From assembly GCF_000214355.1 (NCBI RefSeq), contig NC_015577.1:1473121-1537120 (forward strand): a DNA stretch of 64,000 nt. The letters run 5' to 3'. The notes beneath the pieces were generated by a model that searched no databases, was not told the DNA's origin, and worked only from the letters and a program-made list of their open reading frames with translations. Numbering within the stretch: the stretch's first letter is position 1; the number at the start of each line of letters is the position of its first letter. The position numbers and the translations under genes were made by a program. Origin of the DNA: Leadbettera azotonutricia ZAS-9 (lineage in GTDB: Bacteria > Spirochaetota > Spirochaetia > Treponematales > Breznakiellaceae). Below are positions 1 to 64,000 of the stretch, one piece after another.

Positions 1-438
1 GCTAAAAATTTAAAAAAAGAAGGTAAGAAATTACTTTATCATCCTCATGCCTTAGAGTTTTTTTCATTTGGTGGTGGTTTTAAAGGAATAGATATTATTT
101 TGGAGGAAACTGATCCAGAAGGTTTTTGGTTCTGCCTTGATACTCATTGGCTTGTTGGTGGTGGTGTGAACATAGTAGATTGGCTTTATAAGGTGAAAGG
201 TCGTATGAAAACTATACATTATAAGGATTATGCAATTATAGGTGGTGCAATTAAAATTGAAGAAATACATAAACGTTTTGCGGAGGTTGGAGAGGGGAAT
301 ATAGATTGGGAAAAAATTATTGCCGCAAGTAAAGATATTGGTATCGAATATGCGATTGTAGAACAGGATATTTGTCCAGGGAATCCATTAGATAGTTTGA
401 AAACTAGTTTTAATAACATGATAAAATTTCATGTTTAG
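1..438 (+). CDS. Sugar phosphate isomerase/epimerase-like TIM barrel, 5' truncated by window
   Basis: The frame is open from the first base, so the start lies outside the window; 145 residues remain. They align along their length with the C-terminal half of the next gene: a His in LYHPHALEF, FCLDTHW followed by Gly residues, HYKDY, VGEGNIDW and a final EQD. These are the metal- and substrate-binding strands of the xylose-isomerase-like barrel (AP endonuclease family 2, as in IolE/IolI). Family members isomerise or epimerise keto-sugars or inositol derivatives in the cytoplasm. It ends 22 bases before its paralogue, so the two form a tandem duplication and probably share a transcript. Base composition is very AT-rich. 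The substrate cannot be told from the sequence. Confidence 0.85.
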   Translation, partial: AKNLKKEGKKLLYHPHALEFFSFGGGFKGIDIILEETDPEGFWFCLDTHWLVGGGVNIVDWLYKVKGRMKTIHYKDYAIIGGAIKIEEIHKRFAEVGEGNIDWEKIIAASKDIGIEYAIVEQDICPGNPLDSLKTSFNNMIKFHV

Positions 439-460
439 TTTTTGTAAAGGATGAAAAATT

Positions 461-1276
461 ATGAAAAAGAGTTTAGGTATTCAAATGTATTCAATGCGCA
501 AAAAACTTGCTGAGGTTAATGATCCTAGAATTGTTTTTAGGAAAATAAAAGAAGCAGGATATGATTCTGTTCAAGGTGATCCAAGTCATGGTATGACTCC
601 CAAACAATACAAAAATGCTCTTTCTGATATTGGGTTGTTTCCATTAGTGTATCCTGCATATATAGGAGGGGCAGAAGGGGGAATATTAGGTATTTTACAA
701 AATCCTGATTTTGTTATCAAAGGAGCGAATGCATTTGAAGTAAAAATAGTAGAAGTAGCGACAATACTTAGCGAATATCGTGGATCTGAAGATGATTTTG
801 CTCGTTTTGCCGGATTGATGAATTTGGCAGCTCGACCGCTTGCAAAAGAGGGAATTAAATTATTATATCATAATCATGCATTGGAATTTCATAGATTTCC
901 AAGTGGTAAAACAGGGCTTGATGTCTTAGTCAATGAGACTGATCCTGAATTGGTTGAATTTTGTCTTGATATTCATTGGATGCAGGCAGGAGGTGTTGAT
1001 TCAGCTTTATGGATTAGGAAGCTGAGTGGTCGTATGTCGCTGATTCATTACAAAGATTATGGTATTGAATTAAATGTTCAAAATGCTGGTATCGCACCAA
1101 AGACTTATGAAGCTGTGGGTGAAGGAAATATAAACTGGGGGCCTATTGCAGAGGCAAGTCGTGATGCAAATATTATACATTATGTTGTTGAGCAAGATGA
1201 TAGTAACCGAGATATTTATGATTGTATAACATCCAGTGCAAAATATATTCGGAATACACTTGACTTAATTGATTAA
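461..1276 (+). CDS. Sugar phosphate isomerase/epimerase-like TIM-barrel protein
   Basis: A 271-residue protein of the xylose-isomerase-like TIM-barrel family, close to the usual 270-300 residues. An AAAGGA ribosome site precedes the ATG. Candidate metal ligands are the His residues in YHNHALEF, the Asp in FCLDIHW, the HYKDY motif and the Glu in VGEGNINW near residue 225. No signal peptide, so cytoplasmic. It is the intact paralogue of the partial gene upstream and lies 50 bases before an aldo/keto reductase. Together they look like an isomerase/reductase set for an unusual sugar or polyol, comparable in logic to inositol catabolism. That role is inferred; the fold assignment is firm, the substrate unknown. 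Confidence 0.85.
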   Translation: MKKSLGIQMYSMRKKLAEVNDPRIVFRKIKEAGYDSVQGDPSHGMTPKQYKNALSDIGLFPLVYPAYIGGAEGGILGILQNPDFVIKGANAFEVKIVEVATILSEYRGSEDDFARFAGLMNLAARPLAKEGIKLLYHNHALEFHRFPSGKTGLDVLVNETDPELVEFCLDIHWMQAGGVDSALWIRKLSGRMSLIHYKDYGIELNVQNAGIAPKTYEAVGEGNINWGPIAEASRDANIIHYVVEQDDSNRDIYDCITSSAKYIRNTLDLID

Positions 1277-1326
1277 TTTCTATAATATGTATTTTTAGTA
1301 TAATGATATTAAATGGGGGTTATAGT

Positions 1327-2193
1327 ATGGAACTAAAATCGTTAACTGATTGTTTTTCTTTAAATAATGGTGTTTCAATTCCATGTATAGGTTTTGGTAC
1401 TTGGCAAACACCTGATGGTGATGTCACTGTTAATGCAGTTAAATCAGCAATTGATGCAGGATATCGCCATATTGATACAGCGGCGGTTTATGGGAATGAA
1501 ATTAGTGTCGGTAAAGGCATTAAGGCAAGCGGTATTAATAGAGAAAAAATTTTTGTAACAAGTAAGCTTTTTAATACTGAACATACATATGAGCGAACTA
1601 AGGTTGCTTTTAATAAATCCTTAAAAGATTTACAGCTTGATTATCTTGATCTTTATCTTATCCATTGGCCAAATCCAGTAGATTTTCGTAATAAATGGGC
1701 TGAATCTAATGTAGAAACATGGAAAGCATTTGAAGAATTTTATAATGAAGGTCGTGTCCGTGCGATAGGGGTAAGTAACTTTCATGCTCATCATTTAGAT
1801 GCTTTAACTAAATCTGTTAAGATTATGCCAATGGTTAACCAGCTCCGGTTGTGTCCAGGTGATATTAAGGGTGAGGTAGTAAAAGCCAGTAAGGAACGTG
1901 GTTTATTCATAGAAGCTTATAGTCCGTTAGGAGGAAGTGGCGAAGGTAGTCTTTTAAAAGCACCTCTCCTAATTGAACTTGCGAAAAAATATAATAAATC
2001 TGTTTCGCAATTGTGTGTACGGTGGTGTTTACAATGTGGGTTCTTGCCTTTGCCAAAATCCACATCTACTGATCATATTAAAGCTAATGCTAATGTGTTT
2101 GATTTCAAGTTGTCAGAGGATGATGTTGATCAGTTAAGTCATTTACGAGGATACCCAGATCCATTCCCGCATCCAGATAGTATCACATGGTGA
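1327..2193 (+). CDS. Aldo/keto reductase
   Basis: A 288-residue NADP(H)-dependent aldo/keto reductase of the short bacterial (AKR5-like) type. The full catalytic tetrad is visible: Asp50 and Tyr55 in DTAAVYGNE, Lys80 in FVTSKLFN and His113 in YLIHWP. The C-terminal half keeps the GVSNF strand and a KSTSTDHIKAN segment that resembles the cofactor phosphate-binding loop. An in-frame ATG exists 24 bases upstream, but ATG 1327 is preferred because AATGGGGGT lies just before it. It is the last gene of the AT-rich plus-strand group after the two isomerases. It probably reduces a sugar or keto-acid aldehyde from the same pathway; this is inference. Confidence 0.88.
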   Translation: MELKSLTDCFSLNNGVSIPCIGFGTWQTPDGDVTVNAVKSAIDAGYRHIDTAAVYGNEISVGKGIKASGINREKIFVTSKLFNTEHTYERTKVAFNKSLKDLQLDYLDLYLIHWPNPVDFRNKWAESNVETWKAFEEFYNEGRVRAIGVSNFHAHHLDALTKSVKIMPMVNQLRLCPGDIKGEVVKASKERGLFIEAYSPLGGSGEGSLLKAPLLIELAKKYNKSVSQLCVRWCLQCGFLPLPKSTSTDHIKANANVFDFKLSEDDVDQLSHLRGYPDPFPHPDSITW

Positions 2194-2252
2194 TATTATT
2201 TAATTACAAGGAATGCCCATCTATTCCTTTTCTTCTTTGCTGTACTTCATAG

Positions 2253-2312
2253 GTATTCGTCGATTTCAACCACCCTTGAAAAAATTAGGAGGTGGTTGAA
2301 ATCGACGAGTAC
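2253..2312. repeat. 22-base inverted repeat (long hairpin)
   Basis: The arms 2253-2274 and 2291-2312 are reverse complements over 22 bases with one mismatch, which would be a G-U pair in RNA. The 16-base loop is AT-rich. No T-run follows either arm, so it does not look like a simple intrinsic terminator, although it lies between convergent genes. It could be a bidirectional transcription block, the end of a mobile element or a small-element relic. Confidence 0.75.
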
Positions 2313-2504
2313 GAATATGAGCACACGCCGGGTTTTGGTTTTTTCCTTCTGTATGGCAGAGAAGCTGGAAAGAGGCTATGTCGAGTAATAGAAGCCCGTA
2401 ATATCGAAAATATCCGCTCCCCGAATATATAGGCACAGATCTTTCCATTGCCTATGCTGTGTACACCTTGGCGATTATCAGCGTTTATCATAAAACCCTT
2501 TTTC

Positions 2505-2522
2505 AGAAATCCTCCAGCGGCT
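2505..2522. repeat. 18-base direct repeat, left copy (candidate attachment site)
   Basis: AGAAATCCTCCAGCGGCT occurs here and, identical and in the same orientation, at 12450-12467. There the sequence is the 3' end of the TM2-domain gene. The two copies bracket the minus-strand AT-rich glycosidase/ABC/LacI module. Identity at the end of a chromosomal gene is what site-specific integration leaves behind, but no integrase is visible. Confidence 0.5.
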
Positions 2523-2533
2523 TTCACCAAAAT

Positions 2534-4675
2534 TTAATACTTTATGATAATCATATCATATATATTAATTTTTGGAATGTCTATCGTGATTTTATTTTCA
2601 CGATAATCGAAAGGTAAATCGCTTCCATCGACTGTATGGACTTTTTTTGGAGGCTCTGTTGATTTAATCCAGACCCTAAGATCATATGTTGGTGGTATTA
2701 TTGTATCTTCCCGGGTTTCGATTAAGCCAAATAATTTCTGCTTGTTTTCGGGATCGTCGAATAAAATACATTCGATACTGATCGGGCAATCAGCCCCAAA
2801 CTGAAAATCATCACCGGATAAATATCGAATTATTCCGGCAAATATTTCACTGTGTTGGAAACGATCCGCTTTTTCTATTGGCAGGGCACTCCAAATTACT
2901 TTGCCTTTTCCATATAGGGCCTTGATTATTGCCGGTTGATCGGTATAAATTCCCGGAGGATTAGCATGGATTGTTGCAAAGGGGTAATTGGGACTTTTCT
3001 TATCAATATAATATTTTGCAAGTACATCGGTCGGAAATACCGATGCCGGAACTCCAGGCGGGGTATAGGGTAATACAAGTGTCGCTAATATTTCCCCTTT
3101 AATATTACCTTTTTTTAGTATGGGTGCATGCTCAAACATTATCAGAGGATGCTTTTGTGTAAATAACCCCTGCATTATATTGCTATTATTAGCTGGAGAC
3201 ATATAGGTTATATTTTCATAAGTGTAGCGGTCCCATTCGGCATTAAACAGTTCTTTTAATAATACTGGTGATATGTGGCCACTTATATATACATTTCCAC
3301 CATCACGCAGATAATCAAGAATAAAAGAAGCCTGTTCGGGAAGCATTTCAGGCACATCTGATAAGACAAGAGTTTTATGCTCCTTTAACTGTTCTATTTT
3401 CCAATTATTGATTATTCCATACGGAATATGATGCCGCGCCAAAGAGTCTGAAGCACCCCGTAATGCTATATAATGAGGCATAGTCCCGCCTTCAGGTGTT
3501 CCACCATTTAATGCAGGATCCAAAACGTCATATTCCTTGGCTTCAATATCCATTTTCCCATTAAGATCAAAATATAAGCTTACATCCCAGGTCAATTTAC
3601 CATGTGTAAGGTATGGTTCCATTGGTATAACTTCACCAAATACCTTTCCGATGGTTTTGTAAACAGTATCATCAATTGTCCCAACAGGATCGATTGCATC
3701 TATTAATAAAGGGGCACCATGGTGTAAACAGGTCATCGCGACACATTGACGTAATTGGTCATAGGTTTTAGTTGTTGTATGTTCTGATAAGGATGGGTAA
3801 CAACGGGATGTCATATATTGAAACGGTTGATTTTGAGTAAGGTTATACCATGCTTTACAAGCAAAACTCTGCTCTTTTATTCCTCCATATAAATCCGTCC
3901 CGACATAATCACTGGCAAGAGTAACATTTTCATTATTGGCAAAGCGCCAAAAATTCATCGAACTGCCATATTGATGTTCAACAGATACACCAGGTTTAAG
4001 CCTTTTTGCTTCATTTGTAATTGTTTTGGCAAATTCCCCAATCCATTCATGGCGTAATTTTATAAAAGTTTTCCAATTATGATCTTTCCAGTTAACGGTT
4101 TTTGGTAATTCACCTTTGGCGCCGTAGGTCGGAGCTTCTTTTTCCCAACGTTCTTTACAAGAATCACAATAACAAACTTCAGGCCAAAATGTCATATCAA
4201 AAAAGATACCATCATAATCAAAGTAATCACTAAATTCGGCTATTTGTTTTTTAACGAATTCTAAATAGTCCTTATTATTTGGACAATTTAGCCCATAGCG
4301 ACCGCCATAGTCCCTGGATCCTCTGCCTTTTCCGTCTATCATGCGCCATTTCGGATGCAGTTCATAAGCACGATTATTATAAATAATGCTATAGTAGAGG
4401 ATTGTATTAATACCATCATCATGGCATAAATTAAACAAACGTTTCATTGCATCTTCTTTGCCAATAAAACCTTTATGCATTACTCCGGATTCTGTCGGCC
4501 AATAACATAACCCAACATGAGATTGAACGTAAATCATCGCGGCTGAAATTTTTGCTTCTTTTAACGCCTTAAAATAAACTTCAGGATCAAATTCCGAGAG
4601 AAATGTTTTATCCCAGTCTTCTATATGCATATCCATTAAAGTACGACGAAATTTGGTTTTGTACCACGGTTCCAT
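2534..4675 (-). CDS. GHL6-like glycoside hydrolase family protein (copy 1)
   Basis: A 713-residue protein that resembles the hypothetical glycosyl hydrolase 6 (GHL6) group: an N-terminal TIM barrel followed by a beta-galactosidase-trimerisation-like Rossmann domain (about residues 380-600) and a C-terminal beta domain. The barrel shows a candidate catalytic Asp160 in YDGIFFDMTFWP and a Glu in SVEHQYGSS. Directly after Asp160 comes a CYCDSC cluster (Cys168, 170, 173) that could bind a metal. No signal peptide is present, so it would act on imported oligosaccharides in the cytoplasm. It is the last gene of the operon and a close paralogue of 5925-8054. AAGGAG precedes the ATG. Family assignment is by pattern only and the glycan is unknown. 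Confidence 0.72.
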   Translation of the reverse strand: MEPWYKTKFRRTLMDMHIEDWDKTFLSEFDPEVYFKALKEAKISAAMIYVQSHVGLCYWPTESGVMHKGFIGKEDAMKRLFNLCHDDGINTILYYSIIYNNRAYELHPKWRMIDGKGRGSRDYGGRYGLNCPNNKDYLEFVKKQIAEFSDYFDYDGIFFDMTFWPEVCYCDSCKERWEKEAPTYGAKGELPKTVNWKDHNWKTFIKLRHEWIGEFAKTITNEAKRLKPGVSVEHQYGSSMNFWRFANNENVTLASDYVGTDLYGGIKEQSFACKAWYNLTQNQPFQYMTSRCYPSLSEHTTTKTYDQLRQCVAMTCLHHGAPLLIDAIDPVGTIDDTVYKTIGKVFGEVIPMEPYLTHGKLTWDVSLYFDLNGKMDIEAKEYDVLDPALNGGTPEGGTMPHYIALRGASDSLARHHIPYGIINNWKIEQLKEHKTLVLSDVPEMLPEQASFILDYLRDGGNVYISGHISPVLLKELFNAEWDRYTYENITYMSPANNSNIMQGLFTQKHPLIMFEHAPILKKGNIKGEILATLVLPYTPPGVPASVFPTDVLAKYYIDKKSPNYPFATIHANPPGIYTDQPAIIKALYGKGKVIWSALPIEKADRFQHSEIFAGIIRYLSGDDFQFGADCPISIECILFDDPENKQKLFGLIETREDTIIPPTYDLRVWIKSTEPPKKVHTVDGSDLPFDYRENKITIDIPKINIYDMIIIKY

Positions 4676-4692
4676 AAGTATTACTCCTTGTA

Positions 4693-5907
4693 TTATTGGA
4701 TAATTAAATCAGGATTTTCAGCGAAATGCTTTAAAATGACTATATCTTCTACAGTTGAACAATTTTTAATGATAATCCCCTTCTTTGCGGCTTTTTCCGT
4801 TACAAAGTATTCATCATTGGTCAATTGACCGTAACGAATTAAAGTAGGAGTCTCCAGTTTGTGCCCTCCAAATACGCCATTACCCTGGAGGCAAATAATC
4901 CCATAAGCAGCATTGTCCTTTATAGTAACTGTCCTGCCGGGAAGAACCGTTAACCTCTTTGCGCTCACCTTATTGCATTTATAGCATATCCATTCATCAA
5001 TGTAACCATCTTCTTTCATTTCAGCATATGGTTTTACTGGTTTTGGCTGCATGAAACGGTTTTTATGAAAATCAGGATCGGTATTAATTTCCCAGTCTAT
5101 AACCTCTATAAGATAATCAAAATTACCCTTTTCTTCAGGAGGGCAATCTTTCCATAATAATTCTTCAGAAACGCAATGCTCATAATATAAAACAGATTGA
5201 TACATTGCAAAAACATCGGATGCAAATTGCGGTTCATAAGTACAGAGGCTTCCAGGTGAATGAAGGACTCCAGGAGGGACATCCCATCCGGTATCCAGTT
5301 CAAGCTTAAATGATCTGGAAAGACTCAAAATATTATTATCACCTTTTGAAAAATTTTCTAGGGCATGTTTAACCTGCTGCTTTGTGTTATCAGGATTTAT
5401 ACCAAAAAAAGTGAATGGAAATTCTCCTCCATGATTATTAACCTGGGAAGGAAAGAAATACATTTCTGGTTTTCCAGATTGTCCGACACGGGCAGCGAAT
5501 TTATCGTTGTGATGAATATGATGAGGTAGTGGACCTAGATTGTCAAAAAATTTAGAATATATCGGCCAACGTCCGTATTTTTTATAAAGGACATCTCCGA
5601 TCGCCTCTTCTTTTAAGATTTCAATCGCATCCCTTAATAAAATTTTTTCGTCTTTTTTTTCATCCACTATAATATAACTTAAGCCCTCATCTTCAGTTGT
5701 CTTTGGACCATTTTCGGCATGGGTTGTAGATGAAAACCATCGTTCATCTATAGCTCCACGATCTAGTCCATAGATATAATAATCTGATGGGTGAAGCTTA
5801 ATACGTTTTCCCGGTCTGCAAAAAGATCGGGGAACCCATGTTGGTATTAAATGAAAAACACCATTTCCTTTTTCCAGTGCCTTCTGTGACAACTCTTTTC
5901 TATTCAT
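4693..5907 (-). CDS. Phosphomannose isomerase-like cupin protein
   Basis: A 404-residue cytoplasmic protein with cupin features of type I mannose-6-phosphate isomerases. The zinc-site pattern appears as PHHIHHND (His129, 130, 132, 133) with Glu148 in GKPEMYFF, followed by a GWDVPPGVLHSPG strand near residue 215 that supplies another candidate His. The C-terminal part (about residues 300-400) looks like a second cupin barrel and contains CYKC. Length is near that of type I isomerases, but the N-terminus differs. It sits between the two GHL6-like genes, with GGGAG before the ATG. It probably isomerises, or senses, the sugar those enzymes release; that is inference, and a non-catalytic cupin is possible. 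Confidence 0.65.
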   Translation of the reverse strand: MNRKELSQKALEKGNGVFHLIPTWVPRSFCRPGKRIKLHPSDYYIYGLDRGAIDERWFSSTTHAENGPKTTEDEGLSYIIVDEKKDEKILLRDAIEILKEEAIGDVLYKKYGRWPIYSKFFDNLGPLPHHIHHNDKFAARVGQSGKPEMYFFPSQVNNHGGEFPFTFFGINPDNTKQQVKHALENFSKGDNNILSLSRSFKLELDTGWDVPPGVLHSPGSLCTYEPQFASDVFAMYQSVLYYEHCVSEELLWKDCPPEEKGNFDYLIEVIDWEINTDPDFHKNRFMQPKPVKPYAEMKEDGYIDEWICYKCNKVSAKRLTVLPGRTVTIKDNAAYGIICLQGNGVFGGHKLETPTLIRYGQLTNDEYFVTEKAAKKGIIIKNCSTVEDIVILKHFAENPDLIIQ

Positions 5908-5924
5908 AAAAAACTCCCAATAAA

Positions 5925-8054
5925 TTAAAATTGTAGTAACAACATAGAGTAAAGATGTAAATTATCAATAGGAATTTGGACCTGCTGATTTCCATAAATG
6001 TACTTAACCGGGCTTTTTTCCGGTAGTTTAAGTACTTCTTTAGGAGCAATCTCAGAATAGACCGAGACGGTAAAATTACCTACCGGAATAGTATGAAAAC
6101 CTTCTTGAATATTAATAATTCCTAGAATTTTTACCTTTTTATTGGGATCGCTAAATAGAATAAATTCTATGGGCTCAGGAGCATTGTCGGAAGAGAATAC
6201 AGGGATATTATCTTTTAATAATATTTTAATTATTCCTGAGAAAATATCGCTATGCTGCTCACGCTTGGCGCGTTCTATAGGTAAAGTTGAATAGAAGACC
6301 TTTCCTTTACCGTATTCTGTGAGCATCATTGCAGGTTTATTTGTAAATTTTCCGGGTGGATTGGAATGAATAGATGCAAATTTATGAATTTCATCATCAA
6401 GTTTTTTCTGTATCTCATCAAGTTTTGGGGTTACATTTAAGAAATTACTCCTTGGATTTGGGATTGTATAAGGAAGAGTTGTTGTTCCATATATCTTACC
6501 TATAGGTTTCCCTGAATATATGGGCTGGGGTTCAAACATTGCCAATGGATATTGCTTTGTATACTCATTTCTAAATACGAATGCTCCTTCTTCTGTTGGT
6601 GAAATATAAGTTACCTTCTCATCTGTAAAATTTTCAAATTTTATTTTGAATATTTCTTCAATAAGGGAAGGAGAAGTTCTACCACTTATATAAGCACTAC
6701 CGCCATTAGATATATATTTTTTAATCACACTTAATTCTTTGTCACTCAAAAATGGAATGTCTGAAAGGACGAGTACCTTTACTGTATTATTATTTAATAA
6801 TTCCAATTTCCAGCTGTTTAAAACGGAATAGGCAATATGATGAGCTCGCAAACAATTCCCAGCTTCCAATGCAGATAATTCGGGTGGCGTTGTATTTTCA
6901 GCTGCTATTTGATCAACGGGTATACCGTTAGCCAATGTATCCATTTTTGCGAATAAATTAAAATACAGCCCCACATCGTAAACATGTTCACCTATTGACA
7001 TATAAGGCTCAACTTTCTCGGCCTCGCAGAATATTTCTCCGAATTTTTTATAGACACGATTATCAATGGTGCCTATAGGATCAATAGCGTCAATTAGCAA
7101 ACAAGCACCATGATGCAGATAAGTAAGCATAACGCTTAATTTCAAAAGGTCCATGGATTTGTTGGTTGTATGCTCTGCAAGTGATGTATAACAGCGTGAG
7201 GTCATATATTCAAATGGTTGATTACGAGTTAAATTATAATAAACCTTACAAGCAAAAGATTGTTCGGCAATTCCACCGTAAAGATCCCCGCCCGCATAAT
7301 CGCTAGCCAAGGTAATATTTTCGTTAACCCCAAATCGCCAATTGTGATTAACAACAGTAGAATACTGATGTTCAACAGAACAATCGGGTTTATGTTTTTT
7401 TACTTCCGCTGTAGCGAATTGAGCAAATTCACCCAGCCAATCAATACGCTTGCGTTGAAATTTAACCCAAGCGTGATCGTTCCAATCAACAACGTCCGGC
7501 ATATGTCCACCTATTTCTTTTTCCCATCGTTCCTTGCAGCTATCGCAGTAACAGACCATTGGCCAGAATGTCATATCAAGAAAAATCCCTTCAAATTGAA
7601 AGTAGTCACTTAATTCTTTGATTTGTTCGGCAACGAAATTTCTGTAATCAATGTTATTAGGGCAGCATAGTCCATATCTAGAGCCGTCAAATCTTGAACC
7701 GTGATCGTGGATATTTTTCATTTGCCAGTCCGGGTGTTGCTTATAAGCCCAATTATTATAAATAAGGCTATAGTAAGCTATGACATCCATTCCGGCTCCA
7801 TGGCATTTATCTACTAATTGACGAATTATATCCTCTTTGCTCTTAATACCTTCATGCATTTTCCCGCTTTTTGTAGGCCAATAGCAGAGACCAACGTGGG
7901 ATTGTAAATAAATCATAGGTGCATTTATATTTGCTTCTATAAGATTATCTAAATAATTTTTCGGATCAAATTTGGATAAAAATTCTTTATCCCATTCCTC
8001 AATATGCATGTCAATCAAATTTCTTCTGAATCTGTTTTTATACCATTCTTTCAT
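5925..8054 (-). CDS. GHL6-like glycoside hydrolase family protein (copy 2)
   Basis: A 709-residue paralogue of the gene at 2534-4675, with the same domain order and strongly conserved blocks (DMHIEEWDKEFLSKFDP, SHVGLCYWPT, GIFLDMTFWPMVCYCDSCKE, SVEHQYS, LASDYAGGDLYGG, GACLLIDAIDPIGTID). The candidate catalytic Asp, the SVEH Glu and the CYCDSC cluster are all kept. There is no export signal. GGAGG precedes the ATG and the gene follows the inner-membrane permease gene by 33 bases, so it is translated from the same message as the transporter. Keeping two intact copies suggests different linkages or subsites rather than redundancy. Activity is unproven. Confidence 0.72.
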   Translation of the reverse strand: MKEWYKNRFRRNLIDMHIEEWDKEFLSKFDPKNYLDNLIEANINAPMIYLQSHVGLCYWPTKSGKMHEGIKSKEDIIRQLVDKCHGAGMDVIAYYSLIYNNWAYKQHPDWQMKNIHDHGSRFDGSRYGLCCPNNIDYRNFVAEQIKELSDYFQFEGIFLDMTFWPMVCYCDSCKERWEKEIGGHMPDVVDWNDHAWVKFQRKRIDWLGEFAQFATAEVKKHKPDCSVEHQYSTVVNHNWRFGVNENITLASDYAGGDLYGGIAEQSFACKVYYNLTRNQPFEYMTSRCYTSLAEHTTNKSMDLLKLSVMLTYLHHGACLLIDAIDPIGTIDNRVYKKFGEIFCEAEKVEPYMSIGEHVYDVGLYFNLFAKMDTLANGIPVDQIAAENTTPPELSALEAGNCLRAHHIAYSVLNSWKLELLNNNTVKVLVLSDIPFLSDKELSVIKKYISNGGSAYISGRTSPSLIEEIFKIKFENFTDEKVTYISPTEEGAFVFRNEYTKQYPLAMFEPQPIYSGKPIGKIYGTTTLPYTIPNPRSNFLNVTPKLDEIQKKLDDEIHKFASIHSNPPGKFTNKPAMMLTEYGKGKVFYSTLPIERAKREQHSDIFSGIIKILLKDNIPVFSSDNAPEPIEFILFSDPNKKVKILGIINIQEGFHTIPVGNFTVSVYSEIAPKEVLKLPEKSPVKYIYGNQQVQIPIDNLHLYSMLLLQF

Positions 8055-8087
8055 AATATACCTCCAATAAGTATTTCAATAATATTA

Positions 8088-8912
8088 TTAACCCTTTACA
8101 GCACCGACAGTAAGACCGCTGATAAAGAATCGCTGAGCAAAAATATAAACTATAAGAAGTGGCATCATAGTAATTATTCCGGTACCCATAAGCATATTCC
8201 ATTGGGTTCCATAACGACCCTGGAAAAAAGTAATCCCCAGAGGCAAGGTATACAGAGATAATGTATTAATAACAAGCATGGGCCAAAGAAAATTGTTCCA
8301 TGCGAACAGGAAAACAAATGTTCCCAATGTTGCCAGTGCAGTTTTGCTGAGGGGAATAATTATAGCAATATAGCACAAAAAGTAGCCACCACCATCAATC
8401 TTAACTGACTCTTCTAATTCACCCGGAATGGTCATAAAGAACTGACGCAGCAGAAACGTCCCATAAGCACTGAATAATGATGGTACAATAATTGCTTTTA
8501 AAGTATTAATTAATTTGAGGGTCTTTATTATGGAATAAATTGGAATCATTGTAACCTGAAATGGTATCATTAGCGTAGCAAGATATAGTAGAAACAATTT
8601 ATCTCTACCCTTAAATTTTAGACGGGAAAATGCATATGCGCCTAATGAACAGGTTATTAGTTGACCGACAGTAATGGCAATTGATACAATAATATTGTTT
8701 ATATAAAATTGCCCAAATGGAGCGGCATTCCATAAAGCAATATAATTCTTGAATTGCCAATTCTGTGGAAACAATTTAGGAGGATATAAGAATACTTCGC
8801 TTGCAGGTTTTAAGGATGTTGTAAGCATCCAAAGAAAGGGGAATACCATAATAATTCCCATTATTATTAGAGCTAAATAAATAAAGAAGTTGATGCTTCT
8901 ATTGGTTTTCAT
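8088..8912 (-). CDS. ABC sugar transporter permease, MalG type
   Basis: A 274-residue inner-membrane permease of the carbohydrate uptake type 1 family. It begins with a transmembrane helix (LALIIMGIIMVFPFLWMLTTS) followed by the typical SLKP segment. The EAA loop is recognisable near residue 168 (EESVKIDGGGYFLCYIAIIIPLSK), although EAA is changed to EES and the usual Ala-Gly is altered. The C-terminus GLTVGAVKG is the family signature. Its start overlaps the stop of the upstream permease by one base (TAATG), so the two are translationally coupled. Its ATPase is not encoded here; a shared MsiK-like ATPase elsewhere is likely. Confidence 0.92.
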   Translation of the reverse strand: MKTNRSINFFIYLALIIMGIIMVFPFLWMLTTSLKPASEVFLYPPKLFPQNWQFKNYIALWNAAPFGQFYINNIIVSIAITVGQLITCSLGAYAFSRLKFKGRDKLFLLYLATLMIPFQVTMIPIYSIIKTLKLINTLKAIIVPSLFSAYGTFLLRQFFMTIPGELEESVKIDGGGYFLCYIAIIIPLSKTALATLGTFVFLFAWNNFLWPMLVINTLSLYTLPLGITFFQGRYGTQWNMLMGTGIITMMPLLIVYIFAQRFFISGLTVGAVKG

Positions 8913-9784
8913 TAATAATTAACCCATTTCCTTTGCGCTCGCCATTGTACAAGGGTAATTGCCATTATTACAATAAACAATAAAACTGAAGAGGCGCAAG
9001 CAACCCCCATTCTCATTGTTTGGAATCCTTGTAAATATATATAATAGACAATAGTGGTTGTGGAATATGCAGGTCCACCCTTTGTTAAAATGAATGTCTG
9101 ATCAAATACCTGAAAAGAACTGATTGTTCCCATAATAATTACAAAGAATAAAGTTGGGGATAAAAGCGGTAAAGTAATATTTTTAAGCTGTTGAAGCCTT
9201 GTCGCTCCATCCATCCGCGCTACCTCATAATAGGTTGGATCAATGCCCTGAAGACCAGCCAGGAGAAGGACAATGTTATAACCTAATCCTTTCCAGATAC
9301 TAACGAGACTGACAGAGAATAAAGCCCATTCAGTACTGCTTAAGAAATGCGGAGCCTTAATATTGACAAGGGAAAGAAGATAGTAAATAAGACCGATATC
9401 ATCCTGCAAAAGCCAACGCCAGAGCATTGCTACACCAACCATTGTAGCTATTGTAGGAATAAAAAATATTGCACGGAATAACGTAACCCCTTTAATTTTC
9501 GTATTTAGGAGCAAAGCAAAAATTAAAGCTATTGCTATTCCGCAGGGAACAGTTGCAACTGTATATACAAAGGTATTAGTAACAGTTTGGATAAATCGTG
9601 AGTCTTTAAAGAGAAATTTAAAATTAGCGAATCCAACCCATTTTGGAGAAGTTATTAAATTCCATTCGGTGAGTGAAAAATAAAGAGAGGCAATAATAGG
9701 CCCAATTGTGAATGCCATAAAGCCAACAATATTGGGTGCGAGGAAACATGTTGCGGCGAGGGCCTCTTTTTTCTTGCTATCCAT
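8912..9784 (-). CDS. ABC sugar transporter permease, MalF/UgpA type
   Basis: A 290-residue partner permease with about six membrane helices. The EAA loop is YYEVARMDGATRLQQLKNITLPLLSPT near residue 190, a good match to the consensus that docks on the ATPase. The helix FQVFDQTFILTKGGPAYSTTTIVYYIY is typical of this subfamily. It follows the solute-binding lipoprotein gene by 67 bases, a spacer that contains a hairpin, and overlaps the next permease by one base. With its partner it moves the oligosaccharide presented by the lipoprotein into the cell, where the two GHL6-like enzymes could act. Confidence 0.92.
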   Translation of the reverse strand: MDSKKKEALAATCFLAPNIVGFMAFTIGPIIASLYFSLTEWNLITSPKWVGFANFKFLFKDSRFIQTVTNTFVYTVATVPCGIAIALIFALLLNTKIKGVTLFRAIFFIPTIATMVGVAMLWRWLLQDDIGLIYYLLSLVNIKAPHFLSSTEWALFSVSLVSIWKGLGYNIVLLLAGLQGIDPTYYEVARMDGATRLQQLKNITLPLLSPTLFFVIIMGTISSFQVFDQTFILTKGGPAYSTTTIVYYIYLQGFQTMRMGVACASSVLLFIVIMAITLVQWRAQRKWVNY

Positions 9785-9796
9785 ACAATTACCCTA

Positions 9797-9843
9797 AATT
9801 ATGGTCACAGCAGCAGTCTATTGACATTGTTGTAACCATAATT
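9797..9843. repeat. Intergenic hairpin between binding protein and permease genes
   Basis: AATTATGGT at 9797-9805 is the exact reverse complement of 9835-9843, enclosing 29 bases. It lies just after the lipoprotein gene on the minus-strand message. Such stems often protect the binding-protein mRNA and lower permease expression. No T-run follows, so full termination is not expected. Confidence 0.55.
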
Positions 9844-9851
9844 GAATTAAC

Positions 9852-11108
9852 CTACCTTGCCTGAATTTCAGCAACAGCCTTCATAAAATTATCCATACCC
9901 TGTTTTGCGGTTACCTGGCCGATATAAATCTGGTCAAGTACATTGGCAAGTTCAACTTCACTTTCAGTACGGAAGGGATAATCAATCCAGGTAGATCCCT
10001 TCATTATGTCGAAGAAAAGCTGAGAATGCGGAACAGCAAGTTTGGAAGTGAGCATAAGGGGTGCTGACGATACTCTACCTGGAATACCCCTGTGGGTGGC
10101 GCCGACAATTTCACCAAGTTTTTCCGAGCTGGTATAGGTTTTTAAAAAATCCCAAGCGATGTCAGGGTATTTTGTCTTGGAAGAAATGGCGAAGGAACCG
10201 CCCTCAGTTACTCGTTTGCCGTTTTTACCTAGGAAAGGATAATCCATAACATCAAGTTTGATATCGGGCATATCGGTTCTAATTTTCATTACCCACTCAG
10301 GGTTAACACTGTACATAGCAACACGCTTGGACATAAAAAGTGACTCAGCAGCTGTTCCTCTGTCCCAACGAGGCTGTGTACCATTGACAAGGGCTAAATC
10401 AGCAAGCCATTGGATTGTATTTACTGCATCAGATTTATTGAGAGCAATATTCCCGCTGGAATCCAGGGGATTAACACCGGCAGCACAGAGCAAATCGTAC
10501 ATTACCCAGCCGTCAACATAAAAATAGGAAGCATAATGGCTTGAGTTGGTAAGTTTTTTGCTTATCTGGACAAATTCCTCCATGCTGTAACCTTCCGGAC
10601 GGTATTCGACACCCATTTCTTCAAAAATATCCAGATTACAGAGCAGTAAATTGGTAGATAGATCGTAGGGGAAGCAATATACACCGCCATTAACGGTGTA
10701 TGCTTCCATCATGCCAGGCCAGAAATCTGCTAAATTAAAATTTTCTTTCTTTATATAGGGTGAAAAGTCATATAGGGCACCATTTCGGATAAAGAAATTG
10801 GAATACATACTGACCATTCCGATAATATCCGCCTGTGCATCTGCAGCTATCTGGGAATTCAATTTAGTCCAATATTCGCCCCAAGGTGTACTTTCTGCAA
10901 TTATAGTTACATTCGGATGAAGAGCCATGTATTCATCAATGCCCTTCTGCCATGCAGGCATATCGGCAGCGCCAAACCAGAACGAAAGCCTAAGGTTAAC
11001 CTTTTCATCCCCTGCCGCAGCAGCTTTTGATTTTCCTTCACAAGCAAGCAATACCATAGCCACAATGAAGGTCAAAACCAGCAAAAAAATTTTCCGTCCC
11101 TTTTTCAT
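9852..11108 (-). CDS. ABC sugar-binding lipoprotein
   Basis: A 418-residue family 1 extracellular solute-binding protein. The N-terminus is a lipoprotein signal: a Lys/Arg start, a hydrophobic core and the lipobox LLAC with Cys23. The mature part has the family pattern LRLSFWFGAADMPAWQKGIDEYM, WGEYWTKLNSQIAADAQADI and a late GGSFAISSKTKYPDIAWDFLKTY segment. AGGAGG sits before the ATG. It is the first gene of the transport/glycosidase operon, directly behind the promoter at 11141-11169. It captures the sugar outside the inner membrane and passes it to the two permeases. Ligand unknown. Confidence 0.92.
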   Translation of the reverse strand: MKKGRKIFLLVLTFIVAMVLLACEGKSKAAAAGDEKVNLRLSFWFGAADMPAWQKGIDEYMALHPNVTIIAESTPWGEYWTKLNSQIAADAQADIIGMVSMYSNFFIRNGALYDFSPYIKKENFNLADFWPGMMEAYTVNGGVYCFPYDLSTNLLLCNLDIFEEMGVEYRPEGYSMEEFVQISKKLTNSSHYASYFYVDGWVMYDLLCAAGVNPLDSSGNIALNKSDAVNTIQWLADLALVNGTQPRWDRGTAAESLFMSKRVAMYSVNPEWVMKIRTDMPDIKLDVMDYPFLGKNGKRVTEGGSFAISSKTKYPDIAWDFLKTYTSSEKLGEIVGATHRGIPGRVSSAPLMLTSKLAVPHSQLFFDIMKGSTWIDYPFRTESEVELANVLDQIYIGQVTAKQGMDNFMKAVAEIQAR

Positions 11109-11140
11109 GAATTCCTCCTGAATAAAGTTTTACTAGAGTC

Positions 11141-11169
11141 ATTCTATCATGGTAGCGAACGTTTGTCAA
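11141..11169 (-). promoter_or_regulatory. Sigma-70 promoter of the ABC/glycosidase operon
   Basis: Read on the minus strand, TTGACA (11169-11164) is followed after exactly 17 bases by TAGAAT (11146-11141). The -35 box is perfect and the -10 box differs from TATAAT at one position. Transcription would start near 11134, about 25 bases before the lipoprotein start codon. The spacer contains a LacI-type palindrome. Confidence 0.75.
11156..11165. promoter_or_regulatory. Candidate LacI-family operator in the promoter spacer
   Basis: CGAACGTTTG is an imperfect palindrome with an exact AACGTT core and a central CG, the usual form of LacI/GalR operators. It lies immediately downstream of the -35 box, where bound repressor would block RNA polymerase. 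The gene for a LacI-family protein starts this locus, so autogenous local control is the simple reading. Confidence 0.5.
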
Positions 11170-11330
11170 ACAAAAAAACAAATAAAAAGGTAAGTTTATT
11201 TGAAATGATAGTATATCTATATTTATAAAATAAATATTTATATATCTAAATAATTTAATACCAATTTCAGTAATAAATCATCAGAAAACAGAATTTGAAG
11301 TGTTTTCTATAATTATTGCTGGGTAGGCAA

Positions 11331-12368
11331 TTACCATCCAATCAAATCCCATTCATTTATTGCATTTATGTCTGAAGATCGGCGTATGATCAAATTTGAA
11401 TCCAATTTGTTGGAATGGGGGTAAGAGCCACCAGAACTGGTTTCCATGATAATCCGCGCCGCCATACGGCCCATCAAAAAAGTGGGGACATTTATGGTCG
11501 ATAATGCAGGATCGATAAGTGTCGAGATGCTCAAGTTATCAAACCCTACTATAGCGCAATCCTTGGGGATGTTTTTCCCATTGGCCCGTAATGCTTTTAT
11601 TGCCCCTATGGCCATCTGATCATTAGCGGAAAATATGGCGGTAAAATCCCTTCGAATATCAAGTAATTTTCTTGTCGCTAAATATCCGCTTGCTGCGGTA
11701 AAATCACCTTGCTGAATTAATTCCGGGTCTATTGGTATGCCATTTTCAATCAATGCATGCTTATAGCCTTCCAATCGCTCAAATGAATGCTGCATGTGGC
11801 TGTTTCCCAATATATGGGCTATTTTTTTGTGCCCCAGATCAATTAAATGCTGTGTTGCTTTCTGGGCGCTGGTAAAATTATCCAAATAAATAGTATAAAA
11901 CTTTTCAGATTCCAGTTTTCGTTCCAATATCAATACGGGAATGTTTTTGCTTATGAATTCTTTTTCCAGCCATGAATAATAATTGCTTTCCAAATCAGAA
12001 GGGCAGATAGAATCTACTATGACACCGGTTAAAAATTGTTTGTGCAGTGTTTTAAGGAGCATTTGTTCTTTTTCAAAACTATAATTTGAATTAAAAAACA
12101 AAAGATAATTTTTATCCTTTGAGATGGTATCCTCGATCCCGGTAAGAACATTGGAAAAAAAAGAACTGGTAATAATGGGCAGTACAACCGCTATTGTTTT
12201 TTGACTAGACCTCTTTTTTTCTGTAAAAATATATCCTAAATCTTTTGCAGCCGCATATACTTGCTTTCGGACATCATCGCTTACATATTTATCGCTGTTG
12301 CTTAAGACTGCGGAAACTGTGGATAATGCTACTTTTGCATGCCTTGCAACATCGCGCATTCCCGGCAT
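11331..12368 (-). CDS. LacI-family transcriptional regulator
   Basis: A 345-residue regulator. The N-terminal helix-turn-helix MRDVARHAKVALSTVSAVLSN matches the LacI/GalR consensus, followed by a hinge and a periplasmic-binding-protein-like sensor domain (IAVVLPIITSSFFSNVLTGIE; HKKIAHILGN; TAIFSANDQMAIGAIKALR; DCAIVGFDN). AGGAGA precedes the ATG. It lies upstream of, and in the same direction as, the ABC/glycosidase operon, with 222 bases between them holding the operon promoter. It probably represses that operon until a sugar from the pathway binds. It is the last AT-rich gene before the composition changes. Confidence 0.93.
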   Translation of the reverse strand: MPGMRDVARHAKVALSTVSAVLSNSDKYVSDDVRKQVYAAAKDLGYIFTEKKRSSQKTIAVVLPIITSSFFSNVLTGIEDTISKDKNYLLFFNSNYSFEKEQMLLKTLHKQFLTGVIVDSICPSDLESNYYSWLEKEFISKNIPVLILERKLESEKFYTIYLDNFTSAQKATQHLIDLGHKKIAHILGNSHMQHSFERLEGYKHALIENGIPIDPELIQQGDFTAASGYLATRKLLDIRRDFTAIFSANDQMAIGAIKALRANGKNIPKDCAIVGFDNLSISTLIDPALSTINVPTFLMGRMAARIIMETSSGGSYPHSNKLDSNLIIRRSSDINAINEWDLIGW

Positions 12369-12447
12369 TTCATCTCTCCTTTATGCTAATTATCATAAGC
12401 TGAATACACTGACAGACAGCAGCATCAGGAGCCAAGTTTCCCGAATA

Positions 12448-12966
12448 CTAGAAATCCTCCAGCGGCTCATCCCTGTCCATGATCTCGGGGATAACGTAAA
12501 CCAGGGTGCCGGTTTTGCGCACCCGAAGCTCCGCTATGCCCTTGGAGACCAGGGCATCGAGATCATTTTTTGCGCTGTCAACGGAAATATCTGCTGCCAG
12601 GGCAACTTCGCTTACCGTGAGTATGCCTCTGTTTTCCTTGGCCAGCTTGAGGATGATGCGTTCGAGGCTTTCTTTTTCGCCGGGTTTGCCGTGAACCACT
12701 CTGGCTTCGCCGTCTTCAACTACCCGCCAGTTGGACCCGCTCGTTTCGCGGCGCTGCCCCCGGCTGAAAATGGCATTCCGTATGTTGGCTTCCCGCACCT
12801 GGCTGCCCAGGGTGAAGAAATCGTATATTGAGCCGACCATGCCCAGGCCGCCGGTAAACATCCAGAGGAGGCCTGTGGGGATCTTCCCCAGGTAAAAGCG
12901 GTGGAAGCCTAAAGCCCCAAAGCCCGAGAGCAGCCATAACAGGTATGCAATTCCCACACTGTACAT
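12448..12966 (-). CDS. TM2-domain membrane protein with C-terminal winged-helix-like region
   Basis: A 172-residue protein. Residues 1-55 form a TM2 domain: two membrane helices joined by the GFHRFYLGKIPTGLLWMFTGG signature and the following SIYDFF. Residues 95-155 (RIILKLAKENRGILTVSEVALAADISVDSAKNDLDALVSKGIAEL) look like a winged-helix DNA- or protein-binding module, a layout seen in TM2 proteins of spirochaetes. Its last codons make up the 18-base sequence repeated at 2505-2522, and it is the first GC-rich gene after the AT-rich module. Function unknown; perhaps a membrane-tethered regulator. Confidence 0.8.
   Translation of the reverse strand: MYSVGIAYLLWLLSGFGALGFHRFYLGKIPTGLLWMFTGGLGMVGSIYDFFTLGSQVREANIRNAIFSRGQRRETSGSNWRVVEDGEARVVHGKPGEKESLERIILKLAKENRGILTVSEVALAADISVDSAKNDLDALVSKGIAELRVRKTGTLVYVIPEIMDRDEPLEDF
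12450..12467. repeat. 18-base direct repeat, right copy
   Basis: Identical to 2505-2522 and in the same orientation. Here it encodes the C-terminal residues EPLEDF and the first base of the stop codon of the TM2-domain gene. The base composition changes exactly here, AT-rich to the left and GC-rich to the right. Confidence 0.5.
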
Positions 12967-12998
12967 AGCCTAATACTAATTGAAATTCATGATTCTTC

Positions 12999-14381
12999 CT
13001 AGAGGTTTTCTGTTATTAATTTGCCGTTTTCCTTGTCCAGTTTGACCCGTACTTTTTTGAGGGGTTCTGTGACAAAGAGGGCTATTTGGCAGATTTCTAT
13101 GAGGGTGCCGGCGGCTATCTCGCCTGATACTTCTACTGTTGCATTGTCGTAGGTGTTGAGATGCCCCATGAGCTCTGTGACCACGGCGGAAGCCTTTTGC
13201 TGTTCTGCTTCGAGGCGGCGGCGGAGTTCTTCCATTTTGGCTTTCTTTGGTTCGTCGGCAGCCGGGTCTTCCATCATGGTTTTGAGGCGGCCGAGTTTGG
13301 CGGCCACTATCCGCAGTATGTTGTTGTTCTTTTCTTTTTCCTGCTGGACCGTAAAGTCTATGCCGCAGTGTATGTGGGTGGATTTGCCGGATTTTTTGCC
13401 TATGTTTCCGGTTCGGACGCCTTTGACAGCGTAAATTTCGCCCCCCAGTATGGCGCCTTTGTCCCCCATTTCAACATTTTCAAGGGTAAAGACATTGGAG
13501 TTGATAATATCCGTGTCTACTGTGACTGTCTTTCGGCAGGCTACTCGGCAATTCTCTATGAATTTTGTCTTAAGGACGCCTCCGACTTTTACCAGGGCCC
13601 TGCCCCGGCCTATAATGCCCCCGGCCACAGAAAGGTCTGTCTTGGTGATGGCATCGGTAACATCGAAGGTCTGCTTTATGCTGACTGAGCCGCCTGAATA
13701 AATCTTGAAGCCGTCGGAAACCGGCCCTTCTATGACCACATCGCCGGGGAAAACGATGTTCCCGGTTTTGTAGCCCACAGGCCCCTTGATGACCAGGAAA
13801 TTCTGGACGCTCACCATGCCCTTCGTCTCTATGAGCTGGCCGTTGATGTTGGAAAGCATGAACCTGCCCTCCATGCGGGTGTTGTCGCCCCCGCTGACGC
13901 CTTCGGGCCTCACAACCCCGTGGGGTATGGAGCCGCCGTGGACATTCATGCCGTCCTTGCCGGGCTTTCGGGATTTCTGCTTTGCCAGGGCCTGATCTTT
14001 CTTTACGATGATAAAGGGGGATTGCTCCCGATAGTCCACTTTGCCCCTTGCGTCGGGTTCGGCGCTTTTTCCCAGCAGGGGGTTGAGCTGTATGTATTCA
14101 AGAACTTCGTTGGCCGGCGGATCGCCTGAGGCTATGACCACATCCTTGATGATTTTCCGCTCCTTGGTACAGCGCATGGCTGCCTCGTTGATGGCCTCGC
14201 GCTGCACGCCGTATACGATATTGAGCCTTTGAAGGAGCGAATCTATGTACCCCGGAGTAAAGGGGGCGCCGCCGCTCATGGCCGGTACAAAATCCCCCTT
14301 GGCTTCAAGGTCGTTTTCCATGAAAATCACGGAGATATGGGCATCGTTGGGGTTTTCAGGTACCAGGGTGGCTGTATTCAT
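12999..14381 (-). CDS. FapA/DUF342-family protein
   Basis: A 460-residue DUF342 (flagellar assembly protein A) family protein. Features are the N-terminal region with PFTPGYIDSLL, the Gly-rich segment KQKSRKPGKDGMNVHGGSIP typical of the family, a long beta-helix-like part (VIKGPVGYKTGNIVFPGDVVIEGPVSDGFKIYSGGSVSIKQ; AGGIIGRGRALVKVGGVLKTKFI) and a coiled coil at about residues 355-400 (LRRRLEAEQQKASAVV). It has no signal peptide. In other bacteria FapA-like proteins affect flagellar placement or polymer assembly. No flagellar gene is nearby, so the role here is open. Confidence 0.85.
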   Translation of the reverse strand: MNTATLVPENPNDAHISVIFMENDLEAKGDFVPAMSGGAPFTPGYIDSLLQRLNIVYGVQREAINEAAMRCTKERKIIKDVVIASGDPPANEVLEYIQLNPLLGKSAEPDARGKVDYREQSPFIIVKKDQALAKQKSRKPGKDGMNVHGGSIPHGVVRPEGVSGGDNTRMEGRFMLSNINGQLIETKGMVSVQNFLVIKGPVGYKTGNIVFPGDVVIEGPVSDGFKIYSGGSVSIKQTFDVTDAITKTDLSVAGGIIGRGRALVKVGGVLKTKFIENCRVACRKTVTVDTDIINSNVFTLENVEMGDKGAILGGEIYAVKGVRTGNIGKKSGKSTHIHCGIDFTVQQEKEKNNNILRIVAAKLGRLKTMMEDPAADEPKKAKMEELRRRLEAEQQKASAVVTELMGHLNTYDNATVEVSGEIAAGTLIEICQIALFVTEPLKKVRVKLDKENGKLITENL

Positions 14382-14496
14382 AGTTTTCTTCTATAAATAT
14401 CGGCTATTATAAGCTAAAAGGCAAACAAGGGCTGCTGAAAATTTCTTGATCTATTGAATGATTTATCCAGATACTGTATGTTTATGCATGAATAAG

Positions 14497-14508
14497 GAAT
14501 AAATATTC
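14497..14508. promoter_or_regulatory. argR: Candidate ARG box overlapping the argR start
   Basis: GAATAAATATTC is a near-perfect palindrome that matches the core of the ArgR consensus TGAATWWWWATTCA except for its outermost bases. It ends directly at the GTG start codon of argR. Bound ArgR would shut off its own gene. Confidence 0.45.
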
Positions 14509-14982
14509 GTGAAAGAAAGGCTGGCACGTCTTAAGGCGGTCCGAAAGTTAATAAAAACCTATCGTATAGAGTCCCAGGAGACCCTTTTAGGGTATTTGCA
14601 AAAGGAAGGCTTCTTAGTAACCCAGGCCACCCTCTCCAGGGATCTCAAGCTCCTCAAAGTGGGCAAAATCTCCGATGGCCATAACAACTATGTTTATTCC
14701 CTTCCCGGGGACGACGAGCGCCAGGAGACCGAGCGTACCTACATCCACGACTTTCTGCGGGGCTATATTTCCATTGAATGGTCGAGTAATCTGGTAGTGA
14801 TCAAAACCTATTCGGGCCACTCCGATTCTGTAGCCCTGGCAGTTGACAACCTGGGCCTTGATGACGTGCTGGGCACCTTCTCGGGCAGGGACAATGCAGT
14901 TTTGGTAGTTTTGAGGGAAGGCTTTTCCGGCGAGGACTTCATGAACCGCATGAAGGAGAGCATCCCGGAGCTGGAGGATTAG
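14509..14982 (+). CDS. argR: ArgR-family arginine repressor
   Basis: A 157-residue ArgR protein starting at GTG with AAGGAAT upstream. The N-terminal winged helix is complete (SQETLLGYLQKEGFLVTQATLSRDLKLLKVGK). The C-terminal hexamerisation/effector domain follows (VVIKTYSGHSDSVALAVDNLGLDDVLGTFSGRDNAVLVVLRE). In typical ArgR the arginine site is GT-x-x-GDDT; here it reads GTFSGRDN, so the first Asp is Arg and the Thr is Asn. Arginine binding may therefore be altered. No arginine biosynthesis gene is adjacent. A candidate ARG box overlaps the start. Confidence 0.9.
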   Translation: MKERLARLKAVRKLIKTYRIESQETLLGYLQKEGFLVTQATLSRDLKLLKVGKISDGHNNYVYSLPGDDERQETERTYIHDFLRGYISIEWSSNLVVIKTYSGHSDSVALAVDNLGLDDVLGTFSGRDNAVLVVLREGFSGEDFMNRMKESIPELED

Positions 14983-15007
14983 ATCTTGCAGGATTGCAGG
15001 CGATTCA

Positions 15008-15092
15008 TTACTGGAATCACTGACGATTCCTTGCTGGAGCCACTGACGATTCCTTACTGGAATCGCGGATGATTCCTTGCTGGAAATACTTT
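15008..15092. repeat. Tandem 23-base repeats upstream of pgi
   Basis: Three 23-base units (15008-15030, 15031-15053, 15054-15076) and a partial fourth start TT(A/G)CTGGA and end GATTCC. Units 1 and 3 each contain GGAATC and GATTCC, which can pair around a 6-base loop. The array fills most of the gap between argR and pgi and ends 16 bases before the pgi ATG. Confidence 0.8.
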
Positions 15093-15108
15093 AGGTATAG
15101 GAGATATT

Positions 15109-16698
15109 ATGCAGTTCAACGATTTTGACAAGGCCGGAGCTTTTGGCAGGCTTAAGGCCCTCGCAGGAAGTTACAGGAAGTTTGATTTTAACGCGGCTCT
15201 TAATCCTGAACGGGTAAAGAAGTACTCTGTTCCGCTGGCTGCGGGGCTTGTGTATAATTATGCGGCTAAGGCGGTGGACGACAAAGTCCTGGCGGAACTG
15301 AAAACGCTGGCGGAACAGCAGGAAGCCATCGTCAAGTACAAGGCTTTGCTGGATGGCGAAGTGATCAACACCGGCGAAAAGCGGAAGGTGCTGCACCAGC
15401 TCCTCCGGGGGCAGCTGGGCAAGGCAGTGGTTCACGAGGGCAAGGACATAGGCGAATTCTACCGTAATGAACTTGAACGCTTCAGCGCTTTTGCGGACAA
15501 GGTAAGGGCGGGGGAGCTCAGACCGTCCGCTGCCAAGGCTTATACAGCGGTAGCGCAGATCGGCATAGGCGGCTCTGATTTGGGGCCCCGGGCTATGGCC
15601 CTGGCACTTGAGAACTGGGCTGCAGCAGCCGGCAAGAAAAGGCTCAGGGCCGAGTTTATCTCCAATGTGGACCCTGACGATGCGTCGAAGGTTGCCTCGG
15701 CCCTTCCCCTGGACGAGACCCTCTTTGTGCTTGTTTCCAAAAGCGGCACTACCCAGGAGACCTTGGCCAACGAACTTTTCATCAAGGACAAGCTCAGGAA
15801 GGCGGGCCTCGACCCTGCAAAGCACATGGTAGCAGTCACGAGCGAGACCAGCCCTCTTGCCCATAACCAAAGCTATCTGGATTCTTTCTATATTGACGAT
15901 TTTATCGGCGGCCGTTATTCTTCCACTTCCGGGGTTGGAGGGGTGATACTTTCCCTGGCCTTTGGGAGCGAGGTGTTCAAGGAATTTTTGCAGGGCGCCC
16001 ACGAGGCTGACAAGGCAGCCCTGGAAAGCGATCCGCTCAAGAACGCGGCGCTGCTCGACGCCCTCATCGGGGTATGGGAAAGGAATTTTTTGGAATACCC
16101 CTATACCGCGGTGCTTCCCTATAGCCAGGGCCTTTCACGCTTCCCTGCCCACCTTCAGCAGCTGGACATGGAGTCCAACGGCAAGAGGGTGAACCGGGAC
16201 GGCGCGGCTGTTTCTTACTCAACAGGGCCTGTGGTGTTCGGCGAGCCCGGCACCAACGGCCAGCATTCCTTCTACCAGCTTTTGCATCAGGGCACTGATA
16301 TTGTGCCTCTCCAGTTTGTGGGCTTCCTCGAAAGCCAGAAGGGGGATGATGTTGAGGTAGATGGATCCTCAAGCCAGACAAAGCTCAAGGGCAATCTTGC
16401 AGCCCAGATCACCGCATTTGCAAAAGGCAAGCAGGACAGCAACGGCAACAAAGAATTCTTAGGGGGACGGCCTTCGAGCCTTATTTACGGGAAGGCCCTT
16501 ACGCCCGCAACCCTCGGCGCGCTCCTTGCCCATTTTGAAAACAAAATCATGTTCCAGGGCTTTATCTGGAACCTCAACAGCTTTGATCAGGAAGGGGTGC
16601 AGCTTGGCAAGGTGCTGGCAAAGAAGATACTTTCAAAAACAGGCGGCAGCACTGGCGATCCGGTGCTCGATGCGTATGGTTCCCTCCTGGGTGTATAA
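15109..16698 (+). CDS. pgi: Glucose-6-phosphate isomerase
   Basis: A 529-residue phosphoglucose isomerase that interconverts glucose 6-phosphate and fructose 6-phosphate in glycolysis. Visible signatures are IGIGGSDLGPRAMALALE (about residue 147), VSKSGTTQETLANE (phosphate loop, about residue 208), FIGGRYSSTSGVGG, the MESNGKRVNRDG segment, and GTNGQHSFYQLLHQGTD with the active-site His. The length fits the long bacterial form. GGAGA precedes the ATG. Tandem 23-base repeats occupy the upstream gap, and a flavin reductase-like gene follows after 9 bases. Confidence 0.95.
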   Translation: MQFNDFDKAGAFGRLKALAGSYRKFDFNAALNPERVKKYSVPLAAGLVYNYAAKAVDDKVLAELKTLAEQQEAIVKYKALLDGEVINTGEKRKVLHQLLRGQLGKAVVHEGKDIGEFYRNELERFSAFADKVRAGELRPSAAKAYTAVAQIGIGGSDLGPRAMALALENWAAAAGKKRLRAEFISNVDPDDASKVASALPLDETLFVLVSKSGTTQETLANELFIKDKLRKAGLDPAKHMVAVTSETSPLAHNQSYLDSFYIDDFIGGRYSSTSGVGGVILSLAFGSEVFKEFLQGAHEADKAALESDPLKNAALLDALIGVWERNFLEYPYTAVLPYSQGLSRFPAHLQQLDMESNGKRVNRDGAAVSYSTGPVVFGEPGTNGQHSFYQLLHQGTDIVPLQFVGFLESQKGDDVEVDGSSSQTKLKGNLAAQITAFAKGKQDSNGNKEFLGGRPSSLIYGKALTPATLGALLAHFENKIMFQGFIWNLNSFDQEGVQLGKVLAKKILSKTGGSTGDPVLDAYGSLLGV

Positions 16699-16707
16699 GG
16701 AATTTAT

Positions 16708-17268
16708 ATGAAGCAAAAGGAAGCAATACTTGCGGATAGCGGGTGGAAAGAAAGGAGCATCAAGGAATTCTCCGGCTCCCCTTCACAGCGCATAGGCTCT
16801 GACTGGATGCTGATTACTGCAGGGGATGTGTCGAAGGATAAAAGCAGCTGGAATACCATGACCGCCTCGTGGGGCGGCCTTGGGGTATTATGGGGCAGGG
16901 ATGTGGCTTTCATGTTTATAAGGCCCTCGCGTCAGACCTATCATCTTGCCAATGCGTCCAGTTTATTCACCCTCTCTTTTTTTGACGAATCCTGCCGTAC
17001 AGCCCTGGACCTCTGCGGCGTAAAATCGGGCAGGGATATCGACAAGGCTTCTGAAGCAGGGCTGACGCCAATTGTGTTCGGCTCAGGCACTGCCGCAGGG
17101 GCTGTTGGTTTTAAGGAAGCAAAAGAAATTATTGTCTGCCGCAAGCTTTACACCCACGACTTTGATCCGTCGAAGTTTCTTGATCCTGTTTCCATAGAGA
17201 AGGCCTATAACGGCCAAGATTATCACCGTATGTTCATCGGGGAGATTATCAGTTTTCAATGCCATTGA
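16708..17268 (+). CDS. Flavin reductase-like FMN-binding protein
   Basis: A 186-residue protein of the flavin reductase-like split-barrel family. The pattern WMLITAGD...SWNTMTASWGGLGVLWGRDVAFMFIRPSRQTYHLANAS...FTLSFFDE is characteristic: the Asn-Thr-Met-Thr strand contacts FMN, and the Arg-x-x-Arg-x-Thr turn follows. No membrane segment. It lies 9 bases after pgi and is probably co-transcribed, but there is no clear metabolic link. In anaerobes such proteins may reduce flavins or act as NADH:FMN oxidoreductases against oxygen. Confidence 0.82.
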   Translation: MKQKEAILADSGWKERSIKEFSGSPSQRIGSDWMLITAGDVSKDKSSWNTMTASWGGLGVLWGRDVAFMFIRPSRQTYHLANASSLFTLSFFDESCRTALDLCGVKSGRDIDKASEAGLTPIVFGSGTAAGAVGFKEAKEIIVCRKLYTHDFDPSKFLDPVSIEKAYNGQDYHRMFIGEIISFQCH

Positions 17269-17333
17269 CTTACAAGCCCGCAGTTACGATACTTAGGGTG
17301 TTTATGAAACAATTTATATATAAGGAGAATTGA

Positions 17334-18683
17334 ATGAAAAGAGCGAATCGGTTTTTAGTGCTGGCCATGGTATTGGTTTTGGCCATTGCACTTGTCGGCT
17401 GCAAGAAGTCAAATTCCAACGCTGCAAGCGGACAGGTAGAATTGAAGGTATTGAATTACTTCGATATGACCTCGGCCAATGCTTCAGGCGAAGTAGCCCA
17501 GGTTTGGGAAGCCTTTGAAAAGGCAAATCCCGATATCAAGGTTATACGGGAAGATCTGTTCAACGAACCCTTCCATAACAAGGTCGAGGCTTATGCGGCT
17601 GCAGGGCAGCTTCCTGACGTAATTTATGCCTGGCCGTCGGGAAGGTCCACCACCCTTCATACCCAGCATCTTTTGAAGGATCTGAAATCCCTGATAGCCA
17701 AAGACGGACTGGCGGCGAATACTCTGCCCGGCGCTCTTGATCCTAATGCCCAGGGCGCAGGTTACCTGGCAATACTTCCCAGGGCCATCACCTCAAGCCA
17801 TGCCTTCTATATTAACAACGAAGTACTCAAAGCAGCGGGCCTTACCCCTGCCAAGACCTATTCAGAACTCAAGGCACAGGTTCCGGTACTTAAGGCCCAG
17901 GGTTATGAGACTGTTATCATGGCGAATCAGGACGATTGGGTTATGCAGTCATGTTTCTTCTCCCTCGTTGCCGGCCGTTTCGGCGGAGCGGGCTGGGAGC
18001 AAAAGATCCTTTCAGGCCAGGCAAAATTCACAGATCCCGATTTTGTGAATGCCTTAACCTTCATCAAGACCCTCTATGATGACGGGGTAATTTCCCGCGC
18101 ATCATTGACCACAGACTACGGCAGCGGTATCGGACAGTTTGCTACCAATAAAGGCGCTTATTATATCGACGGCGACTGGCGCATCGGCGCTTTCATCACC
18201 GATTCTTCTACCGGTCAGGCCCTCATTGATCCTGCCCGGCAGGCCAATTTCCAGGTCACTGTGTTTCCCGATATCGAAGGCGCCAAGCTTAATAAGTCAT
18301 CCTCCGGTATTCTGGGCACAGGCTGGGGCATTAACGCCAATATCCCCGCAGATTCTGCAAAAGAAGATGCCGCATGGCGTCTTGTTAAGTGGCTCTCGGG
18401 TAAGGAAATCCAGACTTGGCTGCTCCAAACCGGCGGTATTGCCACTCCCACCAGAACCGACATTAATGCTTCCTCCCTTAAACTGGAACCCCTCCAGATC
18501 CAGGGAAGCCAGCTAGGCGGACAGTACACTACCACTACTGTGGTAATCGACGGCGTCTTTGCCGGCGAAGTCTATACCCCCATCAACGAAGGCCTCCAGG
18601 CTATCGGGCTTGGAAGCCAGACCCCCCAGCAGGTTGCCCAGGCTGCCCAGCGCGCTTTTGATGCGTGGAAAGCAAAGCAATAA
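17334..18683 (+). CDS. ABC sugar-binding lipoprotein
   Basis: A 449-residue family 1 solute-binding lipoprotein. The signal peptide ends in the lipobox LVGC (Cys23). The mature part shows the family pattern LKVLNYFDMTSANASGEVAQVWEAFEKANPDIKV, a YAWPSG hinge and GWGINANIPADSAKEDAAWRLVKWLSG late in the sequence. AAGGAG sits just before the ATG. It heads a three-gene uptake operon with the two permeases at 18749-20500, separated from them by an intrinsic terminator that lets excess binding protein be made. Sugar ligand unknown; no ATPase is encoded nearby. Confidence 0.93.
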   Translation: MKRANRFLVLAMVLVLAIALVGCKKSNSNAASGQVELKVLNYFDMTSANASGEVAQVWEAFEKANPDIKVIREDLFNEPFHNKVEAYAAAGQLPDVIYAWPSGRSTTLHTQHLLKDLKSLIAKDGLAANTLPGALDPNAQGAGYLAILPRAITSSHAFYINNEVLKAAGLTPAKTYSELKAQVPVLKAQGYETVIMANQDDWVMQSCFFSLVAGRFGGAGWEQKILSGQAKFTDPDFVNALTFIKTLYDDGVISRASLTTDYGSGIGQFATNKGAYYIDGDWRIGAFITDSSTGQALIDPARQANFQVTVFPDIEGAKLNKSSSGILGTGWGINANIPADSAKEDAAWRLVKWLSGKEIQTWLLQTGGIATPTRTDINASSLKLEPLQIQGSQLGGQYTTTTVVIDGVFAGEVYTPINEGLQAIGLGSQTPQQVAQAAQRAFDAWKAKQ

Positions 18684-18702
18684 CGCGGTATAAATAAATT
18701 GA

Positions 18703-18736
18703 AGAGGCTGTAGTCACTACAGCCTCTTTTAATTTT
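18703..18736 (+). terminator. Intrinsic terminator/attenuator after the binding-protein gene
   Basis: AGAGGCTGTAG (18703-18713), a TCA loop and the exact complement (18717-18727) form an 11-base-pair stem, followed by TTTAATTTT. It lies between the binding-protein gene and its permeases, so partial termination would set a high lipoprotein-to-permease ratio. Confidence 0.85.
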
Positions 18737-18748
18737 AAGGGGGTGATC

Positions 18749-19654
18749 ATGACGGATTTGACTTCTAAAAGGGAACAGAGTTTATCGTATCTGATCCTGG
18801 TTATTCCGGCAGTCGCAATCTATTTTGCGGTTGTTGCCTTTCCGACAGCCTTTTCCGTTGCCTTAAGCCTTACCAATTACAACGGCGGTAAAGTTTTCGG
18901 GAACCCCAAGGTTCATTTTGCAGGTGTCAAAAGCTACATCGAAATCTTTACCAATCCCAATGGGTATTTCTATATTGCCCTGAAGAACAATATGTACATT
19001 GTTCTGATGTCGGTCTTCGGGCAGATTCCCCTGGGCTTCATCCTGGCCTATATACTTTCGCGCAAGATGATTAAAGGGACGGATTTTTTCCAGACCATGG
19101 TTTATCTTCCCAACGTTATTTCCCCTGTCATTATAGGCATACTGTTCAAGAGTTTTTATCTCAATTCAAACAGCGTCTATATGGAAATTGTAAGGATTTT
19201 TAATCCTGCCGCAGAATTTACTTTGAACAACCACCCCATGATCCCTGTATTGATAGTAATGCTGTGGATGTATACCGGAATGTACGTGATTATCTTCCTG
19301 GCGAATATTCAGCGCATTGATGTCTCCATTATCGAAGCTGCCCGGATAGACGGCGCAAAAGAAACCCAAATCTTCTCCCGTATCATACTGCCGGCCCTTT
19401 CCGGCGTAATTGTAACCAGCGCAATCCTGGCAATTTCGGGTTCTTTAAAATCCTTCGACTTGATTTATGTAATGACCAACGGGGGGCCTGCGAACCAGAC
19501 AAGCGTGCTTTCCCTCTTTATGTATATGATGGCCTTCAGGGGCGCTCCCAATTATCCCCTTGCCAACGCCATTTCCACCGTCATGGTGATCATCAGCTTT
19601 ATTCTGATAGGCGTCACCAAATCGGTAGAAAAGAAATTCGGCGGAAAGGAGTAG
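18749..19654 (+). CDS. ABC sugar transporter permease, MalF/UgpA type
   Basis: A 301-residue permease with about six membrane helices. The EAA loop reads IIEAARIDGAKETQIFSRIILPALSGV near residue 196, a very good consensus. The helix SLKSFDLIYVMTNGGPANQTSVLSLFMYMMAF is typical of the family. The longer frame starts at GTG 18743, but AAGGGGG at 18737-18743 is correctly spaced for ATG 18749. It follows the terminator hairpin and precedes its partner by three bases. Confidence 0.93.
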   Translation: MTDLTSKREQSLSYLILVIPAVAIYFAVVAFPTAFSVALSLTNYNGGKVFGNPKVHFAGVKSYIEIFTNPNGYFYIALKNNMYIVLMSVFGQIPLGFILAYILSRKMIKGTDFFQTMVYLPNVISPVIIGILFKSFYLNSNSVYMEIVRIFNPAAEFTLNNHPMIPVLIVMLWMYTGMYVIIFLANIQRIDVSIIEAARIDGAKETQIFSRIILPALSGVIVTSAILAISGSLKSFDLIYVMTNGGPANQTSVLSLFMYMMAFRGAPNYPLANAISTVMVIISFILIGVTKSVEKKFGGKE

Positions 19655-19657
19655 GCC

Positions 19658-20500
19658 ATGTCAAAAATAAAGCAAGGTTCGCCGGCGGGCAAAATCGTTG
19701 TTTATGTTGTCATGGGGATTTTTACGTTTCTGGCTATTTATCCCCTCCTTTGGCTTTTTATTCAATCCTTTAAAACAACCCAGGAATATTTGACTTCCAG
19801 CAAGCTGGCCCTTCCCAAGCTGTGGTTCTTTGGCAACTATCCCTATGCATGGAATATGGGAAAATTCGGGATACTCCTTGTTAACAGCATCATCTACACG
19901 GTGGTGACAGTTATTGCGGTAGTTGTTCTGGGCTTTATGGCAGGTTTTGCTTTTGCGAAAATCAAAAACAAGTTAACGCCCCTGCTCCACGGCATTTTTA
20001 TAGTAGGAATACTTTTAACCCTCCAGTCCATTATGGTACCTCTTTTTCTCATGGTAACAAGGGTAGGGCTATACGATACCAGGCTCGGGGTGCTTATCCC
20101 CTATATAGGCCTGGGGCTTCCCATGGGTGTTTATCTTGGAACCGAATTTATAAAGGGCATACCCGATGCCTTGATAGAGTCGGCGCGCATAGACGGGGCT
20201 AAATTCCTGACAATCTTTTTCAGGATTATTTTTCCCATGACCGCGCCTGTGGCTATGACCGTGGGTATACTTACCTTCACAGGTACCTGGAACGAATTTA
20301 TGCTTATCAATATTCTGACTTCAAGCGATACGATTAAGTCCATTCCTGTAGGCATAGGCCGCTTCTCGGGAGCTTTGGCATCCGACTACGGCAAGCAGTT
20401 TTCGGCCCTCGTTATAGGCGTGGTGCCTATGCTGATCTTCTACCTGACGTTCCGCAAGCAGATCACCAAAGGTGTCGCGGCAGGGGCAGTGAAAGGTTAA
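19658..20500 (+). CDS. ABC sugar transporter permease, MalG type
   Basis: A 280-residue partner permease. The first helix is followed by LWLFIQSFKTTQEYL, the EAA loop is LIESARIDGAKFLTIFFRIIFPMTAPV near residue 169, and the C-terminus is GVAAGAVKG, all typical of carbohydrate uptake family 1. It starts three bases after the preceding permease and ends the operon. A small palindrome follows the stop codon. Confidence 0.93.
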   Translation: MSKIKQGSPAGKIVVYVVMGIFTFLAIYPLLWLFIQSFKTTQEYLTSSKLALPKLWFFGNYPYAWNMGKFGILLVNSIIYTVVTVIAVVVLGFMAGFAFAKIKNKLTPLLHGIFIVGILLTLQSIMVPLFLMVTRVGLYDTRLGVLIPYIGLGLPMGVYLGTEFIKGIPDALIESARIDGAKFLTIFFRIIFPMTAPVAMTVGILTFTGTWNEFMLINILTSSDTIKSIPVGIGRFSGALASDYGKQFSALVIGVVPMLIFYLTFRKQITKGVAAGAVKG

Positions 20501-20501
20501 G

Positions 20502-20516
20502 CGGGTAAATTACCCG
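20502..20516. terminator. Small palindrome between convergent genes
   Basis: CGGGTAA and TTACCCG pair around one base (or as six pairs with an AAT loop) in the 22-base gap between the permease and the convergent M28 peptidase gene. There is no T-run on either side, so it is at best a weak two-way terminator. Confidence 0.35.
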
Positions 20517-20522
20517 GTCAGC

Positions 20523-21416
20523 TTACCCCTTGCACAGTGCTTCCGCAAAGCGCACAACGGTACGGAAATTCTGGGGTGTAAGGCGGAGGTGGCTGTCGCT
20601 GGGGCTGTTGAGGCTGCGCCAGGTTTCCGGGATGAGGCGCCTGTAATGCAGTTCCTGTTCTTCCTGGCTGATAAGGGCCTCCGCAAACTGGGGGTTCCTG
20701 CGCAGTGTTGATACTAAATTGGCACATTCTTCCGATGGCAGCATGGTAATGGTTTGGGCCGCAACACCGGCGCGGAAAAATCCTGCATCATCCGAAAAGG
20801 GCGTAGGGGCAAGGAGTACTTTGCCCATCCGGAGATCCCGTGCGGTGACCAGTGCCTTTTCGCGCAATTCCTGAATGGAAGCGCGTATTTTTTCTTTAGC
20901 CTGATTGCCTTCGCCCTTGAGCATCAATTCAACAGTATTGGAAATGATCAGCGTGTCTCCTGTGCCGCAGGCGTCGAAACTGTAGATCCAGGCGTTTTCC
21001 ATTCCTGCATCCCTGAAGCCCGAGGCAAGGGTATAGGCGCCCTGATCCTGGATGGTTTCGCCTGGTTTCAGCTCTTCTTTATCGGAAAATATGATGAGCC
21101 AATTATTGGCCTTTGCTTTCATGAGCTTCATGGCAGTCTCGATGAGGATAAAAACACTGGCGCTGTTGTCGTTGGCGCCGGGGCTACCCGGTGTCCTGTC
21201 GTAATGGGCCACCAGAATAGTGAGGCGCCGCCTTAGGAATTCTTCTTCAGGCGGAGGGGGGGCTACAAAGAAGTGCCTGTTTCCGGAAATCGTCGCTATT
21301 TTATATTCCAGCCCTGCTTCTTCCAGAATCGACTGCAAAAGCGCGAAGCGATCCGCCTCGAGGGCAATGAATTTTTTGAAATGCCCCCAGGGGATGCCCA
21401 TGTATGCATCGCTCAT
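20523..21416 (-). CDS. M28-family zinc peptidase-like protein
   Basis: A 297-residue protein of the M28 aminopeptidase fold. Candidate zinc ligands are the His and Asp of LVAHYDRTPGSPGANDN, the Glu pair in FSDKEE and the Asp of YSFDACGTGD. No signal peptide, so cytoplasmic, unlike many secreted M28 enzymes. The start overlaps the stop of the ParB-like gene by 4 bases (ATGA), so it is the last gene of a four-gene minus-strand operon. Peptide substrate unknown. Confidence 0.8.
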   Translation of the reverse strand: MSDAYMGIPWGHFKKFIALEADRFALLQSILEEAGLEYKIATISGNRHFFVAPPPPEEEFLRRRLTILVAHYDRTPGSPGANDNSASVFILIETAMKLMKAKANNWLIIFSDKEELKPGETIQDQGAYTLASGFRDAGMENAWIYSFDACGTGDTLIISNTVELMLKGEGNQAKEKIRASIQELREKALVTARDLRMGKVLLAPTPFSDDAGFFRAGVAAQTITMLPSEECANLVSTLRRNPQFAEALISQEEQELHYRRLIPETWRSLNSPSDSHLRLTPQNFRTVVRFAEALCKG

Positions 21417-22354
21417 GTGCGTTTCCTAAAGAACCTGCCCAGAGCTTTGCCCAGAAAACGGTGAAAGGGGCTCTTGTCCTTGCCATAGCGGACGGCAAAG
21501 TCCCTGGCTGCGTCAGCGACGGAATAATGGACCCCGTTCTTCTTTTTAAGAAAGTCCCAGTGTTTCACTATCCACACATAGAGATCGCTGGGGCTGCGGC
21601 CCGGGAAATTATTGCAGATCCTGTGTTCGTTGATGATTTTGATAATGGGGCTGTAGACTTCCCTGTACCATGAAATCAGGGCTTCTTCCATGGCAATCTC
21701 GCCGGATACTTTTTCATTGAGAAAGTATTTATGCACCAGTATGTGGTTGTAAATTTCATCATAGCGGCCGGGCATGGTAAAGCTGAGGTCAGTATCCCCG
21801 GTCAATTCGCCGTATTTGGTTTTTTCGTAGAAGAGCTTTTTTTCATAATCGATGACAGCGCCGCGAAGATCGTCGGTAGTCATGTTGGGGGTAATGGCGA
21901 TTTCCGAAGAGAGGCTTATTACCTCGGCATCGATTTCTTCCACCCCCTGGGCGCGGGCCACGGAAACCCTGTGGTTGCCGTCCCTCACAAAATAAGCGCC
22001 CCCGATTTCGTATAGTTCGATAGCCGGGAGGGGCACGTCCCTAATCTGGGCACGGTCCACCCGCTCCCAGCGTGCCCGGAGGAATTCGGAACGGGGCAGG
22101 AAGTATTTGTTGAAATCCCTATAGCGGCCTTCGCTTCCCACAATGAGCTTAATGGGAACCTGCTGCATGCCCCGGTAAAATTCATTTTTGGGTTTCAGTA
22201 TGTCTTTCACATCATAAAAAGACAGGAGTTCGTCTTTCTCGGCATTCAGAAAATTCTGTATCCGCGAAAGCAGGGCCTTATTCCTGGCCCGGTTAAAATC
22301 TTCCGCCGCCTGGGAGTAATCGGGGTTTCCGCCTACTCTTTTTTCATCACTCAT
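21413..22354 (-). CDS. ParB-fold (ParB/sulfiredoxin-like) protein of unknown function
   Basis: A 313-residue protein. Residues 60-130 carry a ParB-N/sulfiredoxin-like core (VPIKLIVGSEGRYRDFNKYF...YEIGGAYFVRDGNHRVSVARAQGVEEIDAEVI); the DGNHR motif is the usual phosphate-binding box. The remaining C-terminal part is rich in aromatic and charged residues and not recognised. The longer frame starts at 22372, but AGGAGAG fits the ATG at 22354, which overlaps the upstream stop by 8 bases. It lacks the helix-turn-helix of true partition proteins, so it may be an enzyme or nucleotide-binding protein. Confidence 0.7.
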   Translation of the reverse strand: MSDEKRVGGNPDYSQAAEDFNRARNKALLSRIQNFLNAEKDELLSFYDVKDILKPKNEFYRGMQQVPIKLIVGSEGRYRDFNKYFLPRSEFLRARWERVDRAQIRDVPLPAIELYEIGGAYFVRDGNHRVSVARAQGVEEIDAEVISLSSEIAITPNMTTDDLRGAVIDYEKKLFYEKTKYGELTGDTDLSFTMPGRYDEIYNHILVHKYFLNEKVSGEIAMEEALISWYREVYSPIIKIINEHRICNNFPGRSPSDLYVWIVKHWDFLKKKNGVHYSVADAARDFAVRYGKDKSPFHRFLGKALGRFFRKRT

Positions 22355-23015
22355 GTTTCTCTCCTGTATCAATGAGATAATGGCTATAGGCGTTTATCAC
22401 AAGGGTGTCGTGGTATTTTGTTGTCCTTACTTCGGACAAATCGTAAAGGTGGATATGGCCGTGGATAAGGTAGCGGGGTTTGAATTTCCTCATGAACCAG
22501 AGGAAGGATTTAAAACCCCGGTGGCATTTATCCTCTTTGTCGTGTATCCCTTGCGGGCTCGCATGGGTCAAAAGTATGTCGAGATAGCGGCCCCTGAATA
22601 TCCTGTTGAAAACGAGGGCAGGGATTAGCTTGATTATTTCCATCTTCATCTGGAAATCGGTGAACTGGTTTTCGGCCCTATTGTAGCGCATGGAACCGCC
22701 AAGACCGGCAATGATAAGGCCCTCTTCGCGTTTCGCTTTTCCATGTATGTGTATGGCGCCCGATCCTTTGGGGGCGTGATCGTCCTCTATTCCTGTGTAA
22801 CTGGTTTGGCCCTCCTGGTAATATGAATAATCTTCCAGATGATGGTTCCCAAAAACAAAGAGCAGGGGTTTGTTGAGGCTTGAAACAATGAAATCAAGAT
22901 AATCCATGGGAAGATCCCCGGCGCTCAGTACCAGATCCACATCGGCAAAACGCTGCCTGATTGTATTGGTATACACCAAAGGATCGATCTGATCCGAGAC
23001 GCAGAGTATCTTCAT
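22347..23015 (-). CDS. Calcineurin-like metallophosphoesterase
   Basis: A 222-residue cytoplasmic phosphoesterase. The metal-binding motifs occur in order: an altered first motif CVSDQIDP (usually D-x-H), SAGDLP, FGNHH, a THASP strand and HGHIH. The His of the first motif is replaced, as in some divergent members. It overlaps the upstream TPR gene by 4 bases and the ParB-like gene by 8, so expression is tightly coupled. Substrate unknown. Confidence 0.85.
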   Translation of the reverse strand: MKILCVSDQIDPLVYTNTIRQRFADVDLVLSAGDLPMDYLDFIVSSLNKPLLFVFGNHHLEDYSYYQEGQTSYTGIEDDHAPKGSGAIHIHGKAKREEGLIIAGLGGSMRYNRAENQFTDFQMKMEIIKLIPALVFNRIFRGRYLDILLTHASPQGIHDKEDKCHRGFKSFLWFMRKFKPRYLIHGHIHLYDLSEVRTTKYHDTLVINAYSHYLIDTGEKHE

Positions 23016-24010
23016 GCTTTTCCGGGTTTGGTTTCTTCCTGCCTGTACTGCTGGTACTGGGTCAGCTTTTCGCCCACATCCCGGAAGCTTCTTTTTTTGG
23101 CATAGATTTTGTCATACTGCGCCAGGGCCAGGGTATAATCCTTTTTCTTTTCATAGCACATGCCCAGGAAGTAGCGGGCATAAAGGCTGTCCGGGCTTGC
23201 TTCGTCTTCGATAGCCTTGACCGCCCTTTCAAGTTCGGGTACGGCCTTGTCTATCATCTTGAGGGACATATAGCAGCTTCCGCTTTCCACAAGGGAGCGG
23301 AGTTTGTATTCCTGATCCCGTGAAGATTTTTCAAAGCAGGGGAGTGCGCCTGCATAATCCTTGGCATCCTTAAAAACTTTCCCCATATAGAAATGGATTT
23401 TTGGATTATTGGGATCGAGTTTGAGGGCTGCTTCCAAAGTGGCGTCGGCTTCCTTGGTTTTTTTGCCCTGCACAAGTATCATGCCGAGTTCAAGATAGGG
23501 CCTGGCGTCTTTTGGGTTAATGGAGATGGCCTTCTTCAAATATTGCTCCGCCAGGTCGGCCCTGTTCCTTTCGTTGAAGAGCATCCCCGCCTGGTAATAG
23601 TATTCGGGGTTTTCGGGCTGTTTTTTGATGAGAAGCACATACTCCTTGAGGGCTTCTTCCTTTTCGTTGTACTGGATGTAAAGCTTGGCAATGGTCTGGC
23701 GGAATTCAGTCTCAGGGATATTTTTGCCCTCTATGCCGAGGCGGCTTACGCTTTTGAATTCCCTTAAAGCCTGCTCCCCCCTGTTGTCCGCAAGGTAAGA
23801 TCTTCCCAGGTTATAGTGGGCTTCAACATCTTTGGGATCTTTTTCGACTGCTGCCTTGCCGGCCTTGATGGCCTGGAGGATTTTGTTTTTGTTGAGGAGC
23901 CCTGCGGCAGCCTGGGCCCGCCTGGGCAGCAAAATGTTCTTTGTTAAGAAGAATGCAAGGAAACCAACCCCCACGACGAGAATTATAATGATCGCAACTG
24001 TAAGGTTCAT
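23012..24010 (-). CDS. Membrane-anchored TPR protein
   Basis: A 332-residue protein with one N-terminal membrane helix (MNLTVAIIIILVVGVGFLAFFL) and then about six to seven tetratricopeptide repeats (for example DVEAHYNLGRSYLADNRGEQALREF; PEYYYQAGMLFNERNRADLAEQYLKKAISINPKDARPYLELGMIL). A longer in-frame start at 24211 exists but lacks a ribosome site and crosses the divergent gene; GGGGAG fits ATG 24010. It is the first gene of the TPR / phosphoesterase / ParB-like / M28 operon and probably a scaffold for protein partners. Confidence 0.85.
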   Translation of the reverse strand: MNLTVAIIIILVVGVGFLAFFLTKNILLPRRAQAAAGLLNKNKILQAIKAGKAAVEKDPKDVEAHYNLGRSYLADNRGEQALREFKSVSRLGIEGKNIPETEFRQTIAKLYIQYNEKEEALKEYVLLIKKQPENPEYYYQAGMLFNERNRADLAEQYLKKAISINPKDARPYLELGMILVQGKKTKEADATLEAALKLDPNNPKIHFYMGKVFKDAKDYAGALPCFEKSSRDQEYKLRSLVESGSCYMSLKMIDKAVPELERAVKAIEDEASPDSLYARYFLGMCYEKKKDYTLALAQYDKIYAKKRSFRDVGEKLTQYQQYRQEETKPGKA

Positions 24011-24089
24011 GATCTCCCCAATCCTTTGTGATATAATGTAACTATCCGATACTAATAATATCTTTATTATATAAGGTGATAGGACAAGA

Positions 24090-24806
24090 GTGAATAGGTT
24101 AAAGCATGCCCTTTGGGTGATTTTTACAGGTTTTTGCCTCTTTTCAGGTTTTTCGCCGGTTTTTTCCCAAACCGCCTTCGCCAAGGGGGAAGAATTCTTC
24201 ATGCAGAACAAGCCAAAGGAGGCCCTGGGCTTCCTTGAGAACGCGGTTGCCGAAGATCCCGCCCATGTGCAGGCTTTTATCTACCTGGGCATTGTCTACC
24301 AGCAGCTGGGCCTCCAGGACGAGGCTATTGCGGCGCTCCGGAAGATACTCCCCAGGGGGGGGCAGGAAACGGCCAAAATAGCCTATAACCTGGGGAACGC
24401 GTACTTTGCCAAGAACAACATGGATTCTGCCCTGCAGTTCTATACCCAGGCCATCGAAGCCAATGGCAGCTATTCTTCGGCCTATCTCAACAGGGCGAAT
24501 GCCAAGATCAAGGCAAATTCCCTAAGGGATGCGATTGAGGATTATCAAGCTTACCTTGTCCTGGAGCCGCAGTCGGCAAAAAGGCCCCAGATAGAGAAGC
24601 TCATCGCCTTTATACAGGATGAATTTGCCACGGAAGAGCGGCGCCGCATTATGGCTGAAGAAGCCGCCCGGGCGGAGGCAGAACGCAAAAAGCGGCTCAT
24701 GGACGAAGTTTCGGCTTCTCTCCAGGCTGCCGCAGAGGACAGCAAGGGCCTTTCAGCCGGAAATGAAGATGTCCAGGGTTATGACGGCGAATTCGAAATG
24801 GAGTGA
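24090..24806 (+). CDS. Exported TPR protein
   Basis: A 238-residue protein starting at GTG, with AGGA five bases upstream. Residues 1-27 form a signal peptide ending near FSPVFSQ. Residues 28-175 hold about four TPR units (AFIYLGIVYQQLGLQDEAIAALRKI; IAYNLGNAYFAKNNMDSALQFYTQAIEANGSYSSAYLNRANAKI). The tail is a charged, Ala/Glu-rich coiled coil. It is divergent from the TPR gene at 23012-24010, sharing a 79-base promoter gap, and lies 34 bases before a third TPR gene. Likely periplasmic; partner unknown. Confidence 0.85.
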   Translation: MNRLKHALWVIFTGFCLFSGFSPVFSQTAFAKGEEFFMQNKPKEALGFLENAVAEDPAHVQAFIYLGIVYQQLGLQDEAIAALRKILPRGGQETAKIAYNLGNAYFAKNNMDSALQFYTQAIEANGSYSSAYLNRANAKIKANSLRDAIEDYQAYLVLEPQSAKRPQIEKLIAFIQDEFATEERRRIMAEEAARAEAERKKRLMDEVSASLQAAAEDSKGLSAGNEDVQGYDGEFEME

Positions 24807-24840
24807 CGTCATTTAGTTAGTTTCGGGAGGGGTTGGTTTC

Positions 24841-26844
24841 ATGCATTTGGATAGAAAGAAAATAATCATCGGGGTTGCCGGAATCCTGCTTCTGGCTGGC
24901 CTTGTTGCAGGGGGGATTTTCCTGTTCCACCGGGCAGGGGGGGCCTCCAAAGATTTGGGGATTGCTGCCCAGCTGAGCCAGGCTGAGCAGGCCAGGCAGA
25001 ATACCTTGCAGTTGATTAGGGAATACCTTGCTGCCGGGGAGTTTCAGCGCGCCCTGGACCTTATTGATAAGCTTCTTATTGAAAACCCCGATGACGGGGA
25101 GGCCAGGCAGCTCAGGGGGGAGATACTTGATGCCCAGCGCCTTGCGGCTTTGGATGCCGCCGCCGCCGAGGCTGCTGCGGTTGCGGCTGCCGCTGAAGCT
25201 GCCGCCAAAGCCAAGCCCCTTACGGCCGAAGAAATCGCTGCCCAGGCAAAGCTTGAGGAACAGCGCCGGCTTGCCCGGGAAGAAGCCAGGGCCCGTGAAG
25301 AGGCCGCCGCTGTTGCCAGGGCCGCTGAAGCTGCTGAACGGAAGGCGGCTGCCGATGCCGAAGCTGCCCGCCGCAAGGCCCAGGAAGAAGAAATATCCAG
25401 GGCTTCACGGGAGCTTCAGGCTCAAATGAATGCCGTAAGGGATCTCGTGAGCCAGGGAAAAGCCTCTCTGGACCGGAAGGATTATAGCGGGGCGCGCGCT
25501 GCTTTTGATGAAGCCAGGAAACGGCTTCCTCCAGGAGAAGATCGCTTTGCAGGACAGGTGCTGGCTGAAGTGGCGGATGCCTGGTATGGGGCAGGCAATG
25601 CCGATACCCCCGAGGGCAGGGAAGCCACAGCCCAGGCCGTTGCCCTGGCAAAAGAAGCCATAGAAAAGTATCCCTCCCAGGCATTGCCCCACTATACCCT
25701 GGGCAAGGTGTACCGGGATCAAAGGCAGTGGGACAATGCGGTGGCGGAACTTAAGGAAGCTTCCCGCCTGGATCCTAAAAGCTTCACCTATGCGTACGAT
25801 TTGGGAAGGGTCTACTTCAGCTCGAACCGTTTTGCGGACGCCCGTCAGTCTTTCGAGACCGCCACAAGCCTTAATCCCAATTATGAACCTGCCTGGTACA
25901 ACCTGGGCGGCACCCTGCGGCAGTTAGGCCGTCAGGATGAAGCCCTTGCCGCCTTCAGGCGGGCAGTAACTGTAAAGAGCGATTATGCCGTTGCCCACCG
26001 CGAGATAGGCCGCATCCTGGTTCTTAAAAACGATTTCAAAGGCGCAATCGAGGCTTTCAACAAAGCCCTCCAATACAACCCCGGCGACATAGCATCCCTC
26101 AGGGAACTGGGGGCGGCCCAGAGCGCGGCAGACGATTTTGCCGCCGCCGAATCTTCCTTTAATAAAGCCCTGGCTTCGGCTCCCGACGATGCCCAGACCA
26201 ATTTCAATATGGCAGTTGTAAAACTGGGGCTCAAAAAAAATACCGAAGCCCTGAACTATGCCAGAAAGGCTGCGAACGCTGCGCCTTCCAATGCTTCATA
26301 TTCCTACACCCTTGGCCAGGCTTGCGAGGCGGCGGAGGATCTGGACGGCGCAATCGCCGCATACCGCAAGGCTGCTTCCCTTGATCCCAAATACGTGCGG
26401 CCCCGCGTCAACCTGGGGAGCATATACCTGGCTTATGGCTTTACCAATGAAGCCCTGGAATGCCTCCTTGAGGCTTATCGTATTGAGCCTGCTTCCTTCG
26501 AAGTGAACAACAACATGGGCGCTGTGTATGCCAAAAAAGAAGACTGGCCTGCCGCAGTGGAACATTACGGGAAAGCCCTGGCAGTAGAACGAAATAACGC
26601 CACAGTGCGCCTCAACCTTGCCCGTGCCCAGGCCGGCGCAGGGAATCTTGCCAGCGCCCGGGATGAATACCGCGAAACCCTGCGCATCGAGCCTTCCAAC
26701 TGGGACGCCCTTTTTGAACTTGGCAAGACCTATGCCAGTCTTGGGGACACCGCCCAGGCAAAGCTGTCCCTCCAGGATCTTATTAAGCGCAACCCCAATT
26801 ATCCGGGCAAGAGCGAAGCCGAAAAAATCCTTTCGGGACTTTAA
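24841..26844 (+). CDS. Large membrane-anchored TPR protein with Ala-rich coiled coil
   Basis: A 667-residue protein. Residues 8-28 form a membrane anchor (IIGVAGILLLAGLVAGGIFLF). A TPR pair follows, then a long Ala/Glu/Arg-rich segment (about residues 100-195) predicted to be coiled coil, and then about ten further TPR units to the C-terminus (LPHYTLGKVYRDQRQWDNAVAELKEASRLDP and similar). GGGAGG precedes the ATG. The anchor topology puts the repeats outside the cytoplasm. The neighbouring TPR genes suggest a shared envelope scaffold or assembly task. The Ala-rich segment makes long shadow frames on both strands. Confidence 0.88.
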   Translation: MHLDRKKIIIGVAGILLLAGLVAGGIFLFHRAGGASKDLGIAAQLSQAEQARQNTLQLIREYLAAGEFQRALDLIDKLLIENPDDGEARQLRGEILDAQRLAALDAAAAEAAAVAAAAEAAAKAKPLTAEEIAAQAKLEEQRRLAREEARAREEAAAVARAAEAAERKAAADAEAARRKAQEEEISRASRELQAQMNAVRDLVSQGKASLDRKDYSGARAAFDEARKRLPPGEDRFAGQVLAEVADAWYGAGNADTPEGREATAQAVALAKEAIEKYPSQALPHYTLGKVYRDQRQWDNAVAELKEASRLDPKSFTYAYDLGRVYFSSNRFADARQSFETATSLNPNYEPAWYNLGGTLRQLGRQDEALAAFRRAVTVKSDYAVAHREIGRILVLKNDFKGAIEAFNKALQYNPGDIASLRELGAAQSAADDFAAAESSFNKALASAPDDAQTNFNMAVVKLGLKKNTEALNYARKAANAAPSNASYSYTLGQACEAAEDLDGAIAAYRKAASLDPKYVRPRVNLGSIYLAYGFTNEALECLLEAYRIEPASFEVNNNMGAVYAKKEDWPAAVEHYGKALAVERNNATVRLNLARAQAGAGNLASARDEYRETLRIEPSNWDALFELGKTYASLGDTAQAKLSLQDLIKRNPNYPGKSEAEKILSGL

Positions 26845-26870
26845 CATTTTTACACTTAAAAGGAGCATCC

Positions 26871-27140
26871 ATGAACGCCATAATCACGGTAGTCGGCAAT
26901 GACAAAGTCGGCATCATAGCAAAAGTCAGCGCCTTTCTTGCCGAAAGGAGCATTAACATTGAGGACATCAGCCAGACCATACTCTCGGGCAATTTTGTAA
27001 TGATGATGATGGTTAAACTGGCAGAGGAAAATTCGAACCTTGAAACGATTAAGGCCGAACTTGTTGAGTTGGGGAAAGCGCTGAATGTTTCCATAAGCCT
27101 CATGCACGAAGGCGTCTTTAGCGCGATGCACAGGATTTGA
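26871..27140 (+). CDS. ACT-domain protein (UPF0237 type)
   Basis: An 89-residue single ACT domain: MNAIITVVGNDKVGIIAKVSAFLAERSINIEDISQTIL is the ligand-binding beta-alpha-beta start. AAAGGAG precedes the ATG. ACT domains bind amino acids or other small ligands and regulate partner proteins. The gene is 3 bases ahead of the UPF0210 gene; the two are a conserved pair in many anaerobes, which suggests the ACT protein regulates or binds the UPF0210 protein. Confidence 0.92.
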   Translation: MNAIITVVGNDKVGIIAKVSAFLAERSINIEDISQTILSGNFVMMMMVKLAEENSNLETIKAELVELGKALNVSISLMHEGVFSAMHRI

Positions 27141-27143
27141 GCA

Positions 27144-28505
27144 ATGCTGTTTACACCATTAGAGATAAAAGAAACTGTCGATATGTTCTTGCGCTACAAG
27201 CTGGACATCAGGGCTATCACCCTGGGTATTTCCCTGCTCGACTGCGCCTCAAGTTCCGGGGACGAAGCCCGCAAAAAAATACGGGAAAAACTCCGCCGCA
27301 TTGCAGGGCCTTTGGTTAGAATAGGCCGTGATATCGAAACAGAATACGGCATCCCCATCATCAACAAGCGCATTGCCGTAACGCCCATTGCCCTCATAGC
27401 TGCCGCCTGCAGCGAAGAGGATTACACCCCCTTTGCGCAGGTGCTGGACGAAACCGCAGTGGAACTGGGCATCGATTTTGTGGGAGGCTTTTCCGCCCTG
27501 GTGCAGAAAGGCTTTACTTCCGGCGACAAACGCCTCATTTCTTCCATACCAAGGGCATTGGCCGCCACCGAGCGGGTCTGTTCTTCGGTAAATGTGGCAA
27601 GCACCAAGAGCGGCATCAACATGGACGCGGTAAAGCTCATGGGCGAAACCATCAAGGAGACCGCTGAAATTACCAAAGACAGGGACGGCATAGGCTGCGC
27701 CAAGCTTGTGGTATTCTGCAATGCCCCCGAGGACAACCCCTTCATGGCCGGCGCATTCCACGGGCCCGGTGAAGGGGAGTCCTGCCTCAACGTCGGGGTC
27801 TCGGGCCCCGGGGTAATCAAGGCAGCCCTCGAAGCCCACAAGGGCGCAAGTTTTGACGAGCTTGCGGATGCGATAAAAAAGACCGCCTTCAAGATAACCC
27901 GCATGGGCCAGCTTGTGGGCATGGAAGCAGCCAAACGCCTGGGCGTCCCCTTCGGCATTCTGGACCTTTCCCTTGCCCCCACCCCCGCAGTGGGCGATTC
28001 AGTGGGCCGCATCCTCGAAGAAATGGGCCTTGCAGCCGCTGGCACCCACGGCACAACCGCCGCTCTTGCCATGCTTACCGACATGGTGAAGAAAGGCGGC
28101 GTCATGGCCTCTACCCACGTGGGCGGCTTCTCCGGGGCCTTTATCCCGGTCTCCGAAGACGAAGGCATGGTTGCCTCGGTACGATCCGGGGCAATGAGCC
28201 TCGACAAGCTCGAAGCCATGACCTCCGTATGCTCCGTTGGCCTCGACATGATAGCCCTTCCGGGCGATACCCCTGCTTCCACCATCTCCGCCATCATAGC
28301 GGACGAAATGGCAATCGGCATGGTGAACCAGAAAACCACCGCAGTGCGTGTAATTCCCGTGCCCGGCAAGAAGGCAGGGGACTGGGCGGAATTCGGCGGT
28401 CTCCTTGGAGGAGCGCCCATTATGCCCGTAAATACCAACAGCAGCGAAGCCTTTATTGCCCGGGGCGGCAGGATTCCGGCGCCTATACACAGTTTCAGGA
28501 ATTAG
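27144..28505 (+). CDS. UPF0210 / PFL-family protein (DUF711)
   Basis: A 453-residue protein of the UPF0210 family, full length. Recognisable blocks are [65 protein letters not shown] and [19 protein letters not shown]. Structures of relatives resemble pyruvate formate-lyase folds, but the glycyl-radical site is absent and the function is not established. It begins three bases after the ACT-domain gene. No membrane segment. Confidence 0.92.
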
Positions 28506-28514
28506 GGGTTTCTT

Positions 28515-29261
28515 TTAGTATTTTGAATACACCTCATCAGCAGTTCCCTGTTCCACAATGCGCCCCTGCTTCATCACCGAAATACGGTCGCAGAGATAGT
28601 AGACCAGGTTCAGGTTATGGGAAATAAAAAGCAGTGAAAGCCCCAGGCGCTTGTTCAAGTCCCTGAATAAATTGAGGATCTGCGCCCCTACCGAAACATC
28701 CAGGGCGCTCACGGGTTCGTCGGCTATGATGAGGCTTGGATTAAGCATAAGGGCGCAGCCAATTGATATGCGCTGCTTCTGCCCGGAAGACAATTCGCCG
28801 GGTTTCCGCTTTTTGTAGGATGCATCCAGGCCGATGAGGTCGAGCATTTGATCCACTCTTTTTGTCCGCTCTTTTTTATCCCCGATACGGTGGACCCGCA
28901 ATGGTTCTTCCAATATCCAGCCTGCCTGCATCACGGGGTTCAATGCCCCGGAAGGATCCTGGAAGACCGCCTGTACCATAGAGGCCCTTTCTTTTCGGAA
29001 GCGGCTGCTTTGGTAGCGGCTGGCCCTCATGCCCTGCATGGGCTTGTTATTCAAGATTATTTCGCCCTCGTAGTCGAGGAGGCCCAGTATGCATTTGCCC
29101 AGGGTGGTTTTTCCGCAGCCCGACTCGCCTACAAGGCCGTGGATTTCCCCGGGATGGATTTCAAGGCTGACATTGCGCAGAACCTGCTTTTCCTCTTTTT
29201 TGCCGAAGGCGCCGAAACGGCGGCTTATATAAGCATTGGAAACATTATTTACAATAAGCAT
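28515..29261 (-). CDS. Oligopeptide ABC transporter ATPase, OppF/DppF type
   Basis: A 248-residue ATPase with Walker A GLVGESGCGKTTLGK, signature LSSGQKQRISIG, Walker B LIIADEPVSALD and the switch His in FISHNLNLV. It is shorter than typical OppF because the C-terminal Cys-rich oligopeptide-specific region is missing. It overlaps the preceding OppD-like gene by 17 bases and is the last gene of the five-gene operon. It powers uptake with the OppD-like subunit. Confidence 0.9.
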   Translation of the reverse strand: MLIVNNVSNAYISRRFGAFGKKEEKQVLRNVSLEIHPGEIHGLVGESGCGKTTLGKCILGLLDYEGEIILNNKPMQGMRASRYQSSRFRKERASMVQAVFQDPSGALNPVMQAGWILEEPLRVHRIGDKKERTKRVDQMLDLIGLDASYKKRKPGELSSGQKQRISIGCALMLNPSLIIADEPVSALDVSVGAQILNLFRDLNKRLGLSLLFISHNLNLVYYLCDRISVMKQGRIVEQGTADEVYSKY

Positions 29262-30216
29262 AGTGGCCTGGGCTTATTTCCCTTCCTGCGGGGAAAGATT
29301 TTGTGCATTGTTCCGTTGCTTTGGAACAGCGGGGGGCAAAAGGGCAGCCCGGCGGGCGTTCTTCTTCCACCGAAGGGACTTTGCCCGGTATATTGGCAAG
29401 GTCCTCTCCCTTGAGGTTTCTACCCGGTATGGAGCCTACAAGCCCTCTGGTGTATTCATGGCCGGGATTTGCAAACACTTCTGCCGCGCTTCCCTCTTCC
29501 ACAAGGCGGCCCGCATACATCACCAGAACCCTTTTGCAGAGGCGGCTTATGATGGAGAGATCATGGGAGATAAAAAGCACAGAAGTACCGAATTCGGCAT
29601 TGATGCCTTTCATTAAATCCAGAATTTGCGCCTGTGTAGCAATGTCCAACGCGGTGGTAGGTTCATCGGCTATGAGGAGCTTTGGTTTGCATATCATGGC
29701 CAGGGCAATCATCACCCTTTGGCACATACCCCCGGAAAGCCTGTGGGGGTAAGCTTCCATAAGTTTTTCCGCATCCTCAAGGCCGAGCTTTTTTATAAGC
29801 TCAATTGCCTGGGCCTTTGTTTTTGCCCTGTCCTTTTCTCCATGTATATAAAGGGTTTCCGTGATCTGATCCCCCGCTTTTAGCAGTGGGTTCAATGAGG
29901 GATAGGGTTCCTGAAACACAAAAGAAATATCTTTGCCCCTTATTTTGCAGAGTTCTTTTTCGCTTAATTTGAGGAGATTCACCGCCCCCCCGGAGGTATC
30001 AAAATAAATATCTCCCCCAATGACTTCCGCTCCCCTTGCAAGCAGCCCCGCAATGGAGAGGGCCGTAAGGCTTTTGCCGCAGCCTGATTCGCCTACGATG
30101 CCCACGATTTCTCCAGAGTGGACTTTAAAGCTCACATCCTGCACAGCGGTAAAAATTCGAGATCCTTTCCGTATGCCTATGGAAAGATGTTCCACGGAAA
30201 GCAAAGGAGCGGCCAT
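29245..30216 (-). CDS. Oligopeptide ABC transporter ATPase, OppD/DppD type
   Basis: A 323-residue ATPase. Walker A is GIVGESGCGKSLTALS, the signature LSGGMCQRVMIAL, Walker B LLIADEPTTALD and the switch region LFISHDLSII. The C-terminal oligopeptide/nickel-type extension is present (RPPGCPFAPRCSKATEQC), with the Cys residues that bind an iron-sulfur cluster in some relatives. It starts one base after the OppC-like gene stop. Confidence 0.93.
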   Translation of the reverse strand: MAAPLLSVEHLSIGIRKGSRIFTAVQDVSFKVHSGEIVGIVGESGCGKSLTALSIAGLLARGAEVIGGDIYFDTSGGAVNLLKLSEKELCKIRGKDISFVFQEPYPSLNPLLKAGDQITETLYIHGEKDRAKTKAQAIELIKKLGLEDAEKLMEAYPHRLSGGMCQRVMIALAMICKPKLLIADEPTTALDIATQAQILDLMKGINAEFGTSVLFISHDLSIISRLCKRVLVMYAGRLVEEGSAAEVFANPGHEYTRGLVGSIPGRNLKGEDLANIPGKVPSVEEERPPGCPFAPRCSKATEQCTKSFPAGREISPGHYAYCK

Positions 30217-30217
30217 G

Positions 30218-31018
30218 CTAGGAATTCCTCTGCCTCAGGCCCTCACCCAGAAAGTGAAAGGCCAGGACAGTGAGCATGATCATGATGCCGGGGGCCAGGG
30301 CGCACCAGGGTGCATTAAAGAGGTAGTTTTGGGATTCCGCGAGCATGCGGCCCCAGCTTGGGACAGGCGGCTGTATCCCCAATCCCAGGTAGCTCATGGT
30401 GCTTTCCGCCAAAATGGCGTTGGAAAGCCCCAGCACCGAGGCTGAAAGCAGCGAGGGGAGGAGGTTGGGCAGTATATGCACAAAGATGATACGCCTTCTG
30501 GATGTCCCCTGTATGCGGGCAGAAAGCACAAAATCGCGGCTTTTGTACTGGAGGGTCCCGCTTCTCATAACCCGCGTAAAGCTGGGCACAAAAAGCACAA
30601 GCAGGGCTATGATGAGGGTTGCATGGCTGTTCCCTAAAATGGCAACCATCACCAGTGTCAGCAGTATGCCGGGAAAGGAGCTCAAGGTGTCCATAAGGCG
30701 CATAACGAGTTCATCCCAAAAGCCTCCCGCGAAACCTGAAACCATGCCTATGGCGGAACCTGCCGCGGCGCTCCCCGCAACGGTTACGAGCGCCACAAGC
30801 AATGTGTACTTGCCCCCTGCCATGACCCTGGAAAAAATATCCCTGCCAAAATTGTCTGTTCCCATGAGGTGGGCGGAACCCGGAGGGCTGAAACGGTTCC
30901 TGCTGTCCATATCATTATAGCCATAGGGCAGGTAGAAAAGGCTTGCCAGTATCATAGCCCCTATAAGAAAAGCGAGGGCTGCGCCGATCATGAAATTCAT
31001 ATTTTCGGCGGTTTTCAT
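30218..31018 (-). CDS. Oligopeptide ABC transporter permease, OppC/DppC type
   Basis: A 266-residue permease with about six helices. The N-terminal part has the usual HLMGTDNFGRDIFSRVMAGGKYTLLVAL, and the ATPase-contact loop is FVLSARIQGTSRRRIIFVHILPNLLPSLL. The tail PVPSWGRMLAESQNYLFNAPW is typical of OppC. It overlaps the OppB-like gene by 4 bases. Confidence 0.93.
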   Translation of the reverse strand: MKTAENMNFMIGAALAFLIGAMILASLFYLPYGYNDMDSRNRFSPPGSAHLMGTDNFGRDIFSRVMAGGKYTLLVALVTVAGSAAAGSAIGMVSGFAGGFWDELVMRLMDTLSSFPGILLTLVMVAILGNSHATLIIALLVLFVPSFTRVMRSGTLQYKSRDFVLSARIQGTSRRRIIFVHILPNLLPSLLSASVLGLSNAILAESTMSYLGLGIQPPVPSWGRMLAESQNYLFNAPWCALAPGIMIMLTVLAFHFLGEGLRQRNS

Positions 31019-31980
31019 TGCGCGTCCTCCCTCACCCTGGCGTCGGCGATCCGGGGATCGATAACGCGTATGGCTATGTCCACCAGGGTGTTCCCCAGTA
31101 CCACCACAAAGGCAATGTAGACCACCAGGGTTTGAGCCATGGGGTAATCCCGGGATGTAATCGAAGCGATGAGAAGCCGCCCTATCCCGGGAATGGTAAA
31201 AACCTGTTCTATGACTATGCTGCCCGAAAACACTTCCCCAATGATCATGCCTAAAAGCGTTACCGCAGGGAGGCAGGCATTTTTTACCACATGCCTGAAC
31301 AGAGCCTGGCTGCGGTTAAGCCCTTTGCTGCGGGCTGTACGCACATAGTCGCTATTGAATTCCCTGAATATGGAAGAGCGCAAAAATTTTACCAGTATTG
31401 CTGCATTGGGCAATGCAATGGCCAGGGCGGGGAAAAACAGGCAACCTAAAAACCCGGTATAGTTTTCCCTGTAATCGATATAAGAGCCAGGCGTAAATAG
31501 TTTAAAGCCAAGGCCAAAAATCCAAATCAGCAAAACACCCAGAAAAAAACCAGGCATAGAAATATTAATCGCAGTAAAAGTGTTAACCAGCCTGTCCAAA
31601 AAAGAATTCTCTTTTTTTATGCCAATAAAAGAAGCGGGAACAGCAATAATAATAACCATTATGAGCGAAATTATTGCGAGATGAAAGGTCACAGGCAGCC
31701 TTTCGGCAACCATGGCCGAAATGGATTCGCCCCTGAACCTGGATGAGTTGCCCAGACTGCCTGTGACAAAAGCACCGAGCCAGGACGCATACTGTATTGG
31801 GAGGCTCTTGTCCAGGCCAAGCTCGGCCCTCATGGCTTCAACCTGTTCCTCGGTAGCATCAGTTCCCAGCGAAAGCAGCGCCGCGTCGCCTGGTATAATA
31901 TGAAAACAGGCAAAGGTGAGGAGAGAAACCAAAAGCAGGGTAAGGAGGGTTATGCCGAGCCTTTTCCCGATATAGTACAT
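31015..31980 (-). CDS. Oligopeptide ABC transporter permease, OppB/DppB type
   Basis: A 321-residue permease: MYYIGKRLGITLLTLLLVSLLTFACFHIIPGDAA is the classical N-terminus; the contact loop is DYVRTARSKGLNRSQALFRHVVKNACLP and the later stretch GSIVIEQVFTIPGIGRLLIASITSRDYPMAQ is diagnostic. It follows the binding-protein gene by 3 bases and overlaps the OppC-like gene by 4. Confidence 0.94.
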   Translation of the reverse strand: MYYIGKRLGITLLTLLLVSLLTFACFHIIPGDAALLSLGTDATEEQVEAMRAELGLDKSLPIQYASWLGAFVTGSLGNSSRFRGESISAMVAERLPVTFHLAIISLIMVIIIAVPASFIGIKKENSFLDRLVNTFTAINISMPGFFLGVLLIWIFGLGFKLFTPGSYIDYRENYTGFLGCLFFPALAIALPNAAILVKFLRSSIFREFNSDYVRTARSKGLNRSQALFRHVVKNACLPAVTLLGMIIGEVFSGSIVIEQVFTIPGIGRLLIASITSRDYPMAQTLVVYIAFVVVLGNTLVDIAIRVIDPRIADARVREDAQ

Positions 31981-31983
31981 GCC

Positions 31984-33531
31984 CTAGTTTGCCCAATATA
32001 TTGTAGAAAAGTCTATCACCGCCAGGGGATAGCTCAGGGCGCCTTTAAAACCATTTCGGTACACCTTGAAGCTCATAATGTCCTGTATGAACACGCTGGC
32101 TGCATTGTCGGAAATGACGCGCTGGGCCTGCTTGTAAAGCGAATACCTGGCGCCTTCTTCGCCTTCCTTCAGGGCAAGCTTATAAATGCTGTCATAATCG
32201 GCGTTATTGAAGTTTATAAGGTTGCCCCCGGCTGTGGAAACATAGCGCCCCAGAAAACTCCTGGGCGAGAGGGGCACCCCTGAACCGTCAAAGGAAATGA
32301 TAGTGGCCTCGTACTTGCGGCTCCGGTACACATCGCTGAGCCATGTAGCCCAATCCACAAGCCGTATGGTGGCATTGATCCCCACCTTGCCCAGCTGATT
32401 CACAATCACCTGGGCAGTATCAATGTGCATGGTATAATTTGAAGGCACAGTAATTTCAAGATTGAACCCTTTCTCATAACCTGCCTCGGCCAAAAGGGCT
32501 TTTGCTTTTGCCTCGTCTGTGGGGTAGGGGTTCGCCAGGGAGGATTCGTAGATGTTCCTGAACCCAGGTATAAGGGGGCTTCCCGAAGGCTGGCCCCAGC
32601 CGTAAAAAGCAGTGTCAATAATTTCTTTTTTATCGACAGCATAATTGATAGCCTTCCGCACCCGTTCATCGTCCAGGGGTTTCGCTTTGTTGTTCAATGC
32701 GAAGAGCTGCACCATATTGGAATTGGCTTCGATAATATCAAAGTCGTTACGGTCAAGCTGTTCCACAATGGAACCCACAACTTCTGCGGCGTCTATGTTC
32801 CCTCCCCGGAGCCCGATTTGCAAGGCATCGCTGTCAGCCACGAAAACCAGCGTAACCTTGTCCAGCAGAGGCAGGCCTTTGTTCCAATAGTAACCGTTCT
32901 TTGCCAGCACCAGGGACTGCTGGGGCGTATAGCTTTCGATCCTGAAAGGCCCGGTGCCTATAGGCTTGTTCTTCCTGTCAGGGTTGCTTTTTGGCACTAC
33001 CCCAATGGTGAGGTAGGGGAGGAATTCAGGGTCCGCTTCTTTTAGAATGACATTGATTTCTCCGGATGCCGAGATTTCAATTTTTTCGATTTGCCCATAG
33101 CCGTCGAATCCTGCTTCCTTGGCGGTTTGCAGTGTGTACTGCACATCCTCTGCGGTGACAATTGAACCGTCGTGGAATTTGATCCCTTCCTTTAAAACAA
33201 AACTGTAAACCAGGCCGTTCTGCCCTATGCCGAAAGATTCCGCCAAGGCAGGGAGCAGGCTGCCCGAAGCATCGGGTTTTACCAGGCCCTCGTACACATT
33301 GAAGAGGACTGCCCGTCCGTCAGCTGTGTTGGCCCTATCCAGGGGATCAAGGGTTGCCAGTTCAGAAGCCATGCCGAAGCGAAGCTCGCTGCGGGGGGGC
33401 TCAACGCTTGCCTCCGTTTGCCCGCCTTTGGCATCCGGAACCGGAGATTCCTTCTGGCGGCAGCCAGGCAAAACCACAGCCAGAGCCAGCAGGGAAACAA
33501 TCGCGCTAATCCTCGTTTTTGCCCTTTTCAT
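31984..33531 (-). CDS. Oligopeptide/nickel ABC binding lipoprotein, family 5
   Basis: A 515-residue family 5 solute-binding lipoprotein; lipobox LPGC with Cys24. The mature part has the pattern ELRFGMASELATLDPLDRANTADGRAVLFNVYEGLVKPD, EGIKFHDGSIVTAEDV and VRKAINYAVDKKEI. It starts the operon binding protein, OppB, OppC, OppD, OppF, all closely spaced, in the canonical order. The ligand may be a peptide, but nickel or other small ligands are known for this family, so no symbol is given. Confidence 0.93.
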   Translation of the reverse strand: MKRAKTRISAIVSLLALAVVLPGCRQKESPVPDAKGGQTEASVEPPRSELRFGMASELATLDPLDRANTADGRAVLFNVYEGLVKPDASGSLLPALAESFGIGQNGLVYSFVLKEGIKFHDGSIVTAEDVQYTLQTAKEAGFDGYGQIEKIEISASGEINVILKEADPEFLPYLTIGVVPKSNPDRKNKPIGTGPFRIESYTPQQSLVLAKNGYYWNKGLPLLDKVTLVFVADSDALQIGLRGGNIDAAEVVGSIVEQLDRNDFDIIEANSNMVQLFALNNKAKPLDDERVRKAINYAVDKKEIIDTAFYGWGQPSGSPLIPGFRNIYESSLANPYPTDEAKAKALLAEAGYEKGFNLEITVPSNYTMHIDTAQVIVNQLGKVGINATIRLVDWATWLSDVYRSRKYEATIISFDGSGVPLSPRSFLGRYVSTAGGNLINFNNADYDSIYKLALKEGEEGARYSLYKQAQRVISDNAASVFIQDIMSFKVYRNGFKGALSYPLAVIDFSTIYWAN

Positions 33532-33709
33532 TATCGCTCCTGTTGAAATGCCCGATTATACCCAAAATGGGCCTTTTCTTCAATGCGCATTATATCATAT
33601 TAAAATAATGCAAATAATAGGTAATCAATAGGCCCGCCTTGGGCACATGCTTTAAATTTTTTCCTTCAAGTTAAATCTCCATTTTTGCACCAGGGAGGCT
33701 TGACCTATA

Positions 33710-33739
33710 TTGCCAATTTGGATCATTCTGTAGTATATT
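33710..33739 (+). promoter_or_regulatory. Possible promoter of the HPt/HD-GYP genes
   Basis: TTGCCA (33710-33715), an 18-base spacer and TATATT (33734-33739) form an acceptable sigma-70 promoter 47 bases upstream of the HPt start. The gap 33532-33786 between it and the divergent opp operon is otherwise AT-rich and without a visible gene. Confidence 0.4.
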
Positions 33740-33786
33740 ATGATAGATTGAACTAAAAGGTATAAAATATCTTCAGGGGGATTGAG

Positions 33787-34137
33787 ATGGCTGATGAAGG
33801 TGTAGTCTATATAAACGCTGAGGAAGGGATGAAGCGGGTGATGAACAATGCCAAGCTTTACGCCAAGCTTCTTGGAAAATTTAAGGCTGGCACAAACCTG
33901 GATGAGCTGGTTGCCTTTGCCGCTGCCCAGGACTGGGAAAAGGCCCAAGGCGCCGCTCATACCATTAAAGGCATTGCCGCCAACCTTTCGTTCACCGAGC
34001 TTTTTAAGCAATCCCTGGACGTGGAAACCCAGATCAAGGGGAAGTCACTTGACCCCGCGTCCCTGGAGAGCCTTAAAGCTTGTTTCGCCGAGACTTTAGT
34101 ACAGATCGATAAGGTGATAGCCCAGTATGCCGCTTAA
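33787..34137 (+). CDS. Histidine phosphotransfer (HPt) protein
   Basis: A 116-residue HPt protein. The phospho-accepting His is His58 in AAHTIKGIAANLSF; flanking helices follow the usual four-helix bundle. GGGGGATTGAG precedes the ATG. Its last codons overlap the start of the adjacent response regulator by 11 bases, so HPt and regulator are made together and probably form one phosphorelay. The sensor kinase is not adjacent; the hybrid kinase at 55337 already has its own HPt domain. Confidence 0.88.
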   Translation: MADEGVVYINAEEGMKRVMNNAKLYAKLLGKFKAGTNLDELVAFAAAQDWEKAQGAAHTIKGIAANLSFTELFKQSLDVETQIKGKSLDPASLESLKACFAETLVQIDKVIAQYAA

Positions 34138-35187
34138 CGACAAATCCCCTACAGTCCTTGTGGTCGATGACGCTGAGGTGAATGTCATGATCCTGGAGGA
34201 AATACTGCAGGACGATTATCATGTTATCACCGCCAACAATGGGAAGAACGCCCTGGAAGCCCTTCGCAAAGCGTCTGTTCTGCCCAAGCTCATCCTGCTG
34301 GACGTGGTTATGCCCGAAATGAACGGCAGGGAAATGTTCGACATACTCAAGGCCGATGCTACCTTCAAGCGCATTCCGGTCATTTTTATCACTGCGGAGA
34401 ACGATTCCGAAAGCGAACTCCTGGCAGCAGGGGCTGTTGACTTCATCAACAAGCCCTTTACCCCCGAAATCGTCAAATTGAGGGTCAGAAACCAGATAGA
34501 ATTAAAGAATTATTCGGACAGCCTGGAAGAAATGGTGGCGGAAAAGACCGCCGAGGCCACCAAAACCCTTGACAATGCCCTCCAGGGCCTTGCAAACGTC
34601 ATTGAGCATCGGGATTTGGAGTCGGCGAGCACGTCAAGAGGACCCAGCTCTATGTGGGCACCCTCCTCAGCTACCTTATTGATACCAATTCCGTCTATGC
34701 CGAGGAATTCAAGGGCCTTCAGCCCGATATCATCGTTAAGTCCATGGCCCTCCACGATGTCGGCAAGATTGCCATCCCCGACCGCATACTCCTCAAGCCC
34801 GGCCGCCTTGATCCGGAAGAATACGAGATCATGAAGACCCATACCACCAGGGGCAAGGAGATTATCGGGGAGCTGGGGGATATCAAATCTTCCCTTTACC
34901 TCAAGCATTGCGAAGAAATATGCTATGGCCACCATGAACGCTGGGACGGCAAGGGCTACCCCCGCCAGCTTGCAGGCCAGGATATTCCCATCGCGGCCCG
35001 TCTCGCATCCCTGGCTGATGTCTACGATGCCCTGGTCTGCGCCAGGGTCTATAAAGCCGCCATGCCCAACACCGAGGCAGTGAAGATTATCGTCGAAGGC
35101 AGGGGTACTCAATTCGATCCCATCATTGCCGATGCCCTCGTCCAGATCCAGGACGAATTCAAGAAGATAAGCGAACAGTATTCCTGA
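34127..35187 (+). pseudogene. REC-HD-GYP cyclic-di-GMP phosphodiesterase, split by a one-base frameshift
   Basis: The first frame (34127-34834) gives an intact receiver domain (Asp14/15, phospho-site Asp59 in LILLDVVMPEMNG) and a coiled coil ending LANVIEHRDLES, then loses sense. The continuation is in another frame: HD motif ALHDVGKIAIPD, then HHERWDGKGYP and RLASLADVYDAL, ending at 35187. Adding one base in TCGGCG near 34625 would restore LESGEHVKRTQLYVGTLL, the normal HD-GYP sequence. So it is either a true -1 mutation, which removes the phosphodiesterase, or a sequencing error. If functional, it would hydrolyse cyclic-di-GMP under HPt control. Confidence 0.85.
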
Positions 35188-35190
35188 TAC

Positions 35191-35533
35191 TGGAGGTGGC
35201 GGGAGTCGGACCCGCGTCCTGGTGTGCGAGATACAAGCGTCTACAGGTTTAGCCGCGCATTGAATTGTCGGGAGGAGTTTGGCTGCGCAGCGCGCGGCTT
35301 CTCCGTATTCCGGAATTTTCTCGCCGCACACCGTCCGGAAGCGGTGCTTGGCCAGCCTTGATTGTGACGCGGGAGCCGTTCCTCAAGGCGGCGGAACGGT
35401 CCCACGCAATTACGCAGCTAAGGCGTAGTTGTAATTGTCGTTGTCGGCAATTAAAGTTTTGCCCAATCAGGAGATGGGCGCTCCACCTGCAGCCTGTACC
35501 CCGAATCGCATCAGTCGAAACCGGTGCACCCCC
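35191..35533 (-). ncRNA. ssrA: tmRNA (transfer-messenger RNA)
   Basis: Read on the minus strand, the RNA begins GGGGGTGCACCGGTTTCGAC, the tmRNA 5' signature, and ends with the T-arm CGGGTCCGACTCCCG and CACCTCCA, which pairs with the 5' GGGGGTG as the acceptor stem. The CCA is not encoded. The length is 343 bases. The internal reading frame is at 35410-35448. It rescues stalled ribosomes with SmpB and tags proteins for degradation. A promoter is visible just upstream, and the gene lies between the broken HD-GYP gene and a divergent hypothetical gene. Confidence 0.95.
35410..35448 (-). other. ssrA: tmRNA proteolysis tag reading frame
   Basis: Within the tmRNA, resume codon GCC begins ADNDNYNYALAA followed by TAA, preceded in the finished tag by the Ala carried by the tmRNA. 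The ending ALAA is the standard recognition end for ClpXP-type proteases. Confidence 0.9.
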
Positions 35534-35547
35534 GAGATAGCCTGTAA

Positions 35548-35576
35548 ATATAATACATCATGGCCTCCAGAGTCAA
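35548..35576 (-). promoter_or_regulatory. Promoter of the tmRNA gene
   Basis: On the minus strand TTGACT (35576-35571), a 17-base spacer and TTATAT (35553-35548) precede the mature 5' end by 14 bases, leaving a short leader for RNase P to remove. Confidence 0.65.
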
Positions 35577-35644
35577 CACAATAACCCAGAAAATCGATTA
35601 TATACCTTGTTTTTTCGCTCTTGCCGCGATAGGCTTATGGTATA

Positions 35645-36595
35645 ATGATGGAGCTGAGTGAAATTGAAGCGCAAACGGTGCAGGGGATTGAGGGCTTTCT
35701 CAATTCCCGGAACCCCGATGAAGGCGCCCTGGTAAGGCAGCGTTTTGGCTGCCTCGATAACCTTGCAAAGGCTATTTCGGGGTATCCTTCGGTCAGGGAA
35801 TCCCAGATGCTCAGGGGGGTAGTCAGGGACGAACAGAAGCTTCTGGCAGCCCTTTGCTCCTTTGGGGCGGCTTCCCATCTGCTCCATATACCTTCCCGGG
35901 TGGTCATGGCCCGGAGCTTCCTTGTAGCCAAGTATCAGGCTTTTTCACTTCTTCATATTCTGGTCAAGGAAACACGGGATTTTGAAGAACCTTTGAAACG
36001 CATTATTTTTTCTGTTGTTTTTACCCTGATGACCGAGGAGGTCTATTTTTCCTGTCTTGACGATCCCGGCTTTTCCCAGGAGATCAAGATACGGGTGGCG
36101 GACGATCTTATAACCCTCTGGGACAGCGGGACAGACCCCCGTTTGGTACGTCATTTTCCCGCCCTGGAAGCCCTCTGGACCGCCAGGGACTCTTCGCCGC
36201 CGGCCTTTGGCACCATGAACGGCACCAGCGAGCTTTTGCGCATCACCATAGACATGGAGAAGGATTGGCAGGAATTTCTGATTGATCAGTCCACGATGGA
36301 CGAGACCCGCTGGGCCCTTGAAGAATTTCTTTTTGGCCTTTCCTACGAGGAGATAAGCGAGGTGCGTTCCCGGCTTGCCCGTTTCGGCATTGCTGCGGTG
36401 AACCACGATGAGGTAAGGACATACCTGGGTTCCAACCCCGCTTACGAGCCTGTTTCAGGTTCGGATTCCAGGGCTATCTACGACTTTTATGTGGACCGCA
36501 GGGATGCGGCCAATTTCCGCAAGAGAACTTCTGTCCCGGGCCCTCAGCGTACCCTGGAAGAAATTTACCTCAAATACCGCATAGCCCGGGAATGA
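35645..36595 (+). CDS. Conserved-looking hypothetical protein
   Basis: A 316-residue protein that I do not recognise. It is soluble, mostly helical and acidic, without a signal peptide or metal motif. The segment EALWTARDSSPPAFGTMNGTSELLRI separates two helical halves. The C-terminus RTLEEIYLKYRIARE ends in a short basic tail. Codon use fits the neighbours, so it is probably real. There is no ribosome site before the ATG, and TATAAT overlaps the start codon, so the true start may be later or the message leaderless. Confidence 0.7.
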   Translation: MMELSEIEAQTVQGIEGFLNSRNPDEGALVRQRFGCLDNLAKAISGYPSVRESQMLRGVVRDEQKLLAALCSFGAASHLLHIPSRVVMARSFLVAKYQAFSLLHILVKETRDFEEPLKRIIFSVVFTLMTEEVYFSCLDDPGFSQEIKIRVADDLITLWDSGTDPRLVRHFPALEALWTARDSSPPAFGTMNGTSELLRITIDMEKDWQEFLIDQSTMDETRWALEEFLFGLSYEEISEVRSRLARFGIAAVNHDEVRTYLGSNPAYEPVSGSDSRAIYDFYVDRRDAANFRKRTSVPGPQRTLEEIYLKYRIARE

Positions 36596-36666
36596 TTCGT
36601 TGCAAAAACAACGGACTTGCAAACCTCAAACCAATATAATACAGGTAGCCTTTAAAGGGGGGTGCT

Positions 36667-36915
36667 ATGACTTACCGCTGTCCCGGTGCTGAAAATATCA
36701 GGACTCCGACGCTGGCTACCAAAATCTGCCCTGTCTGCGGAGGCGATATAGACTTGTTTTCCATTGATACCCAGGGAGTCTGCGAAAAATGCGGCTTTGT
36801 CGCCTTCAATGACACCAAAACCTGCGTCAAATGGTGCAAATATGCCCGGGAATGCGTGGGCGATGCCCTCTATGAACATATAATGGCTGCTGAAACCGCA
36901 GGATCTACCAAATAG
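36667..36915 (+). CDS. Small zinc-ribbon-like protein
   Basis: An 82-residue protein with AAAGGGGGG before the ATG. Two Cys pairs (CPVCGG and CEKCGF) form a zinc ribbon, and a third cluster [15 protein letters not shown] follows. Similar small Cys-rich proteins occur in many anaerobes, usually unannotated or loosely called phosphohydrolase. The C-terminal 11 bases overlap the convergent chemoreceptor-like gene. Function unknown; metal or iron-sulfur binding is likely. Confidence 0.75.
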
Positions 36916-38299
36916 TCAGAGGCGGCGACTTGACTGCCACATCCTTCCGCCAGGAGTTGTCTGCTTCGAAAGAGGGCCTTGCCGGAGCAGGGGGCTTTGC
37001 CGGGGCAGCAGGCTTTGCAGGAACAGCAGGCGAGGGGGCGCCCAAGGCAAGGCCCTCGCCCAGCTTTCCGGCTTCTGCAAGGGTCTCGCGTATCCTGTCC
37101 TGGGTTTTTGCAATATTTTCAAGGGCATCCTGGGTTCCAGTGCGTATCTCTTTTATCTCGGCACGGGTTTTGCCGGAGAGGGCATGGATCTGCTCCAGGG
37201 CAGAACGGAAACTCTGCTGGTTGGCCATCATGTCTGCACTGTTGTCATGGATTTTTCTGATGATGCTCGCGGACTCGAGAATCGCCGATTCGGCGGCGCT
37301 TGGGCTTTCACGGTTCTTTTGGGCCGATTCATGCACTGTATTGAGGCTTTCTGCCAGGTTTTGTATTTCCTTGCTTAAGGAGCCGAAGCTGCCGGAAGAA
37401 AGCTCGCTGGCCTTAAGGGCTTCGGCGATTTGCCGGGTGACGGCCTTGATGGCATCCTGAATGTTTTTGGCGTTTTCTTTGGTGGACCCTGCCAGTTTTT
37501 TTATTTCCTTTGCCACAACCGCAAAACCTGCTCCCGCAGATCCCGCATGGGCGCTTTCTATGGCGGCATTCATGGAGAGTATATTGGTCTGCTCGGAAAT
37601 CTGGTTTATTGCCCCCGTCATTTCCGTGATCTTTTCGAGGTTCTCGGAAGCCCCTTTTATAAGCTCGTGGACCGAATGGGACTGTTCCTCGCCCATAGCA
37701 GCTTCTTTTTTGAGGCTTCCGGCTTTGCCTTCTGTTTCGCTGATGTTGAAGGAAACAGAGCCCGTAGGTTCTGCCGCTTTATCAAGCCGGTTTTCCGCAT
37801 TGGCAATGAAACGTTCCTGTTCCGCTGCGGCATCCCTAAGGGAAGAAAAATAATTTTCAATAAGGTCGATAGCCCCTATAGCCTGGACCGAAGCGCCTTC
37901 AATTTCGCTGAACTGGCCGGTCACCAAATCAAGGACTTCCCGGAGATGGGCCGCCTCGGCTTCCCTTTCAATGCCTTCATTCCTGAGAAGCTCAGTGGCC
38001 TCGGCGCTGCGATCGCTATGAGCCTTTAGAATTTGATAGAATTGCGCCAGGGATGCTTGATTCTTTTCCAGGGCGTCCTTTGAGCTTTTTAGGCTATTCA
38101 AGAATTTTGCAGCCCAAAGGAAGAGGAGGGTCATGCCTCCTGCAGCCAGTATCCAGTTAACGGCGCTCAACCTGAGGAGCATGGCGGTCCCGGCTTCTTC
38201 ATCGCCTTTGAACAAAAAAATCTGAAACGCCGAAAGAAGGGCCATGAGGATTATAGTGCCGGCGATGATGCAGAGGCCGGCTGCCTTATTGTTTTTCAT
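36905..38299 (-). CDS. Minimal methyl-accepting chemotaxis-like protein
   Basis: A 464-residue membrane protein: two helices near residues 8-28 and 45-67 with a very short loop, then a long coiled coil and the receptor hairpin tip [50 protein letters not shown], which binds CheA/CheW. There is no periplasmic ligand domain, so it may sense cytoplasmic or membrane state. The C-terminus has a Pro/Ala/Lys-rich linker and no CheR-binding pentapeptide. An in-frame ATG at 38314 is also possible. The start overlaps the end of the dCMP deaminase gene by 14 bases. Confidence 0.85.
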
Positions 38300-38777
38300 A
38301 TTGTTGAGTTTCATTATAGATATATTCCAATTTGATTCCCGCTTTTTCGAACATAGCCTCCGAATCGGTACCGTCATGGTAGCGCCTCTGGCAGACCACA
38401 CGGATTATGCCGCAATTGATAATCAGCATGGCGCAGGTACGGCAAGGGGTCATGCGGCAGTAGAGGGTAGAGCCCGCGATGCTTATGCCTCGTTTGGCAG
38501 CCTGGCAAATGGCGTTCTGTTCAGCATGGACGGTGCGTACGCAGTGGGTAGTGACGCTCCCGTCTTCATGGAGCATTTTTTTGAACTGGTGCCCGACCTC
38601 GTCGCAGTGGGGGAGGCCCGCAGGGGCGCCCACATAGCCTGTGACCAGGATCTGGTTGTCTTTTGCAATGACACAGCCCGAACGGCCCCTGTCGCAGGTG
38701 GCCCGTTTGGAAATTGCGTCGCAAACTTCCATAAAATATTCGTCCCAGGTGGGCCTTGTGTAGTTTGTTTCTTCCAT
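38286..38777 (-). CDS. dCMP deaminase-like protein
   Basis: A 163-residue zinc deaminase. The active-site motifs are [11 protein letters not shown] (zinc His and catalytic Glu) and [12 protein letters not shown] (two zinc Cys). The N-terminus [56 protein letters not shown] is typical of the ComEB/dCMP deaminase group, which supplies dUMP for thymidylate synthesis. A longer frame starts at 38912, but ATG 38777 has a GGG ribosome site and the standard length. It overlaps the chemoreceptor-like gene. Confidence 0.9.
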
Positions 38778-38864
38778 GCCCTTTTTTCCCCTTGTTTTAT
38801 TGTCATTCCCTGTATAAATTATGGTCATGTTTTCCCGTTTACACAATGGCTTAAGGCAAAAAAT

Positions 38865-39791
38865 ATGAAGGCTCCCTGTTTTTTGACTGTTTCCATGAAT
38901 CCCACTCTTCAAAAAACCCTGGTTTTTTCTGATTTAATCCCCGACAGGGTGAACCGTACCGGGGAATACCGCCTGGACACTGCGGGAAAAGGCATTGATG
39001 TAAGCCGGGTCCTGACCCAGCTGGGCAAGGACTGCACTCACCTGACCCAGCTGGGGGGTATGTTCCGGCCGCTTTTTCTGGAACTCTGCGCTGAGGATAA
39101 TCTCAAGGTAGAATGGGTCGAGAGCTCGAGCCCTATACGGTTCTGCTATACCCTCATCAATAAAGCGGCCCGCCAGGTTACAGAGCTGGTGGAAGAAGGC
39201 GATAAAGTGGGGGAGGGGACTGAAAAAAGGCTGATGGCAGCCCTTGACCGCCTTCTTGACGGCAGGGCTTGCATGATTATTTCCGGCACCAAGGCGGCAG
39301 GCTTTTCCGACGCCCTCATTCCGGAAATGGTTCGCATGGCAAAGGCAAAGGGTCTCAGGGTGGTGCTGGATGTCCGGGGCAAGGATCTCCTCAACAGCCT
39401 GCCCCATAAACCCGACGTGATTAAGCCAAACCTCTATGAATTTGCCGCCACCTTTGCGCCGGACCTGGTGGAGCGCAATGAAATCGCAGGGGATCCGGGT
39501 TTCATAAAAAAACGCGTTGCAGCCCTTTGCGAAGAGCTTCATGCAAGACACGGTTCCAAAATAGTCCTCACAAGGGGCTCTTCATCGGTCTGGTATTTTG
39601 AGTCCCATGAGCTTGAGGAATTCACCGTTGTTCCTGTGGAAGCTCTGAATACCATAGGTTCAGGGGATGCCTTCACCGCAGGCTTTTCCGCGGCCCTTGA
39701 AGACGGAGCGTCTCTCAAAGACGCAGTGGCAGAAGGGTCCCGCTGCGGCAAGCTCAACGCAGCCCTGCTCAGGCCCGGGGTGATATGCTAG
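38865..39791 (+). CDS. PfkB-family sugar kinase, 1-phosphofructokinase/LacC-like
   Basis: A 308-residue ribokinase-fold kinase. The N-terminal signature VSMNPTLQKTL and DTAGKGIDVSRVLTQLG, and the C-terminal NTIGSGDAFTAGFSAALE (catalytic Asp in GSGD), match the 1-phosphofructokinase/tagatose-6-phosphate kinase branch. The longer frame from 38244 is rejected because it crosses the dCMP deaminase gene; ATG 38865 gives the standard length. The start region is divergent from the dCMP deaminase gene. The substrate sugar phosphate cannot be fixed. Confidence 0.88.
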   Translation: MKAPCFLTVSMNPTLQKTLVFSDLIPDRVNRTGEYRLDTAGKGIDVSRVLTQLGKDCTHLTQLGGMFRPLFLELCAEDNLKVEWVESSSPIRFCYTLINKAARQVTELVEEGDKVGEGTEKRLMAALDRLLDGRACMIISGTKAAGFSDALIPEMVRMAKAKGLRVVLDVRGKDLLNSLPHKPDVIKPNLYEFAATFAPDLVERNEIAGDPGFIKKRVAALCEELHARHGSKIVLTRGSSSVWYFESHELEEFTVVPVEALNTIGSGDAFTAGFSAALEDGASLKDAVAEGSRCGKLNAALLRPGVIC

Positions 39792-40347
39792 CCAGCATCT
39801 CCGTATAATACCTGGTTTCAATTTTGCTCTCGTCAATGCCGATTTTTGCGAGGAAGCCCAGGAGTTCGGCCCTGGCTTTGGCAACCGTTTCGCTCCGGCT
39901 ATTATCCGCCAGGATTTCAATCTCTGCGAACCAGCCCAGGCCCATCAGCTCTGTCAATTCGGCAGTGAGGCTTTGGTATTTATAGGAGCGTCCTTTTTTA
40001 TGTTTGGCTTTTCTTTTTTCCAGGCCCAGCAAGGCGAGGAGTTCTTCAAACTCAGCAGCCGAGGAGACATCGAATTCCCTTTCATCGTTAACCTCAATGC
40101 CGTCCCGCAGTTCCTTGTTTTTGAAGGTAGCATGGACAATTTCTTCTGCCCTGCCATCAGGAAAAGCAAAAGTCTCGCCCCGTATCCGAAGCCCCGATTT
40201 CGGGAAGCTGCGCTTTTCTCCATCTTTAGGGAACCAATATTCATCGGCCCTGTCAAAAGAGCCTTTAAATTCCGCAATACTGTCCAATTTCAGCTGGACA
40301 GCTTGTGGATTGTCCACCCAGGCCTTCAATTCTATTTCAGTTGCCAT
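39769..40347 (-). CDS. CYTH-domain protein, class IV adenylate cyclase-like
   Basis: A 192-residue CYTH (CyaB/thiamine triphosphatase) protein. The hallmark ExExK is in MATEIELKAWV; further basic/acidic pairs occur in LRIRGETFAF and REFDVSSAAEFEEL. GGGAGG precedes the ATG. Family members act on triphosphates, as adenylate cyclase, thiamine triphosphatase or tripolyphosphatase. Its last 23 bases overlap the end of the convergent sugar kinase gene. Confidence 0.82.
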   Translation of the reverse strand: MATEIELKAWVDNPQAVQLKLDSIAEFKGSFDRADEYWFPKDGEKRSFPKSGLRIRGETFAFPDGRAEEIVHATFKNKELRDGIEVNDEREFDVSSAAEFEELLALLGLEKRKAKHKKGRSYKYQSLTAELTELMGLGWFAEIEILADNSRSETVAKARAELLGFLAKIGIDESKIETRYYTEMLASISPRA

Positions 40348-40500
40348 AGTAAGCCTCCCTTTCCAGTTGATTATACAATACTTTGCATTTTTTTAAGCCT
40401 CTTTTATGAATTTTCAGCATTTGCCGTTGCTATCCTGGGCAAAGGGGGTTATATAATACATATAAGCCCTTATAAAAAAGGGTAATTGTACCGATATTAT

Positions 40501-41355
40501 ATGGATATGAACCATCGAAAAGGTATAATTGGCATAATTTTGGTCTTTTTGACTTTTCTGCAGTTGTTGTATGCAGAGGAGAAGGTTCATGTTGTCCAGA
40601 AGGGGGATACAATATACTCAATAGCCCGTGCTTTTTTTGTCGACAAGGACGAGCTTATGAAGTACAATGGAATAACAGATCCGACAAAGCTGCAGGCAGG
40701 GCAGCGGCTGAGGATCCCAGCCGCCTCTGCTGTTATGGCTTCATCGCCTGCGGCGGCGCAGGGCCAGGAATTAATGCATAAAGCAGCCAAGGGCGATACG
40801 TTCTATGGCATAGCCAGAAGGTATGGCATCACTGTTGATGAGCTCTTGGCGGCTAACAGCCTGGCAAAAGATTACATCCTTAAGCTGGGAGATATGCTGC
40901 GCATACCAGGCAAGCAGAGCGTTCCTGCACCGAACGCCCCTGCAGCGGGAACGGCTGTTTCGGCAGCCCCAAGGCCAATTGAAGCCCGGGATGTGGATGC
41001 ATCGGTGCGCTGGCCTGTGACAGCCAGGGAACTGAGCTATATGACGGGCAAGATGAGCGGTGTGGTAGTCACCGGCGACAGGGCAGAAGCTGTAAAAAGC
41101 CTTAGCGCAGGAACAGTTATATCAGCCGGTCCTTACAGGGGGTTTGGGCGGATTGCCATTGTCCAGGCAGCAGGAGCTTATTTGTATGTTTACGGCGGTT
41201 GTGAAAGCCTCTCGGTCAAGGAGGGAGATATAGTAGGGTCCGGGACAGAGTTAGGCAGATTGGGAATCGATGCGGTTTCCGGCAAGCCTCAGCTCTTCTT
41301 CATGGTATACCGGAGCAATGCGCCGGTTGATCCGGCCAAGGCCCCCAGAACCTGA
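40501..41355 (+). CDS. Exported LysM protein with degenerate M23 domain (NlpD/EnvC-like)
   Basis: A 284-residue protein. A signal peptide ends near LLYAEEK. Two LysM peptidoglycan-binding modules follow (VHVVQKGDTIYSIARAF; AAKGDTFYGIARRYG). The C-terminal part has the M23/LytM layout but lacks the catalytic HxxxD and HxH: the latter reads QLFFMVY. This fits an amidase activator rather than a peptidase. TTG 40486 is a possible start closer to AAGGG; ATG 40501 was chosen for the better signal peptide. TATAAT at 40452 may be its promoter. It is followed by a sigma factor, as nlpD is by rpoS in enterobacteria. Confidence 0.82.
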   Translation: MDMNHRKGIIGIILVFLTFLQLLYAEEKVHVVQKGDTIYSIARAFFVDKDELMKYNGITDPTKLQAGQRLRIPAASAVMASSPAAAQGQELMHKAAKGDTFYGIARRYGITVDELLAANSLAKDYILKLGDMLRIPGKQSVPAPNAPAAGTAVSAAPRPIEARDVDASVRWPVTARELSYMTGKMSGVVVTGDRAEAVKSLSAGTVISAGPYRGFGRIAIVQAAGAYLYVYGGCESLSVKEGDIVGSGTELGRLGIDAVSGKPQLFFMVYRSNAPVDPAKAPRT

Positions 41356-41406
41356 GAATTTCACAGTTTTAAACAATTTATTTCAAAAAAAGCGAGGTAA
41401 ATTCCC

Positions 41407-42408
41407 ATGAACGACGTAGTTTCTGAAAGAAACCGGATTGTCAAAAGGCGGCAGAATACAGCCTCGAGATCCCACAAGAAACCCAGATTAGCCAAAGAAA
41501 CAGATCCATTGGCTCTGTACTTCAAACAAATTTCCAAATATTCCCTCCTTTCTGCAAATGACGAAAGGGAAATAGGCGAAGAGATGGTAAACCTCACGAC
41601 CAAGATTCAGGATTTGGAAATATCCTACAAAACCAGGAAAAAAGACACTAGCTATAAAACACGCCGCGAAAACCTCGACAATTTGGTTCTCGTGAATAAA
41701 AACAGGATGATCAATTCCAATTTGCGCCTTGTGGTGAGCATTGCAAAGAATTACCAGCACCGGGGGCTTTCGCTTTTGGACTTGATTGATGAAGGGAATA
41801 TCGGCCTCATCGAAGCAGTAGGGCGATTCGACTACACCAGGGGCTGCCGTTTTTCGACCTACGGCACCTGGTGGATCAGGCAGGCTATCATAAAGAGCAT
41901 TGCCGACAAGGGCAGGGTTATACGCATACCCATACACATGCTCAATATCATCAAGAAATGCTACTTCGTGGCAAAGCAGCTTACCCAGGATCTGGGCAGG
42001 GACCCCAGCGACGAAGAGCTCTCCGAATATTTAGGTCTCCCGGTAGCCAAGGTAAAAGAGATAGTAAAACTGTCCCAGGAAACCACAAGCCTCGACACCA
42101 TTGTGGACGACGGCAACTTTACCCGCCTTGCGGATCTCATTAAAGATGAATCCACGGTGTCGCCTTTTGAAGCGGCCTTTTCCATGACCCTCCAGGAAGC
42201 CATGGGGGAAATCCTTACCCGCCTTTCGGAACGGGAGATGAAGATCATCCAGTTCCGCTTTGGCCTTGCAGGGGAAGGGCCTCTTACCCTGGAAGAGACA
42301 GGCAAGCTCCTGGGTATCACCAGGGAACGGGTGAGGCAGATTCAGGAAAAAGCCACCTTCAAGCTGCGCAATTATGAGGAGCTTTACGCTTTCAAGGATG
42401 AACCGTAA
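41407..42408 (+). CDS. RNA polymerase sigma-70 family factor (group 1/2, RpoS-like)
   Basis: A 333-residue sigma factor. Region 1.2 starts [21 protein letters not shown]; regions 2.1-2.4 contain [56 protein letters not shown]; region 3 is VIRIPIHML; region 4.2 is [24 protein letters not shown]. No large region 1.1 is present, as in group 2 factors such as RpoS. GAGGT precedes the ATG. It lies 51 bases after the NlpD-like gene and 9 bases before an ABC-2 operon. It would recognise -10/-35 promoters; the housekeeping RpoD is probably elsewhere. Confidence 0.92.
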
Positions 42409-42417
42409 AATTGGGGA

Positions 42418-43395
42418 ATGATAGAACTCAGGGGCATTAAAAAGGCTTTTAAGGTTTCCAAACGAAAAAAAGGCCTTGGATCTGCCGCGCTTTCCCTTTT
42501 TCACCGGGAGTATGATTATATCCGCGCATTGGACGGCATTTCCTTTTCCCTTGCCGAAGGGGAGATAGCTGGCTTTATCGGGCCCAATGGCGCAGGCAAG
42601 TCCACAGCCATCAAGATCATGGGCGGCATACTGGTTCCCGATTCAGGGGAGTGCACAGTCATGGGCATGTGCCCCTGGAAGCAGCGGAAAAAATACGTGG
42701 GCCATATCGGGGTTGTGTTCGGCCAGCGCACTCAGCTCTGGTGGGATGTGCCGGTTCAGGATTCTTTTGATCTTTTACGGGACATTTACAGGATACCGGA
42801 AGAACGCTACAGGGAAAACCTCGGCGAATTAATTGAGCTTCTCGAAATGGCCTCCTTCATCCGGACGCCCCTGCGCCAGCTCAGCCTTGGGCAGAGGATG
42901 CGCTGCGAAATCGCCGCTTCCCTCCTCCACGACCCCCAGGTTCTTTTTCTTGATGAACCTACCATAGGCCTTGATGCAGTATCGAAACTTGCGGTGCGCA
43001 GGATTATTACCAGGCTCAACAAAGAAAGGAAAATTACCGTCATCCTCACTTCCCACGATATGGATGACATAGAAGCCCTTACAAGCCGCATACTCCTTAT
43101 AGGCAAGGGGAAGCTTCTTTACGATGGGGAACTTTCAAGACTGCGGGAACGTTACGACAGGCAGAGGCGCCTGGAACTGAGCTTTGAGGCCGGCGAAGAA
43201 GCTCCGAAGATCGAAGGGGTAAAACTCATGTCCCGCAAAGAGGCCCATGCTGTCTATGAAGTGGATACCGGCATTGTGAGTGTTTCTGCTGCCCTGGGCA
43301 TATTAGGCGAAAGCCTCACCATCAGGGATATGAGCGCCGGAAGCCGGCCTATAGAAGAGATCATCGCCTCCATCTACCAGGAAGGGGAATTATGA
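42418..43395 (+). CDS. ABC-2 type transporter ATPase
   Basis: A 325-residue ATPase of the NatA/DrrA-like branch. Walker A is GFIGPNGAGKSTAIKIMGG, signature LSLGQRMRCEIAASLL, Walker B VLFLDEPTIGLD and switch TSHDMDDIEAL. The extended N-terminus (LRGIKKAFKVSKRKKG...FHREYDYIRALDGIS) is typical of ATPases paired with PF06182-type permeases. It overlaps the first permease gene by 4 bases. Substrate unknown; exporter. Confidence 0.92.
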   Translation: MIELRGIKKAFKVSKRKKGLGSAALSLFHREYDYIRALDGISFSLAEGEIAGFIGPNGAGKSTAIKIMGGILVPDSGECTVMGMCPWKQRKKYVGHIGVVFGQRTQLWWDVPVQDSFDLLRDIYRIPEERYRENLGELIELLEMASFIRTPLRQLSLGQRMRCEIAASLLHDPQVLFLDEPTIGLDAVSKLAVRRIITRLNKERKITVILTSHDMDDIEALTSRILLIGKGKLLYDGELSRLRERYDRQRRLELSFEAGEEAPKIEGVKLMSRKEAHAVYEVDTGIVSVSAALGILGESLTIRDMSAGSRPIEEIIASIYQEGEL

Positions 43396-44225
43396 GACCT
43401 GCCCGATTGGCATGGGCAAAGCCCTACCTTGGCATTTTTAAAATGCGCCTTATTGCAGGCATGCAGTACAGGGCGGCAGCCTGGGCAGGAGTGGCGACAC
43501 AGCTTTTTTGGGGCGGCATACAGCTTCTTGTTTTTTGGGCTTTTTACCGGAGCATGAAACCGGGCGCCCAGGAGCCCATGGCTTTTGGCCAGCTTGCGGA
43601 TTTTGTCTGGCTGCGTCAGGCCTTCCTCGCCCTTGTGATGCTCTGGGCCCAGGACAATGAGCTTTTGGAAATGATAGCCGGGGGGAATGTAGCCTACGAA
43701 TTATGCAGGCCCTTGTCGCTTTATTCATTCTGGTTTAGCCGCATGCTGGCTTACAGGATTTCCCGTACTCTTTTGCGCTGTCTTCCCATTTTTTTAATCG
43801 CATTGCTGCTTCCCGAACCCTGGCGTTTTCATCTGCCTCCGGATTTTTTCGCTGTATCGCTTTTTGTGCCTTCCCTCATTTTTGCTTCTCTTCTGGTAAC
43901 GGCAATATCCATGTTTGTCTGTATCTTGACTTTCATAAGCCTTTCGCCTTATGGGGCAAGGCTCTTTGTGGGGGTGGCTGCGGAGTTCCTCATGGGCGCG
44001 TTGCTCCCCATTCCCTTTATGCCGGAAGCATTGCAGAAAGCGCTTAATGTCCTCCCCTTTAGGTACATTGCTGATTTTCCCTTCAGGGTTTATAGCGGAA
44101 ACATAAGTGGGGATGAAGCCCTCATTGGCTTGGGCATTCAGGTTTCCTGGACTCTCGTTCTCGTTGGCCTTGGAATATGGGGCTTTAAATCAGTGCAGAA
44201 ACGCCTTGTGGTGCAGGGGGGCTGA
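43392..44225 (+). CDS. ABC-2 type transporter permease (PF06182 type)
   Basis: A 277-residue permease with about six helices: FKMRLIAGMQYRAAAWAGVATQLFWGGIQLLVFWAFYRS is the family N-terminus, and ELCRPLSLYSFWFSRMLAYRI is the conserved cytosolic part. It overlaps the ATPase gene by 4 bases and abuts the second permease gene. It forms the membrane channel with its partner. Direction is assumed to be export, as in the family. Confidence 0.88.
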   Translation: MRPARLAWAKPYLGIFKMRLIAGMQYRAAAWAGVATQLFWGGIQLLVFWAFYRSMKPGAQEPMAFGQLADFVWLRQAFLALVMLWAQDNELLEMIAGGNVAYELCRPLSLYSFWFSRMLAYRISRTLLRCLPIFLIALLLPEPWRFHLPPDFFAVSLFVPSLIFASLLVTAISMFVCILTFISLSPYGARLFVGVAAEFLMGALLPIPFMPEALQKALNVLPFRYIADFPFRVYSGNISGDEALIGLGIQVSWTLVLVGLGIWGFKSVQKRLVVQGG

Positions 44226-45005
44226 ATGATTTATTTTAAATATCTGGCCATGAACCTTAAAATGGTTTTGGAATACCGCCTTTCCGCCTGGCTTGTCGCG
44301 CTTGGGCAGCTCTTTAGCACCCTGTTCTGGTATCTCAGCATCGTTCTGCTTTTTGCGCGTTTCGACAACCTTTTGGGCTGGACCTTTGCGGAGGTCAGCA
44401 TATGTTTTGCTGTTACCTCCATTGCATTTGCCCTGGCGGAATGTTTTGCCCGGGGCTTCGATACTTTTTCAGGTCTGGTAATACGGGGCGAATTTGACCG
44501 GATCCTCTTAAGGCCGAGAAATTCCTTAATCCAGGTGCTGGGTTCCAAAACAGAGATAACCCGCTTCGGCAGGGTTCTCATAACCGTTTGCATACTGGGT
44601 GTCGTGATTCCGAAGTCGGGCATAATCTGGACCGCATCAAAAGTACTGACCCTGATATTCATGATCTTCGGAGGCGCCGCGGTCTTTATCGGTATTTTTA
44701 TACTCGGCGCCGTGGTCTGCTTTTTTACCCTGGAGGGCCTTGAAGTGATTAACATTTTTACTGACGGCGGACGGGAGCTGGCCTCCTACCCGCTGCCGGT
44801 CTACAGCAAATGGATACGCCGTTTCTTTACTTTTATTATTCCCCTGGGCTGTGTAAATTACCTTCCCCTCATGTACCTTACAGGCAGGGCGGAAGCCCAT
44901 CCTGGCCTCTATATGCTTTCGCCTTTATTGGGATTTATCTTCCTCATACCCTGCGCCCTCGCGTGGAAGCAGGGGGTGCGGCATTATGCTTCCTCAGGCT
45001 CCTGA
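44226..45005 (+). CDS. ABC-2 type transporter permease (PF06182 type), partner
   Basis: A 259-residue partner of the preceding permease, starting on the next base after its stop codon. The family pattern is MNLKMVLEYRLSAWLVALGQLFSTLFWYLSIVLLF, LRPRNSLIQVLGSKTEITRFGR and PLPVYSKWIRRFFTFIIPLGCVNYLPLMYLTGR. About six helices. It ends 15 bases before the convergent TRAP transporter operon. Confidence 0.88.
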   Translation: MIYFKYLAMNLKMVLEYRLSAWLVALGQLFSTLFWYLSIVLLFARFDNLLGWTFAEVSICFAVTSIAFALAECFARGFDTFSGLVIRGEFDRILLRPRNSLIQVLGSKTEITRFGRVLITVCILGVVIPKSGIIWTASKVLTLIFMIFGGAAVFIGIFILGAVVCFFTLEGLEVINIFTDGGRELASYPLPVYSKWIRRFFTFIIPLGCVNYLPLMYLTGRAEAHPGLYMLSPLLGFIFLIPCALAWKQGVRHYASSGS

Positions 45006-45019
45006 GGGCCGAAGGCCTC

Positions 45020-46903
45020 TTAATTGAACAAGTTCGGCAGGAATGTTGAGAGCCAGGGAACATAGGTGATGAGCAGCACTATTGCCAATTGTATGAGAAG
45101 GAAGGGAAGCACATAACGGCATACTGCCACAAAGGGTCTTTTAAAGCGGTAGCTTGCAAGGAACAGGTTCATTCCCACCGGGGGGGTCAGGAAACCTACT
45201 TCGAGATTGGTAATAAAGATGATCCCCAGGTGAATTGGATCGATGCCGTAAGCGTAGCCCAGGGGCACAATGAGGGGCAGCACAACCAATATGGCGGAGA
45301 ATATATCCATAAGGCAGCCTACCACAAGGAGTGCGAGGTTCAAGAGCAGAAGGAATACGAATTTCGATGAGATCGTAGCCTGCATCCAATCGGCGAAATG
45401 TTCAGGCACCTGGGAATCGATTATGGAGTAAGAAAGGGCCTTGGCCATTGCCAGAATCGCGAGTACCCCGCCTATAATGGGGATAGCCTTGAAAAATACC
45501 TGGGGCACCTTCTTTATCGCGATGTCACGGTTAATCAGCACTTCCGCGATAAACACATATATAACCGATACCGCGCTTATCTGCACCAGCGATAAAATCC
45601 CGGAAAAATATCCCCCGATAAGAATCACCGGCAGCAGTATTTCCAGGGCCGATCCTTTTATGGCCGCCCCTGCTTTTTTCAATTCAAAAGGTTCTACCGG
45701 GATTTTCACTTTACGTGAAGTGATGATCGCAAAAGCTATCATTGCCAGCACCATAATGATCCCCGGTATTATGGCGCCAAGGAAAAAGTCGATAATATTG
45801 TTCTCTATGGTGAGGCCCATAAAATAAAGTATAGAATTTGTCGTAGAGCCCACAAGTATTATGGGGAGGCTCGGCGGGAATAAAAGCCCTATGCCGCCTA
45901 CTGAGGTGAGGAGGCCTATGGAAAAGCGTTCAGGGTATTTTGATTTTTCCGCCAGTATTGTGTAGAGTATGCCCCCCAAGGCCAGGATGGTAACCCCCGA
46001 AGCCCCGGTAAAGGAAGTAAAAAAAGCGCAGATAACCACGGTGGCGATGATCATGCCTCCGGGTATCCAGCTGAAAAGGCTTTTAAAGGTATTGACCAGC
46101 CTTTCGCCGGCCTTGCTTTCGGAAAGGAAAAAGCCGGTCAGGGTAAACAAGGGAATAGCGATAAGATCGGAGGCGTCAGTGAAGGCTGAATAAATCTGAA
46201 GGGGCGCCGTATCAGGTTCGCCCCCTGCGGACTGAAGCATAATCAGGGCTATGCCGCCTATGACCGCAAATATGGGAGTCCCCGAAAGGGCAGCAACGAT
46301 GAGCAGCAGTATCACAGGCAGTTTGATGTCGAAAGCCATGTCATAGCTTAAATTGACCCATGACAAAAACGGTTCAGGGAGGTCGAAGCCCCAAAGCAAT
46401 TTTGTAATCGCCGGCAAGGCGCAGATCGTCCCCAGCAGTATGGATGCAAAGGGCAGCCATTTAAATTTTTTGACCGGCGCCTGCAGGGCAAAGCGTATTG
46501 CGATTATCGCAAAACCCAGGGGCATTACCAGGGAAAAAACCCTGTCGGGTATAAAACCTATGCGCTTTCCGGACTGGCCGTATTTGATAAAAGAAATGGA
46601 GTCCCAAACCAGGATGGTTGTTACAAAGGCCGATATCATATTGGCGCCAATAGCCAGTATGTTTTTCAGCCTTTCGTTTTTTATATATTGGGTGATGGCA
46701 ATAAAAATATGCTCTTTCGACTTGGTTGCTATCATGGCCGCAAAAAAACCCACCACCAAAAAGAGATGGGTCATGATCGCCAGTGACGCAGGAATGACGC
46801 CGTTAAAGGGCCTTATAATAATTTCCGCTACCGGAATCAGGGCAAGCAGCCCCAGGGCAGCATAGCAGATCCCTTTTTCAAGCCGGTTTAGAATTTTTGC
46901 CAT
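45020..46903 (-). CDS. TRAP transporter, fused DctQ-DctM membrane subunit
   Basis: A 627-residue membrane protein. Residues 1-165 are the small DctQ part with four helices (starts KILNRLEKGICYAALGLLALIPVAEIIIRPF); residues 195-625 are the large DctM part (LLIVAALSGTPIFAVIGGIALIML; SLFSWIPGGMIIATVVICAFFTSFTGASGVTILALGGIL; LLTSVGGIGLLFPPSLPIILVG; NLEVGFLTPPVGMNLFLAS). The fusion is common in several bacterial lineages. It imports an organic acid or similar solute driven by a sodium or proton gradient. It is last in the TatT-DctP-DctQM operon. Confidence 0.93.
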   Translation of the reverse strand: MAKILNRLEKGICYAALGLLALIPVAEIIIRPFNGVIPASLAIMTHLFLVVGFFAAMIATKSKEHIFIAITQYIKNERLKNILAIGANMISAFVTTILVWDSISFIKYGQSGKRIGFIPDRVFSLVMPLGFAIIAIRFALQAPVKKFKWLPFASILLGTICALPAITKLLWGFDLPEPFLSWVNLSYDMAFDIKLPVILLLIVAALSGTPIFAVIGGIALIMLQSAGGEPDTAPLQIYSAFTDASDLIAIPLFTLTGFFLSESKAGERLVNTFKSLFSWIPGGMIIATVVICAFFTSFTGASGVTILALGGILYTILAEKSKYPERFSIGLLTSVGGIGLLFPPSLPIILVGSTTNSILYFMGLTIENNIIDFFLGAIIPGIIMVLAMIAFAIITSRKVKIPVEPFELKKAGAAIKGSALEILLPVILIGGYFSGILSLVQISAVSVIYVFIAEVLINRDIAIKKVPQVFFKAIPIIGGVLAILAMAKALSYSIIDSQVPEHFADWMQATISSKFVFLLLLNLALLVVGCLMDIFSAILVVLPLIVPLGYAYGIDPIHLGIIFITNLEVGFLTPPVGMNLFLASYRFKRPFVAVCRYVLPFLLIQLAIVLLITYVPWLSTFLPNLFN

Positions 46904-46906
46904 GCT

Positions 46907-47947
46907 TTATTGACCACCCCTCTGCTTTGCCAATATAGCGCTTATCTTTTGATACGTGTCCCGGTCAAAGGTGGTTCCCAAAAGGCCGGGTATGGCTTTA
47001 TCAATTTCATTGTACCAGAGCTGGGCCTGGGCAGAGCTAGGTTGGTTTACCTTGAGCCCACCCTTGGACATAACGGTGATGGCGCTATTTATGGTTTGCT
47101 GCATGGAAGCGTCAAGCTCCGCGGCAATACGGCGGGTAGACTTCATTATCTCTTCGGGGTATTTGGGGTTGAGGTCCGCAATTTTTTTCCACGTAACCTG
47201 GTTCATTACAATACCGCCCACAAAGGGGGCCAAATTGAGGGAGAGCATGTTCCTGAGTTCTTTATGCAGCTGATAAGCGGCAACCGCAGCCGGGTTCTGA
47301 TACGCTGCCATAATGGCCCCGCTCAGGATCTTGGTCCCCACATCGGTAAGATCCGTTTCCACCATTTGGAAGCCCATGGACTTGAATGCCACATTGAGAT
47401 CATCGGCATCACCATTGGTGGCGATCTTCTGCCTTTTGAGATCATCCGGAACAAAGACTGGATCTTTGGAAAATATATTGACCCAGCCCACTTTGGACCA
47501 TGCCACCATCACATAATCGGTCTGGTTGATCTGGGCTTCCAGTTCAGGCTGAATTTGGGGCAGCACCGCATTCAATTCGCTGTCGGTACGGATAAGGAAG
47601 GGCGCGCTCAAGGTCATAACCCTGGGGTTGATGGCGCTGATGCCGAAGGAGGTAAAGACCGCAGCCTGTATGGTATTGCTCGAAAGGGAGAGGAGCATTT
47701 TTCCTTCCCCGCCTTCGGTGCCCCCGTGAAGCACCCGCATCCTCACCTGGTTATTGGTGATTTTTGCCCATTCCACAGCCATGCGGTCGAGGGTCCTTCC
47801 CCAGGGGGAATCCTTGGGGACAGGGGAGGCGATTTTTACCTCTATGGTTTCGCCCTGGGATCTTCCCCCCCTCTGGGCAAAAACTTCCGTGGGAACCGCA
47901 AACCCAATCAGCAAAACAGCCAGGATGCAAAGGCTTAACTTTTTCAT
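46907..47947 (-). CDS. TRAP transporter solute-binding protein, DctP/TatP type
   Basis: A 346-residue periplasmic DctP-like receptor. The signal peptide MKKLSLCILAVLLIGFAVPTEVFA is followed by IEVKIASPVPKDSPWGRTLDRMAVEWAKITNNQVRMRVLHGG. The longer frame starts at 47983, but GGAGGAATT fits ATG 47947. It ends 3 bases before the DctQM gene. In the spirochaete TatPT system the DctP protein is held by the TPR lipoprotein encoded next to it, possibly for a hydrophobic ligand; this comes from Treponema pallidum work. Confidence 0.92.
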   Translation of the reverse strand: MKKLSLCILAVLLIGFAVPTEVFAQRGGRSQGETIEVKIASPVPKDSPWGRTLDRMAVEWAKITNNQVRMRVLHGGTEGGEGKMLLSLSSNTIQAAVFTSFGISAINPRVMTLSAPFLIRTDSELNAVLPQIQPELEAQINQTDYVMVAWSKVGWVNIFSKDPVFVPDDLKRQKIATNGDADDLNVAFKSMGFQMVETDLTDVGTKILSGAIMAAYQNPAAVAAYQLHKELRNMLSLNLAPFVGGIVMNQVTWKKIADLNPKYPEEIMKSTRRIAAELDASMQQTINSAITVMSKGGLKVNQPSSAQAQLWYNEIDKAIPGLLGTTFDRDTYQKISAILAKQRGGQ

Positions 47948-47957
47948 AATTCCTCCG

Positions 47958-48926
47958 TTATTCGTCCCAATCATCATATTCAAGGAAAGAGAAATAATTA
48001 TACGCTTCGTCCAGCATGTATCTGGCTTTTCGCTGATTTATGATATTGACCAGCCTATTTGAAGGATCAGCATCCACATCCACCGCCAGGGCTTTTTCGA
48101 GGTTGATCTTGAAAGTCTCGTAATCCTGGGCAGGCACGCAGACCGATTGGGCATAGGAAACATACGTCCCTGCCGACTGGCCCTTGGTCTTTTCCAGGGC
48201 CTTTTTGTAATGGACCTCGGCAAGTTCCTTGTTGCCCCCGAGCATTTCGGGGAGGGATGAATAGAACAGAATATAGAACTCGTCCAGGGCCCCGTTGTTG
48301 AAATCGGGATCAAGCTCGTAAGCCCTGGCAATCATGGCGGCCATTTCGGGTATCCTCACGCCCAGGGCAAAATCGAACACGTCTATGGCATAAGATGAAA
48401 GGCCCCCGGCCACAGCCCAATAGAGGAAGGCAACATCGTCTTTCTTCATTTTTTTGAGGATAGGATCCAGGGTCCCGGCTTCTACAGTGGCCTCGGAAAA
48501 CTTGGGGGTTTTTTTGTCCCCTGGGTATTTATTGTCCAGCCCCCGGTAAAGTATTTCCGTCCCCCTGATGTAGAGGTTCTTCGCCCTTACTTTGGCAGCT
48601 TCCCGCTGGTCAAACTGATCGAGGCCCATCATGTCCGCAGGCCCCTGCACAAAGGCGTTGGCGTACATCACAAAGAGCGAACCTGTGGTGAGGAGGAGGC
48701 CCTGGTGGTTCGGGTTCTGGGAAAGGAGAGATTCGTACATCTTGATGGCGAAGGGGATCGCATCCCCCACAAGCTGGGGATCGGCGTCCCCGGTAAAGAC
48801 ATCGCTCGATCCGGAACCGGTAAGGGCATCGGACACCTTGTTCATGACCATCTTGTTGATGGAACACGCGGAGAGCATGGGCAGCGCCGCAAGCAGCAGG
48901 AAAAGACCTTTTCTCGTTTTCATCAT
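47958..48926 (-). CDS. TatT-type TPR lipoprotein of the TRAP transporter
   Basis: A 322-residue lipoprotein. Lipobox LSAC with Cys21; the start at 48926 follows GAGGGGTGGA. Helical repeats cover the rest (IKMYESLLSQNPNHQGLLLTTGSLFVMYANAFVQGPADMMG; VAFLYWAVAGGLSSYAID; AEVHYKKALEKTKGQSAGTYVSYAQS). This is the TatT family, whose trimer in Treponema pallidum docks DctP-like TatP. It is the first gene of the operon, with TatP next after 10 bases and the fused DctQM last. Confidence 0.92.
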   Translation of the reverse strand: MMKTRKGLFLLLAALPMLSACSINKMVMNKVSDALTGSGSSDVFTGDADPQLVGDAIPFAIKMYESLLSQNPNHQGLLLTTGSLFVMYANAFVQGPADMMGLDQFDQREAAKVRAKNLYIRGTEILYRGLDNKYPGDKKTPKFSEATVEAGTLDPILKKMKKDDVAFLYWAVAGGLSSYAIDVFDFALGVRIPEMAAMIARAYELDPDFNNGALDEFYILFYSSLPEMLGGNKELAEVHYKKALEKTKGQSAGTYVSYAQSVCVPAQDYETFKINLEKALAVDVDADPSNRLVNIINQRKARYMLDEAYNYFSFLEYDDWDE

Positions 48927-49014
48927 TCCACCCCTCAAATCGTTATCCAGCTATTTGAATATATCTTGTATCCTCTAGGAGTATAAAGTTTTTATTCATT
49001 CCCCGCCAAGGGGG

Positions 49015-49578
49015 TTAAACCCCGCTTGCCGCAATGCAGCGGAGAAAGATCTCCATGCAGGCAGCCGCGTCGTCTTCGGCCCTGTGGGCATCGCCCATGG
49101 GTATCTCCAAGTCCCGTGCCAGATCCCCAAGCTTGTAAGTCCTCCGCCCTGGGAATGTTTCCCTTGAAAAAACCAGGGTGTCCAGAACGCGGTTGGGGAG
49201 GCTGGAGAACGGGGGAGTCCAGGCCCTTTTTTCTTTCAGTTTCGCGTTGATGAACCCGCAGTCAAACGGCGCGTTATGGGCAATGAGGATGGTGTTTTTG
49301 ATGAACCGGATAAAATCGGGAAGAACCTCGTCCAGCATCGGCTGGTCTTTGAGCATGCTGTCGGTGATATTGTTCACCTTGCCCGCTTCGGGGGGCATGG
49401 GGATGCCTGGATTTATCAGGGTTGAAAAGCGGGCAATCAGCCCCCGGCGGTCGAATTTGACCGCCCCTATCTCGACAATCTGGTCTTTTTGGGCATCCAG
49501 GCCCGTGGTTTCAAGGTCAAAAGCGGCAAACACCCCGTTTTCGGCGTATAGTGCCCTTGCGTCATCATAAGTTCCCAT
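49015..49578 (-). CDS. DnaQ-like 3'-5' exonuclease
   Basis: A 187-residue DEDDh exonuclease: Exo I FAAFDLETTGLDAQKDQIVEIGAVKFD, Exo II IAHNAPFDCGFINAK, Exo III PMGDAHRAEDDAAACMEIFLR with its His. It is free-standing, so it is either the epsilon proofreading subunit of DNA polymerase III or a related repair/RNA exonuclease. It overlaps the stop of the phosphoglucomutase gene by one base and would be translated after it. No stem with a T-run is clear after the gene. Confidence 0.9.
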   Translation of the reverse strand: MGTYDDARALYAENGVFAAFDLETTGLDAQKDQIVEIGAVKFDRRGLIARFSTLINPGIPMPPEAGKVNNITDSMLKDQPMLDEVLPDFIRFIKNTILIAHNAPFDCGFINAKLKEKRAWTPPFSSLPNRVLDTLVFSRETFPGRRTYKLGDLARDLEIPMGDAHRAEDDAAACMEIFLRCIAASGV

Positions 49579-51326
49579 TATTCGCCAATCACCGCCCTGA
49601 TGTCTTTTTTGATAGCCCCCAGCTTCTTCCCGGCCTCCGCCTTGGCAGCCGCCAGGCTTTCGTTGCCGAGTTCAGTGCAGCAGGTGGCGTAAAATTTGAT
49701 CTTGGGTTCAGTCCCCGAAGGTCGGGCGCTTACCACGGTGCCATCCTTTAGGTAGAATTGGAGCACATCGCTGGGGGCCAAACCGTCCGCGCCGTTTTTA
49801 ATGTCCCTGACCCGGACTATGTCTATGCCCCCCAGGGTTTTTGGGGGATTTTTGCGGTATTCTTCCATAATGCCCTGCATGATGGCCGGCCCTTCGGGAC
49901 CCTGGAAGTACTTGGAGATGCCCATTTCTTCCCAATAGCCGCAGATTTTATAGAGATCCTCCAGGCGGTCCAAAAGGCCCTTGCCCTTGCTCCTCCAGTA
50001 GAGGGTCATTTCCGCCATCAGGGCGGCAGCCGACACCCCGTCCTTGTCCCTGACTTCGTTTTCCACCAGGTAGCCGTAGCTTTCTTCGGTGCCGAAAACC
50101 ACGGAAGCCGATTTGTCGGCCTCGCATTTTGCCATCATGTCGGCTATCCATTTAAAGCCCGTAAGGCACTCGAAGCACTGTGCGCCGTAGTATTCGGCCA
50201 CCCGCTTCTGCATGCCTGTGGTCACGATGGAATTGATCATCGCGGGGTTGGGGGGCGTTTTCCCAGTCTCTTTTAAGGAAAGGAAGATATAATCCGCAAA
50301 AAGCACGCCCATCTGGTTTCCGGTGACCAGGGTGAAATTCCCCTTGCCGTCGTTGATAGCTGTACCGAAACGATCCGCGTCCGGGTCTGTCGCCATGACC
50401 ACATCGGCGTTTTCTTTCTTGCCCAGCTGTATTGCCATTTCCAGGGCCGCCGCTTCCTCGGGATTGGGGAAGGCCACAGTGGGGAAATCCCCGTTCCCCT
50501 CCCGCTGTTCGGGCACCGTGATCACCTTGAGCCCCAGGCTGCCCAGGACGGTTTCCACATGGAAGGCCCCGGTACCATGAAGGGGAGTGTAGACTATCTT
50601 TACCTTCCCCGCGCTGGCCTTTATAAGGTCCGGCCTGAAGAGGCGGCTGCGGACCATGTCCTGGTAAGGCGCATCAATCTCTTTATCAATTATTTGAAGA
50701 AGTCCCCGGGAAAGGGCTTCCTGTTTATCCATCTCTTTGATTTCTTTAACGTTGTTGACTTCGTCAATAATCCCCACATCGTGGGGAGGAATCACCTGGG
50801 CGCCGTCGTTCCAGTAGGCTTTGTAGCCGTTGTACTGGGGAGGGTTATGGCTGGCAGTCACCACAATGCCCGTGTCGCAGCCCAGGCGGCGTATGGCATA
50901 GGAAAGTTCCGGCGTGGGCCTGAGGCTCGAAAAGAGGTAGGTCTTGATGCCGTTGGCCGCAAAGATGAGGGCCGAGGCTTCCGCAAATTCCACCGAATAG
51001 TGGCGGCTGTCAAAAGCGATCACCGCCTTGAGGCCCGCGCCGTCCTTCTGCTTCCCGGCGGCTGCCTTTTCGGGACAGGCCTTGATGAGGTAGGCCGCCA
51101 GCCCCTGGGTGGCGCTTTTTACCACCAGGGTATTCATGCGGTTGTACCCGCCCCCAATGACGCCCCGCAAGCCGCCGGTACCGAATTCAAGGTTCCGGTA
51201 AAAGCGATCCTCAAGCTCCTTGAAATCGCCGTCGGCCAGCAGCTTTTCAACCTGGCCTTTGAAGTTCGCGTCTTTTTCCCTGGCTATATAATCCTTTGCA
51301 CGGACAGCAATCTCAGCTTTTTCCAT
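49578..51326 (-). CDS. Phosphoglucomutase / phosphomannomutase
   Basis: A 582-residue alpha-D-phosphohexomutase of the long PgcA/phosphoglucomutase-2 type. The phosphoserine loop is GIVVTASHNPPQYNGYKAYW, the magnesium loop DPDADRFGTAI, the sugar-binding loop GTEESYGYL and the phosphate loop RPSGTEPKIKFY. It interconverts glucose 1-phosphate and 6-phosphate (or ribose/mannose analogues) and links the sugar pathway to pgi in this window. It is first in a two-gene operon with the exonuclease. Confidence 0.95.
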   Translation of the reverse strand: MEKAEIAVRAKDYIAREKDANFKGQVEKLLADGDFKELEDRFYRNLEFGTGGLRGVIGGGYNRMNTLVVKSATQGLAAYLIKACPEKAAAGKQKDGAGLKAVIAFDSRHYSVEFAEASALIFAANGIKTYLFSSLRPTPELSYAIRRLGCDTGIVVTASHNPPQYNGYKAYWNDGAQVIPPHDVGIIDEVNNVKEIKEMDKQEALSRGLLQIIDKEIDAPYQDMVRSRLFRPDLIKASAGKVKIVYTPLHGTGAFHVETVLGSLGLKVITVPEQREGNGDFPTVAFPNPEEAAALEMAIQLGKKENADVVMATDPDADRFGTAINDGKGNFTLVTGNQMGVLFADYIFLSLKETGKTPPNPAMINSIVTTGMQKRVAEYYGAQCFECLTGFKWIADMMAKCEADKSASVVFGTEESYGYLVENEVRDKDGVSAAALMAEMTLYWRSKGKGLLDRLEDLYKICGYWEEMGISKYFQGPEGPAIMQGIMEEYRKNPPKTLGGIDIVRVRDIKNGADGLAPSDVLQFYLKDGTVVSARPSGTEPKIKFYATCCTELGNESLAAAKAEAGKKLGAIKKDIRAVIGE

Positions 51327-51411
51327 AAAATCCCCTTTTGAGCTTTTACCCAGCCGCTTTCAGTATAGATATCCGGCAAAGATGAGGCAAGTGTTGGTTC
51401 ACGTGCGGGCC

Positions 51412-51441
51412 TTGAATAATTTCCCGCTTTTTTGCTATTAT
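51412..51441 (+). promoter_or_regulatory. Promoter of the oadGAB operon
   Basis: TTGAAT (51412-51417), an 18-base spacer and TATTAT (51436-51441) form a good sigma-70 promoter. Transcription would start near 51449, with GGAGG at 51458 as ribosome site for oadG. Confidence 0.65.
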
Positions 51442-51466
51442 TCCTTAATTATCTCATGGAGGCTTT

Positions 51467-51721
51467 ATGACTATAGTAGATATGTTGGAACAGAGCGGGG
51501 TTTTGACCCTCCTTGGAATGGGAATAGTATTTTCATTTTTGGTCATCCTGATTGTTGCCGTGTCGCTTGTGGGTAAATTGATCCATGCAATAGGCGCAGA
51601 TAAGGACGTGAATGCGCCCTCAGCAGGGACCGGGTACAGCCCAAGCAGCGCCGTAAAGACCACAGCTGTGGCAGCTGCAATTACTGCGGCAGTAACTGAA
51701 TATCAAGCAACTCACGAGTGA
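51467..51721 (+). CDS. oadG: Oxaloacetate decarboxylase sodium pump, gamma subunit
   Basis: An 84-residue OadG. One N-terminal membrane helix (LTLLGMGIVFSFLVILIVAVSLVGKLI) is followed by a short hydrophilic tail rich in Ala, the usual shape. GGAGG precedes the ATG. In the pump, gamma holds alpha and beta together and binds zinc in some species; a His-rich tail is not seen here. It is first in the operon. Confidence 0.88.
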   Translation: MTIVDMLEQSGVLTLLGMGIVFSFLVILIVAVSLVGKLIHAIGADKDVNAPSAGTGYSPSSAVKTTAVAAAITAAVTEYQATHE

Positions 51722-51731
51722 ACGGTCCGGA

Positions 51732-51755
51732 GTTTCCTTCGGAAACCTTGTTTTT
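51732..51755 (+). terminator. Weak hairpin between oadG and oadA
   Basis: GTTTCC and GGAAAC pair around TTC (51732-51746), followed by a T-rich run to about 51755. The stem is short, so only partial termination or mRNA processing is expected, possibly adjusting subunit ratio. Confidence 0.4.
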
Positions 51756-51781
51756 GTTAATAAACTATATTAGGAGTATAT

Positions 51782-53827
51782 ATGCCCAAAGTTAAACTTA
51801 CAGATTTAGTGCTTCGGGATGCACATCAGTCACTGCATGCTACCCGTATGACAACAGCGGACATGCTTCCGGCCTGTCCGAAACTCGATAAAATCGGTTA
51901 CTGGGCTCTGGAAGCCTGGGGCGGGGCCACTTTCGACTCCTGCATCCGCTTTTTAAATGAAGATCCCTGGGAGCGCCTGCGCAAACTCCACGCGGCTCTG
52001 CCCAATACGCCGATTATGATGCTGCTGCGGGGCCAGAACCTGCTGGGCTACCGGCACTATGCGGACGATGTGGTGGATAAGTTCGTTGAGAAGGCCGCCC
52101 AGACCGGCGTCGGCGTTTTCCGTATTTTTGACGCCTGCAACGATCCCCGCAACCTCAAGAGGGCGGCGGATGCGGCGAAAAAAACCGGCAAACATGTCCA
52201 GATGGCTATTTCCTACGCCACAACTCCCTACCATACCAAAGAAATTTATGCGGATCTTGCAAAACGGTACGCCGAATTCGGCGCTGACTCAATCTGCATA
52301 AAGGATATGTCCGGTCTTTTAAAGCCTTACGAAGCTTATGAACTGGTTAAGGCGATCAAGGCCAAGGTCAGTATCCCCGTAGAGATCCATACCCACGCAA
52401 CCACGGGCCTTTCGGTTGCGACTCTGGCAAAATCGGCCGAAGCGGGCGCGGAAATCCTCGACACGGCGATTTCGTCCATGGCTATGGGCACCAGCCACAG
52501 CCCTACCGAAACCATTGTCGAAGCTTTCAAAGGCACGGAATTTGAAACCGGCCTTGATATCAACGCCCTTCTCGACATTGCCGTTTACTTCCGCGATGTA
52601 CGCAAGAAGTACGCAAAGTTTGAGTCCAGCTTCCTCGGCGCCGATACCCGTATCCTGGTTTCCCAGGTGCCCGGTGGCATGCTTTCCAACCTGGAAAACC
52701 AGCTGAAAGAGCAGAATGCCTCGGACAAAATTGATGCGGTACTCAAGGAAATCGCCATTGTTCAGAAAGACTGCGGTTATATTCCCCTTGTTACCCCCAC
52801 AAGCCAGATTGTTGGTACCCAGGCGGTGTTCAATGTCCTCTTCGGACGCTACAAGAACCTCACCTCCGAAACTGCCGACCTGGTAACCGGCCGTTACGGC
52901 GCTCTTGCGGCCCCGGCTAACCCTGAACTGGTAAAACTGGCCCTGGCCAAGAACAACTACGACGATGTTCTTACTGTACGGCCTGCCGACAAGATCACCA
53001 ACGAATACGCCAAAATGTCCGACGAAGCAAAAGCTGCGGGCGCTGTAACCGAAGAGGATGTCCTGACCTATGCGATGTTCCCCAAGGTTGCTCCGAAATT
53101 TTTCAAAGAACGTTCCAAAGGGCCGGTGGATTCCGCCTCTTTCGCCGTTCCTGCCGCCTCAGCTTCTGCAAAGGCCGCTCCCGGCGAAGCTGCCAAATAC
53201 TCGGTCAACGTGGACGGAACCAACTACAACGTAGTGGTCGCCCCGGCCGGTTCAGTGGCTATTGCCCCGGCAGCAGGCGGAGCCTCGGTGGCTCCTGCGG
53301 CTGCCGCTCCTTCAGTGGGCAGCGTAACTATCCCCGCCCCTGTGGCAGGGACGGTAATCCGCTATGCAGTGGATAACGGCGCTGAAGTTAAACCCGGCGA
53401 CACGGTACTCATCATTGAGTCCATGAAAATGGAACTTGAGATCAAGGCCACTGATAAGGGCAAAGTTCACTTCCTGGTTGCCGCCGGAACCCAGGTTGCT
53501 TCCCAGCAGCCCGTAGCCGAAATCGGCGGGGTGGTCAGCGCAGCTCCTGCAGCAGCAGCGGCCCCTGCGCCCGCCGCAGCCCCGGCTGCCGCTCCCGCAG
53601 CATCGGCCCCCTCGGGCGGCGTGGTAATTCCCGCCCCTGTGGCAGGCACCATCATCCGCTATGCGGTGAACGAAGGCGCTTCGGTTAAGTCCGGCGACAA
53701 TGTGATCATCATCGAATCCATGAAAATGGAACTTGAGATCAAGGCTACCTCAGCCGGAAGTGTTCACTTCCTGGTTCCCACGGGAACCCAGGTTGCATCC
53801 CAGCAGCCCATTGCGGAAATTAAATAA
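51782..53827 (+). CDS. oadA: Oxaloacetate decarboxylase alpha subunit with two biotinyl domains
   Basis: A 681-residue protein. Residues 1-460 are the carboxyltransferase part (LVLRDAHQSLHATRMTTADMLP, ICIKDMSGLLKPYEAYELV, EIHTHATTG with the metal-binding His pair). After an Ala-rich linker come two biotin-carrier domains, each with ESMKMELE: the biotinylated lysines should be Lys549 and Lys648. The domains are about 70% alike and joined by a second Ala/Pro linker. Most alpha subunits carry one carrier domain. It decarboxylates oxaloacetate to pyruvate with OadB. GGAG precedes the ATG. Confidence 0.95.
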   Translation: MPKVKLTDLVLRDAHQSLHATRMTTADMLPACPKLDKIGYWALEAWGGATFDSCIRFLNEDPWERLRKLHAALPNTPIMMLLRGQNLLGYRHYADDVVDKFVEKAAQTGVGVFRIFDACNDPRNLKRAADAAKKTGKHVQMAISYATTPYHTKEIYADLAKRYAEFGADSICIKDMSGLLKPYEAYELVKAIKAKVSIPVEIHTHATTGLSVATLAKSAEAGAEILDTAISSMAMGTSHSPTETIVEAFKGTEFETGLDINALLDIAVYFRDVRKKYAKFESSFLGADTRILVSQVPGGMLSNLENQLKEQNASDKIDAVLKEIAIVQKDCGYIPLVTPTSQIVGTQAVFNVLFGRYKNLTSETADLVTGRYGALAAPANPELVKLALAKNNYDDVLTVRPADKITNEYAKMSDEAKAAGAVTEEDVLTYAMFPKVAPKFFKERSKGPVDSASFAVPAASASAKAAPGEAAKYSVNVDGTNYNVVVAPAGSVAIAPAAGGASVAPAAAAPSVGSVTIPAPVAGTVIRYAVDNGAEVKPGDTVLIIESMKMELEIKATDKGKVHFLVAAGTQVASQQPVAEIGGVVSAAPAAAAAPAPAAAPAAAPAASAPSGGVVIPAPVAGTIIRYAVNEGASVKSGDNVIIIESMKMELEIKATSAGSVHFLVPTGTQVASQQPIAEIK

Positions 53828-53836
53828 GGATATATC

Positions 53837-55243
53837 ATGTTAGAACTTAAAAAGAACCCAATGGTGGTTTTCAAAATCTGTCTGGCCCTCGTGGTTGGGC
53901 TTTTCCTCTTTACCGCCATAAACGCTTCCTTTAATCCCCGGGTTCAGGCTGCGGGTAATTCCGAACAGATAGCTGATTCAAGTTCGGAACTGCCGTCTTT
54001 CAGGAACCTGAACGGGATAATCCCCAACAGCAAGGATATTCCCCCGGTTACTTTGGGCAGTTTCCTCAAAAATATTGTGGAAGGTACCAGCATCTACGCA
54101 TTTATCAACAATGCGGCGGTAAAGGAAACTCCCTCAGGTATTCCCATCACCGTATTCGGCTGGCAGGAACTCCTCATGATAGCCGTCGGCTTCCTGGTTA
54201 TTTACCTGGGGGCGGCCAAGAATTTTGAGCCCATACTCCTCATACCCATAGGCTTCGGGATTGTGTTTGTGAACGTCCCCTTTGCCGGCATGGGCGAGGG
54301 CGAAGGTTTCCTTAACATCATCTACCATGCAGGGGTCGGCAACGAGCTGTTTCCCCTGATGATATTTATCGGTATAGGGGCCATGACCGACTTCGGCCCC
54401 CTAATTGCCAACCCCAAGACCGCTATCCTCGGCGCTGCGGCTCAGTTCGGCGTTTTTGGAACCCTCTTTTTTATATCCGTTGCCAACTATCTCCCCGGGG
54501 TTGCCTTTAACCTTAAAGAAGCTTGCGCAGTGGCGATCATCGGAGGCGCCGACGGCCCCACCACGATCTACATTGCCGCCAAGCTTGCCCCCCATCTCCT
54601 TGCGACAGTGGCGGTAGCGGCCTATTCCTATATGGCCCTGGTGCCCCTTATTCAGCCCCCCATCATGAGGGCCCTTACCACCAAGAAGGAACGGCTTATC
54701 AAAATGAAGCAGATGAGGCCCGTATCCAAAACGGAGAAAATATTTTTCCCCCTGGTGGTATTTTCCCTGGCTTTGCTTCTGATCCCTTCGGCCGCTCCCC
54801 TCATCGGCTGTCTCATGTTCGGCAACTTCATCAGGGAAATCGGCGTGGTGGACAGGCTTTCCAAAACTGCCCAGAATGAATTGATGAATATCGTATCCAT
54901 GTTCCTCTCCCTGGGCGTCGGAAGCCAGATGACTCCCGAGAAGTTCCTTAACCCCTCGTCCCTCATCATTGTGGTGATGGGTCTTGTTGCCTTTTCCGTT
55001 GCTACCGCTTCGGGACTTTTGATTGCAAAGCTGATGAACGTGTTCCTCAAAGAAAAGATCAATCCCCTTATCGGGTCCGCCGGTGTGTCCGCGGTTCCCA
55101 TGGCCGCCCGTGTTTCCAACAAGGTGGGCCTGGAGGAAGATCCCAGCAATTTTATCCTGATGCACGCCATGGGCCCCAATGTGGCCGGCGTTATCGGCAC
55201 TGCTATTGCGGCTGGCGTTATGATCGCTGTGTATGGCGGCTGA
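53837..55243 (+). CDS. oadB: Oxaloacetate decarboxylase beta subunit, sodium pump
   Basis: A 468-residue integral membrane protein with about ten helices. The family sequences [101 protein letters not shown] and [20 protein letters not shown] are present. The IGGADGP loop holds the Asp used in sodium transport. The N-terminal 90 residues, with one extra helix and a soluble stretch, are longer than usual. It starts 9 bases after oadA and uses the carboxybiotin to drive sodium export. Confidence 0.95.
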
Positions 55244-55276
55244 TCATTGCATGGGCATCTGATTTAGTAAGGCATC

Positions 55277-55317
55277 AAGGGGCAGCTACCGCAATGAAGG
55301 TAGGTGCCCCTTTCTAT
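55277..55317 (+). terminator. Intrinsic terminator of the oad operon
   Basis: AAGGGGCA (55277-55284) pairs with TGCCCCTT (55305-55312); inside, CTACC pairs with GGTAG around a short loop, with one mismatch between the stems. TTCTATTT follows. It lies between oadB and the histidine kinase gene. Confidence 0.8.
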
Positions 55318-55336
55318 TTAAAAAGGAGCGGACTTC

Positions 55337-57970
55337 GTGGCGGACGAGTATAAACCCAGCTCTGCAAGAATGGCGGAACTGCTTAAGGGCGAAAAATACC
55401 TGCGGCTGCTGCTCGAAAGCAGCCCTGAAATTATACTTCTGCTGGATGAGAATGGCCGTATTGCCTACTGTACTGACGCGTTGTTGCGTCTGGCAGGTAT
55501 CTCCGGTTTTGCGGAAATCAGCGGCAAGCCCTTTCAGCATCTGTACAGGATGTTTGGGGACGAGGAATTTGTCCGGCAGGCTGTCCTCCGCTTTGAGAAG
55601 GTCAAGGTTGGGCACAAAACCGTGGCGAAGGATATCAGCATCGACTTTTCCGGCAAGGGCGAAAACCGTATGTACACAGTGCAGACCGCTCCCATGCTGG
55701 ATGAAAATGGCAGCTTTGACGGCGTGTTGGCCATGTACTACGATACCACGGATTTGCGCAATGCTGAGGCTGATCTGCGCACCCATATACTCCTGGACGC
55801 AACGCCCCTTGCCAGCACTTTTTGGGATGATACCGGAAATATGCTGGACTGCAACGAAGAAGCCCTGCGCATGTTCGGTGTCTCAAATAAATCTGAATAT
55901 TTAAACCATTTGCTGGATTTAAGCCCTGAATATCAGCCCGATGGTTCCCTGAGCCGGGTGAAAATGGCTGCCCAGGACAAAGAAGTCATGGAAAGCGGCT
56001 ATCTGCGGACGGAGTGGATGCACCGTACCCTCTCCGGCGAACCCCTCCCGGTGGAGGTGACACTGGTACGGGTGCCCTGGAAAGACAGCTACGGCCTTGC
56101 TACCTATTGCCGGGATTTGCGGAAAATCAAAGCCACAGAGCAAAAGGTCAGGGATGCGGACGAGCGGAGCCGGGAGTTGGAAATCCAGACCCGGGCTGCC
56201 CAGGTGGCTTCCAAGGCAAAGAGCCAATTTCTCGCTTCCATGAGCCACGAGATACGCACACCCATGAACGCCATCATCGGCATGAGCGATTTAATGCCGA
56301 CAGAAAACCTTGACAAGACCCAGATTGGCTATCTGGACGACATAAAAAAAATGTCCCGGGCCCTGCTGCATATCATCAATGACATTCTGGATTTTTCAAA
56401 AATCGAAGCAGGAAAAATGGAGCTTGTCCCGGTGCATTACAACCTTATGGAACTGTACGACAATATCTGCTCCATGGGCCGTTTTTTGGCAGAGAGCAAG
56501 GAATTGGAATTCCGCTGTTCATTTGACCCGGATGTGCCCCATGTGATTTTCGGTGATGATACCCGGCTCAGGCAGATAATTACCAATCTTGTAAATAATG
56601 CCATTAAATATACCCGCAAAGGTTTTGTGGAGTTTCAGGTGCAATTGACCGCCAAGGGCGGCAGCAACCGCCTGGCCTTTCTTGTGCGGGATTCGGGCAT
56701 AGGCATCAAGGAGGAGAATTTTTCCAGGCTGTTCAAGTCTTTCGAGCAGGTGGACATGGAGAAGAACCGGGGCATCGTCGGCACAGGGCTGGGGCTTTCC
56801 ATCACCCGTAACCTGGTGTCCCTGATGGAGGGGGAAATCACTGTGGAGAGCGAATATGGGAAAGGCTCCGTGTTCACCGTGCTGCTTCCCTTTGTGGAAG
56901 GGGACTCCGGGAAAATTGAAAACCCAGGGATCGCTGCTTTTTCCATTGAGGCGAAAGGCGCCCGGGTGCTGGTTGTGGATGACAACAAAATCAACCTCAA
57001 AGTCGCAGTGGCTTATCTTACCCGGCATAACATCCAGGCAGATACGGCCGCGGGCGGAGCGGCAGCCATAGAAATGCTCATGGCCCAGCCCTACGATCTT
57101 GTGTTCATGGATCACATGATGCCGGATATGGACGGCGTGGAAGCGTCTCGCCTCATCCGCGCCATGGGCGGGTTTTTTGCAACCCTGCCGATTATTGCGC
57201 TAAGCGCCAATGCCGTTGCAGGGGCCCGTGCTTTTTTTATTGACGCAGGCATGAACGACTTCATCTCCAAGCCCATTGATCCTGGGGCCCTCAACGCTAT
57301 GCTGCTCAAATGGCTGCCGCCGGAAAAAGTAAGTGTTACGGAAAAGCCTGTGGAGAAGAAAATCGAGGCTCAAAACGATGCAGTGCTGGACATAAAGGCA
57401 GGGCTTCACTATGCTGAAGATGAATCTGTTTACTGCCAGCTCCTGGCGGATTTTAAGGCAGGCCATGACAAGGACGATGAAAAAATCGCAGCTTTGCTTG
57501 AAGCCGGGGACTTTGCGTCAGCCCATCGGGTGGCGCACACCCTGAAAAGCACAGCGGCTTTTATCGGAGCTGAACGGCTTCGGAAAACCGCTGCCGCTGT
57601 GGAGGCGGAACTTGCAGAGGGGAGCCACAAACGGGCTGCCGTGCTTTTGGATGCGCTGCGAACGGAATTTTCTGCCTTGCGGGCGGAGCTGCGAGCCCAT
57701 GAATCGGATTGCCCGCCGCCGGTCCCGGAGCGGGAAGCGGGGAAACTGAACAAGCTGGCTGCCCTTGATTTGGCGGAACGCCTTGCGCCGCTTTTGGAGG
57801 CGGGAAATGCCGGCAGCCTTGGCCTGATTGGGGAAATCAAGGAAACCCTTGCGCCCCTGGGACCGCAAGCCTTCCGGCTTGCAGAGCAAATGGAGGATTT
57901 CTCCTTTGCCGATGCACTGGATACCCTGGACAGCCTCAAACAAGCTGTGCTGAGCCGGGGCGAGATATAA
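55337..57970 (+). CDS. Hybrid sensor histidine kinase (PAS-PAS-HisKA-HATPase-REC-HPt)
   Basis: An 877-residue cytoplasmic hybrid kinase starting at GTG with AAGGAG upstream. Two PAS-like domains (residues 20-135 and 150-260) precede the HisKA box SMSHEIRTPMNAIIGMSDLM with His304. The ATP domain shows NLVNNAIKYT, RDSGIGIKEENF and GTGLGLSI. The receiver (about 540-660) has phospho-Asp592 in LVFMDHMMPDMDG, and the HPt domain has His734 in AHTLKSTAAF. No membrane helix is seen. The full relay within one protein likely passes phosphate to the diguanylate cyclase regulator encoded 13 bases downstream. Confidence 0.93.
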   Translation: MADEYKPSSARMAELLKGEKYLRLLLESSPEIILLLDENGRIAYCTDALLRLAGISGFAEISGKPFQHLYRMFGDEEFVRQAVLRFEKVKVGHKTVAKDISIDFSGKGENRMYTVQTAPMLDENGSFDGVLAMYYDTTDLRNAEADLRTHILLDATPLASTFWDDTGNMLDCNEEALRMFGVSNKSEYLNHLLDLSPEYQPDGSLSRVKMAAQDKEVMESGYLRTEWMHRTLSGEPLPVEVTLVRVPWKDSYGLATYCRDLRKIKATEQKVRDADERSRELEIQTRAAQVASKAKSQFLASMSHEIRTPMNAIIGMSDLMPTENLDKTQIGYLDDIKKMSRALLHIINDILDFSKIEAGKMELVPVHYNLMELYDNICSMGRFLAESKELEFRCSFDPDVPHVIFGDDTRLRQIITNLVNNAIKYTRKGFVEFQVQLTAKGGSNRLAFLVRDSGIGIKEENFSRLFKSFEQVDMEKNRGIVGTGLGLSITRNLVSLMEGEITVESEYGKGSVFTVLLPFVEGDSGKIENPGIAAFSIEAKGARVLVVDDNKINLKVAVAYLTRHNIQADTAAGGAAAIEMLMAQPYDLVFMDHMMPDMDGVEASRLIRAMGGFFATLPIIALSANAVAGARAFFIDAGMNDFISKPIDPGALNAMLLKWLPPEKVSVTEKPVEKKIEAQNDAVLDIKAGLHYAEDESVYCQLLADFKAGHDKDDEKIAALLEAGDFASAHRVAHTLKSTAAFIGAERLRKTAAAVEAELAEGSHKRAAVLLDALRTEFSALRAELRAHESDCPPPVPEREAGKLNKLAALDLAERLAPLLEAGNAGSLGLIGEIKETLAPLGPQAFRLAEQMEDFSFADALDTLDSLKQAVLSRGEI

Positions 57971-57983
57971 GGGGGATGAGGGT

Positions 57984-58889
57984 ATGGAATCCAGCAAGAA
58001 GTACAGCGTGTTGATTGTGGACGATGAAAAGTCGGATCTGATGCTGCTCAACCGGGTTTTGTCGCCGGAGTATACGGTTTTCACGGCGAAATCCGGCACA
58101 GAGGCCCTGAGCCGCACGGAGCGTGACAAGCCTGATCTCATCCTGCTGGATATTATAATGCCCGACATAAGCGGCTTTGATGTGCTTGTGCAGCTTAAAG
58201 AGGCCCCTGCTACCCGCAATATCCCTGTCATCATTATTACCGGGCTGACCAGCGAGGATGACGAGGAAAAGGGCTTGTTTTTGGGCGCGGTGGATTATAT
58301 CGCCAAGCCTTTTAAAAACGCCATTGTCCGGGCCAGGGTGAGCACGCACCTGCAAATCCTCCACCATATTCGTACCATTGAACATCTGGGGCTCATTGAC
58401 CCCCTGACAGACATCCCCAACCGGCGGAGTTTTGACGACCGCATGGCCATGGAATGGCGCAGGGCCATACGGGAAAAGCTGCCCATCTCCTTTTTAATGA
58501 TGGATGTGGATAAATTCAAAACCTATAACGATACCTATGGGCATCCCCAGGGGGATGTTTTATTGCAGACCCTTGCCCGCATATTCGCGGGGGCTGCCCG
58601 CCGCCCCTCGGATTTGGCTGCCCGTCTGGGGGGCGAAGAATTCGGCGTGCTGCTGTCAAACACCAGCGCGGAAAACGCCAAAGCCATTGCGGAAAGAATT
58701 CGCGCGGAGGTGGAGGCTATGCGTGTACCTACAGTAGATGGCAAAACCATTACCACTGCCACCATTAGTATTGGGGCAACTACCTGTTTCCCCGCGGACG
58801 GCGATAATTCCAAAGATTTTATCTCCAAGGCTGACGAGAATTTATACAGCGCCAAGACCAACGGGCGGAACCGGGTTGTTGGTGATTGA
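57984..58889 (+). CDS. Response regulator with GGDEF domain (diguanylate cyclase)
   Basis: A 301-residue protein. The receiver domain has phospho-Asp56 in LILLDIIMPDISG. The cyclase domain shows LGLIDPLTDIPNRRSFDDRM, FLMMDVDKFKTYNDTYGH, the active motif GGEEF (residues 216-220) and an RPSD inhibitory site five residues before it. It synthesises cyclic-di-GMP when phosphorylated, with product feedback through the RxxD site. It follows the hybrid kinase by 13 bases and overlaps the next gene by 8, so the kinase is its likely input. Confidence 0.94.
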   Translation: MESSKKYSVLIVDDEKSDLMLLNRVLSPEYTVFTAKSGTEALSRTERDKPDLILLDIIMPDISGFDVLVQLKEAPATRNIPVIIITGLTSEDDEEKGLFLGAVDYIAKPFKNAIVRARVSTHLQILHHIRTIEHLGLIDPLTDIPNRRSFDDRMAMEWRRAIREKLPISFLMMDVDKFKTYNDTYGHPQGDVLLQTLARIFAGAARRPSDLAARLGGEEFGVLLSNTSAENAKAIAERIRAEVEAMRVPTVDGKTITTATISIGATTCFPADGDNSKDFISKADENLYSAKTNGRNRVVGD

Positions 58890-60183
58890 TAATTGCAGGC
58901 CCATTGTGCCTTTTCTCTTGTTGTCTCTTATCCTCCTGGCAAGCCCTGCCTTTGCCCAGGATAATCCGGGCAGTGAAAAAACCCCTGGCGATTCCCTGGT
59001 GATAAAGTTTGCTGTCATGGGTCCGGGGGATGAACTTTACTTTTGGTGGGGCCACATAGGCATCATCATAGAAGATTATAAGACCAACCGGTCGCGCTTT
59101 TACGACTGGGGGGTATTCTCCTTTGAGAACACCAACTTCTATTCCAATTTCGCCATGGGCCGCCTTATCTATGCCTGCGCTGCTTCTTCGCCAAGCTGGA
59201 ATTTGCAGAACTATATAGAGAACAACAGGGATATTACTATCTATACCCTGGATCTTCCAGCGGATAAAAAAGAGCAAGTCCGCGAATTTGCCGAGTGGAG
59301 CATACTCCCGGAAAACAAGGATTATTTCTACCACCACTTTAAGGATAACTGCGCAACCCGGGTGCGGGATATTTTTGACATGGCTACTGACGGCGCTTTC
59401 AAAGCCCGTTATGGCGATGCACCGGGGCGTTACACATTGCGCCAGCACGTGAGGCGTCATACCTGGTTTAATCCTTTCTTTGACTGGTTCCTTAATTTTT
59501 TGATGGGCAGGAATATAGACCAGCCCATGACCATTTGGGAAGAAATGTTCCTACCTGCCGAGATTGGGGCGCATGCAGCGGAATTTTCCTACACCGGCTC
59601 TGACGGCATAGAGCGCAAATTTGTCAGCTCCGTAGAGAAGCTCAATACCGCCGTGGGCCGCCCCGCAGTGCTGGATGTGCCCAGGCTTCAATGGCCCCGG
59701 GAACTTGTTTTCGGCTGTGTCCTGGCCCTTGTCCTGGGGGTTCTCCTCTTTTTCAAAAACCGGGAGAATCAGGTTGCGTCAATAATCTGGACTGGCCTGC
59801 AGGGAGCATTGGGACTCTTTTTTGGCATTTCAGGGCTGGTGCTTTTTTTTATGACCTTCTTCACCAATCATGATTATACCTTTCACAACCTCAACGTCCT
59901 TTATATCAACCCCTTGCTCATTGCGGCTGTGGTCTTTGGGGTGCTATGCATTAAGGCGTCTGACGATCTGGAAAAGCACAAGTGGAATATAGCGATCAAG
60001 GCGGTTTGGTCCTATGTTTTTGTTTTTGGGATTGTCGTCTTATTGCTCAGGCTTATACCCGGCCTCCGCCAGATGAACCTTGTTACCCTGGCCATGGTTC
60101 TGCCCTTTGCAGCGGTCCTTAGTTTCCTGCCTGACCTCCTGGTGCATATACGCAGGGAATACCTCTGGCGCTGGCTCAACTAA
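58882..60183 (+). CDS. Exported Lnb/DUF4105-like protein with C-terminal membrane helices
   Basis: About 433 residues. A signal peptide (FLLLSLILLASPAFAQ) is followed by the DUF4105 / Lnb N-terminal domain: VMGPGDELYFWWGHIGIII with the active His and KDNCATRVRDIFD with the active Cys, as in NlpC/P60-like amidases. Residues 315-430 form about four membrane helices. The start is uncertain: GTG 58882 overlaps the upstream stop, GTG 58906 is an alternative. It probably cleaves a lipid or peptide bond in the envelope; coupling to the cyclic-di-GMP genes is by position only. Confidence 0.78.
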   Translation: MIDNCRPIVPFLLLSLILLASPAFAQDNPGSEKTPGDSLVIKFAVMGPGDELYFWWGHIGIIIEDYKTNRSRFYDWGVFSFENTNFYSNFAMGRLIYACAASSPSWNLQNYIENNRDITIYTLDLPADKKEQVREFAEWSILPENKDYFYHHFKDNCATRVRDIFDMATDGAFKARYGDAPGRYTLRQHVRRHTWFNPFFDWFLNFLMGRNIDQPMTIWEEMFLPAEIGAHAAEFSYTGSDGIERKFVSSVEKLNTAVGRPAVLDVPRLQWPRELVFGCVLALVLGVLLFFKNRENQVASIIWTGLQGALGLFFGISGLVLFFMTFFTNHDYTFHNLNVLYINPLLIAAVVFGVLCIKASDDLEKHKWNIAIKAVWSYVFVFGIVVLLLRLIPGLRQMNLVTLAMVLPFAAVLSFLPDLLVHIRREYLWRWLN

Positions 60184-60195
60184 GGGCTTCAATGC

Positions 60196-61044
60196 ATGGC
60201 CGAATTACGCAAACCTGACTGGATACGGGTGCGCCTGCCTGCTGGGGATACCTGGCGCTCGGTGCGGCAAAGCCTGGAAAAGCATCGCCTCCGCACAGTC
60301 TGCGACGAGGCTCAATGCCCCAATAAGGGGGAGTGCTGGGGCCAGGGTACTGCCACCTTTATGATCATGGGTGAGGACTGCACCCGGTCCTGCCGTTTCT
60401 GCGCGGTAAAGACGGCAAAAGAAGGGAATCCTCTCAGGCCCGATGAAGGAGAGGCCCTTGCCGCATCAGCAAAAGAATTAAGCCTCAAATACCTGGTGCT
60501 TACTTCTGTGGATAGGGACGATTTGGCCGACCGGGGCTCGGGGCATTTCGTCTCCTGCATTAAAACAATTAAAGAAGAAATCCCCGGCATTAAAATAGAG
60601 GTCCTCATCCCCGATTATAACGAGGCTGAACTCGCCGCTATTGCCCTGTTTCCTCCGGATGTGCTGGCCCATAATGTGGAGACTGTGCGTTCCCTTCAGC
60701 ACATCAGGGATGTCAGGGCCGGTTTTGACAAAAGCCTTGAAACCCTGAAGGCAGCTAAACGTTTAGGTTTTAGCCTTACCAAGTCAAGCCTGCTTATGGG
60801 GCTTGGTGAAAAACCTGAAGAGGTTTTTTCCGCCATGGACGAATTGCGGGAAGCCGGGGTGGATATTCTGGTCATGGGCCAATACTTGAGGCCATCTCCC
60901 AAACAGATACCGGTAATTGAGTATGTTAGCCCTGAGCAGTTTGCCCTTTATGCTGAAGAAGCCCTGAAACGCGGGTTTAAATCGGTGGTTTCTTCTCCCC
61001 TTGCACGGACAAGTTACCATGCCAGGGAAGCTCATGAAAGTTGA
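60196..61044 (+). CDS. lipA: Lipoyl synthase
   Basis: A 282-residue radical SAM enzyme that inserts two sulfurs into octanoyl groups on carrier proteins. The auxiliary cluster Cys are Cys36, Cys41 and Cys47 (C-x4-C-x5-C) and the SAM cluster Cys are Cys62, Cys66 and Cys69 (CTRSCRFC). The C-terminal RTSYHA keeps the Ser that ligates the auxiliary cluster. It overlaps the next gene by 11 bases. Together with a ligase this gives both lipoate synthesis and scavenging. Confidence 0.97.
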   Translation: MAELRKPDWIRVRLPAGDTWRSVRQSLEKHRLRTVCDEAQCPNKGECWGQGTATFMIMGEDCTRSCRFCAVKTAKEGNPLRPDEGEALAASAKELSLKYLVLTSVDRDDLADRGSGHFVSCIKTIKEEIPGIKIEVLIPDYNEAELAAIALFPPDVLAHNVETVRSLQHIRDVRAGFDKSLETLKAAKRLGFSLTKSSLLMGLGEKPEEVFSAMDELREAGVDILVMGQYLRPSPKQIPVIEYVSPEQFALYAEEALKRGFKSVVSSPLARTSYHAREAHES

Positions 61045-61348
61045 AGCCCTGGGCAAACCTCCAGGCTGCAAGCTTATCAGAATAAGCGCCGAAGTTTCCG
61101 GCGGGCTTATCAATTCCATAGAGATACGGGGTGATTTTTTTGCCAGCCCCGAAGAATCTTTTGAAGAAGTTGAAAAGGCTTTATCCGGAACAGCGGTACA
61201 CGATCTTGCCCCTGCATTTGATACCCTCCTCACTGAAAAAGGCATAGAAAGTTTTGGTGTTTCAGGCAGGGGCCTCGCGGAAGTGCTGTCTCAGGCGCTG
61301 GCGGCAAAAGAAAGCTCCCCTGAAGCTCAGGATGAAAAAAATGGCTGA
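61034..61348 (+). CDS. Lipoate-ligase accessory domain protein
   Basis: A 104-residue protein resembling the C-terminal accessory domain of lipoate-protein ligase A (EVSGGLINSIEIRGDFFASPEESFEEVEKALSGT). It has no catalytic domain. It starts inside the lipA gene, with GGGAAG before the ATG, and overlaps the ligase gene downstream by 8 bases. In some bacteria and archaea this domain is a separate subunit (LplB) needed for lipoate activation. Here it comes before, not after, the catalytic gene. Confidence 0.85.
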   Translation: MKVEALGKPPGCKLIRISAEVSGGLINSIEIRGDFFASPEESFEEVEKALSGTAVHDLAPAFDTLLTEKGIESFGVSGRGLAEVLSQALAAKESSPEAQDEKNG

Positions 61349-62120
61349 ACATGTTTTTCCCTGGCGGCTGCTCCGGTCGAATTACCATAATGCCTTTTAC
61401 AATATGGGGCTGGACGAAGCGCTTTTGGAATCTGTCTCCCAGGGGAATTCCCTTCCGGTACTCAGATTGTACGGCTGGGAGCCTTCCGCAGTTTCTCTGG
61501 GCTATTTTCAGGGTTTTGAAGAGGAAGTGGATGCCGAAGCCTGCGCGCGCCTTGGCGTTGATATTGTCAGGCGTATTTCCGGGGGCGGCGCAGTGTTCCA
61601 CGACAAGGAAATTACCTATAGTCTCATCCTGCCTCTGGATCATCCCCTGGCAGGGAATTCAATTTTGGAATCCTATAAGAAGCTTTGCGGGGGCATAGTC
61701 GCTGGTCTCGGCCTTTTGGGGATAGAGGCAGCTTTTGTCCCCATTAATGATATACTTGCAGGAGGCCGTAAGGTTTCGGGCAATGCCCAGACCAGGCGGC
61801 AGGGATGCGTGCTCCAGCATGGGACAATACTTCTGGATATGGATGGGGAGCGCATGTTCTCCCTCCTCAAGGTTCCCCAGGAGAAGATGAAAGGCAAGCT
61901 CATCCAGGATGTCAAAGCCAGGGTCACGGGCCTTTATGCCCTTTTGGAGAGGGAAATTTCTTTTAATGAAGCCGCCGGGGCCCTGGCCGGGGGGTTCAAA
62001 AAAAGCCTTAATCTGGAATACGCTTCTGCTGAAGATGTCCCTACCTGTGAAGAGGAACAGAGGGCATTGAGCCTGGCAGAAGAAAAATTCGCCTCCCCCG
62101 AGTGGCTGCGCCGCCGCTGA
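61341..62120 (+). CDS. Lipoate-protein ligase A, catalytic subunit
   Basis: A 259-residue ligase: PVLRLYGWEPSAVSLGYFQ, RRISGGGAVFHDKEITYSLIL (the lipoate-binding Gly loop) and NDILAGGRKVSGNAQTRR with the conserved Lys. It lacks the accessory domain, which is encoded just upstream. ATG 61341 is chosen; an ATG 9 bases earlier is possible. It would attach scavenged lipoate or octanoate to E2 or GcvH-type proteins. The conserved Lys argues for a ligase/octanoyltransferase function. Confidence 0.9.
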   Translation: MAEHVFPWRLLRSNYHNAFYNMGLDEALLESVSQGNSLPVLRLYGWEPSAVSLGYFQGFEEEVDAEACARLGVDIVRRISGGGAVFHDKEITYSLILPLDHPLAGNSILESYKKLCGGIVAGLGLLGIEAAFVPINDILAGGRKVSGNAQTRRQGCVLQHGTILLDMDGERMFSLLKVPQEKMKGKLIQDVKARVTGLYALLEREISFNEAAGALAGGFKKSLNLEYASAEDVPTCEEEQRALSLAEEKFASPEWLRRR

Positions 62121-62161
62121 CGCCTGTTGCTGGATGCGCTCATTTTCATTATACTAGGATC

Positions 62162-63145
62162 ATGTACCGCAGATTCATTCTTTTATGTATTTGCTTTCTT
62201 CCCTTTTCCCTGCTTCACGCCCAGGAGAATCCTGCCCCTTTGCAGGAAGATGAAATTTCTGCCTTCCCCCTGGCTCTGATTCTCGAAACCTCAAAAACCG
62301 GCGCTTCAGGTTCATTCTGGCGTCCCAATTGGCCTCCTGAGCTGTCCCCCGATGCATTCAGGGCGCAAGGCGCGTCCATGAGCGGAATTTCCTTTACCCT
62401 TGGGGATGTCCAATATAAAGCCCGATGGAATGACGAAGGATTTGTCACTGATTTCCCCTGTTTTCTTGAGGACGGATTGGTCCAGGTGTCTATCAAATAC
62501 AATGCCCCCCGGATAAAGGAAATCACCCTTGCTTTTCAAAACGGGGACTCAGCCAAAGAGCCGGCGGAGCTGGAAGTCATGGAATACGACGGTGATGCCC
62601 CTTCCCTTGTCAGGGTGAATCAGGGGGGCCTGTACTCCTTTGTCCTCATGCGTTGGGGGGTAAGTCTTATTTCCGAAGCCTGGTTTGACCAGGATGGGAA
62701 CGCCCTGGCGGGTTATGAATACCAGGTTTCGACAGAGCCTTTTTCACGAATCAGGAGCTATGAGCGTATGTCGGATCAGGGCAGCGAAGAGACCATCATT
62801 GATTATGACAGCCGTTCCCTGGTTACAGGGATCAGCGGCGCAGGGGGGAATTTCTCGGTTCATTATTTCCACGGCGATCTCCCCCGCTACTGGGAGCTTG
62901 AGCCTGCAGGATCGGCTGCAAGCCATTATTCCCTCCAGTGGGACGAAAGCGGTTTTCTGGTGAGGCTTTCGGGCGCTGTGGATGGCGAAGGCGAGGTCGT
63001 GGACAGCCGTTACGAGTATGACTTTGACTCCCAAGGCAACTGGATTGCCAGGCGGGAAATCAAAATGGTTCGCCGTTTCGGCTTGTTGAGCCCTGTCCGG
63101 GGCTCTGTAACGAGCCGTATACTTGAATACAAGGATGGCGAATGA
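62162..63145 (+). CDS. Exported hypothetical protein
   Basis: A 327-residue protein with a signal peptide (FILLCICFLPFSLLHAQ). AGGAT precedes ATG 62162; the longer frame from 62102 has no ribosome site. The mature part is beta-rich with repeated D-x-x-G and Y-E-Y patterns (WFDQDGNALAGYEYQVST; YEYDFDSQGNWIARREIKMV), slightly like YD/RHS-type repeats. No family is recognised. It overlaps the next gene by 4 bases. Confidence 0.78.
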   Translation: MYRRFILLCICFLPFSLLHAQENPAPLQEDEISAFPLALILETSKTGASGSFWRPNWPPELSPDAFRAQGASMSGISFTLGDVQYKARWNDEGFVTDFPCFLEDGLVQVSIKYNAPRIKEITLAFQNGDSAKEPAELEVMEYDGDAPSLVRVNQGGLYSFVLMRWGVSLISEAWFDQDGNALAGYEYQVSTEPFSRIRSYERMSDQGSEETIIDYDSRSLVTGISGAGGNFSVHYFHGDLPRYWELEPAGSAASHYSLQWDESGFLVRLSGAVDGEGEVVDSRYEYDFDSQGNWIARREIKMVRRFGLLSPVRGSVTSRILEYKDGE

Positions 63146-63411
63146 GCGAATCGGTTGAATGGCGGGACATCCTGTACGATAAGACTCTTGAGCAGGAGCT
63201 TACCGGTTTAAAGCGCCGCCGTGAATCCGATCCTCTCTGCAGGGTAGAGGATATTGAAGGGGTGCTTCAGCACCTCTATATCATGGATGGCGCCGACTGG
63301 TACGGCCGGGGCTGTGTGCAGGATATTACCATGGCGGCGACTATAGCCGCCTATGAACATTATATTGCCGAATGGAAGCTGGAAAACCAAACGGCAGCAA
63401 GGAGTTCTTGA
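63142..63411 (+). CDS. Small hypothetical protein
   Basis: An 89-residue acidic protein overlapping the exported protein by 4 bases (ATGA). It contains RRRESDPLCRVEDIEGVLQHLYIMDGADWYGRG and no signal peptide. No family recognised. The tight overlap and good codon use suggest it is real. Confidence 0.65.
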   Translation: MSESVEWRDILYDKTLEQELTGLKRRRESDPLCRVEDIEGVLQHLYIMDGADWYGRGCVQDITMAATIAAYEHYIAEWKLENQTAARSS

Positions 63412-63412
63412 T

Positions 63413-63691
63413 ATGGAATGGCGGGCCAGTCACATTTTGGTAAAAGATCGCTCCCGGGCGGAGGATATTTTAAAAAAAATCAAGCAGGGGGGCTCCTTTG
63501 AGTCCCTGGCAAGGGAATTTTCAACCTGTCCCTCAAAGTCGTCCGGCGGCGACCTGGGCTGGTTTGGGCCCGGCAAGATGGTAGCCCCCTTTGAATCGGC
63601 AGTGAAACGCCTTTCGCCGGGTTCTGTGGGGGATGTGGTGCAGACACAGTTCGGCTACCATATCATTAAGTGCACCGGCCGCAAAGATTAA
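63413..63691 (+). CDS. Parvulin-type peptidyl-prolyl isomerase
   Basis: A 92-residue single PpiC/parvulin domain: WRASHILVKDRSRAEDILKKIKQGGSFESLAREFSTCPSKSSGGDLGWFGPGKMVAPFESAVKRLSPGSVGDVVQTQFGYHIIK. All the core motifs (ASHIL, GGDLGWF, FGYHII) are present. No signal peptide, so a cytoplasmic PpiC-like enzyme. A longer frame from 63353 overlaps the upstream gene; ATG 63413 is chosen. Confidence 0.95.
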   Translation: MEWRASHILVKDRSRAEDILKKIKQGGSFESLAREFSTCPSKSSGGDLGWFGPGKMVAPFESAVKRLSPGSVGDVVQTQFGYHIIKCTGRKD

Positions 63692-63743
63692 GCGCCAGTG
63701 GCTGTTGTCTTGAAAATTTTCGCTATAGGGTGTGTAATAGGGT

Positions 63744-64000
63744 ATGGCAGCCAAAGAAACGGATTTTAAATCCATAATTGAGCTTGATTCGGAATTGAAC
63801 CGGATTCAGGATTTTGACCTCCTTCTCGAAAGGATACTTTTTGAAGCCAGAAAGGTAGTCCATGCGGACGCCGGTACTATTTATGTGCGGGAAGTGGTGG
63901 AAGAGGGAGGCCAGACAGTTGAAAGACTGGCGTTTAAATATTCCCACAATGAAACCCTGCAGAAGAAACTTCCCGCCGGGCAAAAGCCTGTCTCTTCGTT
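63744..64000 (+). CDS. GAF-domain protein, 3' truncated by window
   Basis: The first 85 residues of a protein starting at ATG 63744, preceded by AGGG. DFDLLLERILFEARKVVHADAGTIYVREV is the first helix and strand of a GAF domain. GAF domains bind small ligands or nucleotides; in treponemes such N-termini often belong to HD-GYP or cyclase proteins, but the rest is outside the window. Confidence 0.8.
   Translation, partial: MAAKETDFKSIIELDSELNRIQDFDLLLERILFEARKVVHADAGTIYVREVVEEGGQTVERLAFKYSHNETLQKKLPAGQKPVSS

Follow-up and report, generated by a model that had tools for sequence, protein, structure and literature searches.

Family GH151 includes the solved alpha-L-fucosidase ALfuk2 (6TVK), in which D154 is the nucleophile and E235 the acid/base (review PMC10154630). 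Another member, Mfuc3, has been shown in assays to cleave pNP-fucose; it matches GHL6 as well as the GH42 middle domain (PMC4723247). The GH42 enzymes contain a Zn site of four Cys residues (C115, C155, C157 and C160), which is reported to stabilize the catalytic domain and to take no part in the reaction (PMC12095705).

The locus described here lies in a 64,000-nucleotide stretch of the Leadbettera azotonutricia ZAS-9 chromosome (the window). It is read, with a probability of about 60%, as a sugar-utilization operon in which twin glycosidases from a sister clade of GH151 work together with an isomerizing cupin. The host is a termite-gut-type spirochaete.

Organization of the locus

Two intact paralogues, GHL6 A and GHL6 B, flank a cupin gene in the same direction, and a dedicated transporter and a LacI regulator lie upstream of them on the same strand (Table 1), as the preliminary description had it. 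The intergenic gaps on the minus strand measure 17, 17 and 33 bp, and one permease gene directly adjoins the other, so that GHL6 A, the cupin, GHL6 B and the importer genes likely form one operon; this operon contains no kinase gene. An N-terminal hydrophobic stretch is present in the binding protein and absent from GHL6 A, GHL6 B and the cupin, which supports the earlier view that export signals are lacking and that the glycosidases are cytosolic. The first AP_endonuc_2 protein of the divergent operon begins before base 1 of the window; genes for a GFO/IDH oxidoreductase and for a further ABC importer lie upstream of the window.

Table 1. Features of the locus (window coordinates)
Feature	Position	Strand	Description
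End of divergent low-GC operon	1-2193	+	two AP_endonuc_2 TIM-barrel proteins and an aldo-keto reductase
GHL6 A	2534-4675	-	713 aa, intact ORF; Pfam GHL6 match
Cupin	4693-5907	-	404 aa, intact ORF; phosphomannose-isomerase fold (model)
GHL6 B	5925-8054	-	709 aa, intact ORF; paralogue of GHL6 A
ABC sugar permease	8088-8912	-	BPD_transp_1 match
ABC sugar permease	8912-9784	-	BPD_transp_1 match
Extracellular solute-binding lipoprotein	9852-11108	-	lipoprotein-type N-terminal hydrophobic stretch
LacI-family regulator	11331-12368	-	family match

The GC content is ~36% in the first 12.4 kb of the window versus 50-55% beyond, and the low-GC island (about 33-39%) extends from contig position ~1,468,000 up to where the LacI gene ends. 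GHL6 A and GHL6 B are 51% identical, a value that indicates an old duplication. A recent tandem duplication is ruled out by this divergence and by the greater similarity of GHL6 A to a protein of Candidatus Mediterraneibacter (58%) than to GHL6 B. The nearest relatives of GHL6 A come from Lachnospiraceae-type genomes; for the cupin, the matches listed include several Lachnospiraceae-type proteins (64-70%) and one from a Treponema MAG (73%). These affinities suggest that the island was acquired horizontally.

The GHL6 twins form a sister clade of GH151

Both outer proteins score above the Pfam GHL6 cut-off of 35 bits (57.8 and 66.7), and both also give a weak Alpha_L_fucos match. The Pfam search returned no Glyco_hydro_42 catalytic-domain match for either, and D160 is found instead of the Glu pair. 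A clade profile built from 15 relatives aligns with the whole of 6TVK at E 3.7e-46, through profile positions 9-677. The predicted model of GHL6 A (pLDDT 88, pTM 0.90) has its closest fold in 6TVK (Z 35.2, 626 aligned, rmsd 3.4), followed by GH42 enzymes. Homology to a characterized GH151 member thus extends over the full length in both sequence and fold. The group had been described beforehand as largely uncharacterized, which does not hold, as GHL6 overlaps GH151 with its solved and assayed alpha-L-fucosidases. An activity is assigned to the parent family, but not to the sister clade that holds the twins, the only part that is unassayed.

In GHL6 A and GHL6 B alike, D160 is followed by the cluster C168-Y-C-D-S-C173. 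The candidate catalytic Asp proposed from the sequence stands: D160 aligns with 6TVK chain residue D183, which corresponds to D154 by a chain offset of 29 residues counted through the alignment, and it terminates strand 156-160 (beta-4 in the model), the position of the GH151 nucleophile. Other motifs differ between the GH151 type, represented by ten proteins (6TVK, the other nine being from Spirochaetota), and 21 members of the cupin-type clade. The former share LELES-LPTGGWGY, slightly varied in some of them, and most have HQHxP; the latter have in common DYxGGD(L/F)YG, R291, H299 and IHSNPP-like motifs. The acid/base Glu, E235 of ALfuk2, is retained by 6TVK and the nine spirochaete GH151-type proteins as part of LELES or a close variant of it, and is missing in 21/21 clade members. 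D261 is invariant in the clade and terminates strand beta-6 in the predicted model. It is probably the acid/base in place of E235, judging by strand ends and sequence alignment and not by superposition. The HQHxP region of GH151, with His503 contributed from the neighboring monomer, aligns with IHSNPP, the His being one column off.

The tree separates the cupin-type clade from the GH151-type proteins (support 100/99), and the two sometimes occur within one genome, which suggests different substrates. This bears on the reading of the twins as ordinary GH151-like alpha-L-fucosidases, whose L-fucose would enter a separate L-fucose isomerase route while the cupin plays an ancillary part, e.g., on the leaving sugar. 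All the closest characterized relatives are indeed alpha-L-fucosidases, and a FucI-family protein is encoded in nine of nine clade-bearing genomes tested, including L. azotonutricia. However, the replacement of both GH151 motifs throughout the clade, the separate clades and the genomic contexts of the cupin, which indicate pentuloses and not fuculose, make ordinary fucosidases unlikely. The twins are therefore kept out of GH151 proper but should work like GH151 enzymes. What is new in them, at the level of sequence, is a sister clade that lacks the GH151 acid/base motif and carries an invariant D261. Pfam GHL6 accordingly falls into a characterized half, the GH151 fucosidases, and an uncharacterized sister clade with another catalytic motif, so that proteins of the latter may be mislabeled when annotated automatically as alpha-L-fucosidases.

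The cysteine cluster

Four cysteines, C131, C168, C170 and C173, occur without exception in the 21 clade members and are shared by 6TVK. Their spacing, CxCxxC with one Cys ~40 residues upstream, is the sequence pattern of GH42. They most likely constitute a structural Zn site of the GH42 kind, as predicted by this analogy. The preliminary description had seen in them a catalytic metal and hence a novel metal-containing hydrolase, and the cluster does begin eight residues after the nucleophile and is invariant in the clade. However, the GH42 site of the same pattern is reported to be a stabilizing one outside the reaction, the cysteines persist in 6TVK despite its different catalytic motifs, and GH151 already has an assigned Asp/Glu pair. 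A catalytic metal is thus highly improbable, and the presence of a metal would be no novelty.

Pairing of GHL6 and cupin

The proposed family search for co-occurrence of the cupin was carried out with a GHL6-clade profile over 393 Spirochaetota and 196 Clostridia genomes. Among the Spirochaetota, seven of eight high-scoring clade genes (>590 bits) have a cupin within 1.5 kb, a count to be read with the possible bias of a profile built mostly from cupin-adjacent sequences. None of the GH151-type genes in the same 393 genomes, several of them in genomes that also contain clade genes, adjoins a cupin. Only one of ten high-scoring genes in the Clostridia has an intact adjacent cupin; there is one internally deleted adjacent copy, one short remnant, and one genome with a cupin elsewhere. 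Obligate pairing, which describes most of the Spirochaetota genes, thus fails in the Clostridia. GHL6 and the cupin are genuinely associated, but the one can occur without the other, and their steps are not obligately coupled.

The cupin as a probable aldose isomerase

The cupin has no match in Pfam or NCBIfam, including the PMI family profiles. The phosphomannose-isomerase likeness noted earlier is nevertheless sound: a profile of the cupin matches phosphomannose isomerases (E 9e-5 to 8e-4), and the predicted model has the PMI fold (Z 21.6, 279 aligned), with the next family far below at Z 11. The predicted metal ligands H130, H132, E148 and H216, as well as K146, are invariant in 43 homologues, in a region aligned with 1ZX5. 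The literature searched yielded no relevant report of this cupin acting as a sugar isomerase.

At least 578 relatives were confirmed, and among the nearest 80 of these, 13 loci also contain GHL6. In some spirochaete loci (L053, L041 and L039) the cupin clusters with ribose-type importers, UlaE, an FGGY kinase and AraD; L053 unites an RbsBCA-type importer, cupin, UlaE, FGGY and AraD in one cluster. At L042 the cupin directly precedes AraB and AraD, and at L058 a divergent cupin stands beside an AraA-like isomerase. Bacteroidota have a cassette of DUF4432, cupin, TIM and GFO/IDH, often with a 3-keto-disaccharide hydrolase and without GHL6 or a kinase. The L. azotonutricia genome has three cupin copies: that of the window; a second, ~10 kb away, whose neighbors are an FGGY kinase, UlaE and LacI; and a third that adjoins a third GHL6 and is accompanied by a URO-D-like protein, a zinc dehydrogenase and a further importer. 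Across the 393 genomes the cupin co-occurs with AraB (Fisher p 1.9e-11, uncorrected for relatedness). The PMI fold, the conserved metal ligands and the pentulose kinase and L-ribulose-5-P epimerase neighbors found elsewhere suggest that the cupin is probably an aldose-ketose isomerase.

A narrower proposal has the cupin replace AraA as a non-orthologous isomerase of L-arabinose (or L-ribose), the twins releasing L-arabinose. The genome has AraB (731 bits) with AraD adjacent and no AraA, and two others (G003 and G039) have cupin, AraB and AraD in a row, again with no AraA. However, the phylogenetic profile of AraB-bearing genomes shows no significant link between a missing AraA and the cupin, which occurs in 8/19 of those without AraA versus 8/31 with it (p 0.35). 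Eleven AraB genomes have neither AraA nor cupin, and FucI-superfamily isomerases of the L. azotonutricia genome could perform the step. Replacement of AraA is therefore improbable.

The Bacteroidota cassette, conserved together with its 3-keto-disaccharide hydrolase, points to another substrate: the cupin may act on keto sugars from GFO/IDH oxidoreductases, and the locus, with the divergent GFO-TIM-TIM-AKR operon, may be a 3-keto-sugar pathway. GFO/IDH and TIM-barrel genes adjoin the window operon, and MDR, GFO/IDH, cupin and GHL6 are common to two loci (L067 and L036). However, the TIM and GFO proteins of the window are not closely related to those of the cassette, no DUF1080 hydrolase was found in the cluster, and the twins have hydrolytic GH151-like features; a 3-keto-sugar pathway is distinctly unlikely.

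The common thread of these contexts is sugar catabolism at the level of isomerization; if one role is to be named, that of an aldose isomerase is the best guess. The cassette without GHL6 or kinase and the AraA-like neighbor at L058 argue against a plain isomerase role everywhere. This unnamed cupin, very common (hundreds of species) and without a Pfam match, is a probable missing sugar isomerase.

Proposed pathway

If the locus is the sugar-utilization operon proposed here, the ABC system would import a small glycoside, from which the cytosolic GHL6 twins would remove the non-reducing sugar; their mechanism would be a retaining one in which D160 is the nucleophile and D261 the probable acid/base. 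A structural Zn on C131, C168, C170 and C173 would steady the loop that follows strand beta-4. The cupin, with its PMI fold, would turn the released aldose into a ketose, which an FGGY kinase, e.g., the one ~11 kb away beside the second cupin copy, could phosphorylate. L-ribulose-5-P 3- and 4-epimerases would then feed the product into the pentose phosphate pathway. The released sugar may, as a guess, be an L-pentose or a 6-deoxy-L-sugar. A wider claim, put forward tentatively at slightly under even odds, joins two proposals: that the cupin-associated GHL6 proteins are a new GH family or subfamily with an Asp-for-Glu catalytic acid and a new substrate, and that the 404-aa cupin represents a new family of aldose isomerases, metal-dependent and widespread, that feeds pentulose-kinase pathways.

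Comparison with known systems

The closest known system is the GH151 alpha-L-fucosidase ALfuk2 of Paenibacillus thiaminolyticus, along with Mfuc3 and Blon_0346. The twins share with ALfuk2 full-length homology, the succession of TIM barrel, Rossmann-like middle domain and C-terminal beta domain, the Asp nucleophile on strand beta-4 and the four-Cys pattern. However, identity is only 18% in the structural alignment, the acid/base Glu and HQH motifs are absent from the twins, and these have instead the invariant D261 and H299, R291-C292, IHSNPP, a clade of their own and a cupin partner. The GH42 beta-galactosidases and alpha-L-arabinopyranosidase (3TTS, 1KWG, 5XB7) resemble the twins in domain order, the middle (trimerization) domain and the four-Cys Zn pattern, but use two catalytic Glu residues and are 10-13% identical.

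Type I phosphomannose isomerases (3H1M, 1ZX5) have the fold of the cupin (Z 19-22) and its HxH, KPE and His metal-site residues. The cupin differs from them in its lack of a Pfam match, its identity of about 15%, and neighbors that suggest a non-phosphorylated sugar substrate. Compared with the L-arabinose/L-lyxose-type pentose pathways (AraBD, UlaE, FGGY kinase), some cupin clusters are without an AraA-type isomerase and the kinase is outside the window operon, but the relatives of the cupin occupy the place expected of the aldose isomerase.

Decayed genes and further loci

One member of the GHL6 clade, the sister clade of GH151, is interrupted by an in-frame stop codon (locus L183, G147:C90), has no adjacent cupin gene and is probably a pseudogene. 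In two Clostridia genomes, a decayed cupin gene lies next to an intact GHL6-clade gene. At locus L163, AraD adjoins AraB, and AraA was not detected in the same genome.

The source-genome operon containing the second cupin has normal GC and sits directly ahead of a low-GC island of ~17 kb, which carries two divergent sugar operons. At the third GHL6 locus, the URO-D-like protein matched no family in Pfam or NCBIfam; the dehydrogenase, GFO/IDH, cupin and GHL6 are common to this locus and a Mediterraneibacter locus (L067).

Coordinates of the loci and genes
Feature	Coordinates	Strand
LacI, UlaE-like 3-epimerase, FGGY kinase, second cupin (one operon)	L035:5364-10093 = G000:C1:1463363-1468092	
Low-GC island	G000:C1 ~1468.0k to window 12.4 kb	
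Third GHL6, cupin, URO-D-like protein, zinc dehydrogenase, ABC importer	L036:6685-15450	
tmRNA gene	window 35191-35533	minus
Decayed cupin, Clostridia	L221:8000-8600 (G404:C86)	
Decayed cupin, Clostridia	L229 (G397:C33:6666-6791)	
AraD/AraB	L163:8614-11027
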